A stretch of 64,000 bases of DNA, taken from the NCBI GenBank assembly GCA_020852705.1, contig JADZAP010000021.1:1-64000 (forward strand), written 5' to 3'. A program made the translations under genes and the position numbers. A model generated the notes under the pieces. The model saw nothing but the letters and a program-made list of their open reading frames with translations, ran no database searches and was not told the DNA's origin. The DNA comes from Ignavibacteria bacterium. Lineage in GTDB: Bacteria > Bacteroidota > Ignavibacteria > Tepidaquicellales > OLB5. Below, in pieces: positions 1 to 64,000 of the stretch (position 1 is its first letter; every line of letters starts with the position of its first letter).

Positions 1-263
1 GTACCGGCAACAGCCGCAAGCGGAACAGAAATTGTATCAAGGGCATTATCTAATACAGGAATATAATATGCGCCAATTTCTGCAATGGTAGCAGTTAAAA
101 ATACTGCAAATGCGGGCCATGAAGACATCCATTCAAATCCGCCACCAATATGAACTATTCCGAGCAGTGAAGCCAAATTGCTTATCAGCAGTGGAACAAA
201 TACGCGGAAGCCGCAGCTTGCTGCAAGTCCCAACCCCAAACAAATTCCTATAGCTATATCCAT
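1..263 (-). CDS. DUF4126 family membrane protein (partial)
   Basis: The reverse strand starts with ATG at 263 and reads open to the left edge, so only the first 87 or so residues are here. The translation opens MDIAIGICLGLGLAASCGFR and continues through an AAxIAEIGAYYIPxLDNxLD-type stretch, which I recognise as the conserved N-terminus of DUF4126. Members are small integral membrane proteins of unknown function. The visible part has two hydrophobic segments joined by a GFEWMSSWPA loop. A terminator at 391-415 separates it from the next gene upstream, so it should have its own promoter in 264-390. The family call is from memory of the signature. Confidence 0.75.
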   Translation of the reverse strand, partial: MDIAIGICLGLGLAASCGFRVFVPLLISNLASLLGIVHIGGGFEWMSSWPAFAVFLTATIAEIGAYYIPVLDNALDTISVPLAAVAG

Positions 264-390
264 ATTATTAAACAATTGAATTATGCAAATATTAACAAAA
301 CAGCATTAATTAAAAATGCACAGATATTTAACAATTAACCCTGCTATAAGTTCCGGTATTTTAAGCATACAGGTTAAACAGATAAAATAA

Positions 391-415
391 AAAAGGAGCT
401 TTTTAAGCTCCTTTT
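391..415 (-). terminator. Rho-independent terminator after the gene at 442-1077
   Basis: An inverted repeat AAAAGGAGCTT / AAGCTCCTTTT with a 3-nt loop. Read on the minus strand it is followed by a T-rich tract (TTTTTTATTTTATC). It lies 27 bp past the stop of the secreted-protein gene and before the DUF4126 gene, so it should end the former transcript. Confidence 0.8.
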
Positions 416-441
416 ACAAATTAAATTTATATTGTTTGAAA

Positions 442-1077
442 TTACTTATTCTTTGTTCTTTCAGTTAAAAAAAGCTTATCACCATCAAGTTTAAAGTTTA
501 AGGTTTCTTTCCATCTTGATTCGGTGTTTTCTTTGAGGTTAAGCTTTAACCCTTTAAGTTCAACTACAATTTTATTATCAGAATTCAGAATCTTTACTTC
601 ATCAAATGTTTTTTCAACAGTAGTTGTAATTGTAGGTTTGCAGTTTTCAATCTGGTTTAAAATCTCTTTATCTTCTCTGAACCATGTACGAAGAAATGAT
701 TTGCTTTCTTCGCTGCACTGGCAGCCCAAATTTAATGCGCTTAATAGCTTGCATTTAATATTCAGCATACTGCCATCTGCATAACACTCATTGCCAATTG
801 TTGAGGCAAGATACCCCAGCACAGCTTTTTCAGAACCGGGAATATTTGCAAAATAGTTTTCATCAAGTTTTAAAACATTTATGTTTTCGTTTAAAGAGGG
901 ATCATAAACATCCTCACGCCAAACTACCTTTTGAAGAGTTTTTGGAGGATAGGAAATTGATACAAATTTATAATCTCCTGATGTGCTATCAGATGCCGCG
1001 GTTTTTTGAAGTATCATACTTAACATTAAAAGCACACCGAAAAATAATAAAAAACTAAAAATCTTTGTATGTTTCAT
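442..1077 (-). CDS. Hypothetical secreted or membrane-anchored protein
   Basis: A 211-residue protein with an N-terminal hydrophobic segment (about residues 7-24) after a lysine-containing n-region, so a signal peptide or anchor. It has no lipobox. The middle holds five cysteines in two groups (NECYADG..., IKCKLL..., GCQCSEES), which could form disulfides outside the cytoplasm. The C-terminal 70 residues look beta-rich and polar. I do not recognise a family. It stands alone, with a terminator downstream and a 218-bp AT-rich gap upstream shared with the divergent KdsC-like gene. Confidence 0.7.
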   Translation of the reverse strand: MKHTKIFSFLLFFGVLLMLSMILQKTAASDSTSGDYKFVSISYPPKTLQKVVWREDVYDPSLNENINVLKLDENYFANIPGSEKAVLGYLASTIGNECYADGSMLNIKCKLLSALNLGCQCSEESKSFLRTWFREDKEILNQIENCKPTITTTVEKTFDEVKILNSDNKIVVELKGLKLNLKENTESRWKETLNFKLDGDKLFLTERTKNK

Positions 1078-1295
1078 AATTTTAACTGTTTTTATTTAAT
1101 TCTACCATTAAATAATTAGCTAAATATAGTAGTTTTATATTTATATATAAGTAACGAAATACGTTATATTTAAAAAATCTATGGTTTATTCTATAATTAT
1201 ATATTTATATAGAATGGATTAAATTATCTCATTCTTTTACATTTATATAATAATTATTTATCAGCAATTTAATATATTATAAAAAAATAAAGAAT

Positions 1296-1796
1296 ATGAA
1301 TGATTTAAATACTATAGATTTTCATAAAATTAGTTATATTTTGATGGATTGTGACGGTGTTCTTACCGATGGTTCATTGCTGTATATGCCAAGCGGCGAG
1401 GTAATAAAAAACTTTCATTCACATGATGGTTACGGAATAGAACAGGGGCATCAACACGGGCTGAAGTTTGTTATAATTTCGGGAAGGTCTGCTGAAGCAA
1501 ACAGGCACCGCGCCAGAAGACTAAAAATAGCAGAGTTATATGAAGACTGTAAGGATAAATGCATAGCTGCTGAGGAAATAGCGCATAAGTATAAAATTGA
1601 TTTTGAAAATTTCTGTTACATTGGAGATGATTTGTTTGATATACCGCTGTTAAAAAGAGTTGGTTTTTCATGTGCTCCGCCGGAGGCAATTGAAGATGTA
1701 CGAAATGCAGTTGATTATATTACAAAAATCTCGGCAGGAAGAGGATGTGTTAGGGAGGTGGTTGATTTAATTTTGAAGAAACAGGGAAAGATGTAA
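1296..1796 (+). CDS. kdsC: KdsC-family HAD phosphatase (3-deoxy-D-manno-octulosonate 8-phosphate phosphatase-like)
   Basis: A 166-residue single-domain HAD phosphatase of the C0 (capless, tetrameric KdsC) type. Motif I is MDCDGVLTDG with D18 as nucleophile and D20 as acid/base. Motif II is the ISGRS serine (S62), the conserved lysine lies near K88, and motif III is GDDLFD at 110-115. The glycine-rich C-terminal tail (GRGCVREVVDLIL) is typical of KdsC. The family makes free KDO for lipopolysaccharide core, so a diderm envelope is implied. At this resolution a KDN- or sugar-specific paralogue cannot be excluded. The other kds genes are not in this window. No clear Shine-Dalgarno precedes the ATG, which is common here. 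Confidence 0.85.
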   Translation: MNDLNTIDFHKISYILMDCDGVLTDGSLLYMPSGEVIKNFHSHDGYGIEQGHQHGLKFVIISGRSAEANRHRARRLKIAELYEDCKDKCIAAEEIAHKYKIDFENFCYIGDDLFDIPLLKRVGFSCAPPEAIEDVRNAVDYITKISAGRGCVREVVDLILKKQGKM

Positions 1797-1809
1797 AATA
1801 CTAAATTAC

Positions 1810-3246
1810 TTAAGCAGAATTATTTCTTAAATCTTTAAATTTTTCCATTACCCAGACCCTTTGAAGAAACCTTTTATTGAAAAGTTTATTTAATGAAAAC
1901 TCTATATTTTGTTTTTCTGATATACTTTCTGAAAATTTATATCTTAACAGCAGTTCCATAGCTTTAATAAATCCAAGGTCAAGATTTATATCGATGGCAG
2001 AGTAATCCTTTTCAGAGAATTTAAGAAATTTTTTATATGTTTTTAAGATAGAGTATATTTCTTCAAACTTATTAAGTTCAAATAAATTTAAAATGCTTAA
2101 AAACCTGATATGATCTTTTACCATTTTGCTTTTGGGTATTATTCTTGCAAGCAAATCCATCGATTCGGTAAGTTTGCCTTCAGCCCTCAGAATACGGGCA
2201 TCAACATACTTTAAAAATGCATCTTTATCAGGGGAGACCAGATTATATTTAAGTTTATTAACAAAATCCTTTACCAAGTCAATTTCTTTTCTGACTAAAC
2301 CATTTATAACAACACTTATAAAGAAAACTATCCCAACGGTATAACTTGTAACGGCAATAAGCTCGGCTTGTTTACGGTAATATTTCCACTTAAGGTCAGC
2401 AAAATGCGGGCGTATATTCTTTTTTGTAACTATATTAAGATATTGAGTTATCAGATAGTATGCTAATAATCTGTCATCTTTATCAAGAAAAATATCAAAT
2501 TCAAAATTATCAATTTTTTCAAGTAATTTTAATGCCTCTTTTTCAGATACCTTAAACAATTGGGCAACATTATTAAAAAGTTCAATGCTTTTATGGTTCT
2601 TAAAGCAGCCCAAACTTGTCATAGTTTCTATTTCCTTCCAAAGCGGATGAGAAAATTCTTTTCCGTAAGCTATTTCTCTCAAAAGATTTACAGGTACTAT
2701 TTTAGAATATGCCGCAGCAAAGCTGTTTAGCAGGCTTGTAACGTGATGCTGATGTACATCATAGCTGTTTGTATTTTCGTAAGATTTAAAAAGAGATACT
2801 ACTCCATCAATATAAAACTTTTCAGTATAAAGTTCATCATTCATAATTTGACTATTAAGCCAGTTAAGTGCAGAACGGTAATGCTTCTGGTAATTTTCAA
2901 TTGCATTTCTGTCGCGAAGTTCATATAGCAGCTTGCGTTTCATTTCTGCTTTATTTTTTACTGTACGATTTATAGCTAGAAAATCTTCAGCTAATCGGTT
3001 AAGGTTTGAAAACAGTTTCCTCATTACCACATCGCTGAATTTTTTTCTTCCGTAAATCCCCGCAAACAGAATTGACCTATCGGGTTCATTGTTTTTGTAA
3101 TTAAATTTATCATTAAGCATTAAAGTAAACAGCTCCGCAGTAGCGGAACTGGTATTAAAATACGGTGAGCGGATAAATTTTTTAAATTTCTTTAATTCAT
3201 CCTTAGAAAATGTTTTGAATATTTTAACAAGATTAGCGCTTTGCAT
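1810..3246 (-). CDS. Hypothetical helical protein, SPYFNT-type paralogue 1
   Basis: A 478-residue soluble protein, rich in Lys, Leu, Phe and Asn and predicted almost all helical. It has no signal peptide or membrane segment. Its N-terminus (FSKDELKKFKKFIRSPYFNT) and the block LAEDFLAIN near residue 90 recur in the 496-residue protein at 36497-37987 (FSNDELK, SPYFNT, LADDFLTIN), so the two are paralogues. The C-terminal two thirds look like TPR-type helix hairpins. I do not know a function. The gene ends 13 bp from the convergent KdsC-like gene with no hairpin terminator between them. Confidence 0.75.
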   Translation of the reverse strand: MQSANLVKIFKTFSKDELKKFKKFIRSPYFNTSSATAELFTLMLNDKFNYKNNEPDRSILFAGIYGRKKFSDVVMRKLFSNLNRLAEDFLAINRTVKNKAEMKRKLLYELRDRNAIENYQKHYRSALNWLNSQIMNDELYTEKFYIDGVVSLFKSYENTNSYDVHQHHVTSLLNSFAAAYSKIVPVNLLREIAYGKEFSHPLWKEIETMTSLGCFKNHKSIELFNNVAQLFKVSEKEALKLLEKIDNFEFDIFLDKDDRLLAYYLITQYLNIVTKKNIRPHFADLKWKYYRKQAELIAVTSYTVGIVFFISVVINGLVRKEIDLVKDFVNKLKYNLVSPDKDAFLKYVDARILRAEGKLTESMDLLARIIPKSKMVKDHIRFLSILNLFELNKFEEIYSILKTYKKFLKFSEKDYSAIDINLDLGFIKAMELLLRYKFSESISEKQNIEFSLNKLFNKRFLQRVWVMEKFKDLRNNSA

Positions 3247-3544
3247 AAGTTAAAATTAATTAAAATTCCCTTAAAAAACACCATAAACCTTTACACAATT
3301 TTTGATAGATACTGAATAAAACTACAATATTTAAGCATATTTTATAAATTTTACTTTCACAAATTGATATATTTTGGTTTGCTATGCTGTGTGTATTAGC
3401 GTAAATTATGTTTGCCATAATCTGCTGTTAGAGGTTAAAGGGTTTATCTGAAAAATAGACTACCGATATAATAAAATTTATTTTAATCATAAATAGGAAT
3501 AACAAAAATAAAAAGCGTTACAAAATTAAAATGGGGAAACAAAA

Positions 3545-5080
3545 ATGAAAAAATTTAAAAATACAGATTTACCAGCGAGCATTACATTTAAGGCAGCTTT
3601 GATTTTGAGTTTTCTAATCTGCAATATTGTATTTGCACAAAACATAACCAACACACTTGGCACAAGTGGTGTATTCAGCTTAAAGTATGGTACAACAACA
3701 TTTTTAGATTTGAACCAGAGCGACAGTATTCTGGATTTGAATTACAAGCTCCGCTTGCCCAATACAACATCATCAAGTACCGGTGTCATTTATAAAGGAG
3801 CAGATAGATTTTTGCATAATTTCGGATTGTGGAATATTTTTCTTGGTATTAATTCCGGTAATTTTACAATGACAGGAGATTACAACACAGCAATGGGTGA
3901 TTATTCACTAAACTCCAACACGACCGGATCTTACAACACGTCAATAGGTTCTTATTCATTGCGCTTCAACACCACAGGATTTTACAACACAGCAATGGGT
4001 TTAAGTTCACTGTACTCCAACACGACCGGATCTTACAACACAGCAATGGGTTATAATTCACTAAACTCCAACACGACCGGACTTTACAACACGGCAATGG
4101 GTTATTCTTCACTAGGCCGCAACACGACCGGATCTTACAACACATCAATAGGTTCTTATTCACTGCGCTACAACACGACAGGACTTCAAAACACAGCAAT
4201 GGGTTATAATTCACTAAGTTTCAACACGACAGGATATAACAACACAGCAATGGGTTATTCTTCACTAAACTCCAACACGACCGGACATTTCAACACAGCA
4301 ATGGGTTATTTTTCACTGTACTCCAACACGACAGGATATAACAACACAGCAATGGGTTATTTTTCACTATACGCCAACACGACCGGACATTCCAACACAG
4401 CTTTGGGTTATTTTTCACTACAAAACAACACAACCGGAAATTCCAACACAGCTTTGGGATGGGAATCGGGTTCAAGCATAACTTCGGGTAATAATCTTAC
4501 ATGCATTGGTTATAATTCCCAGTCTTCAAGCCCTACCGCAACAAACCAAATCACACTTGGAAACAACTTGATTACTTCTCTGCGCTGTAACGTTACTTCA
4601 ATTACTTCGCTTTCAGATGCAAGGGATAAAAAGAACATCCGTGAGCTTACATTGGGGCTGGATTTTATCACGAAGCTCAAACCCCGCCAGTTCAACTGGG
4701 ATAAACGCGAATGGTATGATGAAAATACCTCCGATGGCAGTAAAATGAATGAACTGCCAACAGCAGGGTTCATAGCACAGGAGCTGGATGCAGTTCAAAT
4801 GAGCGAAAATGCCGAGTGGCTTAACCTTGTATTGAAGGATAACCCTGAAAAATGGGAGGCAACCACAGGAAACCTATTGCCTGTTATGGTGAAAGCAATA
4901 CAGGAATTAAAAGCAGAAAAAGATACCGAAATTGCAAAGCTGAAAGTAGAAAACGACAAACTTAAAGAAGAGAACGAAAAACTTAAACAGGTAAACGATG
5001 AACATAATGAACGTCTTGCAAAACTAGAAAAATTAATTATTCCATACACAAACAGCAAATTAACACAGAATTCAAAATGA
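3545..5080 (+). CDS. S74 (endosialidase-chaperone) tail-fibre-like secreted protein with YadA-head-like repeats
   Basis: A 511-residue protein with four parts. A signal peptide ends near ...IVFAQN at residue 32. Residues 111-314 are eleven complete 17-residue repeats of the form GxYNTAMGYxSLxxNTT plus a degenerate twelfth. Next comes a Peptidase_S74 intramolecular chaperone domain with the SDARDKKNI box, where S357 and K362 match the known Ser-Lys autocleavage dyad. The end is a coiled coil (about 452-505). The repeat resembles the left-handed beta-roll of YadA heads, so a trimeric extracellular fibre is inferred. The gene overlaps the following T9SS-cargo gene by ATGA, implying translational coupling. 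Confidence 0.85.
   Translation: MKKFKNTDLPASITFKAALILSFLICNIVFAQNITNTLGTSGVFSLKYGTTTFLDLNQSDSILDLNYKLRLPNTTSSSTGVIYKGADRFLHNFGLWNIFLGINSGNFTMTGDYNTAMGDYSLNSNTTGSYNTSIGSYSLRFNTTGFYNTAMGLSSLYSNTTGSYNTAMGYNSLNSNTTGLYNTAMGYSSLGRNTTGSYNTSIGSYSLRYNTTGLQNTAMGYNSLSFNTTGYNNTAMGYSSLNSNTTGHFNTAMGYFSLYSNTTGYNNTAMGYFSLYANTTGHSNTALGYFSLQNNTTGNSNTALGWESGSSITSGNNLTCIGYNSQSSSPTATNQITLGNNLITSLRCNVTSITSLSDARDKKNIRELTLGLDFITKLKPRQFNWDKREWYDENTSDGSKMNELPTAGFIAQELDAVQMSENAEWLNLVLKDNPEKWEATTGNLLPVMVKAIQELKAEKDTEIAKLKVENDKLKEENEKLKQVNDEHNERLAKLEKLIIPYTNSKLTQNSK
3875..4486 (+). repeat. 51-bp in-frame tandem repeat array (11 full copies and 1 partial)
   Basis: The unit starts GGA...AACACAGCAATGGGT and ends AACACGACC. 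Copies start every 51 bp from 3875. The repeat edges (AACACGACCGGA and AACACAGCAATGGG) are almost invariant at DNA level, while the codons for repeat positions 2-3 and 9-14 vary. This indicates recent duplication or gene conversion inside the coding region. Cysteine-rich ORFs on the opposite strand here are by-products of the repeat. Confidence 0.9.
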
Positions 5081-5847
5081 GAGTAATAATTATATTAATC
5101 TTCATTCTGGTTGTGCTGCTTACATTTATGTCAAAGGCACAGACATACAGCAGTATAACTTATGATGCGGGTACTTCGGTTGAAGTACAGACAAATGCTG
5201 ATGTTTGTGCCGATGATATATTTATCAACGGTACATATTCCGGAGGCGGCACTATCTGCACAGGAGCGCTGCCTGTTACGCTAATTTCACTGGAGTCAAG
5301 AGTATCAAAAAGAGATGTTAAGCTGATTTGGGTTACTGAAAATGAGATAAATAACCGGGGGTTTGATATTGAAAGAAGAAAAGCTGATAATGGCAGCTGG
5401 GAAAAGATATCATTTGTTAAGGGAATGGGCAATACAACAGGGCAAACTATTTATTCATACGACGATAAAAAGCTGAATACAGGTAAATATAAATACCGCC
5501 TTAAACAGATTGATTACAATCAGAATTTTGAATATTACGACCTTGCAAATGATGTAGATATAGGAAAACCGCTGAATTTTGATGTATCACAGAACTATCC
5601 GAATCCTTCAAACCCAAGGTCAAAGATAGATTACGAAATACCTGTAAGCGGAAAGGTAGCCATAAAGATATACAATCTGCTTGGGCAGGAGGTAGTAAGC
5701 ATAATGAATGAAGTAAAGGAAGCGGGATATTATACAGCTGAGTTTGACGGCACAAATCTGGCATCGGGAGTATACATCTACCGTTTAATTGCTGAAGGCG
5801 AAGGAGAGAAATTTGTAAAAACAATGAAGATGGTTTTAGTAAAGTAA
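5077..5847 (+). CDS. T9SS type A sorting domain protein
   Basis: A 256-residue secreted protein. Residues 1-22 are a signal peptide. A short region with NADVCADDIFINGTYSGGG resembles the bacterial VCADD segment common in Ignavibacteria surface proteins. LPVTLISLESRVSKRDVKL then opens a fibronectin-like domain ending KYRLKQIDYN. The last 75 residues are a T9SS C-terminal sorting domain: QNYPNPSNPRSKIDYEIP, KIYNLLGQEV, GVYIYRLIAEG, ending MKMVLVK. In the family this domain directs export and cell-surface attachment and is removed by the PorU sortase. The start overlaps the stop of the S74 gene (ATGA), so both products probably reach the surface together. Confidence 0.85.
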   Translation: MRVIIILIFILVVLLTFMSKAQTYSSITYDAGTSVEVQTNADVCADDIFINGTYSGGGTICTGALPVTLISLESRVSKRDVKLIWVTENEINNRGFDIERRKADNGSWEKISFVKGMGNTTGQTIYSYDDKKLNTGKYKYRLKQIDYNQNFEYYDLANDVDIGKPLNFDVSQNYPNPSNPRSKIDYEIPVSGKVAIKIYNLLGQEVVSIMNEVKEAGYYTAEFDGTNLASGVYIYRLIAEGEGEKFVKTMKMVLVK

Positions 5848-5880
5848 ATTATATTAACTAAATCAATTAAATTTAATAAA

Positions 5881-5994
5881 ATGACTAAAAATTTAATTTT
5901 TGTATTGTTATTATACTTCGTTAATTTTATTGTATTATTTGGGTTTGTATATTTAGTAATTGCAGTATATAAATATATCTTTGTATTAAATTAA
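5881..5994 (+). CDS. Possible 37-residue hydrophobic peptide
   Basis: An ATG ORF of 37 codons with one continuous hydrophobic stretch (LIFVLLLYFVNFIVLFG) and a short Lys-Tyr tail. It lies 33 bp after the T9SS cargo gene on the same strand and before the terminator at 6055-6081. There is no Shine-Dalgarno, and in such AT-rich DNA a Phe/Leu/Ile-rich ORF can arise by chance. Weak candidate. Confidence 0.2.
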   Translation: MTKNLIFVLLLYFVNFIVLFGFVYLVIAVYKYIFVLN

Positions 5995-6054
5995 TAATTA
6001 AAAATATCATATTCATAAAATTTAAATTACATTTTCCTTAAAGCATTTCCCCAA

Positions 6055-6081
6055 AAAAGAGATGATTAAATCATCTCTTTT
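6055..6081. terminator. Bidirectional terminator hairpin
   Basis: A near-perfect palindrome AAAAGAGATGATT-A-AATCATCTCTTTT with A-rich and T-rich flanks. It lies between the plus-strand surface-protein unit and the minus-strand small gene ending at 6115, so it can end transcripts from both sides. Confidence 0.75.
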
Positions 6082-6114
6082 AATTTATATGGATTTAATT
6101 ATTATGGTTTGAGT

Positions 6115-6375
6115 TTAATTTCTAAGCTGATTTAACTTTTCAATAAGCCAATCATAGTACAATGAACCTGCAGTATTTATAATTTCTTTTTCAGCATAAA
6201 ACAACTGTTCTTCTGTTTTATTCTGCTTAAACTTAAAGAGCCGCGAAACATTATTTACAAATCCGGCACATAATGTTTTGTACCTATTGGATATATATTT
6301 ACTGCCCGAAATAAAATGTCTGTATGCATCTATTGCAGATATTAATTCTTCGTTATAATCAAGTTCATTATACAA
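6115..6375 (-). CDS. Hypothetical 86-residue protein
   Basis: A small soluble protein, predicted helical, rich in Tyr, Asn and Lys. No signal peptide, cysteine motif or recognised domain. It lies 63 bp downstream of the TPR histidine kinase gene on the same strand and just before a terminator, so the two are likely co-transcribed. A role as a small partner of the kinase is possible but has no support beyond position. Confidence 0.55.
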   Translation of the reverse strand: MYNELDYNEELISAIDAYRHFISGSKYISNRYKTLCAGFVNNVSRLFKFKQNKTEEQLFYAEKEIINTAGSLYYDWLIEKLNQLRN

Positions 6376-6438
6376 CTTTAACTGCTAAAGCTTAAGAATT
6401 GATAATTTTATAAAATTACTTTGAGAAATGTTTATATA

Positions 6439-8637
6439 TTATTGATTATCAGCAGGAAGTTCAATAAAAAATGATGCTCCCTCTGGGGGTTTACTTTCAC
6501 ACCAAATTCTGCCTCCCAGCATTAAAACAAGTTTCTTAGCAATAGAAAGCCCCAGGCCGGTTGAAATTTCATTTCCCGTTGGCTGAGCACTTAAACGGCT
6601 GAATCTGGTAAAAAGCCTGTTCATATCTTTTGATGTAATCCCCGGACCTTCATCCCTAACATTAAATAAGATATGTGATTTTTTTTTGCCTGCATTAATA
6701 TAAATCTTTTTACCTGGCATGGTAAATTTTAATGCATTTGAAATAAGATTATCAAGCACCTGCGAAAGGGCATCTTCGTCAGTTTTCAGATATAGCTCAG
6801 GTTCAATAGTTTTTACAATTGAAATATTTTTTTCACAAGCATTTGTACTGTTAAGCTCAATAACACTATTTAGAGTTAGTGAAGCATTAATCAAATCTTC
6901 ATTAATTTGCCGCTTACCTGACTCAATCATATTAACATCAAGGAATTTTTCAATCAATTTAAACATTCTATCAGATGCAGTTTCCATTTCTTGTGCAATT
7001 TTACTAATCTGTTCTTTGCTGTATTTATCAATATTGCTGTTTATTTTTTTAGAAAAGACATGAATTCCCGAAAGCGGATTTTTTAGGTCGTGTGCTGCTA
7101 TAGCCATGAACTCATTTTTTTCATCAATTAACCTCATCAATTTACTGTTTACATCTGCAAGTTCAACATTTTTCAGTCTATATATCTCTTTTTCCTGCAG
7201 TGCTATTTTCCGCTCGTTTTCTATAGAAAGATAATGGTTTTTAATTGTTAAACTCTTCAGCTTGCGTTCATATTCAATACTGAAAATGTGTTTTTCAAGG
7301 TTATAGTGCTGCTGCATGTGCTCAATAGCGGCTTGCAGGTTTTCAGAAGCAAGGTAAGCATCATATATCAACTTATGAGCGCGGCTTATATCTTTTTTTG
7401 AATCTCTTGTTTCGGCAATAGTTAACGCCATTAAAAAATTATCAATTGCTATAGCATAATTTTTTTCATAAAAAAACATTTCACCCATTTTTAAATAGGC
7501 GTCGGTTTCGTTAATTATATCTCCAATATCCTGAGATACTCTAAGTCCATTAATATAAAATTCTTTTGCTTTTGTTCCCTCTCCGGTTTTACTGTAAAAA
7601 TCACCAATTAAAAGCAATGCAGCAGCTTTGCCGCTGTGATCATTTATTTCTGAGTTAATATTTAATGCCTTTATTCCGCTTTCAACAGCTTCTCTGTATT
7701 TTTTCATATCACAGTAAACTCTGCCAATATTGTAAAAAGCATTAGCTTCAGCAGCCCTGTTTCCAATTGTACTAAAGATTGCCTGACATTTATTAAGGCA
7801 CTCTAAAGCATCAATATATCTGCCCTTTTTAGAGTGAATAAAAGAAATATTTCCCAGTGCATATCCCGTATCAAGCATATCTTTTTTTTCTTCTGCAATT
7901 TTTAAACTATTAATATAATACTCTAGTGCAGTATCGTAGTCACCTATACTCTGGTAAACTATACCGATATTATTTAACAGGCTTTCAGGAACTGATATAT
8001 TATTTGCGGAGCAGATTTGAATGCTTTTTAAATTGTATTCAAGCGATGAGGTGTAGTCGCCGCTTTCCTGACAAGCAAGGGCAATATTATTTAACACGTC
8101 AACTTCAAATAGTCTGTCATCTGTTTTTTCAACAATACTAAGACATTTATGCAGGTACTCTAGTGCGTATTTGTAATCACTAAGGTTAAGATAAATATTA
8201 CCAATTGAGTTAAGTACTTTTGCTTTGCCGGTTTTATCACTTAACAGGTTATAAATATCAAGTGCTTTTTCAAAATATTGAAAAGCATCATCATAATTAG
8301 AGAGAAGTCTGCTGCTAATACCGGCATTTCTGTATGCAAGAGCAGTACCTTCGGGATAATTTATACTTTGACTTTCAGAAATTACTTCCCTGCATAACTT
8401 TAGTGAGCCAATAATGTTCGTTTTTCTAAGCTCAGCCGCATGACGAAGTTTTTGATGAATTATTTGAAATTTATCTTCCGTGGAAATTTCCGTTAAGTTA
8501 TTATCAATTAAGTTATGGGTTATTGAGCATTTATTATTAAGGTTTTCCTTAATGAAATTAATATCACTTTCATAGTTTTCTGCACCAATATTATTGGAAA
8601 CCAGACTATCCATAAAAAAATTTAAAAATGATTTCAA
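6439..8637 (-). CDS. TPR-repeat sensor histidine kinase (cytoplasmic)
   Basis: A 732-residue kinase. Residues 60-420 hold about nine tetratricopeptide repeats (patterns such as ALEYLHKCLSIVEK and ALEYYINSLKIAEE), followed by a coiled linker. The HisKA domain has H516 in the HDLKNPLSG H-box. The HATPase_c domain has the N-box NLISNALKF (N630, N634), the G1 box DEGPG (D662) and the G2 box GLGLS (694-698). There is no transmembrane segment or signal peptide, so it senses inside the cell, probably through protein contacts of the TPRs. No response regulator adjoins it on this strand. The regulator at 10636 belongs to the divergent kinase but could serve both. Confidence 0.9.
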   Translation of the reverse strand: MKSFLNFFMDSLVSNNIGAENYESDINFIKENLNNKCSITHNLIDNNLTEISTEDKFQIIHQKLRHAAELRKTNIIGSLKLCREVISESQSINYPEGTALAYRNAGISSRLLSNYDDAFQYFEKALDIYNLLSDKTGKAKVLNSIGNIYLNLSDYKYALEYLHKCLSIVEKTDDRLFEVDVLNNIALACQESGDYTSSLEYNLKSIQICSANNISVPESLLNNIGIVYQSIGDYDTALEYYINSLKIAEEKKDMLDTGYALGNISFIHSKKGRYIDALECLNKCQAIFSTIGNRAAEANAFYNIGRVYCDMKKYREAVESGIKALNINSEINDHSGKAAALLLIGDFYSKTGEGTKAKEFYINGLRVSQDIGDIINETDAYLKMGEMFFYEKNYAIAIDNFLMALTIAETRDSKKDISRAHKLIYDAYLASENLQAAIEHMQQHYNLEKHIFSIEYERKLKSLTIKNHYLSIENERKIALQEKEIYRLKNVELADVNSKLMRLIDEKNEFMAIAAHDLKNPLSGIHVFSKKINSNIDKYSKEQISKIAQEMETASDRMFKLIEKFLDVNMIESGKRQINEDLINASLTLNSVIELNSTNACEKNISIVKTIEPELYLKTDEDALSQVLDNLISNALKFTMPGKKIYINAGKKKSHILFNVRDEGPGITSKDMNRLFTRFSRLSAQPTGNEISTGLGLSIAKKLVLMLGGRIWCESKPPEGASFFIELPADNQ

Positions 8638-8889
8638 CTAAACTAATTATAAAATATAAAACCTTTGCTACCCCGTTTCCGTTAGCCCAATACTTTAAAT
8701 CTCCGAAATCCAACAATATCATTATATTAACTAAATTATTGGGTCTATACCATGTTTACGTGAATACTTAAATTTGCTATATCGTTTATTTTCATATTAT
8801 TATAAAACTGTTTTAGAAAAAATTATTTACAAAACCTTTCGATAGGTAAAATATTTATAAAATCATCTTAATTATAGATTAAGTTTTAA

Positions 8890-10584
8890 ATGTTAATAAA
8901 AATGGATAACCAATTTTTTTATAAAAGAGAGTTTTTTACATCCGATTCCGTTCAGGACTTTCCGGCAACATCCAAACATAGCCAGATTATAAACAGGTTA
9001 GCCAATGATTCGTCAATTCTTTTATTTTCTCTTGATACCAATGGTATTATAACCCTTTTAGATGGACAGATATTAACAATGCTGGCAATTGAAAAAAAAG
9101 ATTATCTTGGAACTTCAATATTTGATCAGGTTATTGAAAACGTTCCATTATTAAAGAGTATAAAAAATGCAATCATTAACAAGTATCCCACATCTGTATT
9201 TGAACACAAAGACAATACAATTCAGATATACTATACATCTAAGTGCGAGCTAAACGGCAAAGTAAGCGGTATAATAGGATGCGCAATAGATGTAACAGAG
9301 CAAAAGAAATCAGAAAACATTATACGGAAAAAGAATGAGCAAATTTCTCTGATTTTTGGAGCAGGTAAAATAATTTCAAACACTCTTAATATAAATAAGC
9401 TTTATGAAACACTGCTTGATATAATTACAAAAGCAGCTGAATGTGATGCATTATTTGTTGCCAGTTTTGATTCTAATGATAATATGATAAGATATACCTT
9501 TTTACGAGACAGATTACTTGGTGAAAATATTGATACCAGTAAAATACCGCCTATTCCGCTTGCTCCCGAGGGTTATGGCATAATAAGTAACGTTGTTAGA
9601 ACAGGCAAAGCAGTAATACTTAACAATTATCAGGAAGAACTTAAAAAGGTAAAGATAAAGTTTGACGTTCAGCTTAATGCTGAAAATAAAAAAGATATAC
9701 CGCACAGCAAAAATATGGTTGGTTCAGCTATAATAGTTCCCATAATGTTTGAAGACAGCGTTACAGGTATAATACAGATTTTCTGCTCAAGACTGAATGC
9801 ATATAATAGAGAGCAGCTTGAAATTATTGAAGCATTAATGCAGCCAATTGGTATTGCAATAAACAACGCACAGTTATATCTAAATGCACAGAATGAAATT
9901 AAAGAAAGAAAAATTGCAGAAGAGAAAATAAGCCGGTCATTAAAAGAAAAGGAACTTTTACTTAAAGAAGTACATCACCGGGTAAAAAATAATCTTCAGC
10001 TTGTAAAAAGTCTGATAAGCCTTCAGTCCAAACATATACAGGATAAAGCTTTAATACGGCTGTTTAATGAAAGCAGAGATAGGATTCAGTCAGTTGCATT
10101 AATTCACGAACTTTTATATCAGGGTGAAAATATTACTGAAATAAATTTTTTAGGATATATAAAAAAACTCACAGCATACCTGCTTCATTCAACGGGTGAG
10201 GCAAACTCGGAAAAATATGATGTAGAAATTACAGGAGCTAAAATAAATTTAAGTATTGATATTGCTATACCATGCGGTTTAATTGTTAACGAACTTTTTA
10301 CAAATGCCCTAAAGCATGCTTTTAAACATTCTGAAAAGGGGAGTATCAAGATAAAGCTTGCAGAAACTGCAGACGAAACAACGAAGTTGTTTGAATTGGC
10401 TGTGATTGATAACGGCACAGGGCTTCCTCGGGAGAATTATCCAACTGATGTTAACAAAAGTATGGGTATGAGGATAATTAACAGTTTAGTTAAGCAAATA
10501 AGCGGTAAAATTATTATAAATTCTGCTCACGGTACAGAAATAAGGGTTTTGTTCCCGCCTGCAAATTACAGAAACAGGATATGA
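8890..10584 (+). CDS. PAS-GAF sensor histidine kinase with HisKA_2 dimerisation domain
   Basis: A 564-residue cytoplasmic kinase. A PAS domain covers about residues 30-140 (SSILLFSLDTNGIITLLDG, ending IDVTEQKKSE). A GAF domain covers about 150-330 (LYETLLDIITKAAECDALF ... VPIMFEDSVTGIIQIF). The HisKA_2 domain has EVHHRVKNNLQ with phospho-acceptor H362 or H363. The HATPase_c domain has NELFTNALKHA, DNGTGLP and a short SMGMRII lid. This type is common in kinases that phosphorylate stand-alone receivers. A single-domain regulator follows 51 bp downstream on the same strand. The 252-bp gap upstream is shared with the divergent TPR kinase. Confidence 0.9.
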   Translation: MLIKMDNQFFYKREFFTSDSVQDFPATSKHSQIINRLANDSSILLFSLDTNGIITLLDGQILTMLAIEKKDYLGTSIFDQVIENVPLLKSIKNAIINKYPTSVFEHKDNTIQIYYTSKCELNGKVSGIIGCAIDVTEQKKSENIIRKKNEQISLIFGAGKIISNTLNINKLYETLLDIITKAAECDALFVASFDSNDNMIRYTFLRDRLLGENIDTSKIPPIPLAPEGYGIISNVVRTGKAVILNNYQEELKKVKIKFDVQLNAENKKDIPHSKNMVGSAIIVPIMFEDSVTGIIQIFCSRLNAYNREQLEIIEALMQPIGIAINNAQLYLNAQNEIKERKIAEEKISRSLKEKELLLKEVHHRVKNNLQLVKSLISLQSKHIQDKALIRLFNESRDRIQSVALIHELLYQGENITEINFLGYIKKLTAYLLHSTGEANSEKYDVEITGAKINLSIDIAIPCGLIVNELFTNALKHAFKHSEKGSIKIKLAETADETTKLFELAVIDNGTGLPRENYPTDVNKSMGMRIINSLVKQISGKIIINSAHGTEIRVLFPPANYRNRI

Positions 10585-10635
10585 CCGGTGAGGAATGCTA
10601 TGAAAATAAAATATTTTAAATCTTTACTTTAGAAT

Positions 10636-11034
10636 ATGGAAAAAGAGAAAATTACAATTCTGGTTGTTGAAGATGAAGCTTTAATAGCTATGGATATAGC
10701 TGAAAAACTTTCAGATATGGGGTATTATATTCCTCAAACAACTGATAACGGAATTGATGCAATAAGACTTGCAGGAGAACTTACCCCCGATATAGTTCTG
10801 ATGGATATTGTAATAAAAGGAGAAATGGATGGAATAGAGACAGCAGAGGAAATCAGAAACCGCTTCAATATCCCATCACTTTTTTTGACTGCATATAACA
10901 GCTCAACAATTATTGACCGGGCTATGAAAATTAATCCTGCGGGATTTTTGCTGAAACCATTTGAGGATACAAAGCTGCAGCAAGCAATTTTAGATTTGAA
11001 CATTCACGGTGCAATTAATGGCTGTAAAAAATAA
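10636..11034 (+). CDS. Single-domain response regulator (CheY-like receiver)
   Basis: A 132-residue receiver with every key residue: acidic pair E12-D13, phospho-acceptor D57 in IVLMDIVIKGEMDG, T85 in FLTAY and K107 in FLLKPF. There is no output domain. The KGEMDGIETAE segment is typical of receivers paired with HisKA_2 or HWE kinases. It follows the PAS-GAF kinase gene by 51 bp and is followed by a terminator, so the two form a unit. Since it has no DNA-binding domain, it must act by protein contact or pass phosphate on. Confidence 0.9.
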   Translation: MEKEKITILVVEDEALIAMDIAEKLSDMGYYIPQTTDNGIDAIRLAGELTPDIVLMDIVIKGEMDGIETAEEIRNRFNIPSLFLTAYNSSTIIDRAMKINPAGFLLKPFEDTKLQQAILDLNIHGAINGCKK

Positions 11035-11064
11035 TGGTTTTACTTAAATGTTTATTAAAAACAA

Positions 11065-11095
11065 AAAAGAGACGGTTAAAAAAACTGTCTCTTTT
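11065..11095. terminator. Bidirectional terminator hairpin
   Basis: A 13-bp stem AAAAGAGACGGTT / AACTGTCTCTTTT with one G-U pair and an AAAAA loop, followed on the plus strand by a T-rich tract. It separates the response regulator from the convergent menA-like gene. Confidence 0.8.
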
Positions 11096-11147
11096 AATTT
11101 TTTTTAATATCTTTTAAATAAACTTTATCTTACCATTTTTAAATCAA

Positions 11148-12080
11148 TTAACCAAAAAGTTTTGTAATAATTATACTTATAGAAAGCAAAACGCCAAACA
11201 TAAGTGTAAGCTGTGCGGTCATTGCATCAAGCATAGCAATTTTGCCGGTATCTTCTATTTTAATACCTTTTATCATATTCATATTTTTAAGTGCCACCGG
11301 CAGACTTAAAAATACAATAAGCGACCAAAGAGAAAGGATATTGAAAACAATAAGCAGTATCACAGTTATATAAGCACCGGCAATTAAAAACACATACTCG
11401 CCTTTGGCAAAACCTTCACCAAAAACAGTGGCAAGGGTTTTTATATTAGCTTTTCGGTCGTTAATAATATCGCGAAGATTATTTGCCTGCAGAATACCGG
11501 TAACAAGCAACCCCAAAGGAATTGAAATAAGTGCGGCAGAAAGAGAAAGTATTCCTGTTAAAGCATAAAATGTACCTGTAACAATTGCGGGACCGTACAA
11601 AAGAAAAATAAATATATCGCCCAATGCAATATATTTAAAACCAATCGGTTTGCCGGTATAAAAGAATCCGCCAACAATGCCTAATATACCAAGCCACAGG
11701 ATCATCATTCCGCGGTCAAATATTATTGGCAAACCAAATAGTACGGCAAGTGAAAATAGGATCATTCCAAAACGAAACATTTCTTTTGATGATAGAAGTT
11801 CATCAGGCAGAACCCTTGATCCCCCAAGTGTACCTTTAGCATCAACACCTCGCTGGTAATCATCTACATCACTTATAACATTAGAGCCTGCATGCAGTAA
11901 AAGAAGTGATATTGCAATAAATGGCATTAAATACCATGAAACATTCCCGCCTTCAAGCAATGCAAGCATTGCTCCTAAAAGGCATGGTATTAGTGAAGCG
12001 GGGAAGGAAAATGCCCTGACCGCCTGAAAATAAACTGCTGTTTTTGAAAGATTTTTTGAATCATTCTGTTCTTCAGGCAT
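11148..12080 (-). CDS. menA: 1,4-dihydroxy-2-naphthoate polyprenyltransferase (UbiA family)
   Basis: A 310-residue integral membrane prenyltransferase with about eight or nine hydrophobic helices. The first Asp-rich motif is NVISDVDDYQRGVD (N67, D71, D74) and the second is NNLRDIINDRKANIKTLA (D204, D208). These bind Mg-diphosphate of the polyprenyl donor. The TLA and VFGE residues after motif 2 are typical of MenA, which joins a polyprenyl chain to dihydroxynaphthoate in menaquinone synthesis. No other men gene is adjacent, so the substrate is assigned from the sequence type. Another UbiA-family activity is a lesser possibility. Confidence 0.8.
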   Translation of the reverse strand: MPEEQNDSKNLSKTAVYFQAVRAFSFPASLIPCLLGAMLALLEGGNVSWYLMPFIAISLLLLHAGSNVISDVDDYQRGVDAKGTLGGSRVLPDELLSSKEMFRFGMILFSLAVLFGLPIIFDRGMMILWLGILGIVGGFFYTGKPIGFKYIALGDIFIFLLYGPAIVTGTFYALTGILSLSAALISIPLGLLVTGILQANNLRDIINDRKANIKTLATVFGEGFAKGEYVFLIAGAYITVILLIVFNILSLWSLIVFLSLPVALKNMNMIKGIKIEDTGKIAMLDAMTAQLTLMFGVLLSISIIITKLFG

Positions 12081-12203
12081 ATTGATTTTTATATCCTTTC
12101 TATCATTTAAATTTTTGGTATCTCTTTTATAAAAATAGTTAAATTTTTAATAAGGATAAATTACATAATATCTGTATTTAAATATTGCCCTCATACTATC
12201 GGT

Positions 12204-12953
12204 TTATAGTTTTGCCTTATTATCATCCGTTCTTTCAAGGAACTGTCTAACAATAGGATCTTCTGTTTTGCGAAGCTCTTCTGGAGTACCATTAAAGTGT
12301 ACTTTGCCTTCAAACATCATTGCAACACTGTCGCCTATTTCATATACTGTAAAAATATCATGAGTAACAATAATAGAAGTAACCTTTGGCGCTTTGCTTC
12401 TGGCAACAGTATCCATCAATTCATCAATTGTTTCGCTTGTAATTGGATCAAGTCCTGTGGTTGGCTCATCATATAAAATATAAAGAGGATCAGTAGCAAG
12501 GGCTCTTGCAAGCCCCACTCTTTTTTTCATACCTCCTGAAAGTTCAGAAGGCATCAAACTTTCTGTACCGGGCAGATCAACAAGACGCAGTTTTTCTGAC
12601 ACTATGTTTTTAATTTCAGATTTTGGAGTTGAAGTATTTTCACGCAAAGCAATTCCAACATTTTCACCTACCGTCATTGAATCAAACAGAGCTGCGCTTT
12701 GAAAAAGGAACCCGAATTTCTTCCTGATCTTATAGACATCTTTCTCATTCATTTTAGTAATATCTTCTCCATCAATAAGTATGTTACCCTTATCCGGTTT
12801 AAGCAGTCCAACAATATGTTTAAGCAGCACAGATTTACCGCAGCCGCTGGCACCTATTATCACATTAGTTTTTCCCTCTTCAATAACAAGATCAACCCCG
12901 CGTAATACTTCTTTTTTGCCAAAGCTCTTATATAAATTTTTTATTTCTATCAT
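12204..12953 (-). CDS. MlaF-like ABC transporter ATP-binding protein
   Basis: A 249-residue ABC ATPase. It has Walker A GASGCGKS, a Q-loop in FLFQSAALFDSMTVGENV, the signature LSGGMKKRVGLARAL, Walker B LYILYDEPTTGLDP and an H-loop VTHDIFTVYEIGD. The segments SAALFDSMTVGENV and GTPEELRKTEDPIVRQFL mark the MlaF/Mkl subgroup that drives MCE-type phospholipid transport between outer and inner membranes. The permease (MlaE) and MCE protein (MlaD) are not in this window. Its start lies 4 bp after the cinA stop, so it is co-transcribed with cinA. Confidence 0.85.
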   Translation of the reverse strand: MIEIKNLYKSFGKKEVLRGVDLVIEEGKTNVIIGASGCGKSVLLKHIVGLLKPDKGNILIDGEDITKMNEKDVYKIRKKFGFLFQSAALFDSMTVGENVGIALRENTSTPKSEIKNIVSEKLRLVDLPGTESLMPSELSGGMKKRVGLARALATDPLYILYDEPTTGLDPITSETIDELMDTVARSKAPKVTSIIVTHDIFTVYEIGDSVAMMFEGKVHFNGTPEELRKTEDPIVRQFLERTDDNKAKL

Positions 12954-12957
12954 AAAG

Positions 12958-14232
12958 TTATAATTGCTGACTTTTGGGTGTTAATTGCTGTCTCACAATT
13001 TCCAGCGCCATTTTTGAAATAATATCTTTATTTCTAAGTCTATCTTTTGAAAAAATAAATTTCTTAGCAAATGTATTTTTTCTGTCACTAAAGCCTATCC
13101 ATACTGTGCCCACAGGTTTGCCCCGCGTTGCACCTGTGGGTCCTGCAGTGCCCGTTGTTGAAATTCCAATATCAGCTTTAGAACGCCTTTTTACACCTTC
13201 AGCCATTTCTTTTGCGGTCTTTTCGCTAACAGCACCAAACTTTTTAAGTGTTATAGATTTTACTCCCAGCAGTTTTTTCTTTGCCTCATTACTGTAAGCT
13301 ACTATACCATCTGACAAATAATCAGAACTTCCGGCAACATCTGTAATCTTGCTGCACACAAGTCCGCCTGTGCAGGATTCAGCAACAGCTAACTTTAAAC
13401 CTCTTTTCTTAAGCAATACTCCAATAGTTTTTTCAATCGGACTTTCATCATCAGAATAAATATATTTACCTGCCTTTTTATAAAGCAGGAGTACTGCATC
13501 ATTAATAAGCTTTTTAGCTTTTAGCTCTGTTTTTGCAATTGCGGTAATACGAAGTCTTACCTCATAATTTGAAGGAAGGAATGCAAGTTTCACTTCAAAA
13601 TCTCTTTTTTTACGGACAATTTTAGAAATATCGCCAATTTTTTCAGCAAGCAAAGATTCACCAATACCAATGGTATGCAGTGTTTTTTGTCTTATAACTC
13701 TAGTAATACGTTTAGCAAATTTATTCCGCAGATAAGGAAACAATCCTGTTTTGCAGATATACTTCATTTCATACGGAACACCCGGCATTATACATAAAAC
13801 CCTGCCTTTTTTATCAAACAATAAGCCGGGGGCTGTGCCGGTTTTATTATGCAAAACTTTTGCAATTTCGGGAACAAGTGCCTGTCCGATATTTACTGCA
13901 GGCATATTTATTTTTCTGCGTGCAAAAATATGTTTAACATGTTTAAGCACTTTTTGATTAAGTATATATTTGCTTTTAAAAAATTTTGCAGCAGATTTAA
14001 CGGTCAAATCATCATGAGTGGGTCCAAGTCCGCCGGTTACAATAATAACGTTATATTTTTTAAAAGCAGCTTTGAATTCATTTATAATTTCATTTTCATC
14101 ATCCGGTATGGTTAATACTCTTTCCGGGGGAATGCCAATTGCTGTAAGTTCTTTTCCCAGCCAAGCGGCATTTGTATTAACAACCTGTCCAATTAATATT
14201 TCATCGCCAATTGAAATAATTATTGATTTCAT
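12958..14232 (-). CDS. cinA: CinA family protein (NMN deamidase / competence-damage inducible)
   Basis: A 424-residue protein with the two-domain CinA layout. The N-terminal MoaB/MogA-like domain (about 1-170) has IISIGDEILIGQVVNTNAAW, VTGGLGPTHDD and CIMPGVPYEM. The C-terminal NMN amidohydrolase domain (about 265-420) has AVAESCTGGLV, GIVAYSNEAK, GAVSEKTAKEMAEG and STTGTAGPTG. In the family these carry ADP-ribose pyrophosphatase and NMN deamidase activity for pyridine nucleotide recycling. Length is normal. The gene is followed after 4 bp by the MlaF-like ATPase, an operon with no obvious functional link. Confidence 0.92.
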   Translation of the reverse strand: MKSIIISIGDEILIGQVVNTNAAWLGKELTAIGIPPERVLTIPDDENEIINEFKAAFKKYNVIIVTGGLGPTHDDLTVKSAAKFFKSKYILNQKVLKHVKHIFARRKINMPAVNIGQALVPEIAKVLHNKTGTAPGLLFDKKGRVLCIMPGVPYEMKYICKTGLFPYLRNKFAKRITRVIRQKTLHTIGIGESLLAEKIGDISKIVRKKRDFEVKLAFLPSNYEVRLRITAIAKTELKAKKLINDAVLLLYKKAGKYIYSDDESPIEKTIGVLLKKRGLKLAVAESCTGGLVCSKITDVAGSSDYLSDGIVAYSNEAKKKLLGVKSITLKKFGAVSEKTAKEMAEGVKRRSKADIGISTTGTAGPTGATRGKPVGTVWIGFSDRKNTFAKKFIFSKDRLRNKDIISKMALEIVRQQLTPKSQQL

Positions 14233-14347
14233 AAAGAATGATATATTAATGAATTATCTTTCACGGTATTGCAATGGAATATATAATAATTAACGGTCAA
14301 AATTATTATTCTAAGGAATGTAAACAGTATTTTCTAAAATAAAAAAA

Positions 14348-14929
14348 TTAAAAAACAAATTTTCTGAGAAGCTGATACCAAGCCAAATGAGTTAAAACAG
14401 CAGAAAATATACCTGCATACAGCCCGGCAGCAATATCATCCATCATAATTCCAAAACCGGAATCTTTTTTATCAAAATATTTTGCGGGCTCAAGTTTAAC
14501 AATATCAAAAAATCGGAAAGTTAAAAACCCAACTACCGCAAAAGTCAGTTTTGCATTAAAAGCAAATTCGGGATCAAATGATTTGAATGTAAAAAATATT
14601 TCAAATACAATTGAGCCAATTAGATATGTAAACAATTGCCCGGCAACTTCATCAATAACAATTTCAGGTGCATCTTCACCCCATCTATGCCTCATTTTTT
14701 CGGCACAAAAAACGCCAATAAAAAATATCAGCACAATTAACAGAATAAGGTAGTAAAATTCTGAAACCTTGGGAACAAGATACAGCCCTAAACCAACAAG
14801 TGAACCAAAGGTACCCGATGCAATGGGAATAAAGCCGATACCAAAAATACTTCCAAAAATTGTAAGCGCAAGAGGTACTTTAACTTCTTCGTTTACCTGA
14901 TTTTTTTCTTTTATAAATCTAAATGCCAT
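14348..14929 (-). CDS. pgpA: Phosphatidylglycerophosphatase A
   Basis: A 193-residue membrane protein with about four hydrophobic helices. Family motifs are SGTFGSLVGLGLY, the acidic APEIVIDEVAGQ motif and FRFFDIVKLEPAKYFD followed by GFGIMMDDIAAGLYAG. These are the Mg-binding and catalytic acidic clusters of PgpA, which removes phosphate from phosphatidylglycerophosphate. The gene directly before it (41 bp gap) encodes PgsA, which makes that substrate, so the two are consecutive steps in phosphatidylglycerol synthesis. Confidence 0.9.
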   Translation of the reverse strand: MAFRFIKEKNQVNEEVKVPLALTIFGSIFGIGFIPIASGTFGSLVGLGLYLVPKVSEFYYLILLIVLIFFIGVFCAEKMRHRWGEDAPEIVIDEVAGQLFTYLIGSIVFEIFFTFKSFDPEFAFNAKLTFAVVGFLTFRFFDIVKLEPAKYFDKKDSGFGIMMDDIAAGLYAGIFSAVLTHLAWYQLLRKFVF

Positions 14930-14970
14930 AAAATCAATTTTCGTATTAATATTTCAGTTTTGCCAAATGA

Positions 14971-15588
14971 TCAGCTGTTTTTTATTTTTTCACCACCTGA
15001 TTCAAAAATGTAGGCAATCCCGCTTGCCGCAGTAAGTAAAGTTATAAACAGCAATATATAATAATTAAAATCTGAATGCAAATATTTAATTAAACTCATC
15101 GAAAAACCTGTGCCGCTAAAAACAGCTGCTGCTGAAAAACAGGCAATGACTACAAAAACAAATGTCATCTGAATAAAAGTTTTAGTTTTTGAAATCATAG
15201 AAGTTTTAAAATCTTTTCCTCTTAGCTCCTGTATGCTTCTTGCAGCAGTTAAAATAATATCACGTGCTATAATAACAGCTACCAGAAAAATAAAGGGTAT
15301 CGGTTCTGTTTTCCCGAAAAAAAAAGTATCTTTTTGCTTGAGAAGATAAAACCCAATAAATGCAGCAGATGTAAGTATTTTATCGGCTAATGGGTCTATA
15401 AACTGTCCCCATCTTGTTTTAAACCCGTATTTTCTGGCATACCATCCGTCATACCAGTCAGTAAATGCAGCTATTGTATAAATAAAAAAAGCGGAGGCAT
15501 TTAAAACATTTGAATCTGAAAGGAAAAGATATAGAAAAACCGGTGCAAGCAGTATCCTAAAAAGGCTAAGTATGTTCGGAAGATTCAT
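14971..15588 (-). CDS. pgsA: CDP-diacylglycerol--glycerol-3-phosphate 3-phosphatidyltransferase
   Basis: A 205-residue CDP-alcohol phosphotransferase. The full motif D-x2-DG-x2-AR-x8-G-x3-D-x3-D is visible: D44, D47, G48, A51, R52, G61, D65 and D69. Six hydrophobic helices are likely. The N-terminus (NLPNILSLFRILLAPVFLYL) and the FIDPLADK segment fit PgsA rather than PssA or cardiolipin synthase. It precedes pgpA on the same strand and so supplies its substrate. The ATG lies at the natural family start. Confidence 0.9.
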   Translation of the reverse strand: MNLPNILSLFRILLAPVFLYLFLSDSNVLNASAFFIYTIAAFTDWYDGWYARKYGFKTRWGQFIDPLADKILTSAAFIGFYLLKQKDTFFFGKTEPIPFIFLVAVIIARDIILTAARSIQELRGKDFKTSMISKTKTFIQMTFVFVVIACFSAAAVFSGTGFSMSLIKYLHSDFNYYILLFITLLTAASGIAYIFESGGEKIKNS

Positions 15589-15721
15589 CTATGATTTTCG
15601 GTTCTTATATATTATTCCCGAAACTAAGCTTTGAAAATATTCTGAAATTCTGCAGGCAGATTTTATTAATCCTGAAAATTTATCCTGCATTTTAATGTAA
15701 TGAACCGTATATTTTTAACAG

Positions 15722-16936
15722 CTAACTTCTTTCAATAACAGTTGCAATTCCTTGACCAACTCCTATACACATTGTTGCAAGACCATATTTTAAGTTTCGT
15801 TTTTCCATTTCATACAACAGGGTTGTTAATATTCTCGCGCCGCTCATGCCAAGCGGGTGCCCCAAAGCAATGGCACCGCCATTTACATTTACTATTGCTG
15901 AATTAAGAGTGAGCTCATCTATACATGCTAATGATTGGGCAGCAAAAGCCTCATTAAGTTCAATTAAGTCTATTTGTTCAAGTTTTAATCCGGCGCGATC
16001 AAGTGCTTTTTTTGCTGCGGGAATGGGTCCAAGCCCCATGCAATCTGGCTCAACCCCGGCAACTGCGCTTGAAATTATGCGAGCTCTTTTTGATAACCCA
16101 AACTCATCTGCCTTTTCGGCTGAGGCAAGCAGAATAGCACAAGCTCCGTCATTTATCCCACTGGAATTACCCGCAGTAACCGTACCGCCATCCTTTGCAA
16201 ATGCAGGTTTAAGCTTTGCAAGTTTATCCATTGTTGTATCAAGTCTCGGGAATTCGTCAGTATCAAATATGACGGTTTCTTTTTTATTTATAATTTCAAC
16301 AGGTGTAATTTCATTTCTAAACTTTCCTCCAAGAATGGCTTCCTTTGCTTTCATTTGAGAATACATAGCAAACTCATCCTGTCTTTCCCTTGATATATTA
16401 TATCTTTTAGCCACATTTTCGGCGGTTTCTCCCATTGAATAAGGGTAATACATTTTTGCAAGTTTTGGATTTGTAAATCGCCAGCCAATGGTTGTATCAT
16501 ATACAGCATTAGAGCGGCTAAATGCATCAGAAGATTTTGGCATAACAAACGGGGCACGAGTCATTGATTCAGTTCCGCCCGCAATTAAAATATCTCCTTC
16601 ACCCGTCATAATTGCGCGTGAAGCATCTATAACAGCCTGCATACCAGAACCGCAAAGTCTGTTAACCGTTACTCCTGCAACAGAAATTGGCAGACCTGCA
16701 AGAAGAGAACTCATTCTTGCAACGTTTCTGTTATCTTCTCCGGCCTGATTGGCACAGCCAAGAACAACATCCTCAATAACTTCCTTTGAGATTCCTTTAT
16801 CTTCAAGATTTCTTTTAACAACTTCATTAATAACACCTGCAGCCATATCATCAGGTCTGATATCTTTTAAAGAACCGCCATATTTTCCAATCGGTGTTCG
16901 TGTTGCGTCAATTATAAATACTTCTTTTTTATGCAT
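15722..16936 (-). CDS. Acetyl-CoA C-acyltransferase (thiolase), PcaF/PaaJ-like
   Basis: A 404-residue thiolase. Catalytic residues are C95 in NRLCGSGMQ, H360 in GHPLGMSGAR and C390 in MCIGVGQG, with NEAFAAQ before the histidine. The segments GCANQAGEDNRNVARM and DTTIGWRF closely resemble beta-ketoadipyl-CoA thiolases (PcaF/PaaJ). Even so, a general degradative thiolase of fatty-acid oxidation is equally possible, since no aromatic-degradation genes are nearby. The gene appears monocistronic. No terminator hairpin is evident in the 133 bp after its stop. Confidence 0.88.
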   Translation of the reverse strand: MHKKEVFIIDATRTPIGKYGGSLKDIRPDDMAAGVINEVVKRNLEDKGISKEVIEDVVLGCANQAGEDNRNVARMSSLLAGLPISVAGVTVNRLCGSGMQAVIDASRAIMTGEGDILIAGGTESMTRAPFVMPKSSDAFSRSNAVYDTTIGWRFTNPKLAKMYYPYSMGETAENVAKRYNISRERQDEFAMYSQMKAKEAILGGKFRNEITPVEIINKKETVIFDTDEFPRLDTTMDKLAKLKPAFAKDGGTVTAGNSSGINDGACAILLASAEKADEFGLSKRARIISSAVAGVEPDCMGLGPIPAAKKALDRAGLKLEQIDLIELNEAFAAQSLACIDELTLNSAIVNVNGGAIALGHPLGMSGARILTTLLYEMEKRNLKYGLATMCIGVGQGIATVIERS

Positions 16937-17098
16937 TTAGCAATAAAACCACTTGTTAAAAGATTTTTTAATAATATGCAAAATTAGCTAATTATAAGCC
17001 CTTAAACAAGGCAGGTAATTTGCGTAAATAATATCAATTTATTGCAATAACGATAAATTTATAAATTAAAAAATAAAACAATATCAAATATGTTTCTT

Positions 17099-17128
17099 TT
17101 GCAGTTAAATTATTATAGGTTATTTTTG
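17099..17128 (+). promoter_or_regulatory. Bacteroidota-type promoter of the DUF3829-like lipoprotein gene
   Basis: TTG at 17099-17101 and TATTTTTG at 17121-17128 (TAnnTTTG form) are separated by 19 bp. The predicted start of transcription is near 17135, leaving a short leader that contains AGGAGG at 17144-17149. Confidence 0.45.
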
Positions 17129-17157
17129 TAAAACAAATATTTCAGGAGGCAAAACAA

Positions 17158-18216
17158 TTGAATAAATTTAAGTTCACCATAGCAATAGCATTAATAGGTT
17201 TTATTATAACAAGCTGTTCGTTTGTTGATAAACTAAAAGAAAAGCTCAGCTCAAAGGATTCTGAAGATAAAAAGGAAGAAACATCGAAAGAAGAAACCAA
17301 GGAAGTAACTTCTACCTCGGATCTTGAATTCTATAATAAATATATAGTGGTATCAAACAAAGTTCAGGAAGCAGGTGATAAAGTTTACAAGGATTATATC
17401 AGTAATATACCTGAACCCAAATCAATAAGTAAAACTACGTTTATAATTGCGGTTTCCTTTAAGCTTTCAACAGATAATCTTGAGCGTGTTAATAAGGAAT
17501 ACAACCGTTCATTATTTGACGGGGGTGAGCTTTCAAAGCTTAACGCATCGGCTGAAATGAAATCAGAAATTGAAGACAATTTCAAATCTTTGTTAAAAGT
17601 TATGGAAGAATTTTACAATACGGCAAACAAAGTATCGTTATATTACAGCAAAAATGAATGGAAAGATGACCCTTCAAAAGCAGAGGGTTATGATTCGGAT
17701 ATGAAATCAGCGTACGATAATTATAAAACTGCGTTTGATAAATTTTCTGCATCGGTTAAGAAGTATAAACCTCAGCGAAAACCCATAGACCTGGAGTCTA
17801 TTAAAAATCCCGATGAAAGATCGGTTGCTCTGCTTATGAATTCATACGAAAACACACTTGATGCAGCCGAAGAATTCTACGATGCGTTTAACGGTACAGA
17901 ATATAAAGGTGATCTAAGCAAAGCAAAAGAAAAATTCACAGAATTTGAAACACAGTTCAAAAAGGATAAAGATGCTGTATTAAGCGGTGAGTTTTCAGAA
18001 AAAACAAAATATATGAAGTACAGCTATGAGGATTATTTTGTAAAAATGACCAATATGTTTATTGATGCCGGTACGGTGTTCTTTGATAAAGCTCCTTCTA
18101 TAAAAGATGCTGCTGAGTATAACCGCTCGTATGATAATGTTGTTAATAATTATAATTATATGATAACCGCATATAATACCAATATAAATATTGTAAATGC
18201 TTTCAGGGTGTATTAA
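17158..18216 (+). CDS. DUF3829-like (YiiG-type) lipoprotein
   Basis: A 352-residue lipoprotein. The signal peptide ends in the lipobox ITSC with C20 as lipidated residue, followed by a charged linker rich in Lys, Glu, Asp and Ser (about 25-55). The rest is a helical domain with DLEFYNKYIVVSNKVQEAGD and repeated Y-N-x-A-F motifs, resembling DUF3829 proteins such as E. coli YiiG of similar length; the match is from memory. The start is TTG at 17158, chosen because a perfect AGGAGG sits 8 nt upstream and the signal peptide begins there. No function is known for the family. Confidence 0.75.
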   Translation: MNKFKFTIAIALIGFIITSCSFVDKLKEKLSSKDSEDKKEETSKEETKEVTSTSDLEFYNKYIVVSNKVQEAGDKVYKDYISNIPEPKSISKTTFIIAVSFKLSTDNLERVNKEYNRSLFDGGELSKLNASAEMKSEIEDNFKSLLKVMEEFYNTANKVSLYYSKNEWKDDPSKAEGYDSDMKSAYDNYKTAFDKFSASVKKYKPQRKPIDLESIKNPDERSVALLMNSYENTLDAAEEFYDAFNGTEYKGDLSKAKEKFTEFETQFKKDKDAVLSGEFSEKTKYMKYSYEDYFVKMTNMFIDAGTVFFDKAPSIKDAAEYNRSYDNVVNNYNYMITAYNTNINIVNAFRVY

Positions 18217-18450
18217 GAAAGATTATAAATTTCTTAATTTAAACAAAAAATATTAACAGATTAGATTTTTAGTTAATCTTTCTATAATCTTCTTATTTTA
18301 AGTTAAGGTCATATATTTCCGATAAAGCTAAATATATTCTATTGTGATTTTAATACGGATATACTTTTTAAAATAGATAACAAACAGCAGGTTGATTTTT
18401 GTAATTTTATCCCAAGTTAACAATTGTTTTAAAAATCTCTATTAATTATA

Positions 18451-19113
18451 CTATTGAAAAAATGGGAAAGGAATTGTAATCATTCGAATAAACGAAAGAA
18501 ATAGTATAACACATGAAATAACTACAAAAGTCTTTTGCATATTTGATCCTGATTTAAGTGAAGCAAGACCCAAAAAGAATAGAACAACAGTAAATAAAAC
18601 CGTGCAAAGTGTAAAATCATCGCCATATTTATTTGCTGAATTACCTTTTTCCATAAGTACTTTTGCGGAATCATTCAATTGAACTGATTCATCAAGCCTT
18701 GCATTGATACTATCTAGACTTGCGGCTTGCTCTTTATCGTACTCACTCACATCCTTTGGATCATCATTTAAATCTTTCTGCAACCCATCGCTAAGTTTAC
18801 TGAAGAAATAATTTGCATCATCAACATCACCTTTTTCAGTATTATCCTTCCATTGTGTATATATAATATCATCCTTCATGTCATTAACTTCAAACGAGTT
18901 AAGGTCACTTAATGCCTCGAGATAAATTGTATTAGCGTGGTTAGTAATGGTTACTGAGTTCGTGTAATTGATCTGCATTTCGCCCCCCCAAAGAGCAGAA
19001 CAATATGCCGCAAATGCGCCGAGAATTGTAGTAATGCCAAGAAGTATCGTTATAATAACATCTAGTTTTGAAGCTTTTTCATATGAAACTGTTTCTGTGT
19101 TAACTTCTACCAT
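18451..19113 (-). CDS. Hypothetical membrane protein
   Basis: A 220-residue protein with three membrane helices: about 18-38 (IITILLGITTILGAFAAYCSA) and a pair near the C-terminus (VLFTVVLFFLGLA and VVISCVILFLSFI). The roughly 115 residues between are polar, acidic and helical, with the WGGEMQINYTNSV stretch right after helix 1. It resembles small membrane proteins such as DUF4337 in layout, but I cannot assign it firmly. AGGAG lies 10 nt before the ATG. It is monocistronic. Confidence 0.7.
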   Translation of the reverse strand: MVEVNTETVSYEKASKLDVIITILLGITTILGAFAAYCSALWGGEMQINYTNSVTITNHANTIYLEALSDLNSFEVNDMKDDIIYTQWKDNTEKGDVDDANYFFSKLSDGLQKDLNDDPKDVSEYDKEQAASLDSINARLDESVQLNDSAKVLMEKGNSANKYGDDFTLCTVLFTVVLFFLGLASLKSGSNMQKTFVVISCVILFLSFIRMITIPFPFFQ

Positions 19114-19402
19114 GAGTTGTTTTCTCCTGAATAGATTTTTATTCCCGCAAATATACTATTATTTTTATTAAGTTTAGTGATTTTAAAAGTATAAAAATTG
19201 GAAAAATTTCTCAGCAAAGAAAAGTTGTTTGGACAGACATTGTATATATTATAATTGCTGTTAAAATTCTTTAGATTGAATTTGAAACCTATTATAGGTA
19301 AAGGTAATAATTCGGTTAAAAAGTTATTAGCAGAAAGCCTCCAATCATTTTTATCTGTCGAGAGTTTTTAATACAAATGGATCACCAATCAACAAAGTGT
19401 AA

Positions 19403-20770
19403 TTAAGCAAACCATCCGCTAAAAGTTTCATATAGGAGGAAAACATTAAAGGCGATAATGACCGCACTTATTGACCATGTAGTATATTTAAGCCATGGTT
19501 TATTTACAAATTTGCCCATTTTTTTCTTATCGCTTGTAAAAATAACAAGCGGAACAACAGCAAAGCTAAGCTGAATAGAGAGTATAACCTGGCTTAAAAT
19601 CAGAAGGTTTGTAGTACCTTTTTCGCCGTATAATATTGTAACAATAAGTGCGGGAATAATAGCAATGAGTCTGGTTATCAAACGGCGGAGCCACGGTTTC
19701 CACCGGATATTCAGAAAACCTTCCATTACAATTTGTCCTGAAAGGGTGCCTGTGATAGTAGAGTTTTGCCCGCTAGCCAGAAGAGCAATTGCAAAAACAA
19801 TACTTGCAGCGGTAACTCCAAGTACCGGATCTAATAACTTATACGCATCGGAAATATCTGCAATTTCACTGTATGATGTCCCGCTGAATGCTGCTGCAGA
19901 AACAATCAATATTGCTGCATTTATAAAGAATGCAAGGAACAGCGATGCAGTTGAATCTAAAGTAGCAAATTTAATTGCGCTCTTTTTGCCTTCGTCAGTT
20001 CTTTCATAGGCACGGGTTTGAACAATACTTGAGTGTAAATACAGGTTATGCGGCATTACGGTTGCTCCAAGAATTCCTATTGCAATATAGAGCATTTCCG
20101 GATTTGTGATAATTTGAGGTGTGGGAACAAGTCCACCGAGCATTGCAGAAACTTCAGGGTTTGAGACAATAATTTCATATAAAAAACAACCGAAGATAAT
20201 TGTGATCAATCCTGCTATTAAAGTTTCAATGTAGCGAAAACCTTTATTCTGAAAAAAAAGTATAACAAGTACATCAAGCACTGTGATAACCACTCCTGCA
20301 GCCAAAGGAATACCGAAGAGCAGATTTAGAGCAATTGCTGCACCAATTACCTCTGCAAGATCACATGCAGCAATAGCAATTTCACACAATACCCAAAGTA
20401 CTATAGAAACGGGTTTTGAATAATTATCTCTGCATGCTTGAGCAAGGTCACGTTCAGCAACAATACCTAATTTTAACGATAAGTGCTGAAGCACCATTGC
20501 AAAAATGTTAGATATAAATATTACAGCAAGCAATGTGTATCCAAATTTTGCGCCGCCTGCAATATCGGTTGCCCAATTACCGGGATCCATATATCCAACA
20601 GAGACTAATAGCCCAGGTCCGACAAACGCGAGCATTTTCTTCCAGAAACTGCCGTGGGTAGGCACTTTAACGGAAGAAAACACTTCCGGTAACGAGGGAA
20701 CTGTAATTGCTCGTCTCCACCCTGTATTGATATGATCTAATGCTAATCCTTTATGTAATAACTTTTTCAT
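19403..20770 (-). CDS. mntH: Nramp-family divalent metal transporter
   Basis: A 455-residue proton-coupled Mn/Fe transporter with about 11 membrane helices. The metal-site motif of helix 1 is DPGN (62-65) and that of helix 6 is MPH (239-241, in GATVMPHNLYLHS). ASGQNSTITGTLSGQ in the second half is also conserved. An unusually long N-terminal cytoplasmic region (about 43 residues) precedes helix 1. The gene lies 44 bp after the MntR-like repressor gene on the same strand, so they form one transcript, with import regulated by the product of the first gene. Confidence 0.92.
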   Translation of the reverse strand: MKKLLHKGLALDHINTGWRRAITVPSLPEVFSSVKVPTHGSFWKKMLAFVGPGLLVSVGYMDPGNWATDIAGGAKFGYTLLAVIFISNIFAMVLQHLSLKLGIVAERDLAQACRDNYSKPVSIVLWVLCEIAIAACDLAEVIGAAIALNLLFGIPLAAGVVITVLDVLVILFFQNKGFRYIETLIAGLITIIFGCFLYEIIVSNPEVSAMLGGLVPTPQIITNPEMLYIAIGILGATVMPHNLYLHSSIVQTRAYERTDEGKKSAIKFATLDSTASLFLAFFINAAILIVSAAAFSGTSYSEIADISDAYKLLDPVLGVTAASIVFAIALLASGQNSTITGTLSGQIVMEGFLNIRWKPWLRRLITRLIAIIPALIVTILYGEKGTTNLLILSQVILSIQLSFAVVPLVIFTSDKKKMGKFVNKPWLKYTTWSISAVIIAFNVFLLYETFSGWFA

Positions 20771-20814
20771 TTTAATTTTTTAACAAAGCTAAGGTTATTG
20801 TTTAACATTTTTTA

Positions 20815-21465
20815 TCATCCTGCAACAAATATTTGCTCTGCCATTATATGGCTTAAAAGATTTTTTTTCCCCTCAACTGTAATTAAAACAGAACCATCAA
20901 AATCTATTCTTTCATCAAGAACAATTTTTGTATTAAGTTTTACTCCTATTTTTGAAAGATACTGCAAAATTTCAATGGATGAATCTTTTACTTTTGCAAT
21001 TATATATTCTTTACCCGGCTCAGCATTTTGCAGTAATTTAAAATGCGTTGGGGCAATGTTAAGTTCTTCATCGGGAATAGGGTCTCCGTGAGGGTCAAAT
21101 TTGGGATAACCAAGATAAACTTCAAGCTTGTTAATAAACATATCGCTGCAAACATGTTCAAGTTTTTCAGCTTCCTCGTGAACTTCATCCCATTGATAAT
21201 GCAGGTGTTCCTGCAAAAATACTTCAAGTAAACGGTGTTTACGGATAAGCGCCAAAGAAATCTTTTTGCCGCTTGCTGTTAGTTCAAAACCGTGATAAGG
21301 TTTATTGTCAATCAAGCCATCTTTGGAAAGTTTTGTTACCATTTCACTGACTGATGCCGGTGAAATAGAAAGAACTGCAGCCAGACTTCCTGTATTTACT
21401 TTTTGTCCTTCTTCCTGAATATGGTAAATATTCTTTAAATAATCTTCTTTTGAACGAGTAGTCAT
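20815..21465 (-). CDS. mntR: DtxR/MntR-family metal-dependent transcriptional repressor
   Basis: A 216-residue repressor. A winged helix covers residues 1-65 (EDYLKNIYHIQEEGQKVNTG, VLSISPASVSEMVTKLSKDG). The dimerisation and metal domain is at about 66-140, with the H-x-x-E/E-x-x-H pattern of EVHEEAEKLEHVCSD and the PHGDPIP box. A C-terminal SH3/FeoA-like domain is at about 145-216. In the family, bound Mn or Fe causes repression of uptake genes. Co-transcription with mntH and the palindromic operator in its own promoter (21501-21516) point to autoregulation. Mn versus Fe selectivity is not decided by the sequence. Confidence 0.9.
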   Translation of the reverse strand: MTTRSKEDYLKNIYHIQEEGQKVNTGSLAAVLSISPASVSEMVTKLSKDGLIDNKPYHGFELTASGKKISLALIRKHRLLEVFLQEHLHYQWDEVHEEAEKLEHVCSDMFINKLEVYLGYPKFDPHGDPIPDEELNIAPTHFKLLQNAEPGKEYIIAKVKDSSIEILQYLSKIGVKLNTKIVLDERIDFDGSVLITVEGKKNLLSHIMAEQIFVAG

Positions 21466-21496
21466 ACTTAATAATATTTTTAGGTATATACTGTTA

Positions 21497-21527
21497 CAAA
21501 TTTAGGCATACCTAAAATTAAAGTCAA
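21497..21527 (-). promoter_or_regulatory. Promoter of the mntR-mntH unit
   Basis: On the minus strand, TTG (complement of 21525-21527) and TAAATTTG (complement of 21497-21504) are separated by 20 bp, which fits the Bacteroidota consensus. It lies about 30 bp upstream of the mntR ATG. Confidence 0.5.
21501..21516. promoter_or_regulatory. DtxR/MntR-type operator
   Basis: The palindrome TTTAGG-CATA-CCTAAA matches the general form of DtxR-family operators (TTAGGnnnnCCTAA). It overlaps the -7 element of the promoter, so binding would block transcription. A second half-site, TTTAGGTATATACTGT, lies at 21479-21494, with centres 22 bp apart (about two helical turns). Confidence 0.6.
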
Positions 21528-21656
21528 GTCACGGTTTATAGATAAAAAATACTCATATTAAATAGATGAATAACAAACTTTAAAAAATTTCAACTAAGTG
21601 TTAGCATTGAGATAAATTGCTAAAAAATATAAATTGCATTAATTATATAAATTTAA

Positions 21657-22394
21657 ATGAAAAATATTATTATTTTCTTATTCTTCACCGTATATGCAAT
21701 TTACAGCCAGCAGCTTAATATTTCTTCACATTCATTAAAAGATACATCATCTGCTAATAGATATGAAATTACCGCATATTATCCTCAAATGAACTTTGGG
21801 CAAGACGCTTTGATGGGTATGCATGGTATTGAACAAGATATAAATACTGAAATTCTTAAAATTATTAATGGACAGGTTATTCCGTTCAAGCTGCAATCAG
21901 AAGAAGATAAATTAGATTGCCCTCAGGAGTTAAATACACTCGAAATAAATTATTCAATTCCATATAAAAAAAATGGTTATATATGTGTACTATTTGAATC
22001 ATTCTCCTCCCCGCGCTGTGCAGCACATCCTATGACTTTCCAAACTTCATTTAATTACAGTTACAAAAGCAAGGGGTTGTTAACTATAGATAGTCTTTTT
22101 AAGTCAGATTCCCACTGGCTTAAATATATTTCGGATTATTGCACTCAGGAGCTTATCAAAAGAGCACAAAATGACAGCTTGATTGATTACAAAGAGAATA
22201 TAATGCAAGGAGCGGGTCCAAAAAGTGAAAATTTCCGGACTTTCACAATTGATGATAAATTTTTGACGATAATATTTAATCTTTACCAGGTTGGTCCTTA
22301 TGTGTGGGGATTCCAGAGAGTTGAAGTACCATGGAACAATATAAATAAAATGCTGGATCCGGTTGGTCCAGCCGATTTTTTAATTAAAAAATAA
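21657..22394 (+). CDS. Secreted DUF3298 (RsiV/PdaC-like) domain protein
   Basis: A 245-residue exported protein with signal peptide MKNIIIFLFFTVYAIYSQ. The body has the DUF4163/DUF3298 layout: an N-terminal half with YEITAYYPQMN and LEINYSIPYKKNGYICVLFE, and a C-terminal half with LLTIDSLFKSDSHWLKYISDY and FTIDDKFLTIIFNLYQVGPYVWG. The second block is the DUF3298 signature. Proteins of this fold include the anti-sigma factor RsiV and peptidoglycan deacetylase accessory domains, but the role here is unknown. A related lipoprotein is at 60892-61716. It diverges from the mntR promoter region. Confidence 0.7.
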   Translation: MKNIIIFLFFTVYAIYSQQLNISSHSLKDTSSANRYEITAYYPQMNFGQDALMGMHGIEQDINTEILKIINGQVIPFKLQSEEDKLDCPQELNTLEINYSIPYKKNGYICVLFESFSSPRCAAHPMTFQTSFNYSYKSKGLLTIDSLFKSDSHWLKYISDYCTQELIKRAQNDSLIDYKENIMQGAGPKSENFRTFTIDDKFLTIIFNLYQVGPYVWGFQRVEVPWNNINKMLDPVGPADFLIKK

Positions 22395-22457
22395 ATATTT
22401 TAATAAAGTTTTTCTTTTATATGGGAAGTGTTACCTAAAAAAATTGTTTTTAAAAAA

Positions 22458-23057
22458 TTATTTTACTAACTTAACTATATCATCGCTTAAAGGTTTTACC
22501 TTGCTTGAAAAATAATTCAATAAATTTCCATTCTCATCAAGAAGATATTTATTAAAATTCCATACCGGCTGCTGATCATTCCATCCGTTAAACTCTTTGC
22601 TTGTTAGCCATTTGTAAATTAGAGCCATATCATCGCCAATAACAGATATTTTTTCAAACATTGGAAATGTAACATTATATTTTTCAGTGCAGAATTGTTT
22701 AATTTCTTTGTTAGTGCCGGGCTCCTGCCCGCCGAAATTATTTGCGGGAAATCCGAGTATTACAAGTTTATCTTTATAAGTATTATAAAGTTTTTCAAGA
22801 TCTTCATATTGCGGTGTGTAGCCGCATTCAGAAGCAGTATTGACAATCAGCACTTTTTTGCCTTTAAACTGAGTGTAATCAACATCCAAGCCGTCTATTG
22901 ATTTAACCTTTGCGTCAGGGTTAGCTTCAATAAATTCATAAAAATTCAATTTATCTGCCATATTTATGTTTTCCGGTTTTGATTTAATTTGTTTACATCC
23001 AAAAATTGTCAGTATTGCATACAATAAAGCCATTGTAATAAATGCCTGTTTCTTCAT
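22458..23057 (-). CDS. Glutathione peroxidase-family lipoprotein (thiol peroxidase)
   Basis: A 199-residue GPx fold with a lipoprotein signal (TIFGC, C21). Catalytic residues are C78 in NTASECGYTPQY, Q111 in FPANNFGGQEPG, and W166-N167 in VWNFNKYLL. The Cys in place of selenocysteine and C123 (QFCTEKY), the usual resolving cysteine of bacterial and plant GPx, suggest a thioredoxin-dependent peroxidase working in the periplasm or at the envelope. The pirin-like gene ends 17 bp upstream, so both are probably one oxidative-stress transcript. Confidence 0.9.
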   Translation of the reverse strand: MKKQAFITMALLYAILTIFGCKQIKSKPENINMADKLNFYEFIEANPDAKVKSIDGLDVDYTQFKGKKVLIVNTASECGYTPQYEDLEKLYNTYKDKLVILGFPANNFGGQEPGTNKEIKQFCTEKYNVTFPMFEKISVIGDDMALIYKWLTSKEFNGWNDQQPVWNFNKYLLDENGNLLNYFSSKVKPLSDDIVKLVK

Positions 23058-23074
23058 TTTATTTATAGATTTGT

Positions 23075-23821
23075 TTATTTCATTTCTGCATAAGTAGTAT
23101 AACCAACAGAAACGGGATTTTCTATTATAAAAAATCTCCCCTCATCGGCAGATTCAAATTCAAAGTAGTCCGCATCTTTTAAAACAGCAAAGTCATTTTC
23201 CTTCATTTCCCCTGATGAAGTTTTGATTGCTCCCTCAATAAGATAAATTGAGCTGATTTTATTTTTATTTAATGTAAACTTACTACTGCCGGAATTAAAT
23301 GTAACATCAGATGCAGTTACACCCGGGGTTTTAATTTCCATTGGACTTCCTGAACCGATATATTTTCTGATATTAAATCCGTTATTGGAATTTACCGGAA
23401 AATCTTTTTGTATATAATCGTTATAAGCAGCCGGATACTGCAAAGCATTACGAACATCCGGATCAAACCAAATCTGAAAAACATGAGAGCCGGCATTTAG
23501 CTTTTCTGAGTGGCTTATACCGCTTCCTGCACGTATTATCTGAGCACCGCCTTCTTCAATTGGAATCCATTTCATATTGGCGGAATCATAATGCTCAATT
23601 GTTCCTTTTATAATAAAGGTAACTATTTCAAAAGCTTTATGGGGATGCTCTCCGATTGTAGAACCCTTTTCGCTCCATGCATGTGCCCAATAGAAGAGAT
23701 TTGAGTATGGCTGAAGATATGCGGGATTATGGGTCATTGCAACCGGGCGGTTTTCAAGAATTTCACCTCCGTTAAACTCTCCCGGTGCTTGTTGTTTAAA
23801 AGGATAAATTTTTACTGACAT
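23075..23821 (-). CDS. Pirin family protein
   Basis: A 248-residue bicupin. The N-terminal cupin has the metal-binding set GEHPHKAFEIVTFIIKGTIEHYDS (two His, one Glu, one His), followed by GGAQIIRAGSGISHSE, which is the pirin signature. The C-terminal cupin is more divergent (FTLNKNKISSIYLIEGAIKT). Bacterial pirins are metalloproteins, some with quercetin dioxygenase activity and others involved in redox control. Function here is unknown. It is the first gene of a two-gene unit with the glutathione peroxidase-like gene. Confidence 0.88.
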   Translation of the reverse strand: MSVKIYPFKQQAPGEFNGGEILENRPVAMTHNPAYLQPYSNLFYWAHAWSEKGSTIGEHPHKAFEIVTFIIKGTIEHYDSANMKWIPIEEGGAQIIRAGSGISHSEKLNAGSHVFQIWFDPDVRNALQYPAAYNDYIQKDFPVNSNNGFNIRKYIGSGSPMEIKTPGVTASDVTFNSGSSKFTLNKNKISSIYLIEGAIKTSSGEMKENDFAVLKDADYFEFESADEGRFFIIENPVSVGYTTYAEMK

Positions 23822-23988
23822 AGATTTTATAGTATAAATTAATTAAGTTATAAACAGTTAATTTTAAATTAGTAACGGTTATTAGTAATTTTAAATTCCT
23901 CGTATGGCTGTATTTATATGATTAAATTGCAGCTTAGAAATCCACATTTATAAGAATGATGCTAAAATTAGGTTTATATAAATAATTA

Positions 23989-25290
23989 TTGCGAACAAAA
24001 TCTGTTAAACAAAATAAAGTAAACGTAATAACACTCGGGTGTTCAAAGAATATCTACGACTCAGAAGTGCTGATGGGGCAACTTAAGGCAAATGAAATCT
24101 CGGTGTCACATGAAGAAGAAAATTCAGACGCTCCTATAGTAATAATCAACACATGCGGATTTATTGATAATGCAAAACAGGAATCAATAAATACAATTCT
24201 AGAATGGGCTGATGCGAAAGAAAGAGGCAAGGTTGAAAAAGTTTATGTTACGGGTTGTTTATCTGAGAGGTATAAACCTGAACTTAAAAAAGAGATACCG
24301 AACATTGATGAGTATTTTGGTACACGTGACCTGCCAAGACTGCTAAAAACACTGAAAGCTGATTATAAGCAAGAGCTTGTTGGCGAACGCCTGCTTACTA
24401 CTCCGCTGCATTACGCATATTTTAAGATTTCTGAAGGCTGTGACAGACCTTGCGCTTTTTGTGCAATACCGCTTATGCGCGGAAAGCATATATCTATTCC
24501 AGTTGAAAGATTAATTCAACAGGCAATGGACCTTGCAAAGCAGGGAGTAAAAGAATTAATTTTAATAGCACAGGATTTAACCTACTACGGACTTGATATT
24601 TACAAAAAGCGAAGTTTAGCTGAACTCTTAACAAAACTTTGTCGTGTTGAAGGAATTGAATGGATCCGTCTTCATTATGCTTTTCCGCAGGGGTTTCCTT
24701 TGGATGTGCTTGATGTAATTGCATGCGAACCCAAAATCTGCAAATACATTGATATTCCGCTGCAGCATATAAACAATAAAATACTTAAATCTATGAGGCG
24801 GGGTACAACAAAAGAAAGGACTATTGAACTTGTTAATGCAATCAGGAAGAAAATTCCCGGAATTGCAATCAGAACAACGCTGATAACCGGGTATCCGGGA
24901 GAGACTGAGGAGGATTTTAATGAATTACTTGAATGGGTTAAACAAACAAAATTTGAACGGCTTGGCGTATTTACATATTCACATGAAGAAAATACTTATG
25001 CTTATAAACTGAAAGATGGTATTCCCCAAAAAATAAAACAGCAACGCGCTGATGTTGTGATGAAAGCACAAAGGAAGATTTCACTTGAACATAATAAAAA
25101 CCTTATAAATAAAAATCTTAAAGTAATCATAGACAGAAAAGAAGGGAAAAATTATATAGGCAGAACAGAGTATGATAGTCCCGAAGTTGATAACGAAGTT
25201 TACATAATGGCAGATTATTTACGAATTGGCGATATTGTTACGGTTAAAATAACCGGAGCAAAGGAATATGATCTGCAAGGGAAAGTATAA
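23989..25290 (+). CDS. rimO: Ribosomal protein S12 methylthiotransferase RimO
   Basis: A 433-residue radical-SAM methylthiotransferase. The N-terminal UPF0004 domain binds one 4Fe-4S cluster through C18, C56 and C90. The radical-SAM core has C151, C155 and C158 in GCDRPCAFC followed by AIPLMRGKHIS. A TRAM domain forms the last 65 residues. The MRGKHISIPVE segment and length separate it from MiaB. It modifies Asp88 (E. coli numbering) of ribosomal protein S12. The start is TTG at 23989. No ATG lies in frame before the LGCSKN motif, which is so close to the N-terminus that the start must be here. Confidence 0.93.
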   Translation: MRTKSVKQNKVNVITLGCSKNIYDSEVLMGQLKANEISVSHEEENSDAPIVIINTCGFIDNAKQESINTILEWADAKERGKVEKVYVTGCLSERYKPELKKEIPNIDEYFGTRDLPRLLKTLKADYKQELVGERLLTTPLHYAYFKISEGCDRPCAFCAIPLMRGKHISIPVERLIQQAMDLAKQGVKELILIAQDLTYYGLDIYKKRSLAELLTKLCRVEGIEWIRLHYAFPQGFPLDVLDVIACEPKICKYIDIPLQHINNKILKSMRRGTTKERTIELVNAIRKKIPGIAIRTTLITGYPGETEEDFNELLEWVKQTKFERLGVFTYSHEENTYAYKLKDGIPQKIKQQRADVVMKAQRKISLEHNKNLINKNLKVIIDRKEGKNYIGRTEYDSPEVDNEVYIMADYLRIGDIVTVKITGAKEYDLQGKV

Positions 25291-25385
25291 GTAATTATTT
25301 CAATCTCTTTGTTTAATATTAATCTGCAGAGTTTGAAAATTAAATATTTTATTTAATAATATCTGTTAAAATTTAAATACAGTAT

Positions 25386-26435
25386 CTACACTCCAAACGA
25401 AAACCCTGATGTAATCACTTTAAATAAACCACCGTTATATTTCCACAGGTTATATGTGCCGCCTTCGTAATATCCGTCATATGTCATAATTTCAAGTATT
25501 CCGTCTCCATTAATATCAACAACGGCATCAACGGAGCCGAAGGTAAAATTATTAACGGCAAGCGGAGAATGCTCTGAGATAATTTTTCCATCTTCATCCA
25601 TTATGTATATTAAAGAAGTGAAATTTGTAAAATCATTCTGAAGTTTTACTCCAACTAAAAACTCATTTTTTCCGGCTGCGGTAAAGCTCCCTTCAAATAA
25701 TTTAATTTCTTCATTTGTTAGTTTTGTAACAGGACCTGAGATTTGTTCACCTTTATCATCAAATCTGGCAGAATTAATTCCTTTAAGTTTAGGCAGAAGG
25801 TATTCTTTAAATTTATCCAGAACCTGCTGATTAGTTACACTTTTATTATTCATTTTTTTCAAACCGTTGTTTTGTGAGCATACCATAACTTCGTTCTCTT
25901 CAAACTTTGCACCCGCAGGGGCGTTAACATAAGCATAGAAAACAATCCCTCCGCCTATAATATCATCCATGTTAATGTAGTAACCGGCAATTTCTGCTGA
26001 GTAAACTCCGTTATTTGCAGAAACATTTATCTTATCACCTTTTTTAAATCCGGTATATTTTTCAAATTCAGGTTTAAAGTCATCAAAAAAATATTCATAT
26101 TTCAGATCATTTAACTTTTGATATTTATTGATAATATCTTTTAATGACTGACAATAATTATCATAACCGGCACCGGTTGTATCTTTTATATTCTCATTAG
26201 CAGAAAACCTGTAATTATCTTCAACAATAACTCTTTTTCCGTCCCACTTTCCCAAATATACAATTTCGTTTTGCTGAGATTGACTTAGGTTGTTGTTACC
26301 GTCTTTTTTATCACTGTTTTCTTCAACTGAATTTTGAGATGAATTATTGCCGCTATTGTTACCATCGTTTTTTTTAGAGCATGAAGCTGATATCAAAATG
26401 AATAGTGCCGCAATAAGAAGTATATATATTTTCAT
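25386..26435 (-). CDS. Hypothetical lipoprotein with acidic linker and C-terminal FG-GAP-like repeat
   Basis: A 349-residue lipoprotein. The signal ends in SASC with C19 lipidated. About 40 residues of low-complexity Asn/Ser/Asp/Lys linker follow, then a globular domain. Near the C-terminus, VVDINGDGILEIMTYDGYYEGG has the DxNxDGxxE calcium-binding form seen in FG-GAP and EF-hand-like loops. I do not recognise the overall family. The gene is convergent with rimO and stands alone. Confidence 0.7.
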   Translation of the reverse strand: MKIYILLIAALFILISASCSKKNDGNNSGNNSSQNSVEENSDKKDGNNNLSQSQQNEIVYLGKWDGKRVIVEDNYRFSANENIKDTTGAGYDNYCQSLKDIINKYQKLNDLKYEYFFDDFKPEFEKYTGFKKGDKINVSANNGVYSAEIAGYYINMDDIIGGGIVFYAYVNAPAGAKFEENEVMVCSQNNGLKKMNNKSVTNQQVLDKFKEYLLPKLKGINSARFDDKGEQISGPVTKLTNEEIKLFEGSFTAAGKNEFLVGVKLQNDFTNFTSLIYIMDEDGKIISEHSPLAVNNFTFGSVDAVVDINGDGILEIMTYDGYYEGGTYNLWKYNGGLFKVITSGFSFGV

Positions 26436-26505
26436 ATTATATTGACTTATTTACTAAACAAAAATAATTAATATTGTCTAAAAATGCTGGCTCAATTATA
26501 AATTA

Positions 26506-26522
26506 CCCGGCAATTTGCCGGG
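26506..26522 (-). terminator. GC-rich hairpin, possible terminator
   Basis: CCCGGC / GCCGGG with a 5-nt loop, flanked by A or T runs, lies 52 bp past the stop of the protease gene at 26574. The T-tract on the minus strand is weak (TAATTTATAATT), so confidence is moderate. Confidence 0.45.
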
Positions 26523-26573
26523 TTTTAAAAAATAATTATTCTTCCTGTTTATTGGAATAATATTTCTATTTTT

Positions 26574-27674
26574 TTATGTTTCATCAGTAATTCGGGGTTG
26601 TGCACCGTACTTTTCGAGCAGAATGTTATCATATTTATCAGCATTTGCAAAAAGTAACTTCAGATTTTCCAGTCCTGTTTCATACGTTAAGTATTGATCA
26701 TACATGAAAGTTGAAAGCACTACATCCTGATTATTAACACTGAACATCATACCTTCTAAATTATAGTTTTCGCGAAGTAAAAATTCGTACATTGCGCCAA
26801 TGTTGCTTTTAGGCAGCATGCACAAAAGACTGTCGCAGACTATAAAACCATCTTTGTTATAGTTGATATAAATCTTTGCAGATCCTTCATCTATTTCCCA
26901 GCTGTAGGGACCTTTTCTTGAAAGCTTAACATCTTTTCCAAGCTGTTCTAAAATTGTTTCAATAACTGCTGATGCTCCGGTTGGTTTATATTCTGATTCA
27001 GGTTTAAGATTTGGGAAATCCAGTTTGGTACCGCAGTTAGGGCAGTACTCTTCTCCATCAAGGTTTTGCTCTGTCACAAAATAACCGCAGCTTGGACATT
27101 TTTGTGTATATGTGCCAAAATACTGGCTGTAACCGGAAATATCTTCTTCAAGATATTCTACCGGTAGAGCAAAACCCAAATTATCTCCGCCTGCGATAAT
27201 AAATGTGTTAACTCCAATTATATCACCTGTAGAATTAACCAGCGGTCCGCCGCTATTGCCGGGATTAATTGCCGCATCAATTTGAATATAATTCAATCCA
27301 CGCTGCAATCGTTTTGATTTTGAAACAATCCCTTCTGTTGCAGTGTAGTTCAGTCCATACGGATGACCGATTGCAATAACCTGGTCTCCTTCTTTAACAT
27401 CGTGTCCGCGGGCAAGATCAATTGGTGGAAGATCAATACCTTCCGGCACTTTTATGAAAGCAAGGTCATACTTTGCATCATTAAAGAAGACTTGTGACAA
27501 TTGTTTCGGAATCGATCTGCCGCTTATAACTGCTTCGGAGTTTCCTTTTACAACGTGATCATTGGTAATTATCAGGTTGGCGCTTTTTACGTAAAACCCG
27601 GTACCTGTTCCCTGAGGTGTAGCTATTTGAATTATTACGTGCTGAAATCTGTCTATAATCTGCTGTGCATACAT
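26574..27674 (-). CDS. Cytosolic trypsin-like (HtrA-type) protease with zinc ribbon and C-terminal YbjN-like domain
   Basis: A 366-residue protein without a signal peptide. Residues 1-175 are an S1C chymotrypsin fold with catalytic triad H40 (TNDHVV), D70 (YDLAFIKV) and S141 (NPGNSGGP). Instead of a PDZ domain it has a zinc ribbon with C193, C196, C211 and C214 (CPSCG...CPNCG). The last 140 residues look like a YbjN/type III chaperone-like fold (GFIVCDSLLCMLPKSN, LLRENYNLEGMMFSVNNQDV). It follows, after 61 bp, a gene whose N-terminal part has a similar segment, so they form a two-gene unit. Substrate and role are unknown. The last domain is assigned by pattern only. Confidence 0.85.
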   Translation of the reverse strand: MYAQQIIDRFQHVIIQIATPQGTGTGFYVKSANLIITNDHVVKGNSEAVISGRSIPKQLSQVFFNDAKYDLAFIKVPEGIDLPPIDLARGHDVKEGDQVIAIGHPYGLNYTATEGIVSKSKRLQRGLNYIQIDAAINPGNSGGPLVNSTGDIIGVNTFIIAGGDNLGFALPVEYLEEDISGYSQYFGTYTQKCPSCGYFVTEQNLDGEEYCPNCGTKLDFPNLKPESEYKPTGASAVIETILEQLGKDVKLSRKGPYSWEIDEGSAKIYINYNKDGFIVCDSLLCMLPKSNIGAMYEFLLRENYNLEGMMFSVNNQDVVLSTFMYDQYLTYETGLENLKLLFANADKYDNILLEKYGAQPRITDET

Positions 27675-27735
27675 ATATTGATGTTATCTTTAAAAATTCT
27701 GATTGATTGTTTTAAAATTATAAACTATAAAGTTT

Positions 27736-28998
27736 TTATTGGTTAAAATTCAGCGTTTTCATTTCTTCTATAAATGTACGCAGAAAATCCAATAATGAAT
27801 CAAACTTTAAGTTATCTGTATTGAATTTAAGATCCGGATATAGCTCGTTACCGCTGCTAATTATTGATGTAATTATACTTTTAATTTCAGTGTCATTTAG
27901 CTTGCCTGTGACGGAATCATACAGCACGGGACTTATACCAAGTGCAGTAAAATAATCCTGATTACTAATGTTAAGCATCAAATGGAAAAGCTTAACATCT
28001 GGTCTTGGTAAACCATAACTGAAAAGGCAGTATGTTGCAAGGTATTCATATATATTTACGGCAATATCGGAATGGTTGTTATCAATATACCATTTAACGT
28101 TTTGCAGATTATTGGCAAACAGATCAAGCACCGCCTGATGCGGAGCGGGATTTGCTATTCCAAAAGTTGATTTAACCCTGTAAAGATCTTTAAGCACAGT
28201 ATCTTTTGGTTTATCAAAAAGTTTCTGTAAAGCTTCCTTCATTTTTAGATTTTTTTCAGTAACCGGGCGGTTATCTTTTACAAAATACGCCCAGCTTAGT
28301 TTTTCAATCTCGTTCATAAGTGTACCTTCGGGGGCAATAAAATAATCTATCTTATATGCTGTGTTTAACAGTAAATAAGAAATACCGCCCGAAAAAGCAT
28401 CCTCATTAAGTCCGCTAATCTTGTTAATAGTTTTTTCTATCCACTTCTTATAGAAACTGTATTTTATTTCTTTTTCTGATTCGGGTATCTGCTGAATATT
28501 CATATTTCTTATAGATTTCAGCATGACAAAATCATCTTCAAGCAGGTCATCCTGTTTATCGGCGCGTGTGGCAAGCTCTTTCCATCCGTAATACAGCTTA
28601 CGCGGAGGTGCTGCAGGTATCTTTGAGTCAAACTTAATACAAATTCTGTTATCTTTTAAAGCAAAGCGGCTGTATAAAAGTGAGTAGTTCATTTCCATAA
28701 GTCTTCGCATAAATGAAACCGAAAGTTTTTCATACCCGGCAATATCGGCTTCACAAATAACCCTGCCTTGAGCAATATACCCTGTTACTTTTTTTGAACC
28801 CTGCTGCAGTTCAAAATCAATCCGCTCACCCTTGCGTGAAAATTGTACGTTACCGGTTTCATCATCACGCAGATAGCGTAAAAATGCTTCATAGCTTTCA
28901 AGATAGTTTTTTTCAAGGAATTGCTTTTCAGATAAATTCCACTCATCAATTTTAGCTTTTGGCTTAAAGCTGTCAGAAAATCTTCCAAATGTTATCAT
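27736..28998 (-). CDS. Hypothetical partner of the zinc-ribbon protease
   Basis: A 420-residue soluble protein without a signal peptide. Residues 40-125 include GRVICEADIAGYEKLSVSFM and LLYSRFALKDNRICIKFDS, a pattern similar to the C-terminal domain of the protease encoded next (GFIVCDSLL..., MMFSVNNQDVVLSTFM). The remaining 290 residues appear helical and match nothing I recognise. It is the first gene of the unit and the protease follows after 61 bp. A substrate, inhibitor or regulator of the protease is a reasonable guess from the shared domain and linkage. Confidence 0.7.
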   Translation of the reverse strand: MITFGRFSDSFKPKAKIDEWNLSEKQFLEKNYLESYEAFLRYLRDDETGNVQFSRKGERIDFELQQGSKKVTGYIAQGRVICEADIAGYEKLSVSFMRRLMEMNYSLLYSRFALKDNRICIKFDSKIPAAPPRKLYYGWKELATRADKQDDLLEDDFVMLKSIRNMNIQQIPESEKEIKYSFYKKWIEKTINKISGLNEDAFSGGISYLLLNTAYKIDYFIAPEGTLMNEIEKLSWAYFVKDNRPVTEKNLKMKEALQKLFDKPKDTVLKDLYRVKSTFGIANPAPHQAVLDLFANNLQNVKWYIDNNHSDIAVNIYEYLATYCLFSYGLPRPDVKLFHLMLNISNQDYFTALGISPVLYDSVTGKLNDTEIKSIITSIISSGNELYPDLKFNTDNLKFDSLLDFLRTFIEEMKTLNFNQ

Positions 28999-29415
28999 CG
29001 TTTAATTAATCCCCTTAAAAGAAGGTGGTTTTTAAATTAAATATTTCCTCCGCACAGCGGGTGCTTAGGGTGGATTATAGTTTGCAAAAATACTTTTAAT
29101 CATATCTTTTTACAAAGTAAAAATTTTTCTAAAAGGATAAATATAAATTTTCCCCATGAAATTATCCTTTAAACAATTATCATAATCAAATATTATATTT
29201 GTATATGGATGAAGAATATTTAACCTTACTTAAAAACAATTTACCCGCTATTTTTGAGTTTAAACCTGGTATAATAATATATCGGGCAGTGGTTGATATG
29301 TTAAAATATAATTAGTTTGGGCTTGAGTGAGGATATTAAAAATCAATTGCACACACAATAGAAGCATATTTAAATACTTACCGCGTGGTAAAGGCAATAT
29401 TTAATAAATAAACAA
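28999..29415. other. Intergenic gap, 417 bp
   Basis: AT-rich spacer between divergent genes. It holds an ATG ORF of 36 codons at 29205-29315 (MDEEYLTLLKNNLP...) without a Shine-Dalgarno, which I do not accept as a gene, and a TATATTTG at 29194-29201 without a matching upstream TTG. No structured RNA or repeat is seen. Confidence 0.5.
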
Positions 29416-29832
29416 TTGGCTAAAAAAGAACATTCACATAGATTTGGTGTATATGCAGTATTAAAGCATAAGGATAAATTTATTCTGATCAAAAAGGGAA
29501 AAGGACCTTTTAAAGGAAGGTGGGATTTACCCGGCGGAAAAATTAATTTTGGTGAAACACCAAAGCAAACCCTTAAACGCGAATTATTGGAAGAAACAGG
29601 ACTAAAACTTGCCTCATATAAGTTATTATGTGTTGAGGCATATACATTTAAAGGAAATAAAGAAGTGTTCCATCATACGGGTGTAATATTTAATGCAAAA
29701 GCAAAAGAAATTAAAGGTATAAAAAGAAAACCGGACGGCAATGATTCATACGGTGCAGAGGTATTCACAAAAAAAGAAATGAGGGGACTTAAGTTGACGC
29801 CGTTGGCAAAAAAAGTACTGAAGGATTTTTAA
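29416..29832 (+). CDS. Nudix hydrolase
   Basis: A 138-residue Nudix protein. The Nudix box runs from G41 to L63 and fits GX5EX7REUXEEXGU exactly (G41, E47, R55, E56, E59, E60, G62). The start is TTG at 29416; there is no in-frame ATG before the first beta strand. Substrate (a nucleoside diphosphate derivative) cannot be told. The stop is 1 bp from the start of the CHAD-domain gene, so the two are translationally coupled. Confidence 0.9.
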   Translation: MAKKEHSHRFGVYAVLKHKDKFILIKKGKGPFKGRWDLPGGKINFGETPKQTLKRELLEETGLKLASYKLLCVEAYTFKGNKEVFHHTGVIFNAKAKEIKGIKRKPDGNDSYGAEVFTKKEMRGLKLTPLAKKVLKDF

Positions 29833-29833
29833 A

Positions 29834-30307
29834 TTGGCAAAAGCAAAAAACATATACGGTCTGGATGTTAATAAAGGGCTTAAAGAATGCCTAAAGGTCA
29901 TTCTTCCTGTACGGTTTTTAGAGATGACAGAATATGAACAGGGCACAATTGAAGGCGGCGATATTGAAGCACTTCATGATATGCGTGTAGCATCCAGGCG
30001 ACTGCAGGCAGTGTTTAAAATGTTCCGCAAGGTATTCCCTAAAAATAAGTTCAAAACTGAATACAGGGAACTGCGTTTATTAATTAAAGCACTGGGAGAA
30101 GTTAGAGAGTATGATGTATTTATAAATAAACTCCAGAAGCTGAAATCAACTTTAGAGGAGAAAGATACCCGAGCATTTGACTTGCTTATAATACGTAAAA
30201 AAGCGGAACGTGAGGAAAAAAGAAAAAAATTAATTGAATATTTTAAAATGCTTAATAAAACAGGATATAAAGAACATTTCCTGAATTTTGTTAATGAAAA
30301 TCTATAA
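29834..30307 (+). CDS. CHAD domain protein, N-terminal half
   Basis: A 157-residue protein starting with TTG at 29834. It has the first helical repeat of a CHAD domain: ALHDMRVASRRLQAVFKMF followed by LRLLIKALGEVREYDVFINKL. The conserved His and Arg/Lys residues form the basic surface that binds polyphosphate in studied CHAD proteins. A full CHAD domain is about 270 residues with two such repeats; this ORF holds one. The second repeat is the next ORF in the same frame, beyond three in-frame stop codons. Either the gene is split into two subunits or it is a broken gene. Confidence 0.8.
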   Translation: MAKAKNIYGLDVNKGLKECLKVILPVRFLEMTEYEQGTIEGGDIEALHDMRVASRRLQAVFKMFRKVFPKNKFKTEYRELRLLIKALGEVREYDVFINKLQKLKSTLEEKDTRAFDLLIIRKKAEREEKRKKLIEYFKMLNKTGYKEHFLNFVNENL

Positions 30308-30409
30308 CCTAAGACTTCCGTTTGAAATACTGAAATTTTTTCAGATATGCTATTGCTGTATGTATATATCTGCCGATTCGTATATAAACAATAAATTTCC
30401 CGGGAAATT

Positions 30410-30916
30410 ATGAAACGGAACTATTCAATAAAGGAAAAACAAACTCTGAGAGAAAATCTTAGTATAATAATTCCGGAGATGTTTGATGAGTTTATTTTGT
30501 ATTCTCATACCGTAACAAACTTTCCCTTAAGAAAAAACATACTGCATGAAATGCGTAAAGCAGGTAAACCTTTGCGTTATGCAATGGAGTTAGGGGAGTA
30601 TTGTTTTGGGGCTGATTTTGCTTTATGCCATGGTGAAATAAAATCATCGCTGGAACTAATGGGTGATATACATGATGTTGATGTTATGATTCCTGAAATT
30701 ATAAGGCATATACATGAAATAAGGCAGTTAAATAATACCATACAAGATCGGGATCTTAAGTTTTCAACTAAACAACTAAGATCAACTCTCCGGTTGCTCA
30801 GAAACAGCAGAGAGAAACTTTATGGTGAGCTAACAGAAAAATTGAACTTATGGGAAGAAAGTAATTTCAGGACGCGGATTGTCATTTCAATGGAAGGTGA
30901 AATGAATATTATTTAA
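30410..30916 (+). CDS. CHAD domain protein, C-terminal half
   Basis: A 168-residue protein starting with ATG at 30410. It contains the second CHAD repeat: ILHEMRKAGKPLRYAMELG then LELMGDIHDVDVMIPEI, which mirrors the DMRVASRR and ALGEVREYDV elements of the preceding ORF. It is in the same reading frame as that ORF, separated by 102 bp with stops TAA, TGA and TAA in frame. Both halves keep intact conserved residues. A split two-subunit CHAD is inferred; a recently inactivated gene is the alternative. Confidence 0.75.
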   Translation: MKRNYSIKEKQTLRENLSIIIPEMFDEFILYSHTVTNFPLRKNILHEMRKAGKPLRYAMELGEYCFGADFALCHGEIKSSLELMGDIHDVDVMIPEIIRHIHEIRQLNNTIQDRDLKFSTKQLRSTLRLLRNSREKLYGELTEKLNLWEESNFRTRIVISMEGEMNII

Positions 30917-30990
30917 TATTATTTAACATTGATTAATTTAACTTAAAATATAAACTCTTTTTGTAATTTCAACTAATTTACAGAAAGTAA

Positions 30991-31017
30991 AAACCCGCTA
31001 TTTTAATTAACGGGTTT
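30991..31017. terminator. Bidirectional terminator hairpin
   Basis: AAACCCG / CGGGTTT with an AT-rich 13-nt loop lies between the convergent CHAD and anti-sigma genes. T-rich sequence follows on the plus strand. Confidence 0.55.
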
Positions 31018-31066
31018 AATTTTATGCGGCTAAATATCTTTAAATTTTTATATTTTGTTTTTTGGT

Positions 31067-32785
31067 CTATTCGTTATCATCATCTCCTGTATCCGAAGGT
31101 TTTTTTTCTTTTTCTGATTCGCGTTTTTGTTTTTTTGTTTCCTCGGACTGCTCGTGTTTATTGTGCTCAGCTTCCTTTTTAACCTCGTCCATATCTTTTT
31201 TTATTTTTTCATTAACTTTTTTAAGTTCTTCTTTAATTTCCTCCATTTCCTTTTTAAACTCTTCGTTATCTATCTTTAGTTCTTCCTGCATTTCTTTCAT
31301 ATCTTCTTCAAATTCTTCACGTTCTTCAGGTGTCCACTCATGGTCTTGGTTGTTATAAAAAAACTGGAGCGAATCTGTTCCCGGGGGAAGTTCATATTTA
31401 AAATTCGGGTTGTTCTTAAAATTCTCGTCCCAGTTTTTTTGCCATTCGTTCTGCCAATCCTTCTGCCACTTTTCGTTGTCAAACTTTTTTACATTTTCTT
31501 CTATCTTTGCCATATTTTCCTGTATCTGAACATTTACCTGCTCCATTATTTTATCAACCCAGTCATAAATATCTTCAACTCTGTTTAATTTCGGAATACT
31601 GTCTTCCGGGATATTTCTTGGAGGGGGACAGTATGAATATACTTTTTGATAAACTTGCCGGCGGTACTTTTCCTCAACTCTTGGTAGAATATTCACAAGC
31701 GTTACTGCATCGGTTTGTTTTGAATTTGCTAATATAGTTTTAATGCACTGTCCTCCACAGATACCAAAATCAAACTCCATAAGCGCCTTCTTCAGCTTAG
31801 GTGATGAATCTTCTCTGAATGGTGTACCCGGACCAATATTCTGTTTGGTAACGCAAAACTTACCCTCCGGTACCAGTGATTCCCTCCCGCTTGCAGATTG
31901 CAGTGAAACCTTACCCTGCTTCACATACAGAAGTCCGTCACCCGATTTATCAATTGAAAATTTATACGAACAGCCCAAATCAACTGCTGTAACCGTTCCG
32001 GCATCTACAAAAAAAGTTCTTGGTTTTGCATTTATGTTTGCGTCAATAACTCCGTAATCAAGCTGAATTCTGTGTTCATCAGTAACGCTTTTTGTCAGTT
32101 TAACGCGGCTGTTGGGCTCTATTATTACGCTGCCAAGTCCTGCAACATAAAGTTCTGCCTTTGATGAGTCATTAGTAGTGATTATACCTCCTATTCCGAG
32201 TGAATCAACCGCTTTCATTACAAGATTATTTATCATAGGATTCCCCATTATAGATGTTACCATCCATTTGGGTCCACCGGATACCTCAATTATATTGCTG
32301 TTCGGATCAATTGTGTTTTTTAATTTCATGAACTTGTTAACACCGTAAAAAATAAAGGCAAGAATTAAAATTGCCGCAAGACCGCTGAAGAAAAAGCGAA
32401 AGTTTTGCCATGAGCTTTGCTTAATTTGTAAATTGCCCTTAATATTATTTTCGTTTATAATATCAGATATATATTCTTCTTCTAAATCATTAATATTATA
32501 CGCATGTGTATTTGTTGAATGAAGATTTTGATTTATTTTTGATTCTATGTTTAACCACATTTGCTGCTGTTTGTTCTTTGTTAACAGTCGTCCGGCTTTC
32601 TCATCGTCAAATGACATGAGTGCAGCTTTTTCAAGCAGCACCAGGGTATCTTCTAAATAATTTTTGCATTCTTCGCAATCCTTAAGATGCTTTTCCATCA
32701 TTTCCTTTGATGATGTTGAAATCATTCCTTCAAGGTAATCATCAATCAGCATTCTGATTTCGCTGCAGTTTGTATTATGCTTCAT
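31067..32785 (-). CDS. FecR-domain anti-sigma factor with zinc finger and long C-terminal coiled coil
   Basis: A 572-residue transmembrane protein. The N-terminal zinc-binding anti-sigma (zf-HC2) domain has H33-x3-C37-x2-C40 with C7 upstream. A membrane helix spans about 129-148. A FecR-like periplasmic domain (about 170-320) includes AELYVAGLGSVIIEPNSRVKL and FFVDAGTVTAVDLGCSYKFSI. A Cys-containing region follows, and the last 90 residues are a Glu/Lys-rich coiled coil ending in an acidic tail. It follows the ECF sigma gene by 133 bp and should hold that sigma inactive until an envelope signal arrives. The extended coiled coil is unusual for the family. Confidence 0.85.
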   Translation of the reverse strand: MKHNTNCSEIRMLIDDYLEGMISTSSKEMMEKHLKDCEECKNYLEDTLVLLEKAALMSFDDEKAGRLLTKNKQQQMWLNIESKINQNLHSTNTHAYNINDLEEEYISDIINENNIKGNLQIKQSSWQNFRFFFSGLAAILILAFIFYGVNKFMKLKNTIDPNSNIIEVSGGPKWMVTSIMGNPMINNLVMKAVDSLGIGGIITTNDSSKAELYVAGLGSVIIEPNSRVKLTKSVTDEHRIQLDYGVIDANINAKPRTFFVDAGTVTAVDLGCSYKFSIDKSGDGLLYVKQGKVSLQSASGRESLVPEGKFCVTKQNIGPGTPFREDSSPKLKKALMEFDFGICGGQCIKTILANSKQTDAVTLVNILPRVEEKYRRQVYQKVYSYCPPPRNIPEDSIPKLNRVEDIYDWVDKIMEQVNVQIQENMAKIEENVKKFDNEKWQKDWQNEWQKNWDENFKNNPNFKYELPPGTDSLQFFYNNQDHEWTPEEREEFEEDMKEMQEELKIDNEEFKKEMEEIKEELKKVNEKIKKDMDEVKKEAEHNKHEQSEETKKQKRESEKEKKPSDTGDDDNE

Positions 32786-32918
32786 AGTATTTTTTGCAAT
32801 TTAATATCAAGCTATTTTTGTTATTTGGGTTTTAATTTTCTATTGTATAAATTGATCTTTTTGATTTGAAATTCAATTTAAACTTGAGCCATATCGTTTT
32901 AAATTTAGGATTAACAAC

Positions 32919-33467
32919 TTACTTAGAAAGCTCCTCTCTTAACATTCTTCTGGCTCTGTGCAAATGAGCCTTGGAAGTACCTGTTTCAATTTTCATCATC
33001 TTAGATATTTCGTGATGCTTGTAACCTTCTATATCATGCAAAATAAACGCAATTCTTGCCTGCCGGGGAAGTTTTTCTAAAGCTTTTTCAATATCAAGCC
33101 GGTGATCATAACCCTGTTTAATTTTGCCTTGAGGATTATCTTTAATTATTACTTCTGCAAGCTCATTCACGCGTTCATTGAATCGTTTTTCAGTTCGTTT
33201 CATCGTTAAAAACTGGTTAATAGCAATTGAGTGTAACCAGCTTGAAAACTTGCTTTGAAACTGAAAAGATGAAAGTTTCTCCCAGGCTTTTATGAACACT
33301 TCCTGTGTCAGTTCTTCTGCTGTATCAATATCCTGTGAAGCTCTAAGACATACTGCATACACACGCTTCACGTTTGCGTTGTACAATTCCCTGAATGCAT
33401 GCGAGTTACCAGAAACTGCCTGACGAATCAGTTCATACTCTTCTCTATCCGGACTTGTAGAAACCAG
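32919..33467 (-). CDS. ECF-family RNA polymerase sigma factor
   Basis: Region 2 (about 25-90) has AEELTQEVFIKAWEKLSSFQ and FSSWLHSIAINQFL. Region 4 (about 125-180) has LEKLPRQARIAFILHDIEGYKHHEISKMM and GTSKAHLHRARRMLREEL. The first conventional start (TTG at 33386) would cut off the start of region 2. The frame stays open upstream to 33491 and encodes SPDREEYELIRQAVSGNSHAFREL, which fits the missing helix. No ATG, GTG or TTG is there. I place the start at CTG 33467, with GGAG 8 nt before it, giving 182 residues. The start is uncertain; the family is not. Partner is the anti-sigma gene downstream. Confidence 0.8.
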   Translation of the reverse strand: MVSTSPDREEYELIRQAVSGNSHAFRELYNANVKRVYAVCLRASQDIDTAEELTQEVFIKAWEKLSSFQFQSKFSSWLHSIAINQFLTMKRTEKRFNERVNELAEVIIKDNPQGKIKQGYDHRLDIEKALEKLPRQARIAFILHDIEGYKHHEISKMMKIETGTSKAHLHRARRMLREELSK

Positions 33468-33787
33468 CTCCAGAGCTCCCCCCTCATGCAGCTAAAATTG
33501 AATTAGCCATAATTAAACCGAATAATTTCTCCTAATTTACTATATTATGATGCTGAATGAAACGAAAAGGTTTAGTAATAACAGAATTTTTAATCTAATT
33601 TTAAATATCTTATTTATATGTGTTTATGCACATTAAGTGTATATGATTGAACTCTGAACCCCCTCACTCTCATCCCCGCTTAAAACGATGTAGGGATAAG
33701 TTTAATTAATTATCTAATTTATACTTCTGAAACCAAACCAGTTGCTATAACGTTAAAGACTGAAATACAAATAAACATATCATTATT
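33468..33787. other. Divergent intergenic region, 320 bp
   Basis: Lies between the ECF sigma gene (minus) and the DUF1361 gene (plus). It holds a minus-strand ATG at 33510 with AGGAG before it, giving only eight codons before a TGA, and an ATCCC...GGGAT imperfect repeat near 33677-33702. No other feature is visible. Confidence 0.5.
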
Positions 33788-34471
33788 ATGCGAACATTTA
33801 TTCAAAACCTTAAAGCTAATAACCGATTCGGTATTTCCATTGTACTTGCGCTATCGTGTATGCTAAGTACTGCACTTCAATTATTCAGGATGTATTATTC
33901 GGGTTATGATACTTTTATATTTTTTAACTTTAATTTATTTCTTGCCGCACTGCCATATTGTATAAGCACACTTTTTCTTCTTTATTATAAACGGATCCGT
34001 TCTGTTTTTCTGATTATTATAATTCTTTCAATATGGCTGCTTTTGTTTCCTAATTCGCCGTATATTGTAACAGATTTTTTTCATCTTGAACAAAGACCGG
34101 GGATCCCGTACTGGTATGACTTGGGGATGATTTTTTCATTTGCATGGAACGGACTGCTGATGGGGTTTATTTCGCTATATGATATTCAGACTGCCTTGCA
34201 GCGACGGTTTGGATTATTTAAAGGTTGGGCATTTTCAATTATTTCTCTTGTACTGGGAAGTTTTGGAATATATTTAGGCAGATATGAACGGTTAAACAGC
34301 TGGGATGTAATTACAAATCCTGTTGGATTACTTTTTGATATAACCGATAGGTTCATTCATCCGATAAGCCACCCACGTACAACACTGATGACAATTTTGT
34401 TTTCGGTAGTGCTGATACTTGGTTATGCGGCTATTGCGGTACTCATAAAACCCAAGCAAACAGAAAAGTAA
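33788..34471 (+). CDS. DUF1361 family membrane protein
   Basis: A 227-residue protein with six or seven hydrophobic helices. Family motifs are LLLFPNSPYIVTDFFHL, PYWYDLGMIFSFAWNGLLMG and LGSFGIYLGRYERLNSWDVITNP, which I recognise as DUF1361. Its members are uncharacterised bacterial membrane proteins. It stands alone between an intergenic region shared with the sigma gene and ettA. Confidence 0.85.
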   Translation: MRTFIQNLKANNRFGISIVLALSCMLSTALQLFRMYYSGYDTFIFFNFNLFLAALPYCISTLFLLYYKRIRSVFLIIIILSIWLLLFPNSPYIVTDFFHLEQRPGIPYWYDLGMIFSFAWNGLLMGFISLYDIQTALQRRFGLFKGWAFSIISLVLGSFGIYLGRYERLNSWDVITNPVGLLFDITDRFIHPISHPRTTLMTILFSVVLILGYAAIAVLIKPKQTEK

Positions 34472-34722
34472 ATTAATTTATGAAAATAGTTCTATATATT
34501 TAGCAATATAAACTATATAGTTTGTTTATAGAAATAACAGGATTTATTTATTGTTAATTTCTTTTACATTTATCCCTTCGGTTCAAATTATTATCTTAAC
34601 AGTTACAAAATACAAAAATAAAGATTCTTTTCTTGATCTTAGAAAATATTAACATTAAAGGAGGAATCGTTAATTCGTTTGCGTAAGACCTGAAATGAAA
34701 TTTTTTTAGTAAACAACACAAA

Positions 34723-36396
34723 ATGCCGGATAACAAAATTATATTTTCAATGGTAGGGGTAAGTAAAACTTTCCCCCCGCAAAAACAGGTATTAAAAAAC
34801 ATCTACCTTTCATTTTTTTATGGGGCAAAAATAGGTATCATAGGTCTGAACGGCTCAGGTAAATCAACCCTGCTTAAAATTATTGCTGGTGCAGAAGAAA
34901 ACTTTGATGGTGAAGTTCACTTCACAAAAGAATACAGTATCGGGCTGCTTGAGCAGGAACCCTACCTTGATGAAACAAAGACAGTAAAGGAAATTATACA
35001 GGAGGGTGCACAGGAAATTGTTGATATATTAAAAGAATACGAAGAAGTGAACAATAAATTCAGCGAACCAATGGATGATGATGAAATGACAAAGCTAATT
35101 GAAAGGCAGGGTGAGCTTACTGAGCTTATAGATCATCACAACGGGTGGGAGCTTGATGCAAAACTTGAGCGAGCAATGGATGCATTGCGCACCCCCGAAG
35201 GTGATGCATTAATTAAAAATTTAAGCGGAGGCGAAAAACGCCGAGTTGCCCTATGTCGTTTGCTGTTAAAGGAGCCCGATATACTTCTGCTTGATGAACC
35301 GACAAACCATCTTGATGCTGAATCAATTGACTGGTTAGAGCAGCACTTAAAGCAGTATAAAGGTACTGTAATTGCAATAACTCACGATAGATATTTTCTT
35401 GATAACGTTGCGGGATGGATACTTGAGCTTGATAGAGGCGAGGGAATACCGTGGGAAGGCAATTACTCAAGCTGGCTTGAACAAAAAACAAAAAGACTCG
35501 AACAGGAAGAAACACAGGAATCAAAACGCCGTAAAACACTGGAGCGTGAGCTTGAATGGGTTAAGATGTCTCCCCGGGCAAGACATGCAAAATCAAAAGC
35601 ACGCCTGCAGAATTATGATGCAATGATGAATGAAGATACAAAGCAAAAAGAAGAAAAACTTGAGATATTCATTCCTAACGGTCCGCGTTTAGGAAATAAG
35701 GTAATTGATGCAGTTAATATCAAAAAAGCATTCGGCGAAAAACTTTTGTTTGATAATCTGAATTTTCAGCTGCCCCCTGCAGGGATAGTTGGAATTATAG
35801 GTCCAAACGGTGCCGGTAAAACTACGCTGTTTAGAATGATACTTGGCACAGAAAAGCCCGATGCTGGAAATTTTGAAATTGGCGAAACTGTACAGGTTGG
35901 ATATATTGATCAGGCACATGCTGAAATTGACCCTGAAAAAACCGTTTGGGAAGCAATTTCCGAAGGTGCGGAGTTTATTGAACTTGGAGGCAAACAGTTC
36001 AACAGCAGGGCTTATGTTTCACGTTTCAATTTCAGCGGAACAGATCAAAGTAAAAAAGTGAAAGTACTATCAGGCGGAGAAAGAAACCGTCTTCACTTAG
36101 CTTTAACGTTAAAATCACAGGCAAATGTTTTACTGCTTGATGAACCCACAAATGATATTGATGTGAATACTTTAAGAGCACTTGAAGAAGCATTGGAAGA
36201 TTTTGCCGGTTGTGCGGTTATAATTTCGCATGACAGGTGGTTTTTAGATAGAGTTGCAACACATATTCTGGCATTTGAAGGTAATTCAGAAGTGTATTAT
36301 TTTGAAGGGGGGTACACGGATTACGAGGAGAACAAGAAAAAACGACTTGGAGATATTGAGCCGAAAAGAGTGAGATACAAAAAGCTTGTAGAGTGA
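34723..36396 (+). CDS. ettA: Energy-dependent translational throttle protein EttA (ABC-F)
   Basis: A 557-residue ABC-F ATPase with two nucleotide-binding domains and no membrane segments. NBD1 has GLNGSGKST, LSGGEKRRVALCRLLL and DILLLDEPTNHLDAES. The linker and arm region includes GNYSSWLEQKTKRLEQEE. NBD2 has GPNGAGKTT, LSGGERNRLHLALTL and NVLLLDEPTNDIDVNT. The MVGVSKTFPPQKQVLK start and length near 555 identify EttA, which binds the ribosomal E site and gates the first elongation steps by ADP/ATP ratio. A strong AGGAGG at 34659-34664 lies too far upstream (about 58 nt) to serve this ATG. Confidence 0.92.
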   Translation: MPDNKIIFSMVGVSKTFPPQKQVLKNIYLSFFYGAKIGIIGLNGSGKSTLLKIIAGAEENFDGEVHFTKEYSIGLLEQEPYLDETKTVKEIIQEGAQEIVDILKEYEEVNNKFSEPMDDDEMTKLIERQGELTELIDHHNGWELDAKLERAMDALRTPEGDALIKNLSGGEKRRVALCRLLLKEPDILLLDEPTNHLDAESIDWLEQHLKQYKGTVIAITHDRYFLDNVAGWILELDRGEGIPWEGNYSSWLEQKTKRLEQEETQESKRRKTLERELEWVKMSPRARHAKSKARLQNYDAMMNEDTKQKEEKLEIFIPNGPRLGNKVIDAVNIKKAFGEKLLFDNLNFQLPPAGIVGIIGPNGAGKTTLFRMILGTEKPDAGNFEIGETVQVGYIDQAHAEIDPEKTVWEAISEGAEFIELGGKQFNSRAYVSRFNFSGTDQSKKVKVLSGGERNRLHLALTLKSQANVLLLDEPTNDIDVNTLRALEEALEDFAGCAVIISHDRWFLDRVATHILAFEGNSEVYYFEGGYTDYEENKKKRLGDIEPKRVRYKKLVE

Positions 36397-36496
36397 GAGC
36401 CCGCAAATTCTCTCCATGGTAAATGGATTTTTCCCACAGAAGAGACCCCTTTGGGATACTCTGATGAGACTGATGGTTTTTAAATAACAAAATTTA

Positions 36497-37987
36497 TTAC
36501 TTTCTTTTCGCAACTTCGCTGTGCAGTTCATCAAGCCGTTCGTTTATCCACTGGCTCATTATCCAACCGCGTTCGTTATGATCTGCAATAATATCTTTAA
36601 TATCACTTGCTGAATATTTTTCAGGCATTGCCTTTATTTTAAAAACTTTTTCAACAAAATAAATAGCATTAAGATATTTTTGTTTTAAAATATCAGTTAG
36701 ATCTGAGTTGGATTTTACATAAGCTCTAAATGCATTAACGGCATCCAATCCTGATTCAAATTCATTCATATTATAATACAGAATAAAATAAAGTCTTCTT
36801 ATGCGGATATTTATTTCTGTATCACTATGTCGTGCTTTAGCAATAAAGCCAAGTGCTTCTTTGTACTTTCCTTCTGCTTCCAGAATATATGCTTTGCAAA
36901 TATTATAATTTATCTCACGGTTAATCTTTCCAACTGAATCATCATATTTATCAAGAAATTCATTAGCGCCTTTGGTATCTTTTTCAAAAAGGAACATCAT
37001 TATTGTTTCAGAAAAATAATGGAAATTAAAAGGTCCAAGCCCTGCGGTATTGAATTTAACTTTTTCCATCATCAGTATTCTCATATCAAGTGATTCGCGC
37101 ATGAACCCCTGAATTTTATATCTGTGTGCTGTTGAACAGTACGAAAGCACCTTGGTTAATATAGAAAATCTTTCATAATTTTCATAACTATCAATTGTTT
37201 CGGCTAACAGCTTTTTAAGTTCAAAATATGGTGCTGTATCTTCGGGCTTTATAAGAAGCTTTATCAGGTAATTATTAAGTCTGATATAGCTGTATTCCCT
37301 TTCATTTATCCCCTTCAGCTCCTCTGTCATCTTTTCAAAATCTATGAACTTACCGGCGAGCTCAATAAAATCTTTTTCATACCGGCTGTTAACATTATCT
37401 ATGTTAATATGGATCTTCCAGAGGTTGCGTGAAAACCTTCTGTAAAAATCACATAACGTATAAATCATTTCGTCATAAATTGCATCTTCAAGTCCGCGGT
37501 AATCGTTGCGGGAAGAAAAGAAAAAATACTTTGATTCTTCAACCATTGCCCTGTCTGAATAATAATAATTATCAATTAGCTGGTTTTCAAGCTCCGAAGT
37601 AGTTTTTCCAATAAGCTTTCCATAATGTTTATCAAGGCGTCTGGTATCATACTGGTCAGCAAGTCTTATTGCTGAATATGTTTTATTTATAGCCATTGAC
37701 TTGTAGGAATTAATAGTAAGAAAATCATCAGCAAGGGCTGCAAGACCGCTGACAAGGTTTTTCATAATACCGTAGTTATACTGCTTGCCGGGAAATAGTT
37801 TTTTATATGCATCTTCTTCGGTCAGCTTGCCCTGGTTAATTTTCTTAATATCTTTTTTGATAAGCTCAAATAACTTTGACAGATTTTTATTTGTATTAAA
37901 GTAAGGTGATTCTGCAAATAAAGACATTTCCTTCAGCTCATCATTTGAGAATGTATTAAGAAGTTCAACTGCTTTAGTTTTAAGCAT
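36497..37987 (-). CDS. Hypothetical helical protein, SPYFNT-type paralogue 2
   Basis: A 496-residue soluble protein with no signal peptide, predicted helical with TPR-like hairpins in the C-terminal half (for example ICKAYILEAEGKYKEALGFIAKA). Its start (LLNTFSNDELKEMSLFAESPYFNT) and LADDFLTIN block match those of the protein at 1810-3246, 34.7 kb away. Two copies in one window suggest a larger lineage-specific family. It is convergent with ettA and adjoins the structured region at 38.1 kb. Function unknown. Confidence 0.75.
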   Translation of the reverse strand: MLKTKAVELLNTFSNDELKEMSLFAESPYFNTNKNLSKLFELIKKDIKKINQGKLTEEDAYKKLFPGKQYNYGIMKNLVSGLAALADDFLTINSYKSMAINKTYSAIRLADQYDTRRLDKHYGKLIGKTTSELENQLIDNYYYSDRAMVEESKYFFFSSRNDYRGLEDAIYDEMIYTLCDFYRRFSRNLWKIHINIDNVNSRYEKDFIELAGKFIDFEKMTEELKGINEREYSYIRLNNYLIKLLIKPEDTAPYFELKKLLAETIDSYENYERFSILTKVLSYCSTAHRYKIQGFMRESLDMRILMMEKVKFNTAGLGPFNFHYFSETIMMFLFEKDTKGANEFLDKYDDSVGKINREINYNICKAYILEAEGKYKEALGFIAKARHSDTEINIRIRRLYFILYYNMNEFESGLDAVNAFRAYVKSNSDLTDILKQKYLNAIYFVEKVFKIKAMPEKYSASDIKDIIADHNERGWIMSQWINERLDELHSEVAKRK

Positions 37988-38123
37988 ATTGAGTATATTT
38001 ATTAATAAAATTCATAAAAATTTTATGAAAAGAAATTGTTAAAAATACTCATTTTGTGCTTAAAATGCAGGTTTTTAAGTAATCCCCGAAAAAAATATTT
38101 ATGAAATATTTAATAATTTCTTT

Positions 38124-38155
38124 TTGTTATGGGCGTCATGAAAAAGTTAACTTTG
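38124..38155 (+). promoter_or_regulatory. Bacteroidota-type promoter upstream of the structured RNA segment
   Basis: TTG at 38124-38126 (in a TTTTTG run) and TAACTTTG at 38148-38155 (TAnnTTTG) are 21 bp apart. Transcription would start near 38162, right where the predicted RNA structure begins. Confidence 0.4.
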
Positions 38156-38161
38156 TATCAA

Positions 38162-38320
38162 TAAAATTCCGGTGGGGTCCAAAGGTTCAGTTCCCGAGCC
38201 AAAGTTAAACCAACAGAAGAATTTTTCCGAAGCAATCAGAATTGTTCTCCAAATCCCACCGGAGATACGCTGAAAAAAGACCTGCCGGCAATATTAGGCA
38301 GGCAGGTCAAAAAGCGTATA
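38162..38320 (+). ncRNA. Candidate structured RNA (leader or small RNA), undescribed
   Basis: Several stems can be drawn. P1 pairs 38168-38178 with 38253-38263 (TCCGGTGGGGT / ATCCCACCGGA, 11 bp with one G-U) and encloses two hairpins: 38184-38188 with 38196-38200 (GGTTC/GAGCC, 7-nt loop), and 38231-38236 with 38241-38246 (loop CAGA). P2 pairs 38265-38271 with 38313-38319 (ATACGCT/AGCGTAT) and contains an inner 8-bp stem 38279-38286 with 38301-38308 (GACCTGCC/GGCAGGTC). GC content here is clearly above the surroundings. The layout suggests a compact RNA, either a long 5' leader of the gene at 38371 or a separate small RNA. I match it to no known riboswitch. On the minus strand the last hairpin is followed by TTTTTT, so the strand is not certain. 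Confidence 0.45.
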
Positions 38321-38370
38321 ACTTAAAAATATTTTAGAGCAGCAATTTTTGAAAATTAATTTAAAATAAT

Positions 38371-40590
38371 ATGAAAAATTTAAAAACTTCATTCATCTTT
38401 TCTCCAAGAGATACCGCTATAGATTTGCATAAAACCCAAACATCCTTTAGGTATTTATTTGTAATTGCAATATTTATTTTTTCAATATTCAACTTACAAT
38501 CCCAGATGTTCTGGAATCAGGCTGGGAATTTTAACGGCAGTTCATATATTGCCGCTCCCAATACACTTTCGCTGAATATTGTTGGCAGCGTAACAGTTGA
38601 GGCATGGGTATATCCAATGACAAATACGGGAATCAGGTATGTTGTATTCAAAGGTAACGTATCAAATGGGTATTATTTAAGGATTAACTCTAACGGAACA
38701 GTTGGTTTTGGCACAAACGGCATCAACAGAATTAACAGTACCCAAACAGTTCCGCAAAACAAATGGACTCATATTGCGGGTTCATATAATGTTAATAACG
38801 ATGAGTTCAAAATATTTGTAAATGGGCTTATTGATGGCACACTAATAAGTAATAATCCCCCGGCAAATAACACTGATTCATTATTTATTGGCAAATATTC
38901 ATCAAGTTTTTTTACTGGATACATTGATGAAGTTAGAATATGGACAAAAGCAGCTGAACCAAACGATATCAGAAGAAATTTAAGGACATCGCTTTCAATT
39001 TCAAGCGGTAAATATACATCTCTTTTATTTTCAATGCCGTTCCAGCGAGTTAACTCTCAGGGGAATGTATTTACCATTCAGGATCTTTCATTTAACCCAA
39101 TTTCTGTAAATCCAACTGTTAACCGGGGTGTAACAGCAATTGATCTTTCAAACCGTCCTTCAACTTACTTAAGCGGAAATGAATCTCTGCAGTTTGAAGG
39201 AAATTTTTCCTCTTATGCTGCATTACCAAATAATTCATTAAACAGCTTAACGGGCGCAATGACAATAGAAGCGTGGATAAATGTTGAGGGATCCTCAGCA
39301 GTAAATCAATACATAGTTCATAAAAATGCACCCGGAGGGAACGGTTACAGACTTATGCTAAACAGCTCACAGAAATTAAGTTTTTCTCTAAACAATGCAG
39401 CATTTAATGAAGGGTCATCAATAATTGAATATAATAAATGGTATCATATTGCCTGGGTTGTTAGTCCCGCGGGAGCAACATCTTTGTATATCAATGGCAA
39501 TCTGGATGCATATTACGGTTCAGCCGGAACTCCGCTAGCAAACAGTGATTCATTGTTTTTTGGCAGAGGATTTAACGGAATGATTGATGAAATTCGTTTT
39601 TTCAGATTTGAAAGAACAGCTGCTGATATCAAAAAAACCATGTTTGAATCAATAGATGAATCAAACGCTCCATCGGGTGATTGCTTTGTTTTTAACTTTG
39701 ATGGCTCAGCATGGGCAAATAAGAACCTGCAGTTTTATTTTTTAAGAGGTAATACATATTTTTCAAGTCCTGCAACTTTAAATGCTGCATCAAGCCCGCT
39801 AATCAGAGCTGATAATATTAATTTTCGTGAGGGCTTTTATAAAAAGATTTCAAACAGAAGAATTCCCGAAACCGGCAATACCGGACTTATGGTTGATGAT
39901 TCAATAATGATACCTGATAATGTAAATATAAATGATGTGAACTTATATTTAAGTTTAATTCACGGTGCGGTAGAACAACTGCAAATTACATTAATTTCGC
40001 CTACCGGGCAAAACATTCAGCTCGTAAACGGATATATTCCCTTGGGCGCCGGTGTTGATTTTACTACTATAATTGATGATCAGGCAGATAGCACACTGAG
40101 CAGCAATACATATATACATATACTTTCAAGAATGAAATCTCTGGTTAATTTAAACAGTGTCTTTTCGGGCAGTAATGCCGCGGGTGTATGGAAGCTCAAG
40201 ATACAGGATATATCCGGGCTTGAAACAGGTAAGCTAATAGCATGGGGTTTGCAGCTTAACAACACACCGGTTATCGGAATTCAGACTATATCAAATGAAA
40301 TTCCCGGAAAATTTGAGCTTGGGCAGAACTATCCTAACCCGTTTAATCCAAAAACAAATTTCAAAATTCAGCTGTCAAATTCAGGCAATGTGAAAATTAC
40401 AGTATATGATATAACAGGAAAAGAAGTCAAGGTACTTGTAAATGAATTTTTAACTGCGGGAGTTTATGATATGGATTTTGATGCTTCGCAGCTTTCAAGC
40501 GGTGCATATTTTTACAAACTTGAAGTTCGTGAAAGCGGATCTGATGCCGTTAGATTTACCGACGTGAAAAAAATGATGCTTATTAAGTAA
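38371..40590 (+). CDS. LamG-domain secreted protein with proprotein-convertase P-like domain and T9SS sorting domain
   Basis: A 739-residue surface protein. A hydrophobic signal (about 28-44) follows an unusually long n-region of 27 residues. Two concanavalin/LamG-like domains follow at about 50-205 (VTVEAWVYP, NKWTHIAGSYN, GYIDEVRIWTKA) and about 270-430 (MTIEAWINVEG, NKWYHIAWVVS, GMIDEIRFFRFE). A P-domain-like beta sandwich is at about 490-630 (QLQITLISPTGQ ... GVWKLKIQDISG). The last 85 residues are a T9SS C-terminal sorting domain with NYPNPFNPKTNFKI and YDITGKEVKVLV, ending KKMMLIK. It should be exported through T9SS and anchored outside. Ligand unknown. Confidence 0.9.
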   Translation: MKNLKTSFIFSPRDTAIDLHKTQTSFRYLFVIAIFIFSIFNLQSQMFWNQAGNFNGSSYIAAPNTLSLNIVGSVTVEAWVYPMTNTGIRYVVFKGNVSNGYYLRINSNGTVGFGTNGINRINSTQTVPQNKWTHIAGSYNVNNDEFKIFVNGLIDGTLISNNPPANNTDSLFIGKYSSSFFTGYIDEVRIWTKAAEPNDIRRNLRTSLSISSGKYTSLLFSMPFQRVNSQGNVFTIQDLSFNPISVNPTVNRGVTAIDLSNRPSTYLSGNESLQFEGNFSSYAALPNNSLNSLTGAMTIEAWINVEGSSAVNQYIVHKNAPGGNGYRLMLNSSQKLSFSLNNAAFNEGSSIIEYNKWYHIAWVVSPAGATSLYINGNLDAYYGSAGTPLANSDSLFFGRGFNGMIDEIRFFRFERTAADIKKTMFESIDESNAPSGDCFVFNFDGSAWANKNLQFYFLRGNTYFSSPATLNAASSPLIRADNINFREGFYKKISNRRIPETGNTGLMVDDSIMIPDNVNINDVNLYLSLIHGAVEQLQITLISPTGQNIQLVNGYIPLGAGVDFTTIIDDQADSTLSSNTYIHILSRMKSLVNLNSVFSGSNAAGVWKLKIQDISGLETGKLIAWGLQLNNTPVIGIQTISNEIPGKFELGQNYPNPFNPKTNFKIQLSNSGNVKITVYDITGKEVKVLVNEFLTAGVYDMDFDASQLSSGAYFYKLEVRESGSDAVRFTDVKKMMLIK

Positions 40591-40632
40591 CAATATTTAA
40601 AAAGTATATATTTATAAAGGAGGCATTATAAA

Positions 40633-41274
40633 ATGAAATTTAATCCCGGAATGAAAGATGAAAATGGAAATGATATTTCAGAAAATAAAAGCATGGGCAA
40701 TAAGCCGTTTGAACAAAAAAGCCCTGACTACAGTTCAGCCGGAAACTTTGAAAACAATGATATGCTAAGTAACTATGAAAAAGGTGTTGATAGAGTAATA
40801 AATTCAGTTAATACTGTTTACAGCGCAGGAAGAAAAATAGGTTATGTAATAATGGGAATACTTTTCTTTTTTGTTGGTATTGCTTTAATAGCGTGGGGTT
40901 ATATGAATGTAAAGCACAAAATAGATGGCTCTTTATATGTAAAATCAGAAGGCACTGTTATAAGTATGCGTGAAGTTCCTTCAACAGAAGATGCAGGTGA
41001 AACTTGGGCGCCGATTATTAAATTTAAGGATAGTAACGGCAGAGAGCATACCTACGAGTCTAATGTATCAAGTGATCCACCGGCATATCATATAGGCGAA
41101 AAAGTTGAACTGCTTTACCCTCAAGGCAAACCTGAGGATGTATTCATAAATTCATTTACTGAAAAATGGCTGACACCTATATTGCTTGGCGTTGCAGGAC
41201 TTGTTATGTTCATTTTAAGTATATGGATGATATTTACCGGATTCAGGAATGAAAAAAAAACAAACATGAATTAA
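40633..41274 (+). CDS. DUF3592 domain membrane protein
   Basis: A 213-residue protein. The N-terminal 70 residues are polar and disordered-looking (Asn, Ser, Lys, Asp). Two membrane helices (about 77-97 and 181-202) flank a soluble domain with VKSEGTVISMREVPST, APIIKFKDSNGREHTYESNVSSDPP and YHIGEKVELLYPQGKPEDVFIN, the DUF3592 signature. AAAGGAGGC lies 10 nt before the ATG. It follows the LamG protein by 42 bp and opens a run of four further uncharacterised genes on the same strand. Confidence 0.85.
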   Translation: MKFNPGMKDENGNDISENKSMGNKPFEQKSPDYSSAGNFENNDMLSNYEKGVDRVINSVNTVYSAGRKIGYVIMGILFFFVGIALIAWGYMNVKHKIDGSLYVKSEGTVISMREVPSTEDAGETWAPIIKFKDSNGREHTYESNVSSDPPAYHIGEKVELLYPQGKPEDVFINSFTEKWLTPILLGVAGLVMFILSIWMIFTGFRNEKKTNMN

Positions 41275-41415
41275 GATAACACAACACAGAAAAATACCTA
41301 GAGAACAGGTTATATAATAATTGATTAGATATAAAATTCAGCTCAAGTATTTAGTGGTTGGTTGTATGTGTTAGTGGTTAATTTAAAATGAAAAAAATCA
41401 AATTAAGAAATTAAT

Positions 41416-41988
41416 ATGGGTATATTAAATAGTTTATTCGGCGGATTTCTCAAAATTGTTAACGGCGGCAAAGATGCACTGGCTCCGGTTGAAGGGATAG
41501 GGTTTGAAGACTGGGCAAAGGCAAATGCAGCATTGGCATCGGGTAAGAAAATTGAAGAGATAATAAGTTCAATGGGGATTGACCGTACCCGTTGGGATAA
41601 AGTAAATGAAGAGTGGCTTGCCAGAATGAAAAACGACAGGACATATACACTTTCAATGAAATACGCTTCTATATTCAATAAAAACGCATCGGGAAATCTG
41701 CCACCCAAGAAGGACTTTAACGATAATACTTATCCAATCGAAAAATATGTTGAGGTAATGGTAGCAATGGATTACCTTGGCAAACAGGGCAGAGACGCAC
41801 AGGAAGTACTTAAGGATTTCGGGCTTACTACAGCGGATTACTCTAACTTAAGCAGCTATTACACAAAGAAAATTTTTTTAAGCCCGTTAGGGATTGGAAT
41901 GAAATTCCAGAACCTTATGATGGAGTACCGCTCAAAGTATGAGAAAATAATCCAGAATGACGGAACTCATGATGATATACAGTATTAA
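41416..41988 (+). CDS. Uncharacterised protein, tandem paralogue A (possibly DUF6620-like)
   Basis: A 190-residue soluble protein. It shares long blocks with the next gene: EDWAKANAALASGKKIEEI, VNEEWLARMKND, KYVEVMVAMDYLGKQGRDAQ, VLKDFGLTTADYSNLSS and MEYRSKYE. Each half carries a similar pattern, (D/K)(W/Y)..A......GK...E(I/V)(I/L)...G(I/L)....(W/Y), so the protein appears to be an internal duplication of a roughly 60-residue helical unit. I recall DUF6620 as the nearest family but cannot confirm it. No catalytic motif is visible. Confidence 0.7.
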   Translation: MGILNSLFGGFLKIVNGGKDALAPVEGIGFEDWAKANAALASGKKIEEIISSMGIDRTRWDKVNEEWLARMKNDRTYTLSMKYASIFNKNASGNLPPKKDFNDNTYPIEKYVEVMVAMDYLGKQGRDAQEVLKDFGLTTADYSNLSSYYTKKIFLSPLGIGMKFQNLMMEYRSKYEKIIQNDGTHDDIQY

Positions 41989-42151
41989 AAAATTATCCTT
42001 ATATATCATTTTTCATTTCAAAACATTCCAAAATATTTTTCCGCAAATAAACACAAATGAAGGCTTTTATTATTAATCAGTATTAATTATTTTAACAATA
42101 ATTAAGTTAAAATATTAATATTTTAAAAACTATAAAAATGGAGATATTGTA

Positions 42152-42664
42152 ATGGGAGCACAATTAGAGCCTTTTGAAGGCATAACACTTGAAGACTGGG
42201 CAACAGCAAATGCAAAAATGGTATCGGGCACAACCAAGGAAGAAGTATGCAGTCTATTAGGAATAGACGAACCAAAATGGGACCGCGTTAACGAAGAATG
42301 GCTTGCAAGAATGAAAAACGATACAACATTCACAATTTCTACAAAATATGCTGCTGCATTCAATCAGTCGGCAAGCGGTAACCTTGGCAAAGGGGGGGCA
42401 TCCGCTGCGCAGGAAATTAGCTTTGAAAAATACGTTGAGGCAATGGTAGCTCAAGATGTGCTTGGCAAACAGGGAAGAGATGCTCAGGATGTTCTTAAAG
42501 ATTTTGGTATGACGGTTGCCGACTACAGTAATGTATCAAGCCACTGGAGCGGCAAAATGATGAGTGATTTTTCTCTGGCAATGAAAATGCAGACGCTGAT
42601 GAACGAATATAAGGCAAAGTATGAAGCAATGAAGCCGGACTCACACAGCGATCTGGAGTTTTAA
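42152..42664 (+). CDS. Uncharacterised protein, tandem paralogue B (possibly DUF6620-like)
   Basis: A 170-residue soluble protein, strongly similar over its whole length to the preceding gene product (LEDWATANAKMVSG, VNEEWLARMKND, YVEAMVAQDVLGKQGRDAQ, VLKDFGMTVADYSNVSSHW). It lacks the N-terminal IL-rich 20 residues of paralogue A and has a short Gly/Ala insert between the halves. GGAG stands 9 nt before the ATG. The zinc-ribbon gene follows 58 bp downstream. Function unknown. Confidence 0.72.
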   Translation: MGAQLEPFEGITLEDWATANAKMVSGTTKEEVCSLLGIDEPKWDRVNEEWLARMKNDTTFTISTKYAAAFNQSASGNLGKGGASAAQEISFEKYVEAMVAQDVLGKQGRDAQDVLKDFGMTVADYSNVSSHWSGKMMSDFSLAMKMQTLMNEYKAKYEAMKPDSHSDLEF

Positions 42665-42722
42665 TGATACAATTGCAGATTACAGGTCAACTGTTTAATG
42701 GTAAAAATATTTATAATATTAT

Positions 42723-43187
42723 ATGACTGAGTTCAATAAAGAAATAGATGCCGCATTTCAGTCAGCATGGCATGCAGATAAAGGCGGTGATGCTAAATGG
42801 GGTGCTATAATGCAGCAATATGGCGCAGAGCCATTAAGCGATGGCTTAAAAAAAGAATTACTGAATTCAGAAATGAAGATAACCCGCGGAGCTTTTCCAA
42901 TAGAGCTGAGGCGTGTAATGGAAAAGATAATGGCAAAATATCCAAATGATGCACAGGGTTTCCGGATGGATGAAAAAGTGCTGGAGTACTACCAGAAAAT
43001 AAAGCCATTTAGCGGACTTGGTGATATATTTGCAAATGCTGTTACCGGAACACAAAAATATTCTGAGGGTCTGCAAAAGGAAAAGACCAAAACCATAAAG
43101 TGTAAAAACTGCGGCGCTCCGCGTCTTGAAGAAATGCAGTATGATAAATGCATGTTTTGCGGAGGCGAGCTTGCCGAAAGCTTTTAG
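42723..43187 (+). CDS. Uncharacterised protein with C-terminal zinc ribbon (154 aa)
   Basis: A 154-residue soluble protein. Residues 1-120 are helical and unfamiliar (with the stretch GGDAKWGAIMQQYGAEP). The C-terminus is a zinc ribbon with C127, C130, C143 and C146 (CKNCG...CMFCG). No signal peptide. It sits 58 bp after paralogue B and 180 bp before the second zinc-ribbon protein. Such ribbons often serve protein or RNA contact; nothing more can be said. Confidence 0.7.
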   Translation: MTEFNKEIDAAFQSAWHADKGGDAKWGAIMQQYGAEPLSDGLKKELLNSEMKITRGAFPIELRRVMEKIMAKYPNDAQGFRMDEKVLEYYQKIKPFSGLGDIFANAVTGTQKYSEGLQKEKTKTIKCKNCGAPRLEEMQYDKCMFCGGELAESF

Positions 43188-43313
43188 GCAATCTTAAAAC
43201 AATAAGAAATCTATAAGCAGATTTTAAACAAGAATATTTTTTCTTTGATATCGTTTTTGATTAAGCGATGAAGTAAGTTTTTATTTGTTAAATTTAAAAA
43301 ATATGAAACGAGT

Positions 43314-43329
43314 TTCTTATATATAAGAA
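43314..43329. repeat. 16-bp perfect palindrome upstream of the 43367 gene
   Basis: TTCTTATATATAAGAA, 37 bp before the ATG of the second zinc-ribbon gene. It could be an operator or a hairpin, but it is AT-only apart from two C/G pairs, so chance is possible. Confidence 0.3.
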
Positions 43330-43366
43330 CTTTTGTTTCAGCATAAAAATCAGGCAGGATAAAATT

Positions 43367-44098
43367 ATGTCAGATTCAAATCCGGCGGTACAGGCGCTTG
43401 TAACAAAATGGAACGAGTTTCTTAAAAAGGTTGAAGGGCGTTTTTATGAAGTTTTAAAACAGACCGAAGCTCCTCTTGACGGAGTTATTGCAAATCTGCA
43501 GTATGATAACATTATTATCCATAATATTTCAAATGGTTTAAAAAATCAGACTGTTACACAGCTCTCTGAAAAACTTGATCAGGCGGGAAGCAAGTTTGAA
43601 AAGGAAATGCGGGCAGCAGGGGCATCATCAGGGCTGATAAGTTCTGAGCGGGGCAAAACACATATACTTAAAAATTTTATTGATATTGAATACCTGAAGT
43701 TTGAAAATAAATTAGCAGCGCGGGCTGCAAGAAAAATTCTTGAAAATGTGAATGCACATATTGATGAAACAAAAATGCACCGCTGTACACAATGTGCTGC
43801 TGATCTTAAGATAAATGTGTTTTCGTTTATGGCTGTAAATATTAAATGTGAAAGCTGTGGTTCGGTTAATACCTACCAGCCAGATGACAGAGTACGTGCT
43901 TTAGAGTGGTATGTAATTACTCCGCTTGCTGAAGAATATGCATTTGATGAAAAACTGAAAGCACGCACCGATAAAAGTGCAATGAAAGAGTATTACAAAA
44001 AATATTACGGTTACTTGATTAAAAATGTACCTGAAAAGGCGCAGTATTATGAGCGTGACCTGCATGAAAGACTTACAAATCCAATGTTCAGCTTGTAA
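43367..44098 (+). CDS. Uncharacterised protein with central zinc ribbon (243 aa)
   Basis: A 243-residue soluble protein. The first 135 residues are helical and include VQALVTKWNEFLKKVEGRF and the conserved-looking KFENKLAARAARKIL. Then a zinc ribbon with C140, C143, C161 and C164 (CTQC...CESCG), followed by VNTYQPDDRVRALEWYVITPLAEEYAF and a Tyr/Lys-rich helical C-terminus. No signal peptide. It is the last gene of the cluster and is closed by the terminator at 44162-44194. Confidence 0.7.
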   Translation: MSDSNPAVQALVTKWNEFLKKVEGRFYEVLKQTEAPLDGVIANLQYDNIIIHNISNGLKNQTVTQLSEKLDQAGSKFEKEMRAAGASSGLISSERGKTHILKNFIDIEYLKFENKLAARAARKILENVNAHIDETKMHRCTQCAADLKINVFSFMAVNIKCESCGSVNTYQPDDRVRALEWYVITPLAEEYAFDEKLKARTDKSAMKEYYKKYYGYLIKNVPEKAQYYERDLHERLTNPMFSL

Positions 44099-44161
44099 GA
44101 TATTATAAATGCTCTGGTATCTTTTTTCTAATTATTCTTAACAGAATATAAGTTATATTTG

Positions 44162-44194
44162 TCCCGCAGGATAAACTTCTTGCGGGATTTTTTT
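44162..44194 (+). terminator. Rho-independent terminator of the zinc-ribbon cluster
   Basis: Stem TCCCGCA / TGCGGGA with a 12-nt loop, followed by seven T. It lies 63 bp after the 43367-44098 gene. Confidence 0.85.
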
Positions 44195-44268
44195 ATTTCC
44201 ATATTATACGTTAAAATTTGCCGAAGGTAAATGATAGTTTGTTAATTATAAATTAATATAAATTTATC

Positions 44269-44652
44269 ATGAAAAAAATAATTATTGTATTTTTACTTTT
44301 AATTTCAGCAAAATATATTTATGCTGATCAACTGGCATGGATAACAAAAGAACAGGCTGAAAAGACTGTGCAATATTTTAAGGATAATAAAATTAAATAT
44401 GCTGTTTTATGGTGCGCTTGCTGTGATAATGATACAAAAATGAAAATAAAAGTTACACGGATTAGCTATAAGCAGGCAGAGGGTCAGCCTTATTATGAAG
44501 TTTGGTTAGAGGGTAAAGATAAAGAAGGTAAGCGATTAAATCAAGCGGTTGATCTTGCGTATGTTCATGTAAAAATTGAAGGTGTGTATAACTGTTTGGG
44601 TAAACTGTTAGAATTTGAGTGTGACCCATGTACTGAACCGTTTAAATTGTAA
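44269..44652 (+). CDS. Hypothetical small secreted Cys-containing protein
   Basis: A 127-residue protein with a signal peptide (KKIIIVFLLLISAKYIYA). The mature part has five cysteines: the cluster WCACC near the middle and YNCLG...ECDPC at the end, probably disulfide-bonded. No family recognised. It has its own gap after the terminator and precedes the M48 protease by 97 bp on the same strand. Confidence 0.65.
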   Translation: MKKIIIVFLLLISAKYIYADQLAWITKEQAEKTVQYFKDNKIKYAVLWCACCDNDTKMKIKVTRISYKQAEGQPYYEVWLEGKDKEGKRLNQAVDLAYVHVKIEGVYNCLGKLLEFECDPCTEPFKL

Positions 44653-44749
44653 AGTTACTGTTATATATTTTATGTTTTTATACTAGTTTATTTGTGGATG
44701 ATAAAAAATATATCTTTAAAAATTAAATTCCGGGTAAAGTTAACAAATA

Positions 44750-45520
44750 ATGAGTTATAAAGGAAGAATATTAATAGGTGTTGTTATTGCGCTGATAGCG
44801 GTTGTTTCATATTTCATGAAAACGGATGAAAATCCGGTTACAGGCGAAAAGCAAAAGGTCAGCTTGACTGTTGATGAAGAGATTCGTTTAGGTATTCAAA
44901 GCGCCCCGGAAATGATAGCAGAGTTTGGCGGTGAATACAGAGACCGGAAACTGCAGGATATGGTAGATAGGGTCGGAAACAAACTTGTTCAATCAACCGA
45001 AGCGGGAAGCTCGCCATATAAATTTGATTTCCACCTTTTAGCTGATGAAAAAACTGTCAATGCTTTTGCTTTACCGGGCGGACAGATATTTATTACTTAT
45101 GCATTATTGAAAAGATTAAAAAGTGAAGATCAGCTTGCGGGCGTTCTTGGTCATGAAATAGGTCATGTTATAAACAGACACAGTGCTGAGCATATTGCGC
45201 AGCAGGAACTAACCGAAGGTCTGGTTCGTGCCACTGATATAGCAACGGGTGATCCCGGTATGCTGCAAAGATTCATTGGCAATATGGTAAATATGAAATA
45301 CAGCCGTGGTGACGAACTTGAATCAGATGAATATGGGGTTAAATATATGTACCAATCGGACTACAACCCGGAAGCTATGATAGAAGTAATGCAGATATTG
45401 AAGGAAGCATCGGGGGGTTCTGGGCAACCGGAATTTATGAGTACGCACCCCAGTCCGGATAACCGAATTGAACGGCTTAAAGATATAATTGCCAAATATA
45501 AAAAAAGTCCTGTAAAATAA
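44750..45520 (+). CDS. M48 family metalloprotease (YcaL/LoiP-type)
   Basis: A 256-residue protease with a single N-terminal membrane anchor or signal (residues 5-22, no lipobox). The zinc motif is HEIGH (H135, E136, H139), with the third-ligand box SRGDELESDEYGV (around E189). NAFALPGGQIFITYALL before the HEIGH motif and the C-terminal STHPSPDNRIERL are typical of periplasmic M48B/C peptidases such as YcaL and LoiP, which degrade misfolded outer-membrane proteins. The body should face the periplasm. It is followed by a META-domain lipoprotein. Confidence 0.9.
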   Translation: MSYKGRILIGVVIALIAVVSYFMKTDENPVTGEKQKVSLTVDEEIRLGIQSAPEMIAEFGGEYRDRKLQDMVDRVGNKLVQSTEAGSSPYKFDFHLLADEKTVNAFALPGGQIFITYALLKRLKSEDQLAGVLGHEIGHVINRHSAEHIAQQELTEGLVRATDIATGDPGMLQRFIGNMVNMKYSRGDELESDEYGVKYMYQSDYNPEAMIEVMQILKEASGGSGQPEFMSTHPSPDNRIERLKDIIAKYKKSPVK

Positions 45521-45572
45521 AAACAATAATTTCCTCAAGAATTATTTTAATGTTAAATAAATTAAATTCCCG

Positions 45573-45989
45573 ATGAAAACCATATTATTTGTAATTATAT
45601 TTTTATCGCTTTATGTTTACGGATGCGGTTCTGCTAATAAGGAATCAATTTCATCAAAAACTTCCATCTCTGGAATTGAGTGGAAGCTGAAATTGCTGAA
45701 CAACAAGAATGTAATACTAAACAGCGGAAAGAAAATTACGCTCCTTTTTAATGCAGATGAAAAAAAATTCAACGGTAAGGCAGTGTGCAATACTTATTTT
45801 GGAAGTTATACTAAGGCAAGTTCTTCGTTGAGCTTCAAAGAAATTGGGTCAACAAAAATGATGTGCGATGATAATAATTTAGAAAACGATTACTTTAACA
45901 TGCTAGAGGGCGTTGATTCTTATACCATAAGTTACGGCACGCTTAGTTTATACAGCAAAGGAACAGTAATTGCTGTTTATAATAAATGA
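45573..45989 (+). CDS. META (HslJ-like) domain lipoprotein
   Basis: A 138-residue lipoprotein with lipobox VYGC (C18). The META fold is shown by SGIEWKLKLLNNKNV, NGKAVCNTYFGSYT and IGSTKMMCDDNNLENDYFNML. E. coli HslJ, of the same domain, is linked to heat-shock and novobiocin resistance. The pair of internal cysteines (CNTYFGSY and MCDD) is conserved in the family. It lies 52 bp after the M48 protease gene, a plausible envelope-stress pair. Confidence 0.8.
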   Translation: MKTILFVIIFLSLYVYGCGSANKESISSKTSISGIEWKLKLLNNKNVILNSGKKITLLFNADEKKFNGKAVCNTYFGSYTKASSSLSFKEIGSTKMMCDDNNLENDYFNMLEGVDSYTISYGTLSLYSKGTVIAVYNK

Positions 45990-46019
45990 ATATTTAATGA
46001 AGCAAGCTGCTGTTTAATG

Positions 46020-46670
46020 CTATGCTATCTTCCCGCAGCTTGGGCAAAGATCGCAAACCACACATTCATTCTGCAGCGGCTTTTTTGCTTTGCATATATT
46101 TCTGCCGTGCTCACCTATAGTGTGTGAAAACATGACCTGCAATTCAGCCGGTATTATTTCTTTTAAATCAGCTTCAATTTTTTCGGGGGTGCTGTTATCT
46201 GTCAGTCCAAGTCTTATAGAAACCCGCATAAGGTGTGTATCTGTCATAATTGCAGGAATGCCAAAACAGTTGCCTAGTACAACGTTAGCGGTTTTTCTTC
46301 CAACCCCAGAAAGATTAACGAGTTCTTCCATAGTATCAGGCACATTGCCGTTATGCTCTGAAATTAAACTTTTACAGCACGCTAGAACGCTCTTAGCTTT
46401 ATTACGGTAAAAGTTTATTGAGCGAAGTTTGGTTTCAAGCTCTTCTTGGCTGAGAGAAAGAAAATCAGAGGGTGTTTTAAATTTTTTATACAGCGGAACC
46501 ATTACCGTGTTAACCCGGTCATCCGTACATTGTGCGGCAAGCATTGTTGAAATTAGAAGCTCAAACGGGTTTTTATATATAAGGCGACAGGAAGCATTGG
46601 GATACACCTCGGAAAGTTTGTTGAAGATTTTAAGCGCACGTGATTTTTTATTGTTAAATGATTCAGCCAT
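46020..46670 (-). CDS. nth: Endonuclease III
   Basis: A 216-residue DNA glycosylase/AP lyase. The helix-hairpin-helix LSGVGRKTANVVLGN gives the catalytic lysine (GRK), and MTDTHLMRVS holds the catalytic aspartate. The Fe-S cluster region is C-x9-C-x2-C-x5-C, where the family norm is C-x6-C-x2-C-x5-C, with one more cysteine inside the last gap. I start at the ATG at 46670 (MAESFNN). An upstream in-frame ATG at 46697 adds nine hydrophobic residues absent from the family. It is convergent with the META gene. Confidence 0.9.
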   Translation of the reverse strand: MAESFNNKKSRALKIFNKLSEVYPNASCRLIYKNPFELLISTMLAAQCTDDRVNTVMVPLYKKFKTPSDFLSLSQEELETKLRSINFYRNKAKSVLACCKSLISEHNGNVPDTMEELVNLSGVGRKTANVVLGNCFGIPAIMTDTHLMRVSIRLGLTDNSTPEKIEADLKEIIPAELQVMFSHTIGEHGRNICKAKKPLQNECVVCDLCPSCGKIA

Positions 46671-46859
46671 TATAATAATACAAAATTTGTTATCCAAAAA
46701 TTAAGTAAAAAGGTAATAAATTTTGAGAACTTCGTAAATGTTGATTTGTTAATATAAGCAAACTGAACAAAATATATTAATAAATACTTAAAGAGTTTAT
46801 AAATAATCTTTGTTTAATTATATTAATACAGCTAAATTGAATTTAATAAATTAAATACT

Positions 46860-47408
46860 ATGAAAGATTATTTAACCGGAGTTATTAAGCAATTTAATTA
46901 TTATAAATCGCTTGGTGAAAAAACTTTTAATCAGCTGCCTGATGAAGCTCTGTTTTGGCAATATAACAAATACTCCAACAGTATTGCGGTTATGGTAAAA
47001 CATCTTTCAGGAAATATGCTTTCAAGGTGGACTGATTTTCTTACAAGCGATGGAGAAAAACCATGGCGTAAACGTGATGAGGAGTTTGAGGATGACATTA
47101 AATCACGAGAAGAATTGCTTAAGCTGTGGAATATCGGATGGGAATGTTTGTTTGATGCGCTGAAATCATTAACAGAAGAGGACTTAAACAGAACAATCTA
47201 TATCCGCAATCAAGAGCATAAAGTTTTTGAAGCAATAAACAGGCAGCTTGCACATTATTCGTATCACATTGGTCAAATTGTGTTTATTGGCAAAATGCTA
47301 TCGGAAAAATGGGAGTCACTTTCAATTCCAATTGGCAAATCAAACAATTATAATGATGAAAAGTTTAATAAACCTAAAAATAATAAACATTACACAGATG
47401 AAAATTAA
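46860..47408 (+). CDS. DinB-like DUF1572 family protein
   Basis: A 182-residue four-helix-bundle protein with the DinB-type metal triad H48 (VKHLSGN), H132 and H136 (AHYSYHIGQ). The sequence WQYNKYSNSIAVMVKHLSGNMLSRWTDF resembles DUF1572. Members are putative metal-dependent hydrolases or thiol transferases of unknown substrate. The C-terminal 20 residues are a polar tail. A MarR regulator follows 69 bp later on the same strand. Confidence 0.82.
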   Translation: MKDYLTGVIKQFNYYKSLGEKTFNQLPDEALFWQYNKYSNSIAVMVKHLSGNMLSRWTDFLTSDGEKPWRKRDEEFEDDIKSREELLKLWNIGWECLFDALKSLTEEDLNRTIYIRNQEHKVFEAINRQLAHYSYHIGQIVFIGKMLSEKWESLSIPIGKSNNYNDEKFNKPKNNKHYTDEN

Positions 47409-47477
47409 ATAGATTTATTATAACTTTCATATATATTGATATATCAATTATTGATTTATCATATTATATTTACCCCA

Positions 47478-47915
47478 ATGAAAACAAGTAATACATCAAT
47501 TAACTATTATTTCATTAGTTTAGAATCTGCACAAAAATCATATAAAAAACATATATGTAAAATATTAATTGAACACAATCTAAATATTACATTAGATCAA
47601 TTTCAGGTATTAGAAATTATTGTTAATAATAAAGATATAAAATATTCTAAAATTGCATCAATTTCCTCTAAAGATATTGCTTCTGTTAATCGTATTATTG
47701 ATTTATTGAATTCTAAAGGATTTATATCCCGACAAACAGACCCTAACAACAGACGAAGAGTAATGCTTGCAATAAGCAATGAAGGTGAAGAAATCCATAA
47801 AGAAGCGGGTGAAATTATTACACAAGCCGGAAAAGAAATTCTAAATTCATTTAAAGAAAAAAAAATTGAAAAACAGATAAAGATATTTAAGAAAATTATT
47901 AAAAAACTTAAATAA
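47478..47915 (+). CDS. MarR family transcriptional regulator
   Basis: A 145-residue winged-helix protein. The recognition helix is in SSKDIASVNRIIDLLNSKGFI, and the wing is RQTDPNNRRRVMLAISNEGEEI, with the D-x-R-R pattern typical of MarR. The longer frame from TTG 47436 adds 14 hydrophobic residues without family support, so I start at ATG 47478. The codons are markedly AT-rich, even for this window. It may control the neighbouring DinB-like gene, but no operator was identified. Confidence 0.85.
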   Translation: MKTSNTSINYYFISLESAQKSYKKHICKILIEHNLNITLDQFQVLEIIVNNKDIKYSKIASISSKDIASVNRIIDLLNSKGFISRQTDPNNRRRVMLAISNEGEEIHKEAGEIITQAGKEILNSFKEKKIEKQIKIFKKIIKKLK

Positions 47916-48032
47916 ACAAGTAATCAAAATGATATTTATACCCACTTGTATTGATATTACACTTTAATTGTTTATTATATTTATTATTTTTACCCTTATT
48001 AAATTTAATTTTAACATATCTAGGGTTAACTA

Positions 48033-48776
48033 ATGCGAGAAGCTTGGGAAAAAGAACTTTATTTACGTGGAGAAAGAGAATCTGATTTTGATACAATTGC
48101 AGAAATTAACAGGCAAGCATTTGGCAGAGATGACGAGGGAAACCTTGTTGCTTCTATACGTAAGACTAAAAGCTATGAATTTGGTTTTTCTCTTGTTGCG
48201 GTAAAAGAAGATGTAATACTTGGTCATGTTTTGTTTTCAAGGGGTTATATTACTCACCGCAACCGGCGTTTTAAGTGTCTGGTACTTGGTCCGGTTGCTG
48301 TGCTGCCCGAACATCAGCGAAAAGGGATAGGCAGAGCGCTGATAGAAGAAGGATTAGAACGGGCAAAAGAAGTTGGTTTTGGTGCAGTTGTAGTGGTGGG
48401 TGACCCGGTTTATTACAGTAAGTTTGGATTTATTTCGGCTTCAACAAAAAAGCTGCGTACAACTATGAAGATAGCAGATGAAAATTTTATGATTAAGGAA
48501 ATTTCGCGTAATGCGCTTAAAGGAATAATAGGAACTGTAATGTTTCCCAGGGAGTTTTTAGCGCTTGCTGAAGCTGAAAAAAAACGCGGCGATTTAAAAA
48601 ATTCAGTCATGGTTTTATCTCCGAAAGAATCACTTCATAGGGATAATGTTGTTGAAAATGCGGGCAATGAGATTACGACTGACGAAAACAGCTCTGACGC
48701 TATTAAAACCGATTCTGATTCCGAACAACAACTAAATATATCCGATAAGCAGGCAGGGGGCAATATTTTAATGTAG
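48033..48776 (+). CDS. GNAT family N-acetyltransferase (YhbS-like)
   Basis: A 247-residue protein. The GNAT core (about 10-165) shows FDTIAEINRQAFG, LGPVAVLPEHQRKGIGRALIEEGLERAKE (acetyl-CoA pyrophosphate loop Q-x-x-G-x-G/A) and VVVVGDPVYYSKFGF, the YhbS pattern. The last 55 residues are a polar, acidic, Asn/Asp/Ser-rich tail without known domain. It is convergent with rsmG. Substrate unknown. Confidence 0.85.
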   Translation: MREAWEKELYLRGERESDFDTIAEINRQAFGRDDEGNLVASIRKTKSYEFGFSLVAVKEDVILGHVLFSRGYITHRNRRFKCLVLGPVAVLPEHQRKGIGRALIEEGLERAKEVGFGAVVVVGDPVYYSKFGFISASTKKLRTTMKIADENFMIKEISRNALKGIIGTVMFPREFLALAEAEKKRGDLKNSVMVLSPKESLHRDNVVENAGNEITTDENSSDAIKTDSDSEQQLNISDKQAGGNILM

Positions 48777-48862
48777 GTTTATTTTTATGTGAATATCATT
48801 CTGCTTAGATATTTTATTATGTTTACAATACTATTCTTATCGTAAACCTTCTATAAAATACC

Positions 48863-49459
48863 TCAAATAAACTCTGCCTTTACCAGTATTCGATCTCCAA
48901 AATTAATTTTTGTAACATTTTTTACAAACGAGAGTTTACGTGTTTTTTGAAGCTCTCCGGCTATATCGCCTCCTTTTAAGGCAATTAGTTTTCCGGCTGG
49001 TTTAATTAATTCTTTTGACCAAGCACAAAGTTCCTGCAGAACTGCAACTGAGCGAGAAACCACAACATCAATACTCCGTTGCGGTAAAATTCCTTTTTTA
49101 ATAATTTCTTCTGTACGGCTGCATATTGTTTTAATATTTGTTAAATCCATCTTTTGGGATATATTGCTAACAACATTTATTTTTTTTTGAATAGAGTCAA
49201 CAAGAATAAAATTAACTTCGGGAAGATGAATAGCGAGTATAATACCCGGCACTCCCCCGCCAGTACCCAGATCCAGTATTTTCATCCCTTGTTTAAACTC
49301 TATAGCCCGTAAAAATATTTTTGAGTCTTCAATAAGGTCATAGATATTTTTCTTCTGGCGTGAAACAAGATTTATTTTTGTGTTCCACTCCATAAGCAGG
49401 TTGTTAAACATCTGCTCTTTTATCAGTATTTGCCAGTTTTTGCTTTGCTCAGGTTTCAT
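48863..49459 (-). CDS. rsmG: 16S rRNA (guanine-N7) methyltransferase RsmG
   Basis: A 198-residue SAM methyltransferase (GidB). The SAM site is ILDLGTGGGVPGIILAIHLPEVNF, with the acidic strand ILVDSIQKK, and SRSVAVLQELCAWS matches the GidB conserved patch. It methylates G527 of 16S rRNA. It is the third gene of the minus-strand run mnmE-mnmG-rsmG beside the origin, the order found in many bacteria. Confidence 0.92.
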   Translation of the reverse strand: MKPEQSKNWQILIKEQMFNNLLMEWNTKINLVSRQKKNIYDLIEDSKIFLRAIEFKQGMKILDLGTGGGVPGIILAIHLPEVNFILVDSIQKKINVVSNISQKMDLTNIKTICSRTEEIIKKGILPQRSIDVVVSRSVAVLQELCAWSKELIKPAGKLIALKGGDIAGELQKTRKLSFVKNVTKINFGDRILVKAEFI

Positions 49460-49604
49460 TAATTAAAACAATCCATTATTCTTGCTTTATTTTTTATACT
49501 TCAGGGTGGCTGTTTATTTAAAAATTAATAGCGTCGCATATCTGATTTAATAAATAAATCATTTGTGTGATGAATTATAAGTTTTGTTGTTTACAAATAT
49601 TAAA

Positions 49605-51509
49605 TTAGCCTTTGATATATATTGATAATATTGATGAATCACTTGGTGACACACCTGCAATTCTTGATGCCTGTCCAATTGATCGCGGGCGGACTTTATT
49701 CAGCTTTTCTCTGCCTTCGGTAGATAACGATTTTATCTTGTTGAAATCAAAGTTCTCTGGTATCTCAACAGATTCCATTTTGTTGAAAGCTTCAACCTGC
49801 TCTGCCTGACGGGTAATGTATCCTTCATAACGGAGCTCAATTTCAACCTCGTCTGCAATTTCAGGTTTTTGCTTTAGTTTGGTAAATAATTCATTATTGT
49901 TAAACGCTGGTATATTTATAAAATCACGTAGTTTGGTTTCGTTTCGTTTAATAAGCTGTGAAAATCGATCAGGCTGCATTATTTCGGATGAACCAGTGGA
50001 AATAAGATATTCATTAACATCTTTTGGTGATGCAAAGTTTGATTTGAAAAATTTCATACTCTGTGTTATGAGTTCTTTTTTTTCTTGAACTTTTGTATAT
50101 ATTTCATCGGGTATCAATCTAAACTTATAGCCGTACTTCATCAGACGCCTATCTGCATTATCCTGTCTTAGTATAAGTCTATATTCGGCACATGATGTGA
50201 ATATTCTGTATGGCTCCTCAGGGATTTTATTAATCAGATCATCTATCAAAACACCAATATATGCTTCGCTGCGTTTAAGTATAAATGGGTCTTCACCTTT
50301 TATTTTTAGCGCAGCGTTTATACCGGCAATCAAACCCTGTGCTGCAGCTTCTTCATATCCCGAGGTTCCGTTAATCTGACCGGCAACATATAATCCGGGA
50401 ATAAGTTTAGTTTCAAGCGTTAGGTTGGTTTGCCACGTCGGAAGGAAATCATATTCAACAGCATATCCTGCACGCAGCATTTTAACGTTTTCAAGTCCCG
50501 GTATTGTTTTGATAGCTTGGTATTGAATATCTTCTGGGAGGCTTGATGAAAAACCATTCATATAAACTAAATTAGAATTAATTCCTTCCGGCTCAAGAAA
50601 AATCTGGTGGCGCGGCTTATCAGTAAAGCGAAAAATTTTATCTTCTATTGATGGACAGTATCTAGGTCCCGCTCCGGTAATCCTTCCTGAAAACATAGGT
50701 GAATCATCAAAACCTGTACGGAGAATATTATGTGTATCTTGATTAGTATAAGTTAAATAACAAGATACTTGGGGTAGTTTGGGAAAAGAGCCATTTGAAA
50801 ATACCGAAAACGACAGAGGATATTTATCTCCGGGCTGTTCTTGACACACCGAAAAATTTATCGTATCTAATTGTAATCTAGGAGGAGTTCCTGTTTTAAG
50901 TCTCGCCGTCTTAAATCCTTGTTTTAATAAATAATTACTTAATCCTTTCGCAGATTTCTCTCCAAATCTGCCTCCCTCGTTCTGTGTTTTTCCAACATGC
51001 ATTATTGCATTTAGAAAAGTGCCGCTAGTTATAATTACTGCCTTGCAAGAAATAATATATCCCGACGAAGATATAACTCCAGAAATACACCCCTTTTCAT
51101 TCCTGATCAATTCATCAACGGTACCTTGAATGAGTGAAATATTTTCAGAGTTTTGAATGTATTCTTTTGCAATTTTAGAGTATAGTTCTCTATCGTTTTG
51201 GCTTCGAGGTGACCAAATTGCAGGACCTTTTGACTTGTTGAGCATTCTAAATTGGATTCCCGAATCATCTGCAATCCTTCCCATAACTCCGCCTAAAGCA
51301 TCAATTTCTTTTACTAAATGACCTTTTGCTGTACCTCCTATTGCAGGATTACAGGACATCCTTCCGATGGCATCAAGGTCCATTGTGATTATCCCAACAG
51401 TGCATCCCATTCGGCTGGAACACCATGCCGCTTCAATACCGGCATGCCCGGCTCCAATTACAATTATATCGAAATATTTATCGTTTAATTTCAATTTAAA
51501 AACATACAA
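49605..51509 (-). CDS. mnmG: tRNA uridine-5-carboxymethylaminomethyl(34) synthesis enzyme MnmG (GidA)
   Basis: A 634-residue FAD enzyme. The dinucleotide fold is [10 protein letters not shown] (G19, G21, G24). Family markers are [49 protein letters not shown] and [15 protein letters not shown], and the C-terminus is helical ([13 protein letters not shown]). It forms a complex with MnmE to modify wobble U34 of tRNAs. It starts at ATG 51509, with a short N-terminal extension ([11 protein letters not shown]). A parS site lies between it and mnmE. Confidence 0.95.
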
Positions 51510-51539
51510 TAATTAAAAAATTTTAGAAATAATGCCTAG

Positions 51540-51555
51540 TGTTTCACGTGAAACA
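51540..51555. other. parS centromere site
   Basis: TGTTTCACGTGAAACA, a perfect 16-bp palindrome identical to the broadly conserved ParB-binding site consensus TGTTnCACGTGAAACA. It lies in the 81-bp gap between mnmG and mnmE, about 2 kb from dnaA, where parS sites usually cluster near the origin. parA and parB are not in this window. Confidence 0.93.
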
Positions 51556-51590
51556 AAACCCGTTAAACATGGCAAAGGTATCGTTTGGCA

Positions 51591-52958
51591 TTATTTGCCT
51601 ATGCAGAATTTAGAGAATATATTGTTTAAGATTTCAACATTTACTGTTTTGCCAATTATTTCAGCAATTGCATCCATTGCCTCTCTAATCTCAAATGAAA
51701 TCAATTCGTTACCTCCTCCGTTAATCAGCTGGTTTTTTGCATTTACAAGAAATCCACAACTTTTTAACAAACAGTCCCTATGCCTTTGATTAGTTATAAT
51801 TACGTCGCTTTGGTTATATTTTTGAATTAAATTCTTAGCCCTTAGGATGATTTCAACTTCCAAATTATTCATATTTTCGCCTGTTTTAGCTGAAACGCAG
51901 AATCCTGTATGTTTTTTATCTAGATGAAGATCGGATTTATTTAAAACGTGAATTGTTTTATCTTCGGTCTGCGAAATGAAGTTATCGTTATTGACCCCAT
52001 GTCCCAATTCTTTTACTTCCAGTATTAAATCAGCTTCTTCAATCTTCATTTTTGATCGCAGAACGCCTTCTTTTTCAATTTCATCTGTTGTTTCGCGAAT
52101 TCCGGCAGTATCCACCAGGTTGAACTGTATCCCTCCCATTACAAGTGGTTCTATTAGATAGTCCCTGGTTGTGCCCGGAATATTGCTAACAATTGCTCTA
52201 TTTTCGTTTAAAAAGTAGTTAAAAATACTTGATTTCCCAACGTTTGGTTCGCCAATAATTGCTATATTTATGCCATTTTTGATGATTTTACCGCTTTCGT
52301 AACTCTGAGTAATCGATTTGAAGCTGTCAATAAGATTTTCAATTTTTTCGAGTAATTCTTCTCTTTCAACCAGATCAATACCCTCTTCTGAAAAATCCAA
52401 CTCCAGCTCAAGTAAAGAGCAGCAATTAATAAGATCTTCGCGTAATTCTTTAATCCTTTTTGAAAATTTCCCTGTTAGCTGAGAAAGCGCTAACTCATTA
52501 GCTTGTTCTGTTTTTGCTTTGATAAGATCGCTGACTGCTTCTGCCTGAGCTAAATCTATTTTTCCGTTTAAGTATGCTCGTTTCGAAAACTCCCCTGGTT
52601 CTGCATGTCTAGCGCCGAGACTTATAAGAATTTCGCTGACTTTTCGATATATAAAACTCCCCCCATGTGTTGAAATTTCAGCAACATCTTCTCCTGTATA
52701 TGAATTAGGAGATTTAAAGAAAGTCACAACTACTTCGTCAATAAAATTTCCGTTATAAAATAAGTAACCATGGTGAGCGGTATGGGAGTTAAAACTATCT
52801 GAATTCAGGGAGCTAAATTGTTTATAACTACTTGATAAACAGTTGTTTAAGATTGATGCTGTGTCGTTTCCGGATATCCGTATTACGGAAATTCCTGACT
52901 CACCTATTAAGGTTGACGGAGCAAATATGGTACTTTTACTAAAATTCATAGAGCGCAA
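51591..52958 (-). CDS. mnmE: tRNA uridine-5-carboxymethylaminomethyl(34) synthesis GTPase MnmE
   Basis: A 455-residue GTPase. The N-terminal tetrahydrofolate-binding domain (1-118) has IFAPSTLIGESGISVIRISG and SPNSYTGEDVAEISTHGG. The helical domain carries an inserted G domain: G1 GEPNVGKSS (236-244), NIPGTTRD (G2), DTAGIRET (G3) and NKSD (G4). The C-terminal CIGK gives the conserved catalytic C452. It is the first gene of the mnmE-mnmG-rsmG run and is divergent from dnaA across the putative origin. Confidence 0.95.
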   Translation of the reverse strand: MRSMNFSKSTIFAPSTLIGESGISVIRISGNDTASILNNCLSSSYKQFSSLNSDSFNSHTAHHGYLFYNGNFIDEVVVTFFKSPNSYTGEDVAEISTHGGSFIYRKVSEILISLGARHAEPGEFSKRAYLNGKIDLAQAEAVSDLIKAKTEQANELALSQLTGKFSKRIKELREDLINCCSLLELELDFSEEGIDLVEREELLEKIENLIDSFKSITQSYESGKIIKNGINIAIIGEPNVGKSSIFNYFLNENRAIVSNIPGTTRDYLIEPLVMGGIQFNLVDTAGIRETTDEIEKEGVLRSKMKIEEADLILEVKELGHGVNNDNFISQTEDKTIHVLNKSDLHLDKKHTGFCVSAKTGENMNNLEVEIILRAKNLIQKYNQSDVIITNQRHRDCLLKSCGFLVNAKNQLINGGGNELISFEIREAMDAIAEIIGKTVNVEILNNIFSKFCIGK

Positions 52959-53509
52959 AGATAGCTAATAATGACATGCAAAAAAATGAATAAGCCAAAG
53001 ACAATCTAGAGAAATATAGGGTGAAGAAAATAGTTTTATTATTCATTTTTAATAACTCTCTTCCTTAACTAATTTTAGAAACTGAATTGTTAATAAACAT
53101 TAACGTATAAAACATTTTATTATACCAAAATGGGTGTATTTAAAATAAAAACATTGACAAAACTGGATTTTTTAATTATTATGCGAAGCGAGCCTGAGGT
53201 TTTTAATGTTAATAAGTTGTGAATATACGTTCACATCCTGTTAAGCATTGTTTACATCAACTCCTCCGCTAATTTTCAGATTAGAAACGTTATTAACATT
53301 TTTATGTTAACAACCTATGAAATTCGTAATTAATTGTTTAATTATCAAAGATTTAAGTTTTTATTTTATTGTTAATTACTTTTTGATTTTTTTATTTTTT
53401 ATATAATTAAAGCATTATATTTAACCCAAATATTAATCAACAAAAGTTTACTTATTTAAAATAAGAACTTATCAAATTAAAAAATAATTTTTAACAGCAG
53501 AAAATTAAA
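52959..53509. other. oriC: Candidate replication-origin region upstream of dnaA
   Basis: A 551-bp AT-rich gap where mnmE and dnaA diverge. It holds an inverted pair TGTGAA-TATACG-TTCACA at 53218-53235 (each arm a partial match to the DnaA box), a hairpin TTAACAT-TTTT-ATGTTAA at 53293-53310, and a very AT-rich block at about 53330-53500 that could unwind. No box matches TTATCCACA exactly. Position, parS and neighbours support origin location; the exact oriC is not proved and may lie after dnaA instead. Confidence 0.5.
53154..53182 (+). promoter_or_regulatory. Sigma-70-like promoter for dnaA
   Basis: TTGACA (53154-53159) and TATTAT (53177-53182) are 17 bp apart, a near-consensus sigma-70 promoter. 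It differs from the TTG-TAnnTTTG type seen elsewhere here. The leader to dnaA would be about 320 nt and would contain the inverted repeats of the origin region. Confidence 0.45.
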
Positions 53510-55045
53510 TTGAACGGACAGGAAGAAAAGAAAAAAATTATTAACTCAGCTGAATACAGTCCAGAAAAAGAAATAACCGAAGGTTCGGCGCTGGAAAATA
53601 ATGCACAGGAAGCTTTTAATACGTGGACTCGCTTTATGGATATTGTTAAGCTGAGTGTATCAGATCTAAAGCTTAATACTTGGTTTAAGCCTATTAAGCC
53701 CGTTTCAATAAACGGAAGCACACTAATAATATCTGTTCCAAGTCAAGATTATTATGAAATGATTATTTCTCGCTTTGGCGAAATAGTAAATCGCTCAATA
53801 AAATCAATTTTAGGTATTGAAGGAAAAATTATTTACGAGATAGATACCCATACAACTTTTTCTCATGAACCTGAGTTGTTCATGACTCCCCCGCCGGTTA
53901 CCGAAAAGCAAAATGAACCGCTGCTGGTTAAACCACAGAGCCCGCTGGATCCAAACTTCTACCGGCCAGGCATTACTGCAATACAAGTCTCGCGCGAAAG
54001 CGATTCTGAATTCACTCAAAAATGCTTTTTAAATCCGGATTATACTTTTGAAAATTTTGTTAAAGGAAAAAACAACGAGTTTGCAACCGCGGCAGCAATA
54101 TCAATATCAAATAAACCCGGGGCACAATATAATCCGTTAATGCTTTATGGCGGAGTAGGCCTTGGCAAAACTCACTTAATGCAGGCGATAGGAAACCATG
54201 TAAAAAGCATAAATCCAAAGATGCTGGTTATGTATATATCCGGTCCGGAATTTACTACCAACTTTGTTCAAAGTATCCGCATGAACAAAGCACATGAATT
54301 TGAAAGATTTTACAAATCGCTTGATCTGCTTATTGTAGATGATATTCAGTTTCTTGAAGGAAAAGAAAGCACTCAGGATTCCTTTTTTCAGATATTTAAT
54401 TCTCTGTATCAGCTAAAAAAACAAATAGTACTTTCGTGTGATAAACCTCCTCACCAATTAGAAGGACTGGAAGAACGTTTAATAACCCGGTTTCAATGGG
54501 GGTTAACGGTTGATATTCAGGCACCTGATCTTGAAACCAGAATAGCTATATTAAACAAAAAATGTGAAAAAGAAGGTTTTGGTGTCCCTTATGAAGTACT
54601 GGAATTTATTGCTCTAAACATTAAAGATAATATCAGATCGCTTGAGGGATGTTTAAAAAGCCTGCTTTTTGATGCAGAACTATCAAAAAAGGTAATAAAT
54701 ATTGATATGGCAAAGAGAAGCGTTCTGAAATTTGGCGGAATAAAGAACAGAAAACAAAACATTGATATATCAATAATTATTGCTTCTGTAGCTAAATATT
54801 TTAATATTGATGAGTCACTTCTTCGTTTAAAATCAAAACAACACGAAATAGTTCATGCAAGGCACACAGCTATGTATTTAAGCAAGGAGCTTACATCTTC
54901 ATCTTTGCAGACTATCGGCGCTCATTTTGGGGGAAGAAATCACGCTACCGTTATACATGCCTGTAAATGTATTGAAGAAATTATTAACAATGATCCGGGT
55001 TTTAAAGATAAACTTGAGCAAATCAAAGAGATGCTTTTAACATAG
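53510..55045 (+). CDS. dnaA: Chromosomal replication initiator protein DnaA
   Basis: A 511-residue AAA+ initiator. Domain I (about 36-115) has AFNTWTRFMDIVKLSVSDLKL and NTWFKPIKPV. A linker runs to about 175. The AAA+ core has Walker A GGVGLGKT (214-221), Walker B LLIVDDIQFLEG and sensor I LSCDKPP. Domain IV carries the DNA-binding signature HARHTAMYLSKELTSSSLQT and GGRNHATVIHAC. The start is TTG at 53510, the only usable start codon before domain I. About 35 acidic/Lys residues precede domain I, longer than usual. A terminator follows at 55073. Confidence 0.97.
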   Translation: MNGQEEKKKIINSAEYSPEKEITEGSALENNAQEAFNTWTRFMDIVKLSVSDLKLNTWFKPIKPVSINGSTLIISVPSQDYYEMIISRFGEIVNRSIKSILGIEGKIIYEIDTHTTFSHEPELFMTPPPVTEKQNEPLLVKPQSPLDPNFYRPGITAIQVSRESDSEFTQKCFLNPDYTFENFVKGKNNEFATAAAISISNKPGAQYNPLMLYGGVGLGKTHLMQAIGNHVKSINPKMLVMYISGPEFTTNFVQSIRMNKAHEFERFYKSLDLLIVDDIQFLEGKESTQDSFFQIFNSLYQLKKQIVLSCDKPPHQLEGLEERLITRFQWGLTVDIQAPDLETRIAILNKKCEKEGFGVPYEVLEFIALNIKDNIRSLEGCLKSLLFDAELSKKVINIDMAKRSVLKFGGIKNRKQNIDISIIIASVAKYFNIDESLLRLKSKQHEIVHARHTAMYLSKELTSSSLQTIGAHFGGRNHATVIHACKCIEEIINNDPGFKDKLEQIKEMLLT

Positions 55046-55072
55046 TTTTGTTAACAATCAAATAATTCTATC

Positions 55073-55108
55073 AAAGCTATCCACAATTTGTGGATAGCTT
55101 TTTTTTAT
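55073..55108 (+). terminator. Terminator of dnaA, containing an inverted pair of DnaA-box-like sequences
   Basis: A perfect 14-bp inverted repeat AAAGCTATCCACAA / TTGTGGATAGCTTT centred at 55087, followed by an eight-T run. Each arm contains CTATCCACA, one base from the DnaA box TTATCCACA. Confidence 0.8.
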
Positions 55109-55339
55109 ATACCTAAAAAATTATTACCTGTTTAAAACACAACAATTTTTTAACAATTTTTTAAACACATTAAACACTGCATTTGTTTAATTACATTATA
55201 TTTTTAAAGATAATGCATTAAATTTATAGTTATTAACAGTACTACTACTACATCTTTTTTATTTATATAATAAAGAATAAGTATAGTAATGCAGTTTGTT
55301 AAAATAAAAAGTATTTAAATTATTTAGTTTAAAATACAA

Positions 55340-57082
55340 ATGTTAGAAAAACTAATAATAAAGAATTATCTGCTTTTAAAGAATATTGAGATTGACTTTT
55401 CAAACGGATTTAACATAATTACAGGTGAAACCGGCGCAGGTAAATCAATTTTAATTAATGCTCTTAATTTATTGTTGGGAGGAAGAGCTGATTACTCAAT
55501 AATAAGTAAAAATAGTGATAAGATGGTAATAGAATGTATTATTACCATTTCAAAAGATAACGAAAAATATGTATATGAATTGTTTAAAAAGCATAAAATT
55601 GAGGTTTTTGGAAACAGCCTGATTATTAGACGTGAATTATATTCAAAAGCCTACAGCAGATGTTTTATTAATGATACACCAGTTGGAACAAATGAACTAA
55701 AAGAACTTGGCGAATTAATAATTGACATCCATTCTCAGAACGAACATCAGTCTTTATTAAAAAAGGAAATTCATATAGAACTTGTTGATTCATACTTAGC
55801 AATAAAAATAGGTCAGAAATTTATTGACAAGATTGAAAGCTATAAAGATGAATATGAACAGCTGAAAATAAAAGAAAAGGAGTTAAAAGAAATAGAAATC
55901 AGACAGCATGAAATAGAACAGAGAAGAAGTTATATAGAATTTCAATTAAAAGAGATAAATGAAACAAACCCAAGACCGGGTGAATTTGAGGAAATTGAAA
56001 AAAATTTAAAAACAGGAGAAAATGCTGAAGGCATAAAAGAATCACTAACCAATGCATACTTTAACTTATATGATGATAAAGGAAGTATTATTGAAAGAAT
56101 AAAAATAGTTGAAAAAGAACTTAGTAAAACCGGTGAATTTGATAATAATATTATAAGTATTCTGAATGATATAATTGAAGCAGCCACAGTACTAAAGGAA
56201 GCGAGCAAACAAATAAATATACTGGCAGATAGTATAAATGCTGATTTTGTTAATATTGAAGAAATGCGGGAACGTTTGTATAAACTGCAATATTTAAAGA
56301 AAAAATACGGTGGTTCAATAGAAGAAGTCATAAAACTAAAAGAGAAATATGAGCAGGATATAAATATTGCAGATAATTTTGAGGAAGCATTTAATAAAAT
56401 TAGGGTTGATATTAAAAATTTAAAAAACAGTTTACTAAAAAAAGCAGGAGAAATATCAAAGTTAAGGAAGGAAAGATCAAAGGAATTAGAAGGAGCTATA
56501 GTTAAGGTATTAAGAGAAGTAGGCCTTGAAAATACAGAATTTAAGATTGGATTTAAAACAACGCAATATACAAAATCTTTTAATAGAACAGAAAAAGATA
56601 AAGGAGAACATGAAAACAACATCCTGAATATTAACGGATTAGACGATATTGAATTTATGGTTAAGATAAATAAGGGTGATGAATATACTTCACTTCGCAA
56701 ATCTGCCTCAGGCGGAGAAATTTCAAGAATTATGCTTGCAGTTAAATCTGTTCTGGCGGGTTCGGATAAAGTAGATATTTTAATATTTGATGAAATTGAT
56801 ACAGGCATAAGCGGAAGAATAGCGCAAAAAGCCGGCAGAGTAATGAAAAATCTTTCTAAACACAGGCAGGTTATTGCTATAACCCATTTAGCACAAATAG
56901 CAGCATTGGCAGACGAACACTTACTGGTTGAAAAAGAAACCAACGAAGCAGCAACAATTACAAAAATCCGTAAATTAAACAATAACGAAAAAATAATTGA
57001 AGTAGCCAAATTGCTAAGCGGAGAAAAGATTACCGATTCAAGTATTAAAAGCGCAAAGGAATTAATGGTATCAGAAAAATAA
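55340..57082 (+). CDS. recN: DNA repair protein RecN
   Basis: A 580-residue SMC-like ATPase. Walker A GETGAGKS lies at 29-36 in the ATPase head, with the family LLLGGRADYS segment. A Glu/Lys-rich coiled coil occupies about 145-390. The C-terminal head has the signature SASGGEISRIMLAVK (about 455-470), Walker B DILIFDEIDTGISGRIA and the AITHLAQIAA loop. RecN helps repair double-strand breaks. It starts 294 bp after dnaA, downstream of an AT-rich gap, and is followed 48 bp later by cysS. A long ORF on the opposite strand is an artefact of Lys/Glu-rich codons. Confidence 0.95.
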   Translation: MLEKLIIKNYLLLKNIEIDFSNGFNIITGETGAGKSILINALNLLLGGRADYSIISKNSDKMVIECIITISKDNEKYVYELFKKHKIEVFGNSLIIRRELYSKAYSRCFINDTPVGTNELKELGELIIDIHSQNEHQSLLKKEIHIELVDSYLAIKIGQKFIDKIESYKDEYEQLKIKEKELKEIEIRQHEIEQRRSYIEFQLKEINETNPRPGEFEEIEKNLKTGENAEGIKESLTNAYFNLYDDKGSIIERIKIVEKELSKTGEFDNNIISILNDIIEAATVLKEASKQINILADSINADFVNIEEMRERLYKLQYLKKKYGGSIEEVIKLKEKYEQDINIADNFEEAFNKIRVDIKNLKNSLLKKAGEISKLRKERSKELEGAIVKVLREVGLENTEFKIGFKTTQYTKSFNRTEKDKGEHENNILNINGLDDIEFMVKINKGDEYTSLRKSASGGEISRIMLAVKSVLAGSDKVDILIFDEIDTGISGRIAQKAGRVMKNLSKHRQVIAITHLAQIAALADEHLLVEKETNEAATITKIRKLNNNEKIIEVAKLLSGEKITDSSIKSAKELMVSEK

Positions 57083-57130
57083 TATTAACCATAACTAAAA
57101 GATTAAACACAAAACATCAAAACGAATTAT

Positions 57131-58546
57131 ATGGATATTATTTTATTTAATACATTAGGAAGAGAAAAACAGGTTTTTAAACCTATAATTACAGGCAAAG
57201 CGGGTCTTTATACCTGTGGGCCCACGGTTTATGACTATCAGCATATTGGAAATTTCCGAACATTCTTATTTGAAGATTTTCTTAAACGTATATTGATTTA
57301 TAACGGATACGATGTTACACATATTATGAATATTACTGATGTAGGGCATTTGGTAAGCGATGGTGACGAAGGTGAAGATAAGATGGAAAAGGGATCTGCC
57401 CGTACAGGCAAAACTGTTTGGGAAATTGCAGAGTATTACACAAAGCATTTTTTAGAAGATGCAAAAGCACTGAATATTATTCCCCCAACAAAATACACTA
57501 AAGCTACCGACTATATAAATGAACAAATTGATATGATTAAATGCTTAGACGATAAGGGCTATACATATATAACCTCAGATGGAGTATATTTTGATACATC
57601 CAAACTTAATGATTATGGCAAACTTGCAAAACTTGATATAGAAGGACTTGAAGAAGGCTCAAGAATTCAATTCAGCACCGAAAAGAAAAATAAGACAGAT
57701 TTTGCTTTGTGGAAATTTTCTCCAAGAAACGAAAAAAGACAGATGGAATGGGAATCTCCCTGGGGCAAAGGTTTTCCGGGTTGGCATATTGAGTGCTCTG
57801 CAATGTCAAGAAAGTTTCTGGGCGATACTTTTGATATTCATTGCGGAGGGATTGATCACATTCCAATTCACCACACTAATGAAATAGCACAATCTGAAGC
57901 CTGCACGGGCAAGATGTTTGTACACTATTGGATGCACGGGGCGTTTCTTGAAGAAGATTCAGGGAAGATGAGTAAATCAAAAGGAGAGTTTTTAAGAATT
58001 GAGACCATAATAAAGAAAGGCTATGCGCCGCTTGATTTCCGCTATCTGTGCCTTGGCACGCATTACCGAAAGAGATTGCTCTTTAGCTGGGAAATTCTTG
58101 ATCAAGCTAAAGCAGCTTTTTCAAGGTTAAAACTGAATGTTCAGCAAATACGAAATGACGCAAAAAAGAATTTTGATCAGCGTGATGCATCTCTTCCTAA
58201 AGAGGAGAAAGAAAAATTTACCCAAGCTGTAAATGATGATCTTAATATGCCTCAGGCAATTGCTGTGCTTTGGGGAGTTATTAGGAACGAAAATCTTTCA
58301 TCGGCAGAAAAGAAAAACCTTATTGACAGTTTTGACCGCGTGCTAGGACTTGATCTTGATAAAGATAATAAAACCGGTGACGAAATTATTCCTTCTGAAA
58401 TATTAGAGATTGTTAATGAGCGTATTACCGCAAAGAAAGGTAAAGATTTTAAAAAAGCAGATGAATTGCGGGGAAAACTGAAAGATATGGGCTACGAAAT
58501 TGTTGATAAAAAGGATGGCGCAGAAGTAAAGAAAATTAGAAGTTAA
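57131..58546 (+). CDS. cysS: Cysteinyl-tRNA synthetase
   Basis: A 471-residue class I synthetase. Zinc and active-site features are LYTCGPTVYDYQHIGNFRTFLFED (C29 zinc ligand and HIGN), GWHIECSAMSRKFLG, IDHIPIHHTNEIAQSEA and KMSKS (279-283). The C-terminal helical domain ends ADELRGKLKDMGYEIVDKKDG. The length and order match the bacterial family. It follows recN at 48 bp on the same strand. Confidence 0.96.
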   Translation: MDIILFNTLGREKQVFKPIITGKAGLYTCGPTVYDYQHIGNFRTFLFEDFLKRILIYNGYDVTHIMNITDVGHLVSDGDEGEDKMEKGSARTGKTVWEIAEYYTKHFLEDAKALNIIPPTKYTKATDYINEQIDMIKCLDDKGYTYITSDGVYFDTSKLNDYGKLAKLDIEGLEEGSRIQFSTEKKNKTDFALWKFSPRNEKRQMEWESPWGKGFPGWHIECSAMSRKFLGDTFDIHCGGIDHIPIHHTNEIAQSEACTGKMFVHYWMHGAFLEEDSGKMSKSKGEFLRIETIIKKGYAPLDFRYLCLGTHYRKRLLFSWEILDQAKAAFSRLKLNVQQIRNDAKKNFDQRDASLPKEEKEKFTQAVNDDLNMPQAIAVLWGVIRNENLSSAEKKNLIDSFDRVLGLDLDKDNKTGDEIIPSEILEIVNERITAKKGKDFKKADELRGKLKDMGYEIVDKKDGAEVKKIRS

Positions 58547-58630
58547 TTAACGCAATTTAACTAAAACAAGGCTGTAAAGAATTATTAAAAACAATAATAT
58601 TTATACACTATAACATTAAAATAAATTATC

Positions 58631-58978
58631 ATGAAAAAGCTATTAATTTCTATTTTCTTTTTAAGTTTAATTCTTTCTGCCCGAAACTCTTTTTCGCAAA
58701 AAGCTTATGATGTTGAGGGCAGGTATTCTGTTGGGAAGACTGCCTGTACAATTGAGTGGAGCGAAAGCTCAAAAGCATTTCGTGTATATTGGGATAAGGG
58801 CACAGGATACACTCTGCTGTTTTACAGCGATGAATACCCAAACGGAAATATTATATATACAGAGTATGAAGATGACGGAGCAACATATGTCGGCTCATTT
58901 ACATTTTCCGATAGCGGCTGTAATTCCGGTACCTACACCAGATGGGACAGCAAGAAGTTTTCTGTTAGAAAAAAATAA
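58631..58978 (+). CDS. Hypothetical small secreted protein
   Basis: A 115-residue protein with a signal peptide (LLISIFFLSLILSARNSFSQ). The mature part is predicted beta-rich: YDVEGRYSVGKTACTIEW, FRVYWDKGTGYTLLFYSD and TYVGSFTFSDSGCNSGTYTRWD, with two cysteines about 55 residues apart. It looks like a lipocalin/META-type small barrel, but I cannot name a family. It lies 84 bp after cysS and 18 bp before the next gene. Confidence 0.65.
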   Translation: MKKLLISIFFLSLILSARNSFSQKAYDVEGRYSVGKTACTIEWSESSKAFRVYWDKGTGYTLLFYSDEYPNGNIIYTEYEDDGATYVGSFTFSDSGCNSGTYTRWDSKKFSVRKK

Positions 58979-58996
58979 TAGTAACCTATAAAAGCA

Positions 58997-59419
58997 ATGC
59001 CGGGCTGTTATGGAAAATATAGAATTTACTCAACAAATGGAAAAATTACGCCAGTAATTTTAATAACTATTATGATAGTTCTTGCAAGCTGCTCAGGCTC
59101 CGAAAAACAGAACGTAAGCAATAAAATAAATATTGATCTTACTCGTTTTACTGATGATGGGTATAGGATTTATCCAAACGGAGATAAAATCTCAGCAAAC
59201 TATGAATTCTGTATTCCGGCAAATGATTCCATTCTGCTGTTTGTAAAATCAATTGATCCTACCACAGAGGAGTTGAAGGGCTCAAAGGGGCGTATAAACT
59301 GCACCAAAAATGAGTGGCTTGTGATAGGTTCAACCAGACAGGATGGGTTCAAGTCTGTTTTAAAAAAATTGGCAAATCTGCCGTATATAAAAAAAATAAA
59401 TGAGACATTTTGGGAATAG
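58997..59419 (+). CDS. Hypothetical lipoprotein (140 aa)
   Basis: A 140-residue protein with a basic n-region and a lipobox VLASC about 32 residues in. It is unusual that the n-region is about 16 residues long. The mature part begins with a Ser/Asn linker. I recognise no family. It starts 18 bp after the preceding secreted protein, so they probably form a unit. ATG 58997 is supported by the signal sequence only; a shorter start inside the signal is unlikely. Confidence 0.6.
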   Translation: MPGCYGKYRIYSTNGKITPVILITIMIVLASCSGSEKQNVSNKINIDLTRFTDDGYRIYPNGDKISANYEFCIPANDSILLFVKSIDPTTEELKGSKGRINCTKNEWLVIGSTRQDGFKSVLKKLANLPYIKKINETFWE

Positions 59420-59543
59420 TATGATTGCAGATTGACTATATTTGTTCCGCAGGGGCTTAAGCTAGATTTAGAAATATATTTTATAAAGATTCATGATAGA
59501 ATAAACAGTATAAAAATTTTATTAAATTTAAACAATAAAATAT

Positions 59544-59825
59544 ATGTTTACAGTATCGACTCCGCACTTTCTCGTAAGCGTTGTAACAAAACCTGAAGTT
59601 GCAGATCACCTTATCCCCAATTTAAAAAAATTTGAGATAGTTTATTATCTAAGGCATGACCTTAACGGAGGAAGACCGGCAGATTCTGAAGAAAAAGAGA
59701 TATCAAAAATTCAGCTTATGTGCAGCCGCGGAAATTTGAGCGGGATAATGAGCTATTTGAAGGAATATTATATCAAGCAATATGGCGCCGTTGCATATTA
59801 CGAGGAAGTAAATGTTCCGATTTAA
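59544..59825 (+). CDS. Hypothetical 93-residue protein
   Basis: A small soluble protein without signal peptide. It contains KFEIVYYLRHDLNGGRPADSEEKEI and GNLSGIMSYLKEYYIKQYGAVAYYEEV, and looks like an alpha/beta domain. I recognise no family. It lies alone between the lipoprotein and the SRPBCC-VOC gene, with 124-bp and 147-bp gaps. Confidence 0.55.
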   Translation: MFTVSTPHFLVSVVTKPEVADHLIPNLKKFEIVYYLRHDLNGGRPADSEEKEISKIQLMCSRGNLSGIMSYLKEYYIKQYGAVAYYEEVNVPI

Positions 59826-59972
59826 TTTTTCTAAAACTCAGCAAAAGAAATTTCCTCTTACGTAGAATTTAATGTATAAAACAAAAATTTAATTACAAAT
59901 ATTTAAATTATTAGCTGTACGGTGGTGAAGTTATACCCTTATAAAAGAATACAAAAATAATTATTTTACTTC

Positions 59973-60839
59973 ATGGGCGAGCTTAAATCAAAGGATGAGG
60001 TGATTTTAGATTTTCCGGTGGACTATGTTTACCGCACGGTAACCGATATTGCCAATTATGGCAGATGGTGGCCGCACGAAGTTAAATCAGAGCTTGAATA
60101 TCTTGATCCGGCAATTATAGGCACACAAATAAAAGTACAGAACGGACCATTTGTTAAGTGGAAATCTGTTGTAAAGGAATTTAAAATTAATCGGCTTCTA
60201 GCTGTTGATTATGTGGATGGTGCATGGAAAGGTAAAACCGCATGGAGATTTGAAGAAATTAAAACCGGCACCAAACTCACAATGGAAATTGATATAAACT
60301 GTAATAAATTGTGGCTTAAAGCTGTTTCTAAAGTCGTGAATTTAAGCAAGATGCACTCAAAACAAATTCACCTCATATTCAGAAATCTGGATAAATACCT
60401 GACGGAAAATTTTGAAGAATATGAAAGCCATCATAATGGATCAGGAATTTCTGTTTCGTATATAGATTATTTAACGCTTGCCGTAAAAGATGTTAAAACT
60501 TCAGAAAAATTTTACAGAGATGTTTTTAAAATTGAAAACACCTTAAACGGTACCAGCAGCAATAAAGACGAAATACTTCTTAAGTTTGGAAATCAGAAAA
60601 TCAGACTTGTTCATTCCGAAAATATCAGAACAACAGGGAAAGATGAGGTTATATTCCGCATGACTTTAAATACCCCCCTTGACAAGGTTAAAAACATATT
60701 AAAAGAAAAAGGAGTGGAAATTTTTCAAGGTCTGTTTACCAATAAAGCCGTGGAAGCAAGTAATGATATATTTTTTATAAAAGATCCCGATGGTTACCTA
60801 ATAGCCCTTATGCAAAAAGGCAAGCAGGTATCTCCATAA
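59973..60839 (+). CDS. SRPBCC-VOC fusion protein
   Basis: A 288-residue protein with two domains. Residues 1-145 form a START/SRPBCC (polyketide cyclase/AHSA-like) ligand-binding fold: EVILDFPVDYVYRTVTDIANYGRWW and WRFEEIKTGTKLTMEIDI. Residues 155-288 form a vicinal oxygen chelate (glyoxalase/dioxygenase) domain: YIDYLTLAVKDVKTSEKFYRDVF and IFFIKDPDGYLIALMQ. The usual VOC metal His/Glu set is weak: the first strand reads YIDYLTLAV, with Tyr or Thr where His is common. A lone enzymatic role is doubtful; a ligand-binding role is likelier. The fusion is seen directly; the function is not known. Confidence 0.78.
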   Translation: MGELKSKDEVILDFPVDYVYRTVTDIANYGRWWPHEVKSELEYLDPAIIGTQIKVQNGPFVKWKSVVKEFKINRLLAVDYVDGAWKGKTAWRFEEIKTGTKLTMEIDINCNKLWLKAVSKVVNLSKMHSKQIHLIFRNLDKYLTENFEEYESHHNGSGISVSYIDYLTLAVKDVKTSEKFYRDVFKIENTLNGTSSNKDEILLKFGNQKIRLVHSENIRTTGKDEVIFRMTLNTPLDKVKNILKEKGVEIFQGLFTNKAVEASNDIFFIKDPDGYLIALMQKGKQVSP

Positions 60840-60891
60840 ATATTTAATTTTATTGCCTGTTGCTGTTTAATATGGTTTTAAATATTTACCT

Positions 60892-61716
60892 TTATTTTAA
60901 GGGGCTGTTTTCCAAAAGCAGCGGAGCAATATCTTCCTTTGATAACGTTACCTCAATTGGACCCTGTGCATAAGATGCGATTTCGTATTGATTGTAATGA
61001 AATGTAATACTGCCGTCTTTTGATAATCTGTAATTATAGTTGAAAGTAATTTTATTTTCAAAGAGCCCGCCTTTTTCTGCTAAGTCATCACCAGGCTTAA
61101 GATTGTTATCTTTTCTGAACTTTGCATCAATCAGGTGGTTTAATTTTTTTTCAAACCCCGAAGCAAATAAATTGCTTAGAGTTAAAGTATCGCCTGTTTC
61201 TTTGTTCACGTTATAATATTCAAAATAACTGTATGGGTGGGCTCCGCCCATATAGGATGAATTTGCAGAGGAAAATGTAATAATGTTTTGCAGTTCCGCT
61301 TCAACAGAAACCGATGATTCAAGATACCAAAACCTAGGTGCATCAGGGTATTCCTTTCTGGATGTTACAAACTGAGTCATAAATGAATCTGCCGCTGCCT
61401 GAATTGACGAAACACGGGTTTCACCATAAGAAATATTAGAAATTAAGATATTGTTGATAAGTTTATTAATTTTATCTTTGTTTTTGCCTGAGATAACTTC
61501 AATATAGTCAACCTTAAAATATGTACAGGTATCGTTAGGCGAACAGTTGTTGTAAGATTTCAGAAAAGTCATATCTTTAAACTTAAGACTCGCATCATCT
61601 GAATTTTTAGATTCTGTTGTTGTTTGTTTAACTTCGCTAGTTGAGCCTTCGTTGTTTTTTTTGCCACAAGCTAAAAAAAATGTTACAAGCAGAAAAAGCA
61701 CAATTATATATTTCAT
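60892..61716 (-). CDS. RsiV-like DUF3298/DUF4163 lipoprotein
   Basis: A 274-residue lipoprotein with lipobox FLAC (C17). A Ser/Glu/Lys linker follows. The body shows the DUF4163-DUF3298 pattern: YFKVDYIEVISGKNKDKINKLINN, then FSSANSSYMGGAHPYSYFEYYNVNKETGDTLTLSNLF and ITFNYNYRLSKDGSITFHYNQYEIASYAQGP. The GGAHPY stretch and QYEIASYAQGP end are hallmarks of RsiV/PdaC C-terminal domains. No sigma factor gene adjoins it, so it is unlikely to be an anti-sigma factor. The gene at 21657 is related. Confidence 0.8.
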   Translation of the reverse strand: MKYIIVLFLLVTFFLACGKKNNEGSTSEVKQTTTESKNSDDASLKFKDMTFLKSYNNCSPNDTCTYFKVDYIEVISGKNKDKINKLINNILISNISYGETRVSSIQAAADSFMTQFVTSRKEYPDAPRFWYLESSVSVEAELQNIITFSSANSSYMGGAHPYSYFEYYNVNKETGDTLTLSNLFASGFEKKLNHLIDAKFRKDNNLKPGDDLAEKGGLFENKITFNYNYRLSKDGSITFHYNQYEIASYAQGPIEVTLSKEDIAPLLLENSPLK

Positions 61717-61774
61717 ATCAAAAGTAATTTTATTTTACAAATATAGTTAAATATATTTAATCATATTTAGTGAA

Positions 61775-62482
61775 TTATAAAGTATTTGTTTTAAGCTCAG
61801 CATAAGCCGCAGAGCAAACCAGGATTTTTGCTGCCCCTGCAGTTTTTAGCGTTAAGGCACACTCAAGTATTGTTGCCCCGGTAGTAATTACATCATCACA
61901 CAGTATAATATTCTTTCCTGCAACAATATTTCGCTTGACCTCGCTTATTTCAAATGCTCCATTCACATTTTCTTTTCTTTCAAGTTTATTAAGTTTTGTT
62001 TGTGATGGAGTAAAACGTTTCCTGCATAAGACATCTTTAATCACTGGAATGTTTAAAATATTTTTTATGCCCAACGCAATAAATTCACTTTGGTTATATG
62101 TGCGGTCTCGTAGTTTTGCTTTATGCAGCGGAACCGGTATAATTAAATCATAAGAAGAGAAATTCTGTTCCTGTATCATTTTGCCAATATGTTCACCAAG
62201 CATAAGTCCAGCTCGTTTTATTTTACGGTATTTTAGTTCATGAAAAATATTCTGAATTGGAGTATTTTCTCTAAACCAGTAAACACTTAATGAGTTTTCA
62301 ACAATCCCTTCAGAAATTTTTTGACTTTGCCAGGGGTGTGTTTCGTTATACCTTTCCAGAGTTAACATACAGGAAGAGCACAGATAACTTTCGTTATTAG
62401 AAAGCATACCTTCGCAACCCAAACATACGTTTGGCAGAACGAAATTCAGCATACCATTAATTATTTTTCGGGCGATGTTCAA
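61775..62482 (-). CDS. comF: ComF family phosphoribosyltransferase-like protein
   Basis: A 235-residue protein. The N-terminal zinc finger has C20, C23, C35 and C38 (CLGCEGML...YLCSSC). The C-terminal phosphoribosyltransferase domain shows the PRPP loop DDVITTGAT, preceded by LIIPVPLHKAKLRDRTYNQSE and KERFTPSQTKLNKLERKENV-type residues. ComF proteins assist DNA uptake or act in nucleotide salvage; the function here is assigned by family. It is followed after 58 bp by the RsiV-like lipoprotein gene. Confidence 0.9.
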   Translation of the reverse strand: MNIARKIINGMLNFVLPNVCLGCEGMLSNNESYLCSSCMLTLERYNETHPWQSQKISEGIVENSLSVYWFRENTPIQNIFHELKYRKIKRAGLMLGEHIGKMIQEQNFSSYDLIIPVPLHKAKLRDRTYNQSEFIALGIKNILNIPVIKDVLCRKRFTPSQTKLNKLERKENVNGAFEISEVKRNIVAGKNIILCDDVITTGATILECALTLKTAGAAKILVCSAAYAELKTNTL

Positions 62483-62613
62483 AAGTTAAATATTGTTGTT
62501 TATATACAATAAGATAGCTTTTTGAATTTTAAATTCAAAGTAAAAATTTTAAATTACAACAATAACAAATTCTGCAGTAAATTTTAACAAAAACACTTGC
62601 ATAGCAGATAAAA

Positions 62614-63264
62614 ATGTCTAAAGTCCGGCAAACCGCAAGCAGAACTCATAAATTATTGCAATTTGATTATGATTACCGGGATTCATTTGGCGGACCCGTT
62701 TGCGGTGTTGACGAAGCGGGACGCGGACCGCTTGCAGGACCTGTTGTTGCAGCAGCTGTAATTTTTAGCGATGATGTATTTATAGATGGCGTTTTTGATT
62801 CAAAACAGCTTTCTTATAAAAAACGGTGCGAGCTTTATGATGAAATAATCTCGAATGCTTTAAGCTGGTCAATTGGAGTAGTTGATAATATAAAGATTGA
62901 CGAAATTAATATTCTCAATGCCACCAAAGAAGCAATGAATATTGCTATAAACAGCATTCAACAATTGCCCAAAGTTATTATTGCTGACGGTAATTTTTAT
63001 TCAAACAACTCAGCCGAGGTTTTTAATGTTATTAAAGCAGATGCATTGAGTTTTTCTGTTGCAGCAGCATCAATTATAGCAAAAGTAACCCGTGACAGAA
63101 TTATGTGTGAGTTTGAAAACCAATATCCAAATTTTTCATTTTCTCACCACAAAGGATATGGAACGGCAGAACATATTGATGAGATAATGGAATTTGGCTA
63201 TACCCCGATTCACAGACGTTCATTCAGACTGAAAAATTACGAACAGTTAACACTTGAAATATAG
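62614..63264 (+). CDS. rnhB: Ribonuclease HII
   Basis: A 216-residue nuclease. The metal site begins with D33-E34 in CGVDEAGRGPLAGPVVAAAV, followed by DSKQLSYKKRCELYDEI, IIADGNFYS and DALSFSVAAASIIAKVTRDRIM, which carries the further acidic residues. The C-terminus is HHKGYGTAEHIDEIMEFGYTPIHRRSF. It removes ribonucleotides from DNA. It is followed by yraN with a 5-bp gap, a pairing seen in many bacteria. The extra 28 residues before GVDEAG are basic and unusually long. Confidence 0.95.
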   Translation: MSKVRQTASRTHKLLQFDYDYRDSFGGPVCGVDEAGRGPLAGPVVAAAVIFSDDVFIDGVFDSKQLSYKKRCELYDEIISNALSWSIGVVDNIKIDEINILNATKEAMNIAINSIQQLPKVIIADGNFYSNNSAEVFNVIKADALSFSVAAASIIAKVTRDRIMCEFENQYPNFSFSHHKGYGTAEHIDEIMEFGYTPIHRRSFRLKNYEQLTLEI

Positions 63265-63269
63265 GGCTA

Positions 63270-63623
63270 ATGAACTTAGGTAAATATGGCGAAGCAATAG
63301 CTAAAAAACATTTTGAAGATTTAGGATATATATTGGTAGCTGAAAATTACAGGTTTGAACGTGCTGAAACCGACTTAATTTTCAGAAATGATGAAAAAAA
63401 ACTGCTGGTTTTTGTTGAAGTAAAATCACGCACTAATAAAAAATACGGGGAACCCGAAGAATCAATTACCGTGAAAAAACTTACTCAAATGAAAAAATCA
63501 GCTGAGGGCTTTATAATGATGAACCCAGAGTACAATGAATATTTAAAAAGATATGATATAGCTGCCATTATGATTGAAAATGGTATGGAAAAAATAAATC
63601 ATATTGAAAATATAACATTGTGA
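63270..63623 (+). CDS. yraN: UPF0102 family protein YraN
   Basis: A 117-residue protein with a PD-(D/E)XK nuclease fold: NLGKYGEAIAKKHFEDLGYILVAENYRF, then ETDLIFR (Asp of motif II) and FVEVKSR (E-x-K motif III). The usual GEID is ETDL here. It starts 5 bp after rnhB. Function in E. coli-type homologues is not settled. Confidence 0.92.
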   Translation: MNLGKYGEAIAKKHFEDLGYILVAENYRFERAETDLIFRNDEKKLLVFVEVKSRTNKKYGEPEESITVKKLTQMKKSAEGFIMMNPEYNEYLKRYDIAAIMIENGMEKINHIENITL

Positions 63624-63719
63624 AAAAATAAATGCGAAACGTAAATCTTTTAATAAAGAGCTATTGTTAATCAAAACAGAAATAATATTTTTAACAGTTT
63701 TTATTTTGCATGATGCGTA

Positions 63720-64000
63720 ATGTTGAACAAAGTGAATTTAAAAAATATTCTTGTGCTTGATATAGAAACCGTGCCGCAATATGCTTCATACGAACTATTA
63801 CCGGATATATGGAAAGAATTGTGGAAAAAGAAGATGCAGAAGGAGGTAAAAGAAGGTCTCTCTCCTGACGGGCTTTATCAAAGGGCGGGAATATTTGCTG
63901 AGTTTGGTAAAATAATATGTATTTGTGCCGGTTATTTCTTTCAAAATGATAACAGCGAGATGCAGTTTAAAGTAAAAGCGTTCTATGGTGATGATGAAAA
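63720..64000 (+). CDS. 3'-5' exonuclease, PolB-like (partial)
   Basis: Starts with ATG at 63720 and runs off the right edge after about 93 residues. ILVLDIETVPQYASYE has the Exo I D-x-E pair. LLPDIWKELWKKKMQK and YQRAGIFAEFGKIICICAGYF match predicted 3'-5' exonucleases related to the PolB proofreading domain (DNA_pol_B_exo2). It lies 96 bp after yraN. Motifs II and III lie outside the window, so activity cannot be judged. Confidence 0.75.
   Translation, partial: MLNKVNLKNILVLDIETVPQYASYELLPDIWKELWKKKMQKEVKEGLSPDGLYQRAGIFAEFGKIICICAGYFFQNDNSEMQFKVKAFYGDDE

Follow-up and report, generated by a model that had tools for sequence, protein, structure and literature searches.

According to the passage of PMC3997798 that cites the work on ompA and papA, structure close to the 5′ end of an mRNA slows RNase E-type decay. 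H-type pseudoknot leaders and riboswitches, such as SAM-II and SAM-V, place interleaved helices within a 5′ leader. Within the superphylum considered here, structured RNAs found by comparison, some in 5′ UTRs, include the motifs Chlorobi-1, Chlorobi-RRM, Lnt, SAM-Chlorobi, Flavo-1, Bacteroidales-1, and 6S-flavo (Weinberg et al. 2010, PMC2864571). A typical feature of the invertible promoters of Bacteroidota is the presence of inverted repeats adjoining the promoters of surface proteins (PMC8748976, PMC4747536), and the −33/−7 promoter consensus of Bacteroidota is TTTG/TANNTTTG (PMC6847099).

We analysed a 64,000-nucleotide stretch of DNA (the window) from an Ignavibacteria bacterium, in which a structured element of ~160 nt (38160–38320, + strand) follows a Bacteroidota-type promoter. 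The element is a conserved folded RNA of a kind absent from RNA databases; it has not been described before and comes from a phylum that has received little study. No Rfam 15 family reached its gathering threshold in the window, as the earlier note's proposal of a new RNA would predict, nor in six related loci of other types. Relaxing the search to an E-value of 10 returned nothing sensible (best weak match 17 bits, compared with 47.5 needed). Its features and flanking genes are as follows (basis in parentheses).

36497..37987, − strand: divergent ~495-aa helical protein of a large paralogous family (family searches; AlphaFold2 model, pLDDT 91.7)
38123..38126, + strand: −33 promoter element TTTG (sequence; CTTTG kept in relatives with upstream sequence to compare; consensus of PMC6847099)
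38148..38155, + strand: −7 promoter element TAACTTTG (TAA-TTTG invariant in 10 genomes)
38160..38370, + strand: putative 5′ leader up to the surface-gene start codon (no terminator; next start codon similarly spaced in relatives)
38168..38178, + strand: 5′ arm of the long stem S1, TCCGGTGGGGT (folding; compensatory changes in diverged copies)
38184..38200, + strand: hairpin P2 within the long stem, GGTTC...GAGCC, 38184–38188 with 38196–38200 (TA to GC pair change; 98% of cells paired)
38246..38250, + strand: 5′ arm of S2, TCTCC (invariant in 10 genomes; CTACC/GGTAG or TTCCC/GGGAG in distant copies; CCC/GGG remnant in G011)
38253..38263, + strand: 3′ arm of S1, ATCCCACCGGA (folding; alignment comparison)
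38261..38265, + strand: 3′ arm of S2, GGAGA, sharing GGA with S1 (comparison of distant copies)
38265..38319, + strand: stem-loop P3, with outer stem ATACGCT/AGCGTAT (38265–38271 with 38313–38319), an A-rich internal loop, and inner 8-bp stem GACCTGCC/GGCAGGTC (38279–38286 with 38301–38308) (z-score of −7.1; compensatory pairs)
38371..40590, + strand: downstream gene, LamG/P-domain protein with a T9SS sorting tail (Pfam)

The element resembles the Escherichia coli ompA and papA 5′ stabilizers in combining stable pairing near the predicted 5′ end with an mRNA for an outer-surface protein in a cell that has RNase E/G. Those stabilizers are simple hairpins, whereas the window's element, termed A-type here, is a long-range predicted pseudoknot of ~160 nt that would be preceded by ~8 unpaired nucleotides. 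Classic protective 5′ hairpins leave fewer unpaired 5′ nucleotides than this. Interleaved helices in a 5′ leader are shared with SAM-II and SAM-V, but the present leaders change their helix sequences wholly between loci, have a very long loop, and lack a shared ligand core or an Rfam match. The motifs of Weinberg et al. are likewise comparison-found RNAs of the same superphylum; most of them are in Rfam, yet no Rfam family reaches its cut-off at the present loci. At Bacteroidota invertible promoters, too, inverted repeats accompany a surface gene and its TAnnTTTG promoter, but for this element no inversion was observed, the promoter lies outside the repeats, and the pair changes are of the RNA type.

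That the element has its own promoter just before it, as the earlier note had suggested, is borne out by comparison with other genomes. The sequence TTTG-N21-TAACTTTG (38123–38155), with its 21-nt spacer, matches the sigma-A pattern of Bacteroidota (TTTG, ~19–21 nt, TAnnTTTG) and is conserved in 10 genus members, in whose alignment the promoter and start region (TAACTTTGTATCAAT) is almost invariant. The predicted transcript start is A38160, with G at −5 according to the published −7 consensus, 2 nt from the 38162 given previously. This start would leave ~8 unpaired nucleotides before S1. The space separating the divergent gene from the promoter also holds an AT-rich inverted repeat of 19 pairs (38025–38043 with 38109–38127), whose end is at the −33 box.

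The 11-bp long-range stem, the hairpin at 38184–38200, and the second stem-loop with its inner 8-bp stem are all present as originally described; a further hairpin claimed inside the long stem is weakly defined and unconserved. S1 has 11 pairs, one of them G-U. The region 38158–38330 folds at −57.0 kcal/mol, compared with −31.2 (SD 3.7) for shuffled sequences (z = −7.0; 0 of 200 shuffles as good). Its excess stability derives mostly from P3 (z = −7.1) and partly from the long-stem part (z = −3.8 alone). There is no T-run 3′ of P3 on the + strand. Overlooked in the earlier note was S2, whose 5′ arm lies within the S1 loop and whose 3′ arm directly follows, so that S1 and S2 are interleaved (ABAB) and the predicted fold is a pseudoknot. 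Both helices use GGA (38261–38263), which in nearly every copy is able to pair with either arm. Together they would form either a pseudoknot in which S1 is ~3 pairs shorter or a toggle between helices. A repeat that the earlier note suggested may act in DNA (TTAACTTTG/CAAAGTTAA) is present in the window, but its second copy (38200–38208) is absent in relatives; a DNA role is unsupported, and the match is probably due to chance.

A DNA search of 59 relatives showed that nine other genus members have clear homologues (66–77% identical). The element is thus found at one locus in 10 of 13 genus genomes, with a diverged copy in the same setting in an eleventh (G011). Copies lie ~220 bp from a divergent gene of ~495 aa and ~100 bp before a T9SS-type surface gene. 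In the alignment of 10 copies, the S1 arms and the block TCTCC-(2 nt)-ATCCCACCGGAGATA are invariant and the AT-rich loop is variable. Exact matches to the central block among 84,980 species, a collection that may omit the present genome, came only from eight Ignavibacteria MAGs (one titled Chlorobi bacterium OLB5). A plain DNA search of the present genome for further A-type copies matched only the window copy. A first covariance model recovered all ten copies and two weak matches, in G017 (L051) and at a second locus of G005 (L059). A second model found L187 (G011), L189 (G002), and L190 (G012), none of which was used in building it (E = 5.8e-5 to 1.2e-4, rough values scaled to one genome). 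These searches gave no match in G009 (99% complete) or G006 (64% complete). Further matches (L052, L053, L060, L062, and L188) were set aside as chance, as they had only a generic P3-like hairpin or poor pairing. L187 sits between a divergent family gene and a first surface gene of the kind seen in other species, and is very probably an orthologue with a diverged stem (ACCTGTGAGA/TCTCACAGGG). At the same locus (L187:1501–1700), TGTGAGATG occurs after P3, just before the start codon. It is complementary to nine nucleotides in the 3′ arm of S1 (CATCTCACA) and, in G011 only, might pair with them as an alternative.

Compensatory changes, which the earlier note had named as a test of its stems, were found in P2 and P3, in S1, and in S2. 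Among the ten close copies, five pairs of P2 and P3 changed on both sides (0 of 500 shuffles had as many), while S1 showed no change in the 100 cells of its ten conserved pairs and so is uninformative there. When distant copies were included (14 sequences), compensatory types appeared at four positions of S1 and three of S2; these alignments are small and sequence counts are not independent events. Paired cells amounted to 137/140 for S1 and 70/70 for S2, percentages that lean towards the model since the 14-sequence alignment was made by hand on the helices. G011 keeps S1 and P3 with compensatory changes, while its S2 is down to ~3 pairs. The element thus shows the pair changes beyond chance expected of a structured RNA, and interleaved helices supported by such changes are found in the A-type by comparison (S2 being weak in G011) and, with changes recorded in its second helix, in the C-type described below. 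Helices of the A and C alignments contain 45 G-U compared with eight A-C cells, which indicates that the + strand acts as RNA. The minus strand also folds, but the same asymmetry led us to reject a minus-strand RNA. Nor does a protein appear to be encoded there: the minus-strand frame noted earlier is open only partway across the region, and in nearly every relative stop codons interrupt all minus frames.

The overlap at the shared GGA outlives sequence change, as seen in distant copies, where ACC and ACC can both pair with GGT, or CC and CC with GG. The identity of S1 in 10 species exceeds the demands of pairing, pointing to recognition by some other factor or to a role in switching. An anti-Shine-Dalgarno function for TCTCC was considered and rejected: the arm stays unchanged in copies whose start codon lacks a preceding AAGGAGA, and its changes track those of GGAGA within the element.

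The same architecture recurs elsewhere. Among the 5′ flanks of 73 members of the divergent-gene family, several have a GC-rich long-range stem soon after TAnnTTTG, unrelated in sequence to the A-type. These include the C-type (AGGCTATATGATG/CATCGTATAGCC), D-type (GGCGAAACGGTAT/ATACTGTTTCGCC), and E-type (TACGGGACAGTCTG/CGGACTGTCCCGTA) stems, as well as others. A second, interleaved helix accompanies them (ATCCCCC/GGGGGAT in C, TTACTC/GAGTAA in D, and GGCAGGAA/TTCCTGCC in E), and the elements begin 4–21 nt after the predicted transcript start. A fixed filter (≥9 bp, 5 GC pairs, within 40 nt of TAnnTTTG), set after the first examples had been seen, was passed by 13 of 79 motifs in the flanks and by 4 of 237 in other sequence (Fisher P = 6e-6, counting orthologues and doubled motifs; there are ~7 independent types). 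All four of the latter were minimal 9-bp stems. By this GC-filtered scan, a stem of this kind occurs in only ~10 of the 73 flanks of family genes. A shuffle scan, in which 11 of the 73 flanks beat all 30 shuffles (~2.4 expected), was rejected as a guide in favour of the GC-filtered scan; it picked some AT-rich chance stems and, in the window, the AT-rich upstream repeat. The C-type is present in 11 genomes, including the present one (G000:C71:20919-21103). Across these, one pair of its second helix appears as AU, GC, or GU, the next changes from CG to UA, and a third from CG to GC. The present genome contains at least three leaders: A in the window, C on contig 71, and D on contig 55. Predicted pseudoknot leaders of several sequence families therefore recur at surface-protein loci, and a single interleaved architecture is common to several unrelated leader sequences, placed where surface-protein transcripts are predicted to begin. 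The same interlocked fold in related genomes and at other loci points to a common, though putative, mode of surface-protein control.

In two E-type leaders (L091 and L156), the interleaved second helix is followed by T6–T7 and could double as an intrinsic terminator. At four flanks of the present genome (L077, L078, L069, and L073), where no leader RNA was seen, the divergent family gene and the surface gene are separated by small ORFs of ~60–85 aa, some of which resemble ribbon-helix-helix proteins.

The genes around the A-type element vary between species. In relatives, the first gene after the element encodes a ~540-aa repeat protein (QVSQEWAKRYNS...) that is gone in the window, and the LamG gene is a later gene (57–69% identity). 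The LamG N-terminus (38371–38460, residues 1 to ~30, MKNLKTSFIFSPRDTAI...) looks like the beginning of the first gene that was lost (LFICSPRDANSQ), suggesting that a deletion fused two surface genes at this point; nearer divergent paralogues are likewise missing in the present genome. The position of the RNA as a 5′ leader, one of the roles offered in the earlier note, is supported, but LamG is not its conserved partner. On the other side, the adjacent divergent paralogue differs by species (26–28% identity in most, 48% in G001), and a 63–65% orthologue of the divergent protein occupies the third position of the array in G004 and G010. The C-type copy of the present genome has no adjoining family gene. 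Judging from these comparisons, the RNA outlasts both neighbouring genes. This turnover makes a private regulator-target pair less likely and favours a leader module that is self-sufficient; a trans-acting partner may be encoded elsewhere.

The divergent family has 13 copies in the present genome (36497–37987 in the window, and others on contigs C2, C28, C40, C49, and C55) and 27–56 per genome in 12 relatives, and its ~490-aa members are often divergent from signal-peptide/T9SS genes. It has no Pfam or NCBIfam match. The AlphaFold2 model of the window's member is a high-confidence TPR solenoid, whose top structure matches (residues ~126–496) are Rap/NprR regulators at Z scores of 15.2–13.0, with high rmsd and a common solenoid arrangement. 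The N-terminal 115 aa had no clear structure match. No RNA-binding fold was found among the structure matches, where the absence of other folds was given no weight.

No terminator-like site was found on the + strand between 37900 and 38500, and so none between the element and the gene. The transcript should therefore run on, making a 5′ leader the likeliest arrangement; the start-codon region is largely unpaired in the predicted fold. Our preferred reading, to which we give a little less than even weight, is that this leader sets the lifetime or output of the surface mRNA through a cis-acting 5′ pseudoknot. Transcription would begin near 38160 from the Bacteroidota-type promoter, and the first ~160 nt would fold into S1, P2, and P3, with S2 interleaving to give a pseudoknot or trading with the outer end of S1. 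Lying only ~8 nt into a long mRNA, such a compact fold would hinder 5′-initiated decay and could thereby set mRNA lifetime and protein yield. The genome encodes RNase E/G (E = 1e-96) and had no match to an RNase J model that matched 13 of 14 control genomes. We rank an effect on mRNA lifetime or output first because of this enzyme content and the known slowing of RNase E-type decay by 5′ structure. In addition, families without shared sequence have shape and 5′ position in common, a pattern more in line with a mechanical role at the mRNA's 5′ end than with a common ligand. Points against stabilization are the identity of S1 in 10 species, the ~8 unpaired 5′ nucleotides, the ~3 pairs of S2 in G011, and the occurrence of stems in only ~10 of 73 flanks. 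If the leaders do act in cis, they offer a concrete and testable handle on surface-protein control in T9SS bacteria, and would be a case of fold and 5′ position persisting while sequence, downstream gene, and neighbour gene turn over.

A regulated switch ranks second because the shared GGA and the extreme conservation of S1 are unexplained by simple stabilization, although we consider it unlikely. Full S1 would alternate with S2 plus a shortened S1 under a metabolite, a global RNA-binding protein, or temperature, altering transcription or translation of the surface gene. In keeping with this, the TCC of S1 and the TCC of S2 both pair with GGA, an overlap kept despite sequence change; S1 and the TCTCC..CCCACCGGAGATA block are invariant, as for a binding site; and T6–T7 follows the S2 3′ arm in E-type leaders, as in an attenuator. 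However, families A, C, D, and E have no shared sequence and hence no common ligand pocket, the A-type + strand has no terminator and a largely unpaired start-codon region, the downstream genes are non-metabolic, and no riboswitch was matched in Rfam even at an E-value of 10. Binding of the leader by the divergent TPR-like protein or a paralogue, with regulator and target belonging to the neighbouring surface gene, is distinctly less probable. A family gene adjoins every A-type copy checked, the family is highly expanded, and the solenoid's best matches are regulators. Nonetheless, the adjoining paralogue is not the same orthologue across species although the RNA is 66–77% identical with invariant S1, the present genome's C-type copy has no such neighbour, and Z scores near 13 are common among helical repeats, with no RNA-binding fold found.

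Slightly more doubtful still is a free-standing, trans-acting small RNA that merely lies upstream of the surface gene. Its own promoter, strong fold, and conservation despite changing neighbour genes would suit such an RNA, which should also have its own terminator; none is found at its 3′ end on the + strand (37900–38500), and in relatives the S1 3′ arm and the next start codon are no more than ~100 nt apart. Nor do the data support pairing between TCTCC and ribosome-binding sites, since TCTCC covaries with its own S2 partner. A DNA element, either an inverted-repeat operator or an invertible segment beside the surface gene, seems very improbable. It draws on the precedent of Bacteroidota invertible promoters (PMC8748976, PMC4747536). 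An invertible promoter would lie inside the repeats and occur in both orientations. Here, the promoter is outside the repeats and the orientation is the same in 10 of 10 genomes. Moreover, repeat sequences differ between loci, and the excess of G-U over A-C and the interleaved and nested helices fit RNA.

Beyond the preferred reading of a cis-acting leader, the loci might represent modular expression cassettes of Ignavibacteria, in which a promoter and an individually spelled pseudoknot leader drive an exchangeable T9SS surface protein, while the dozens-strong Rap-like TPR family reads signals, acts on leaders, and chooses surface proteins. We regard this broader scheme as improbable. Many of the surface-protein signal peptides (L033, L034, L071, L125, and others) have SPRD or SPRE just before the cleavage region. 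The SPRD motif was also considered as an RNA signal, but its codons differ, identifying it as a protein feature.
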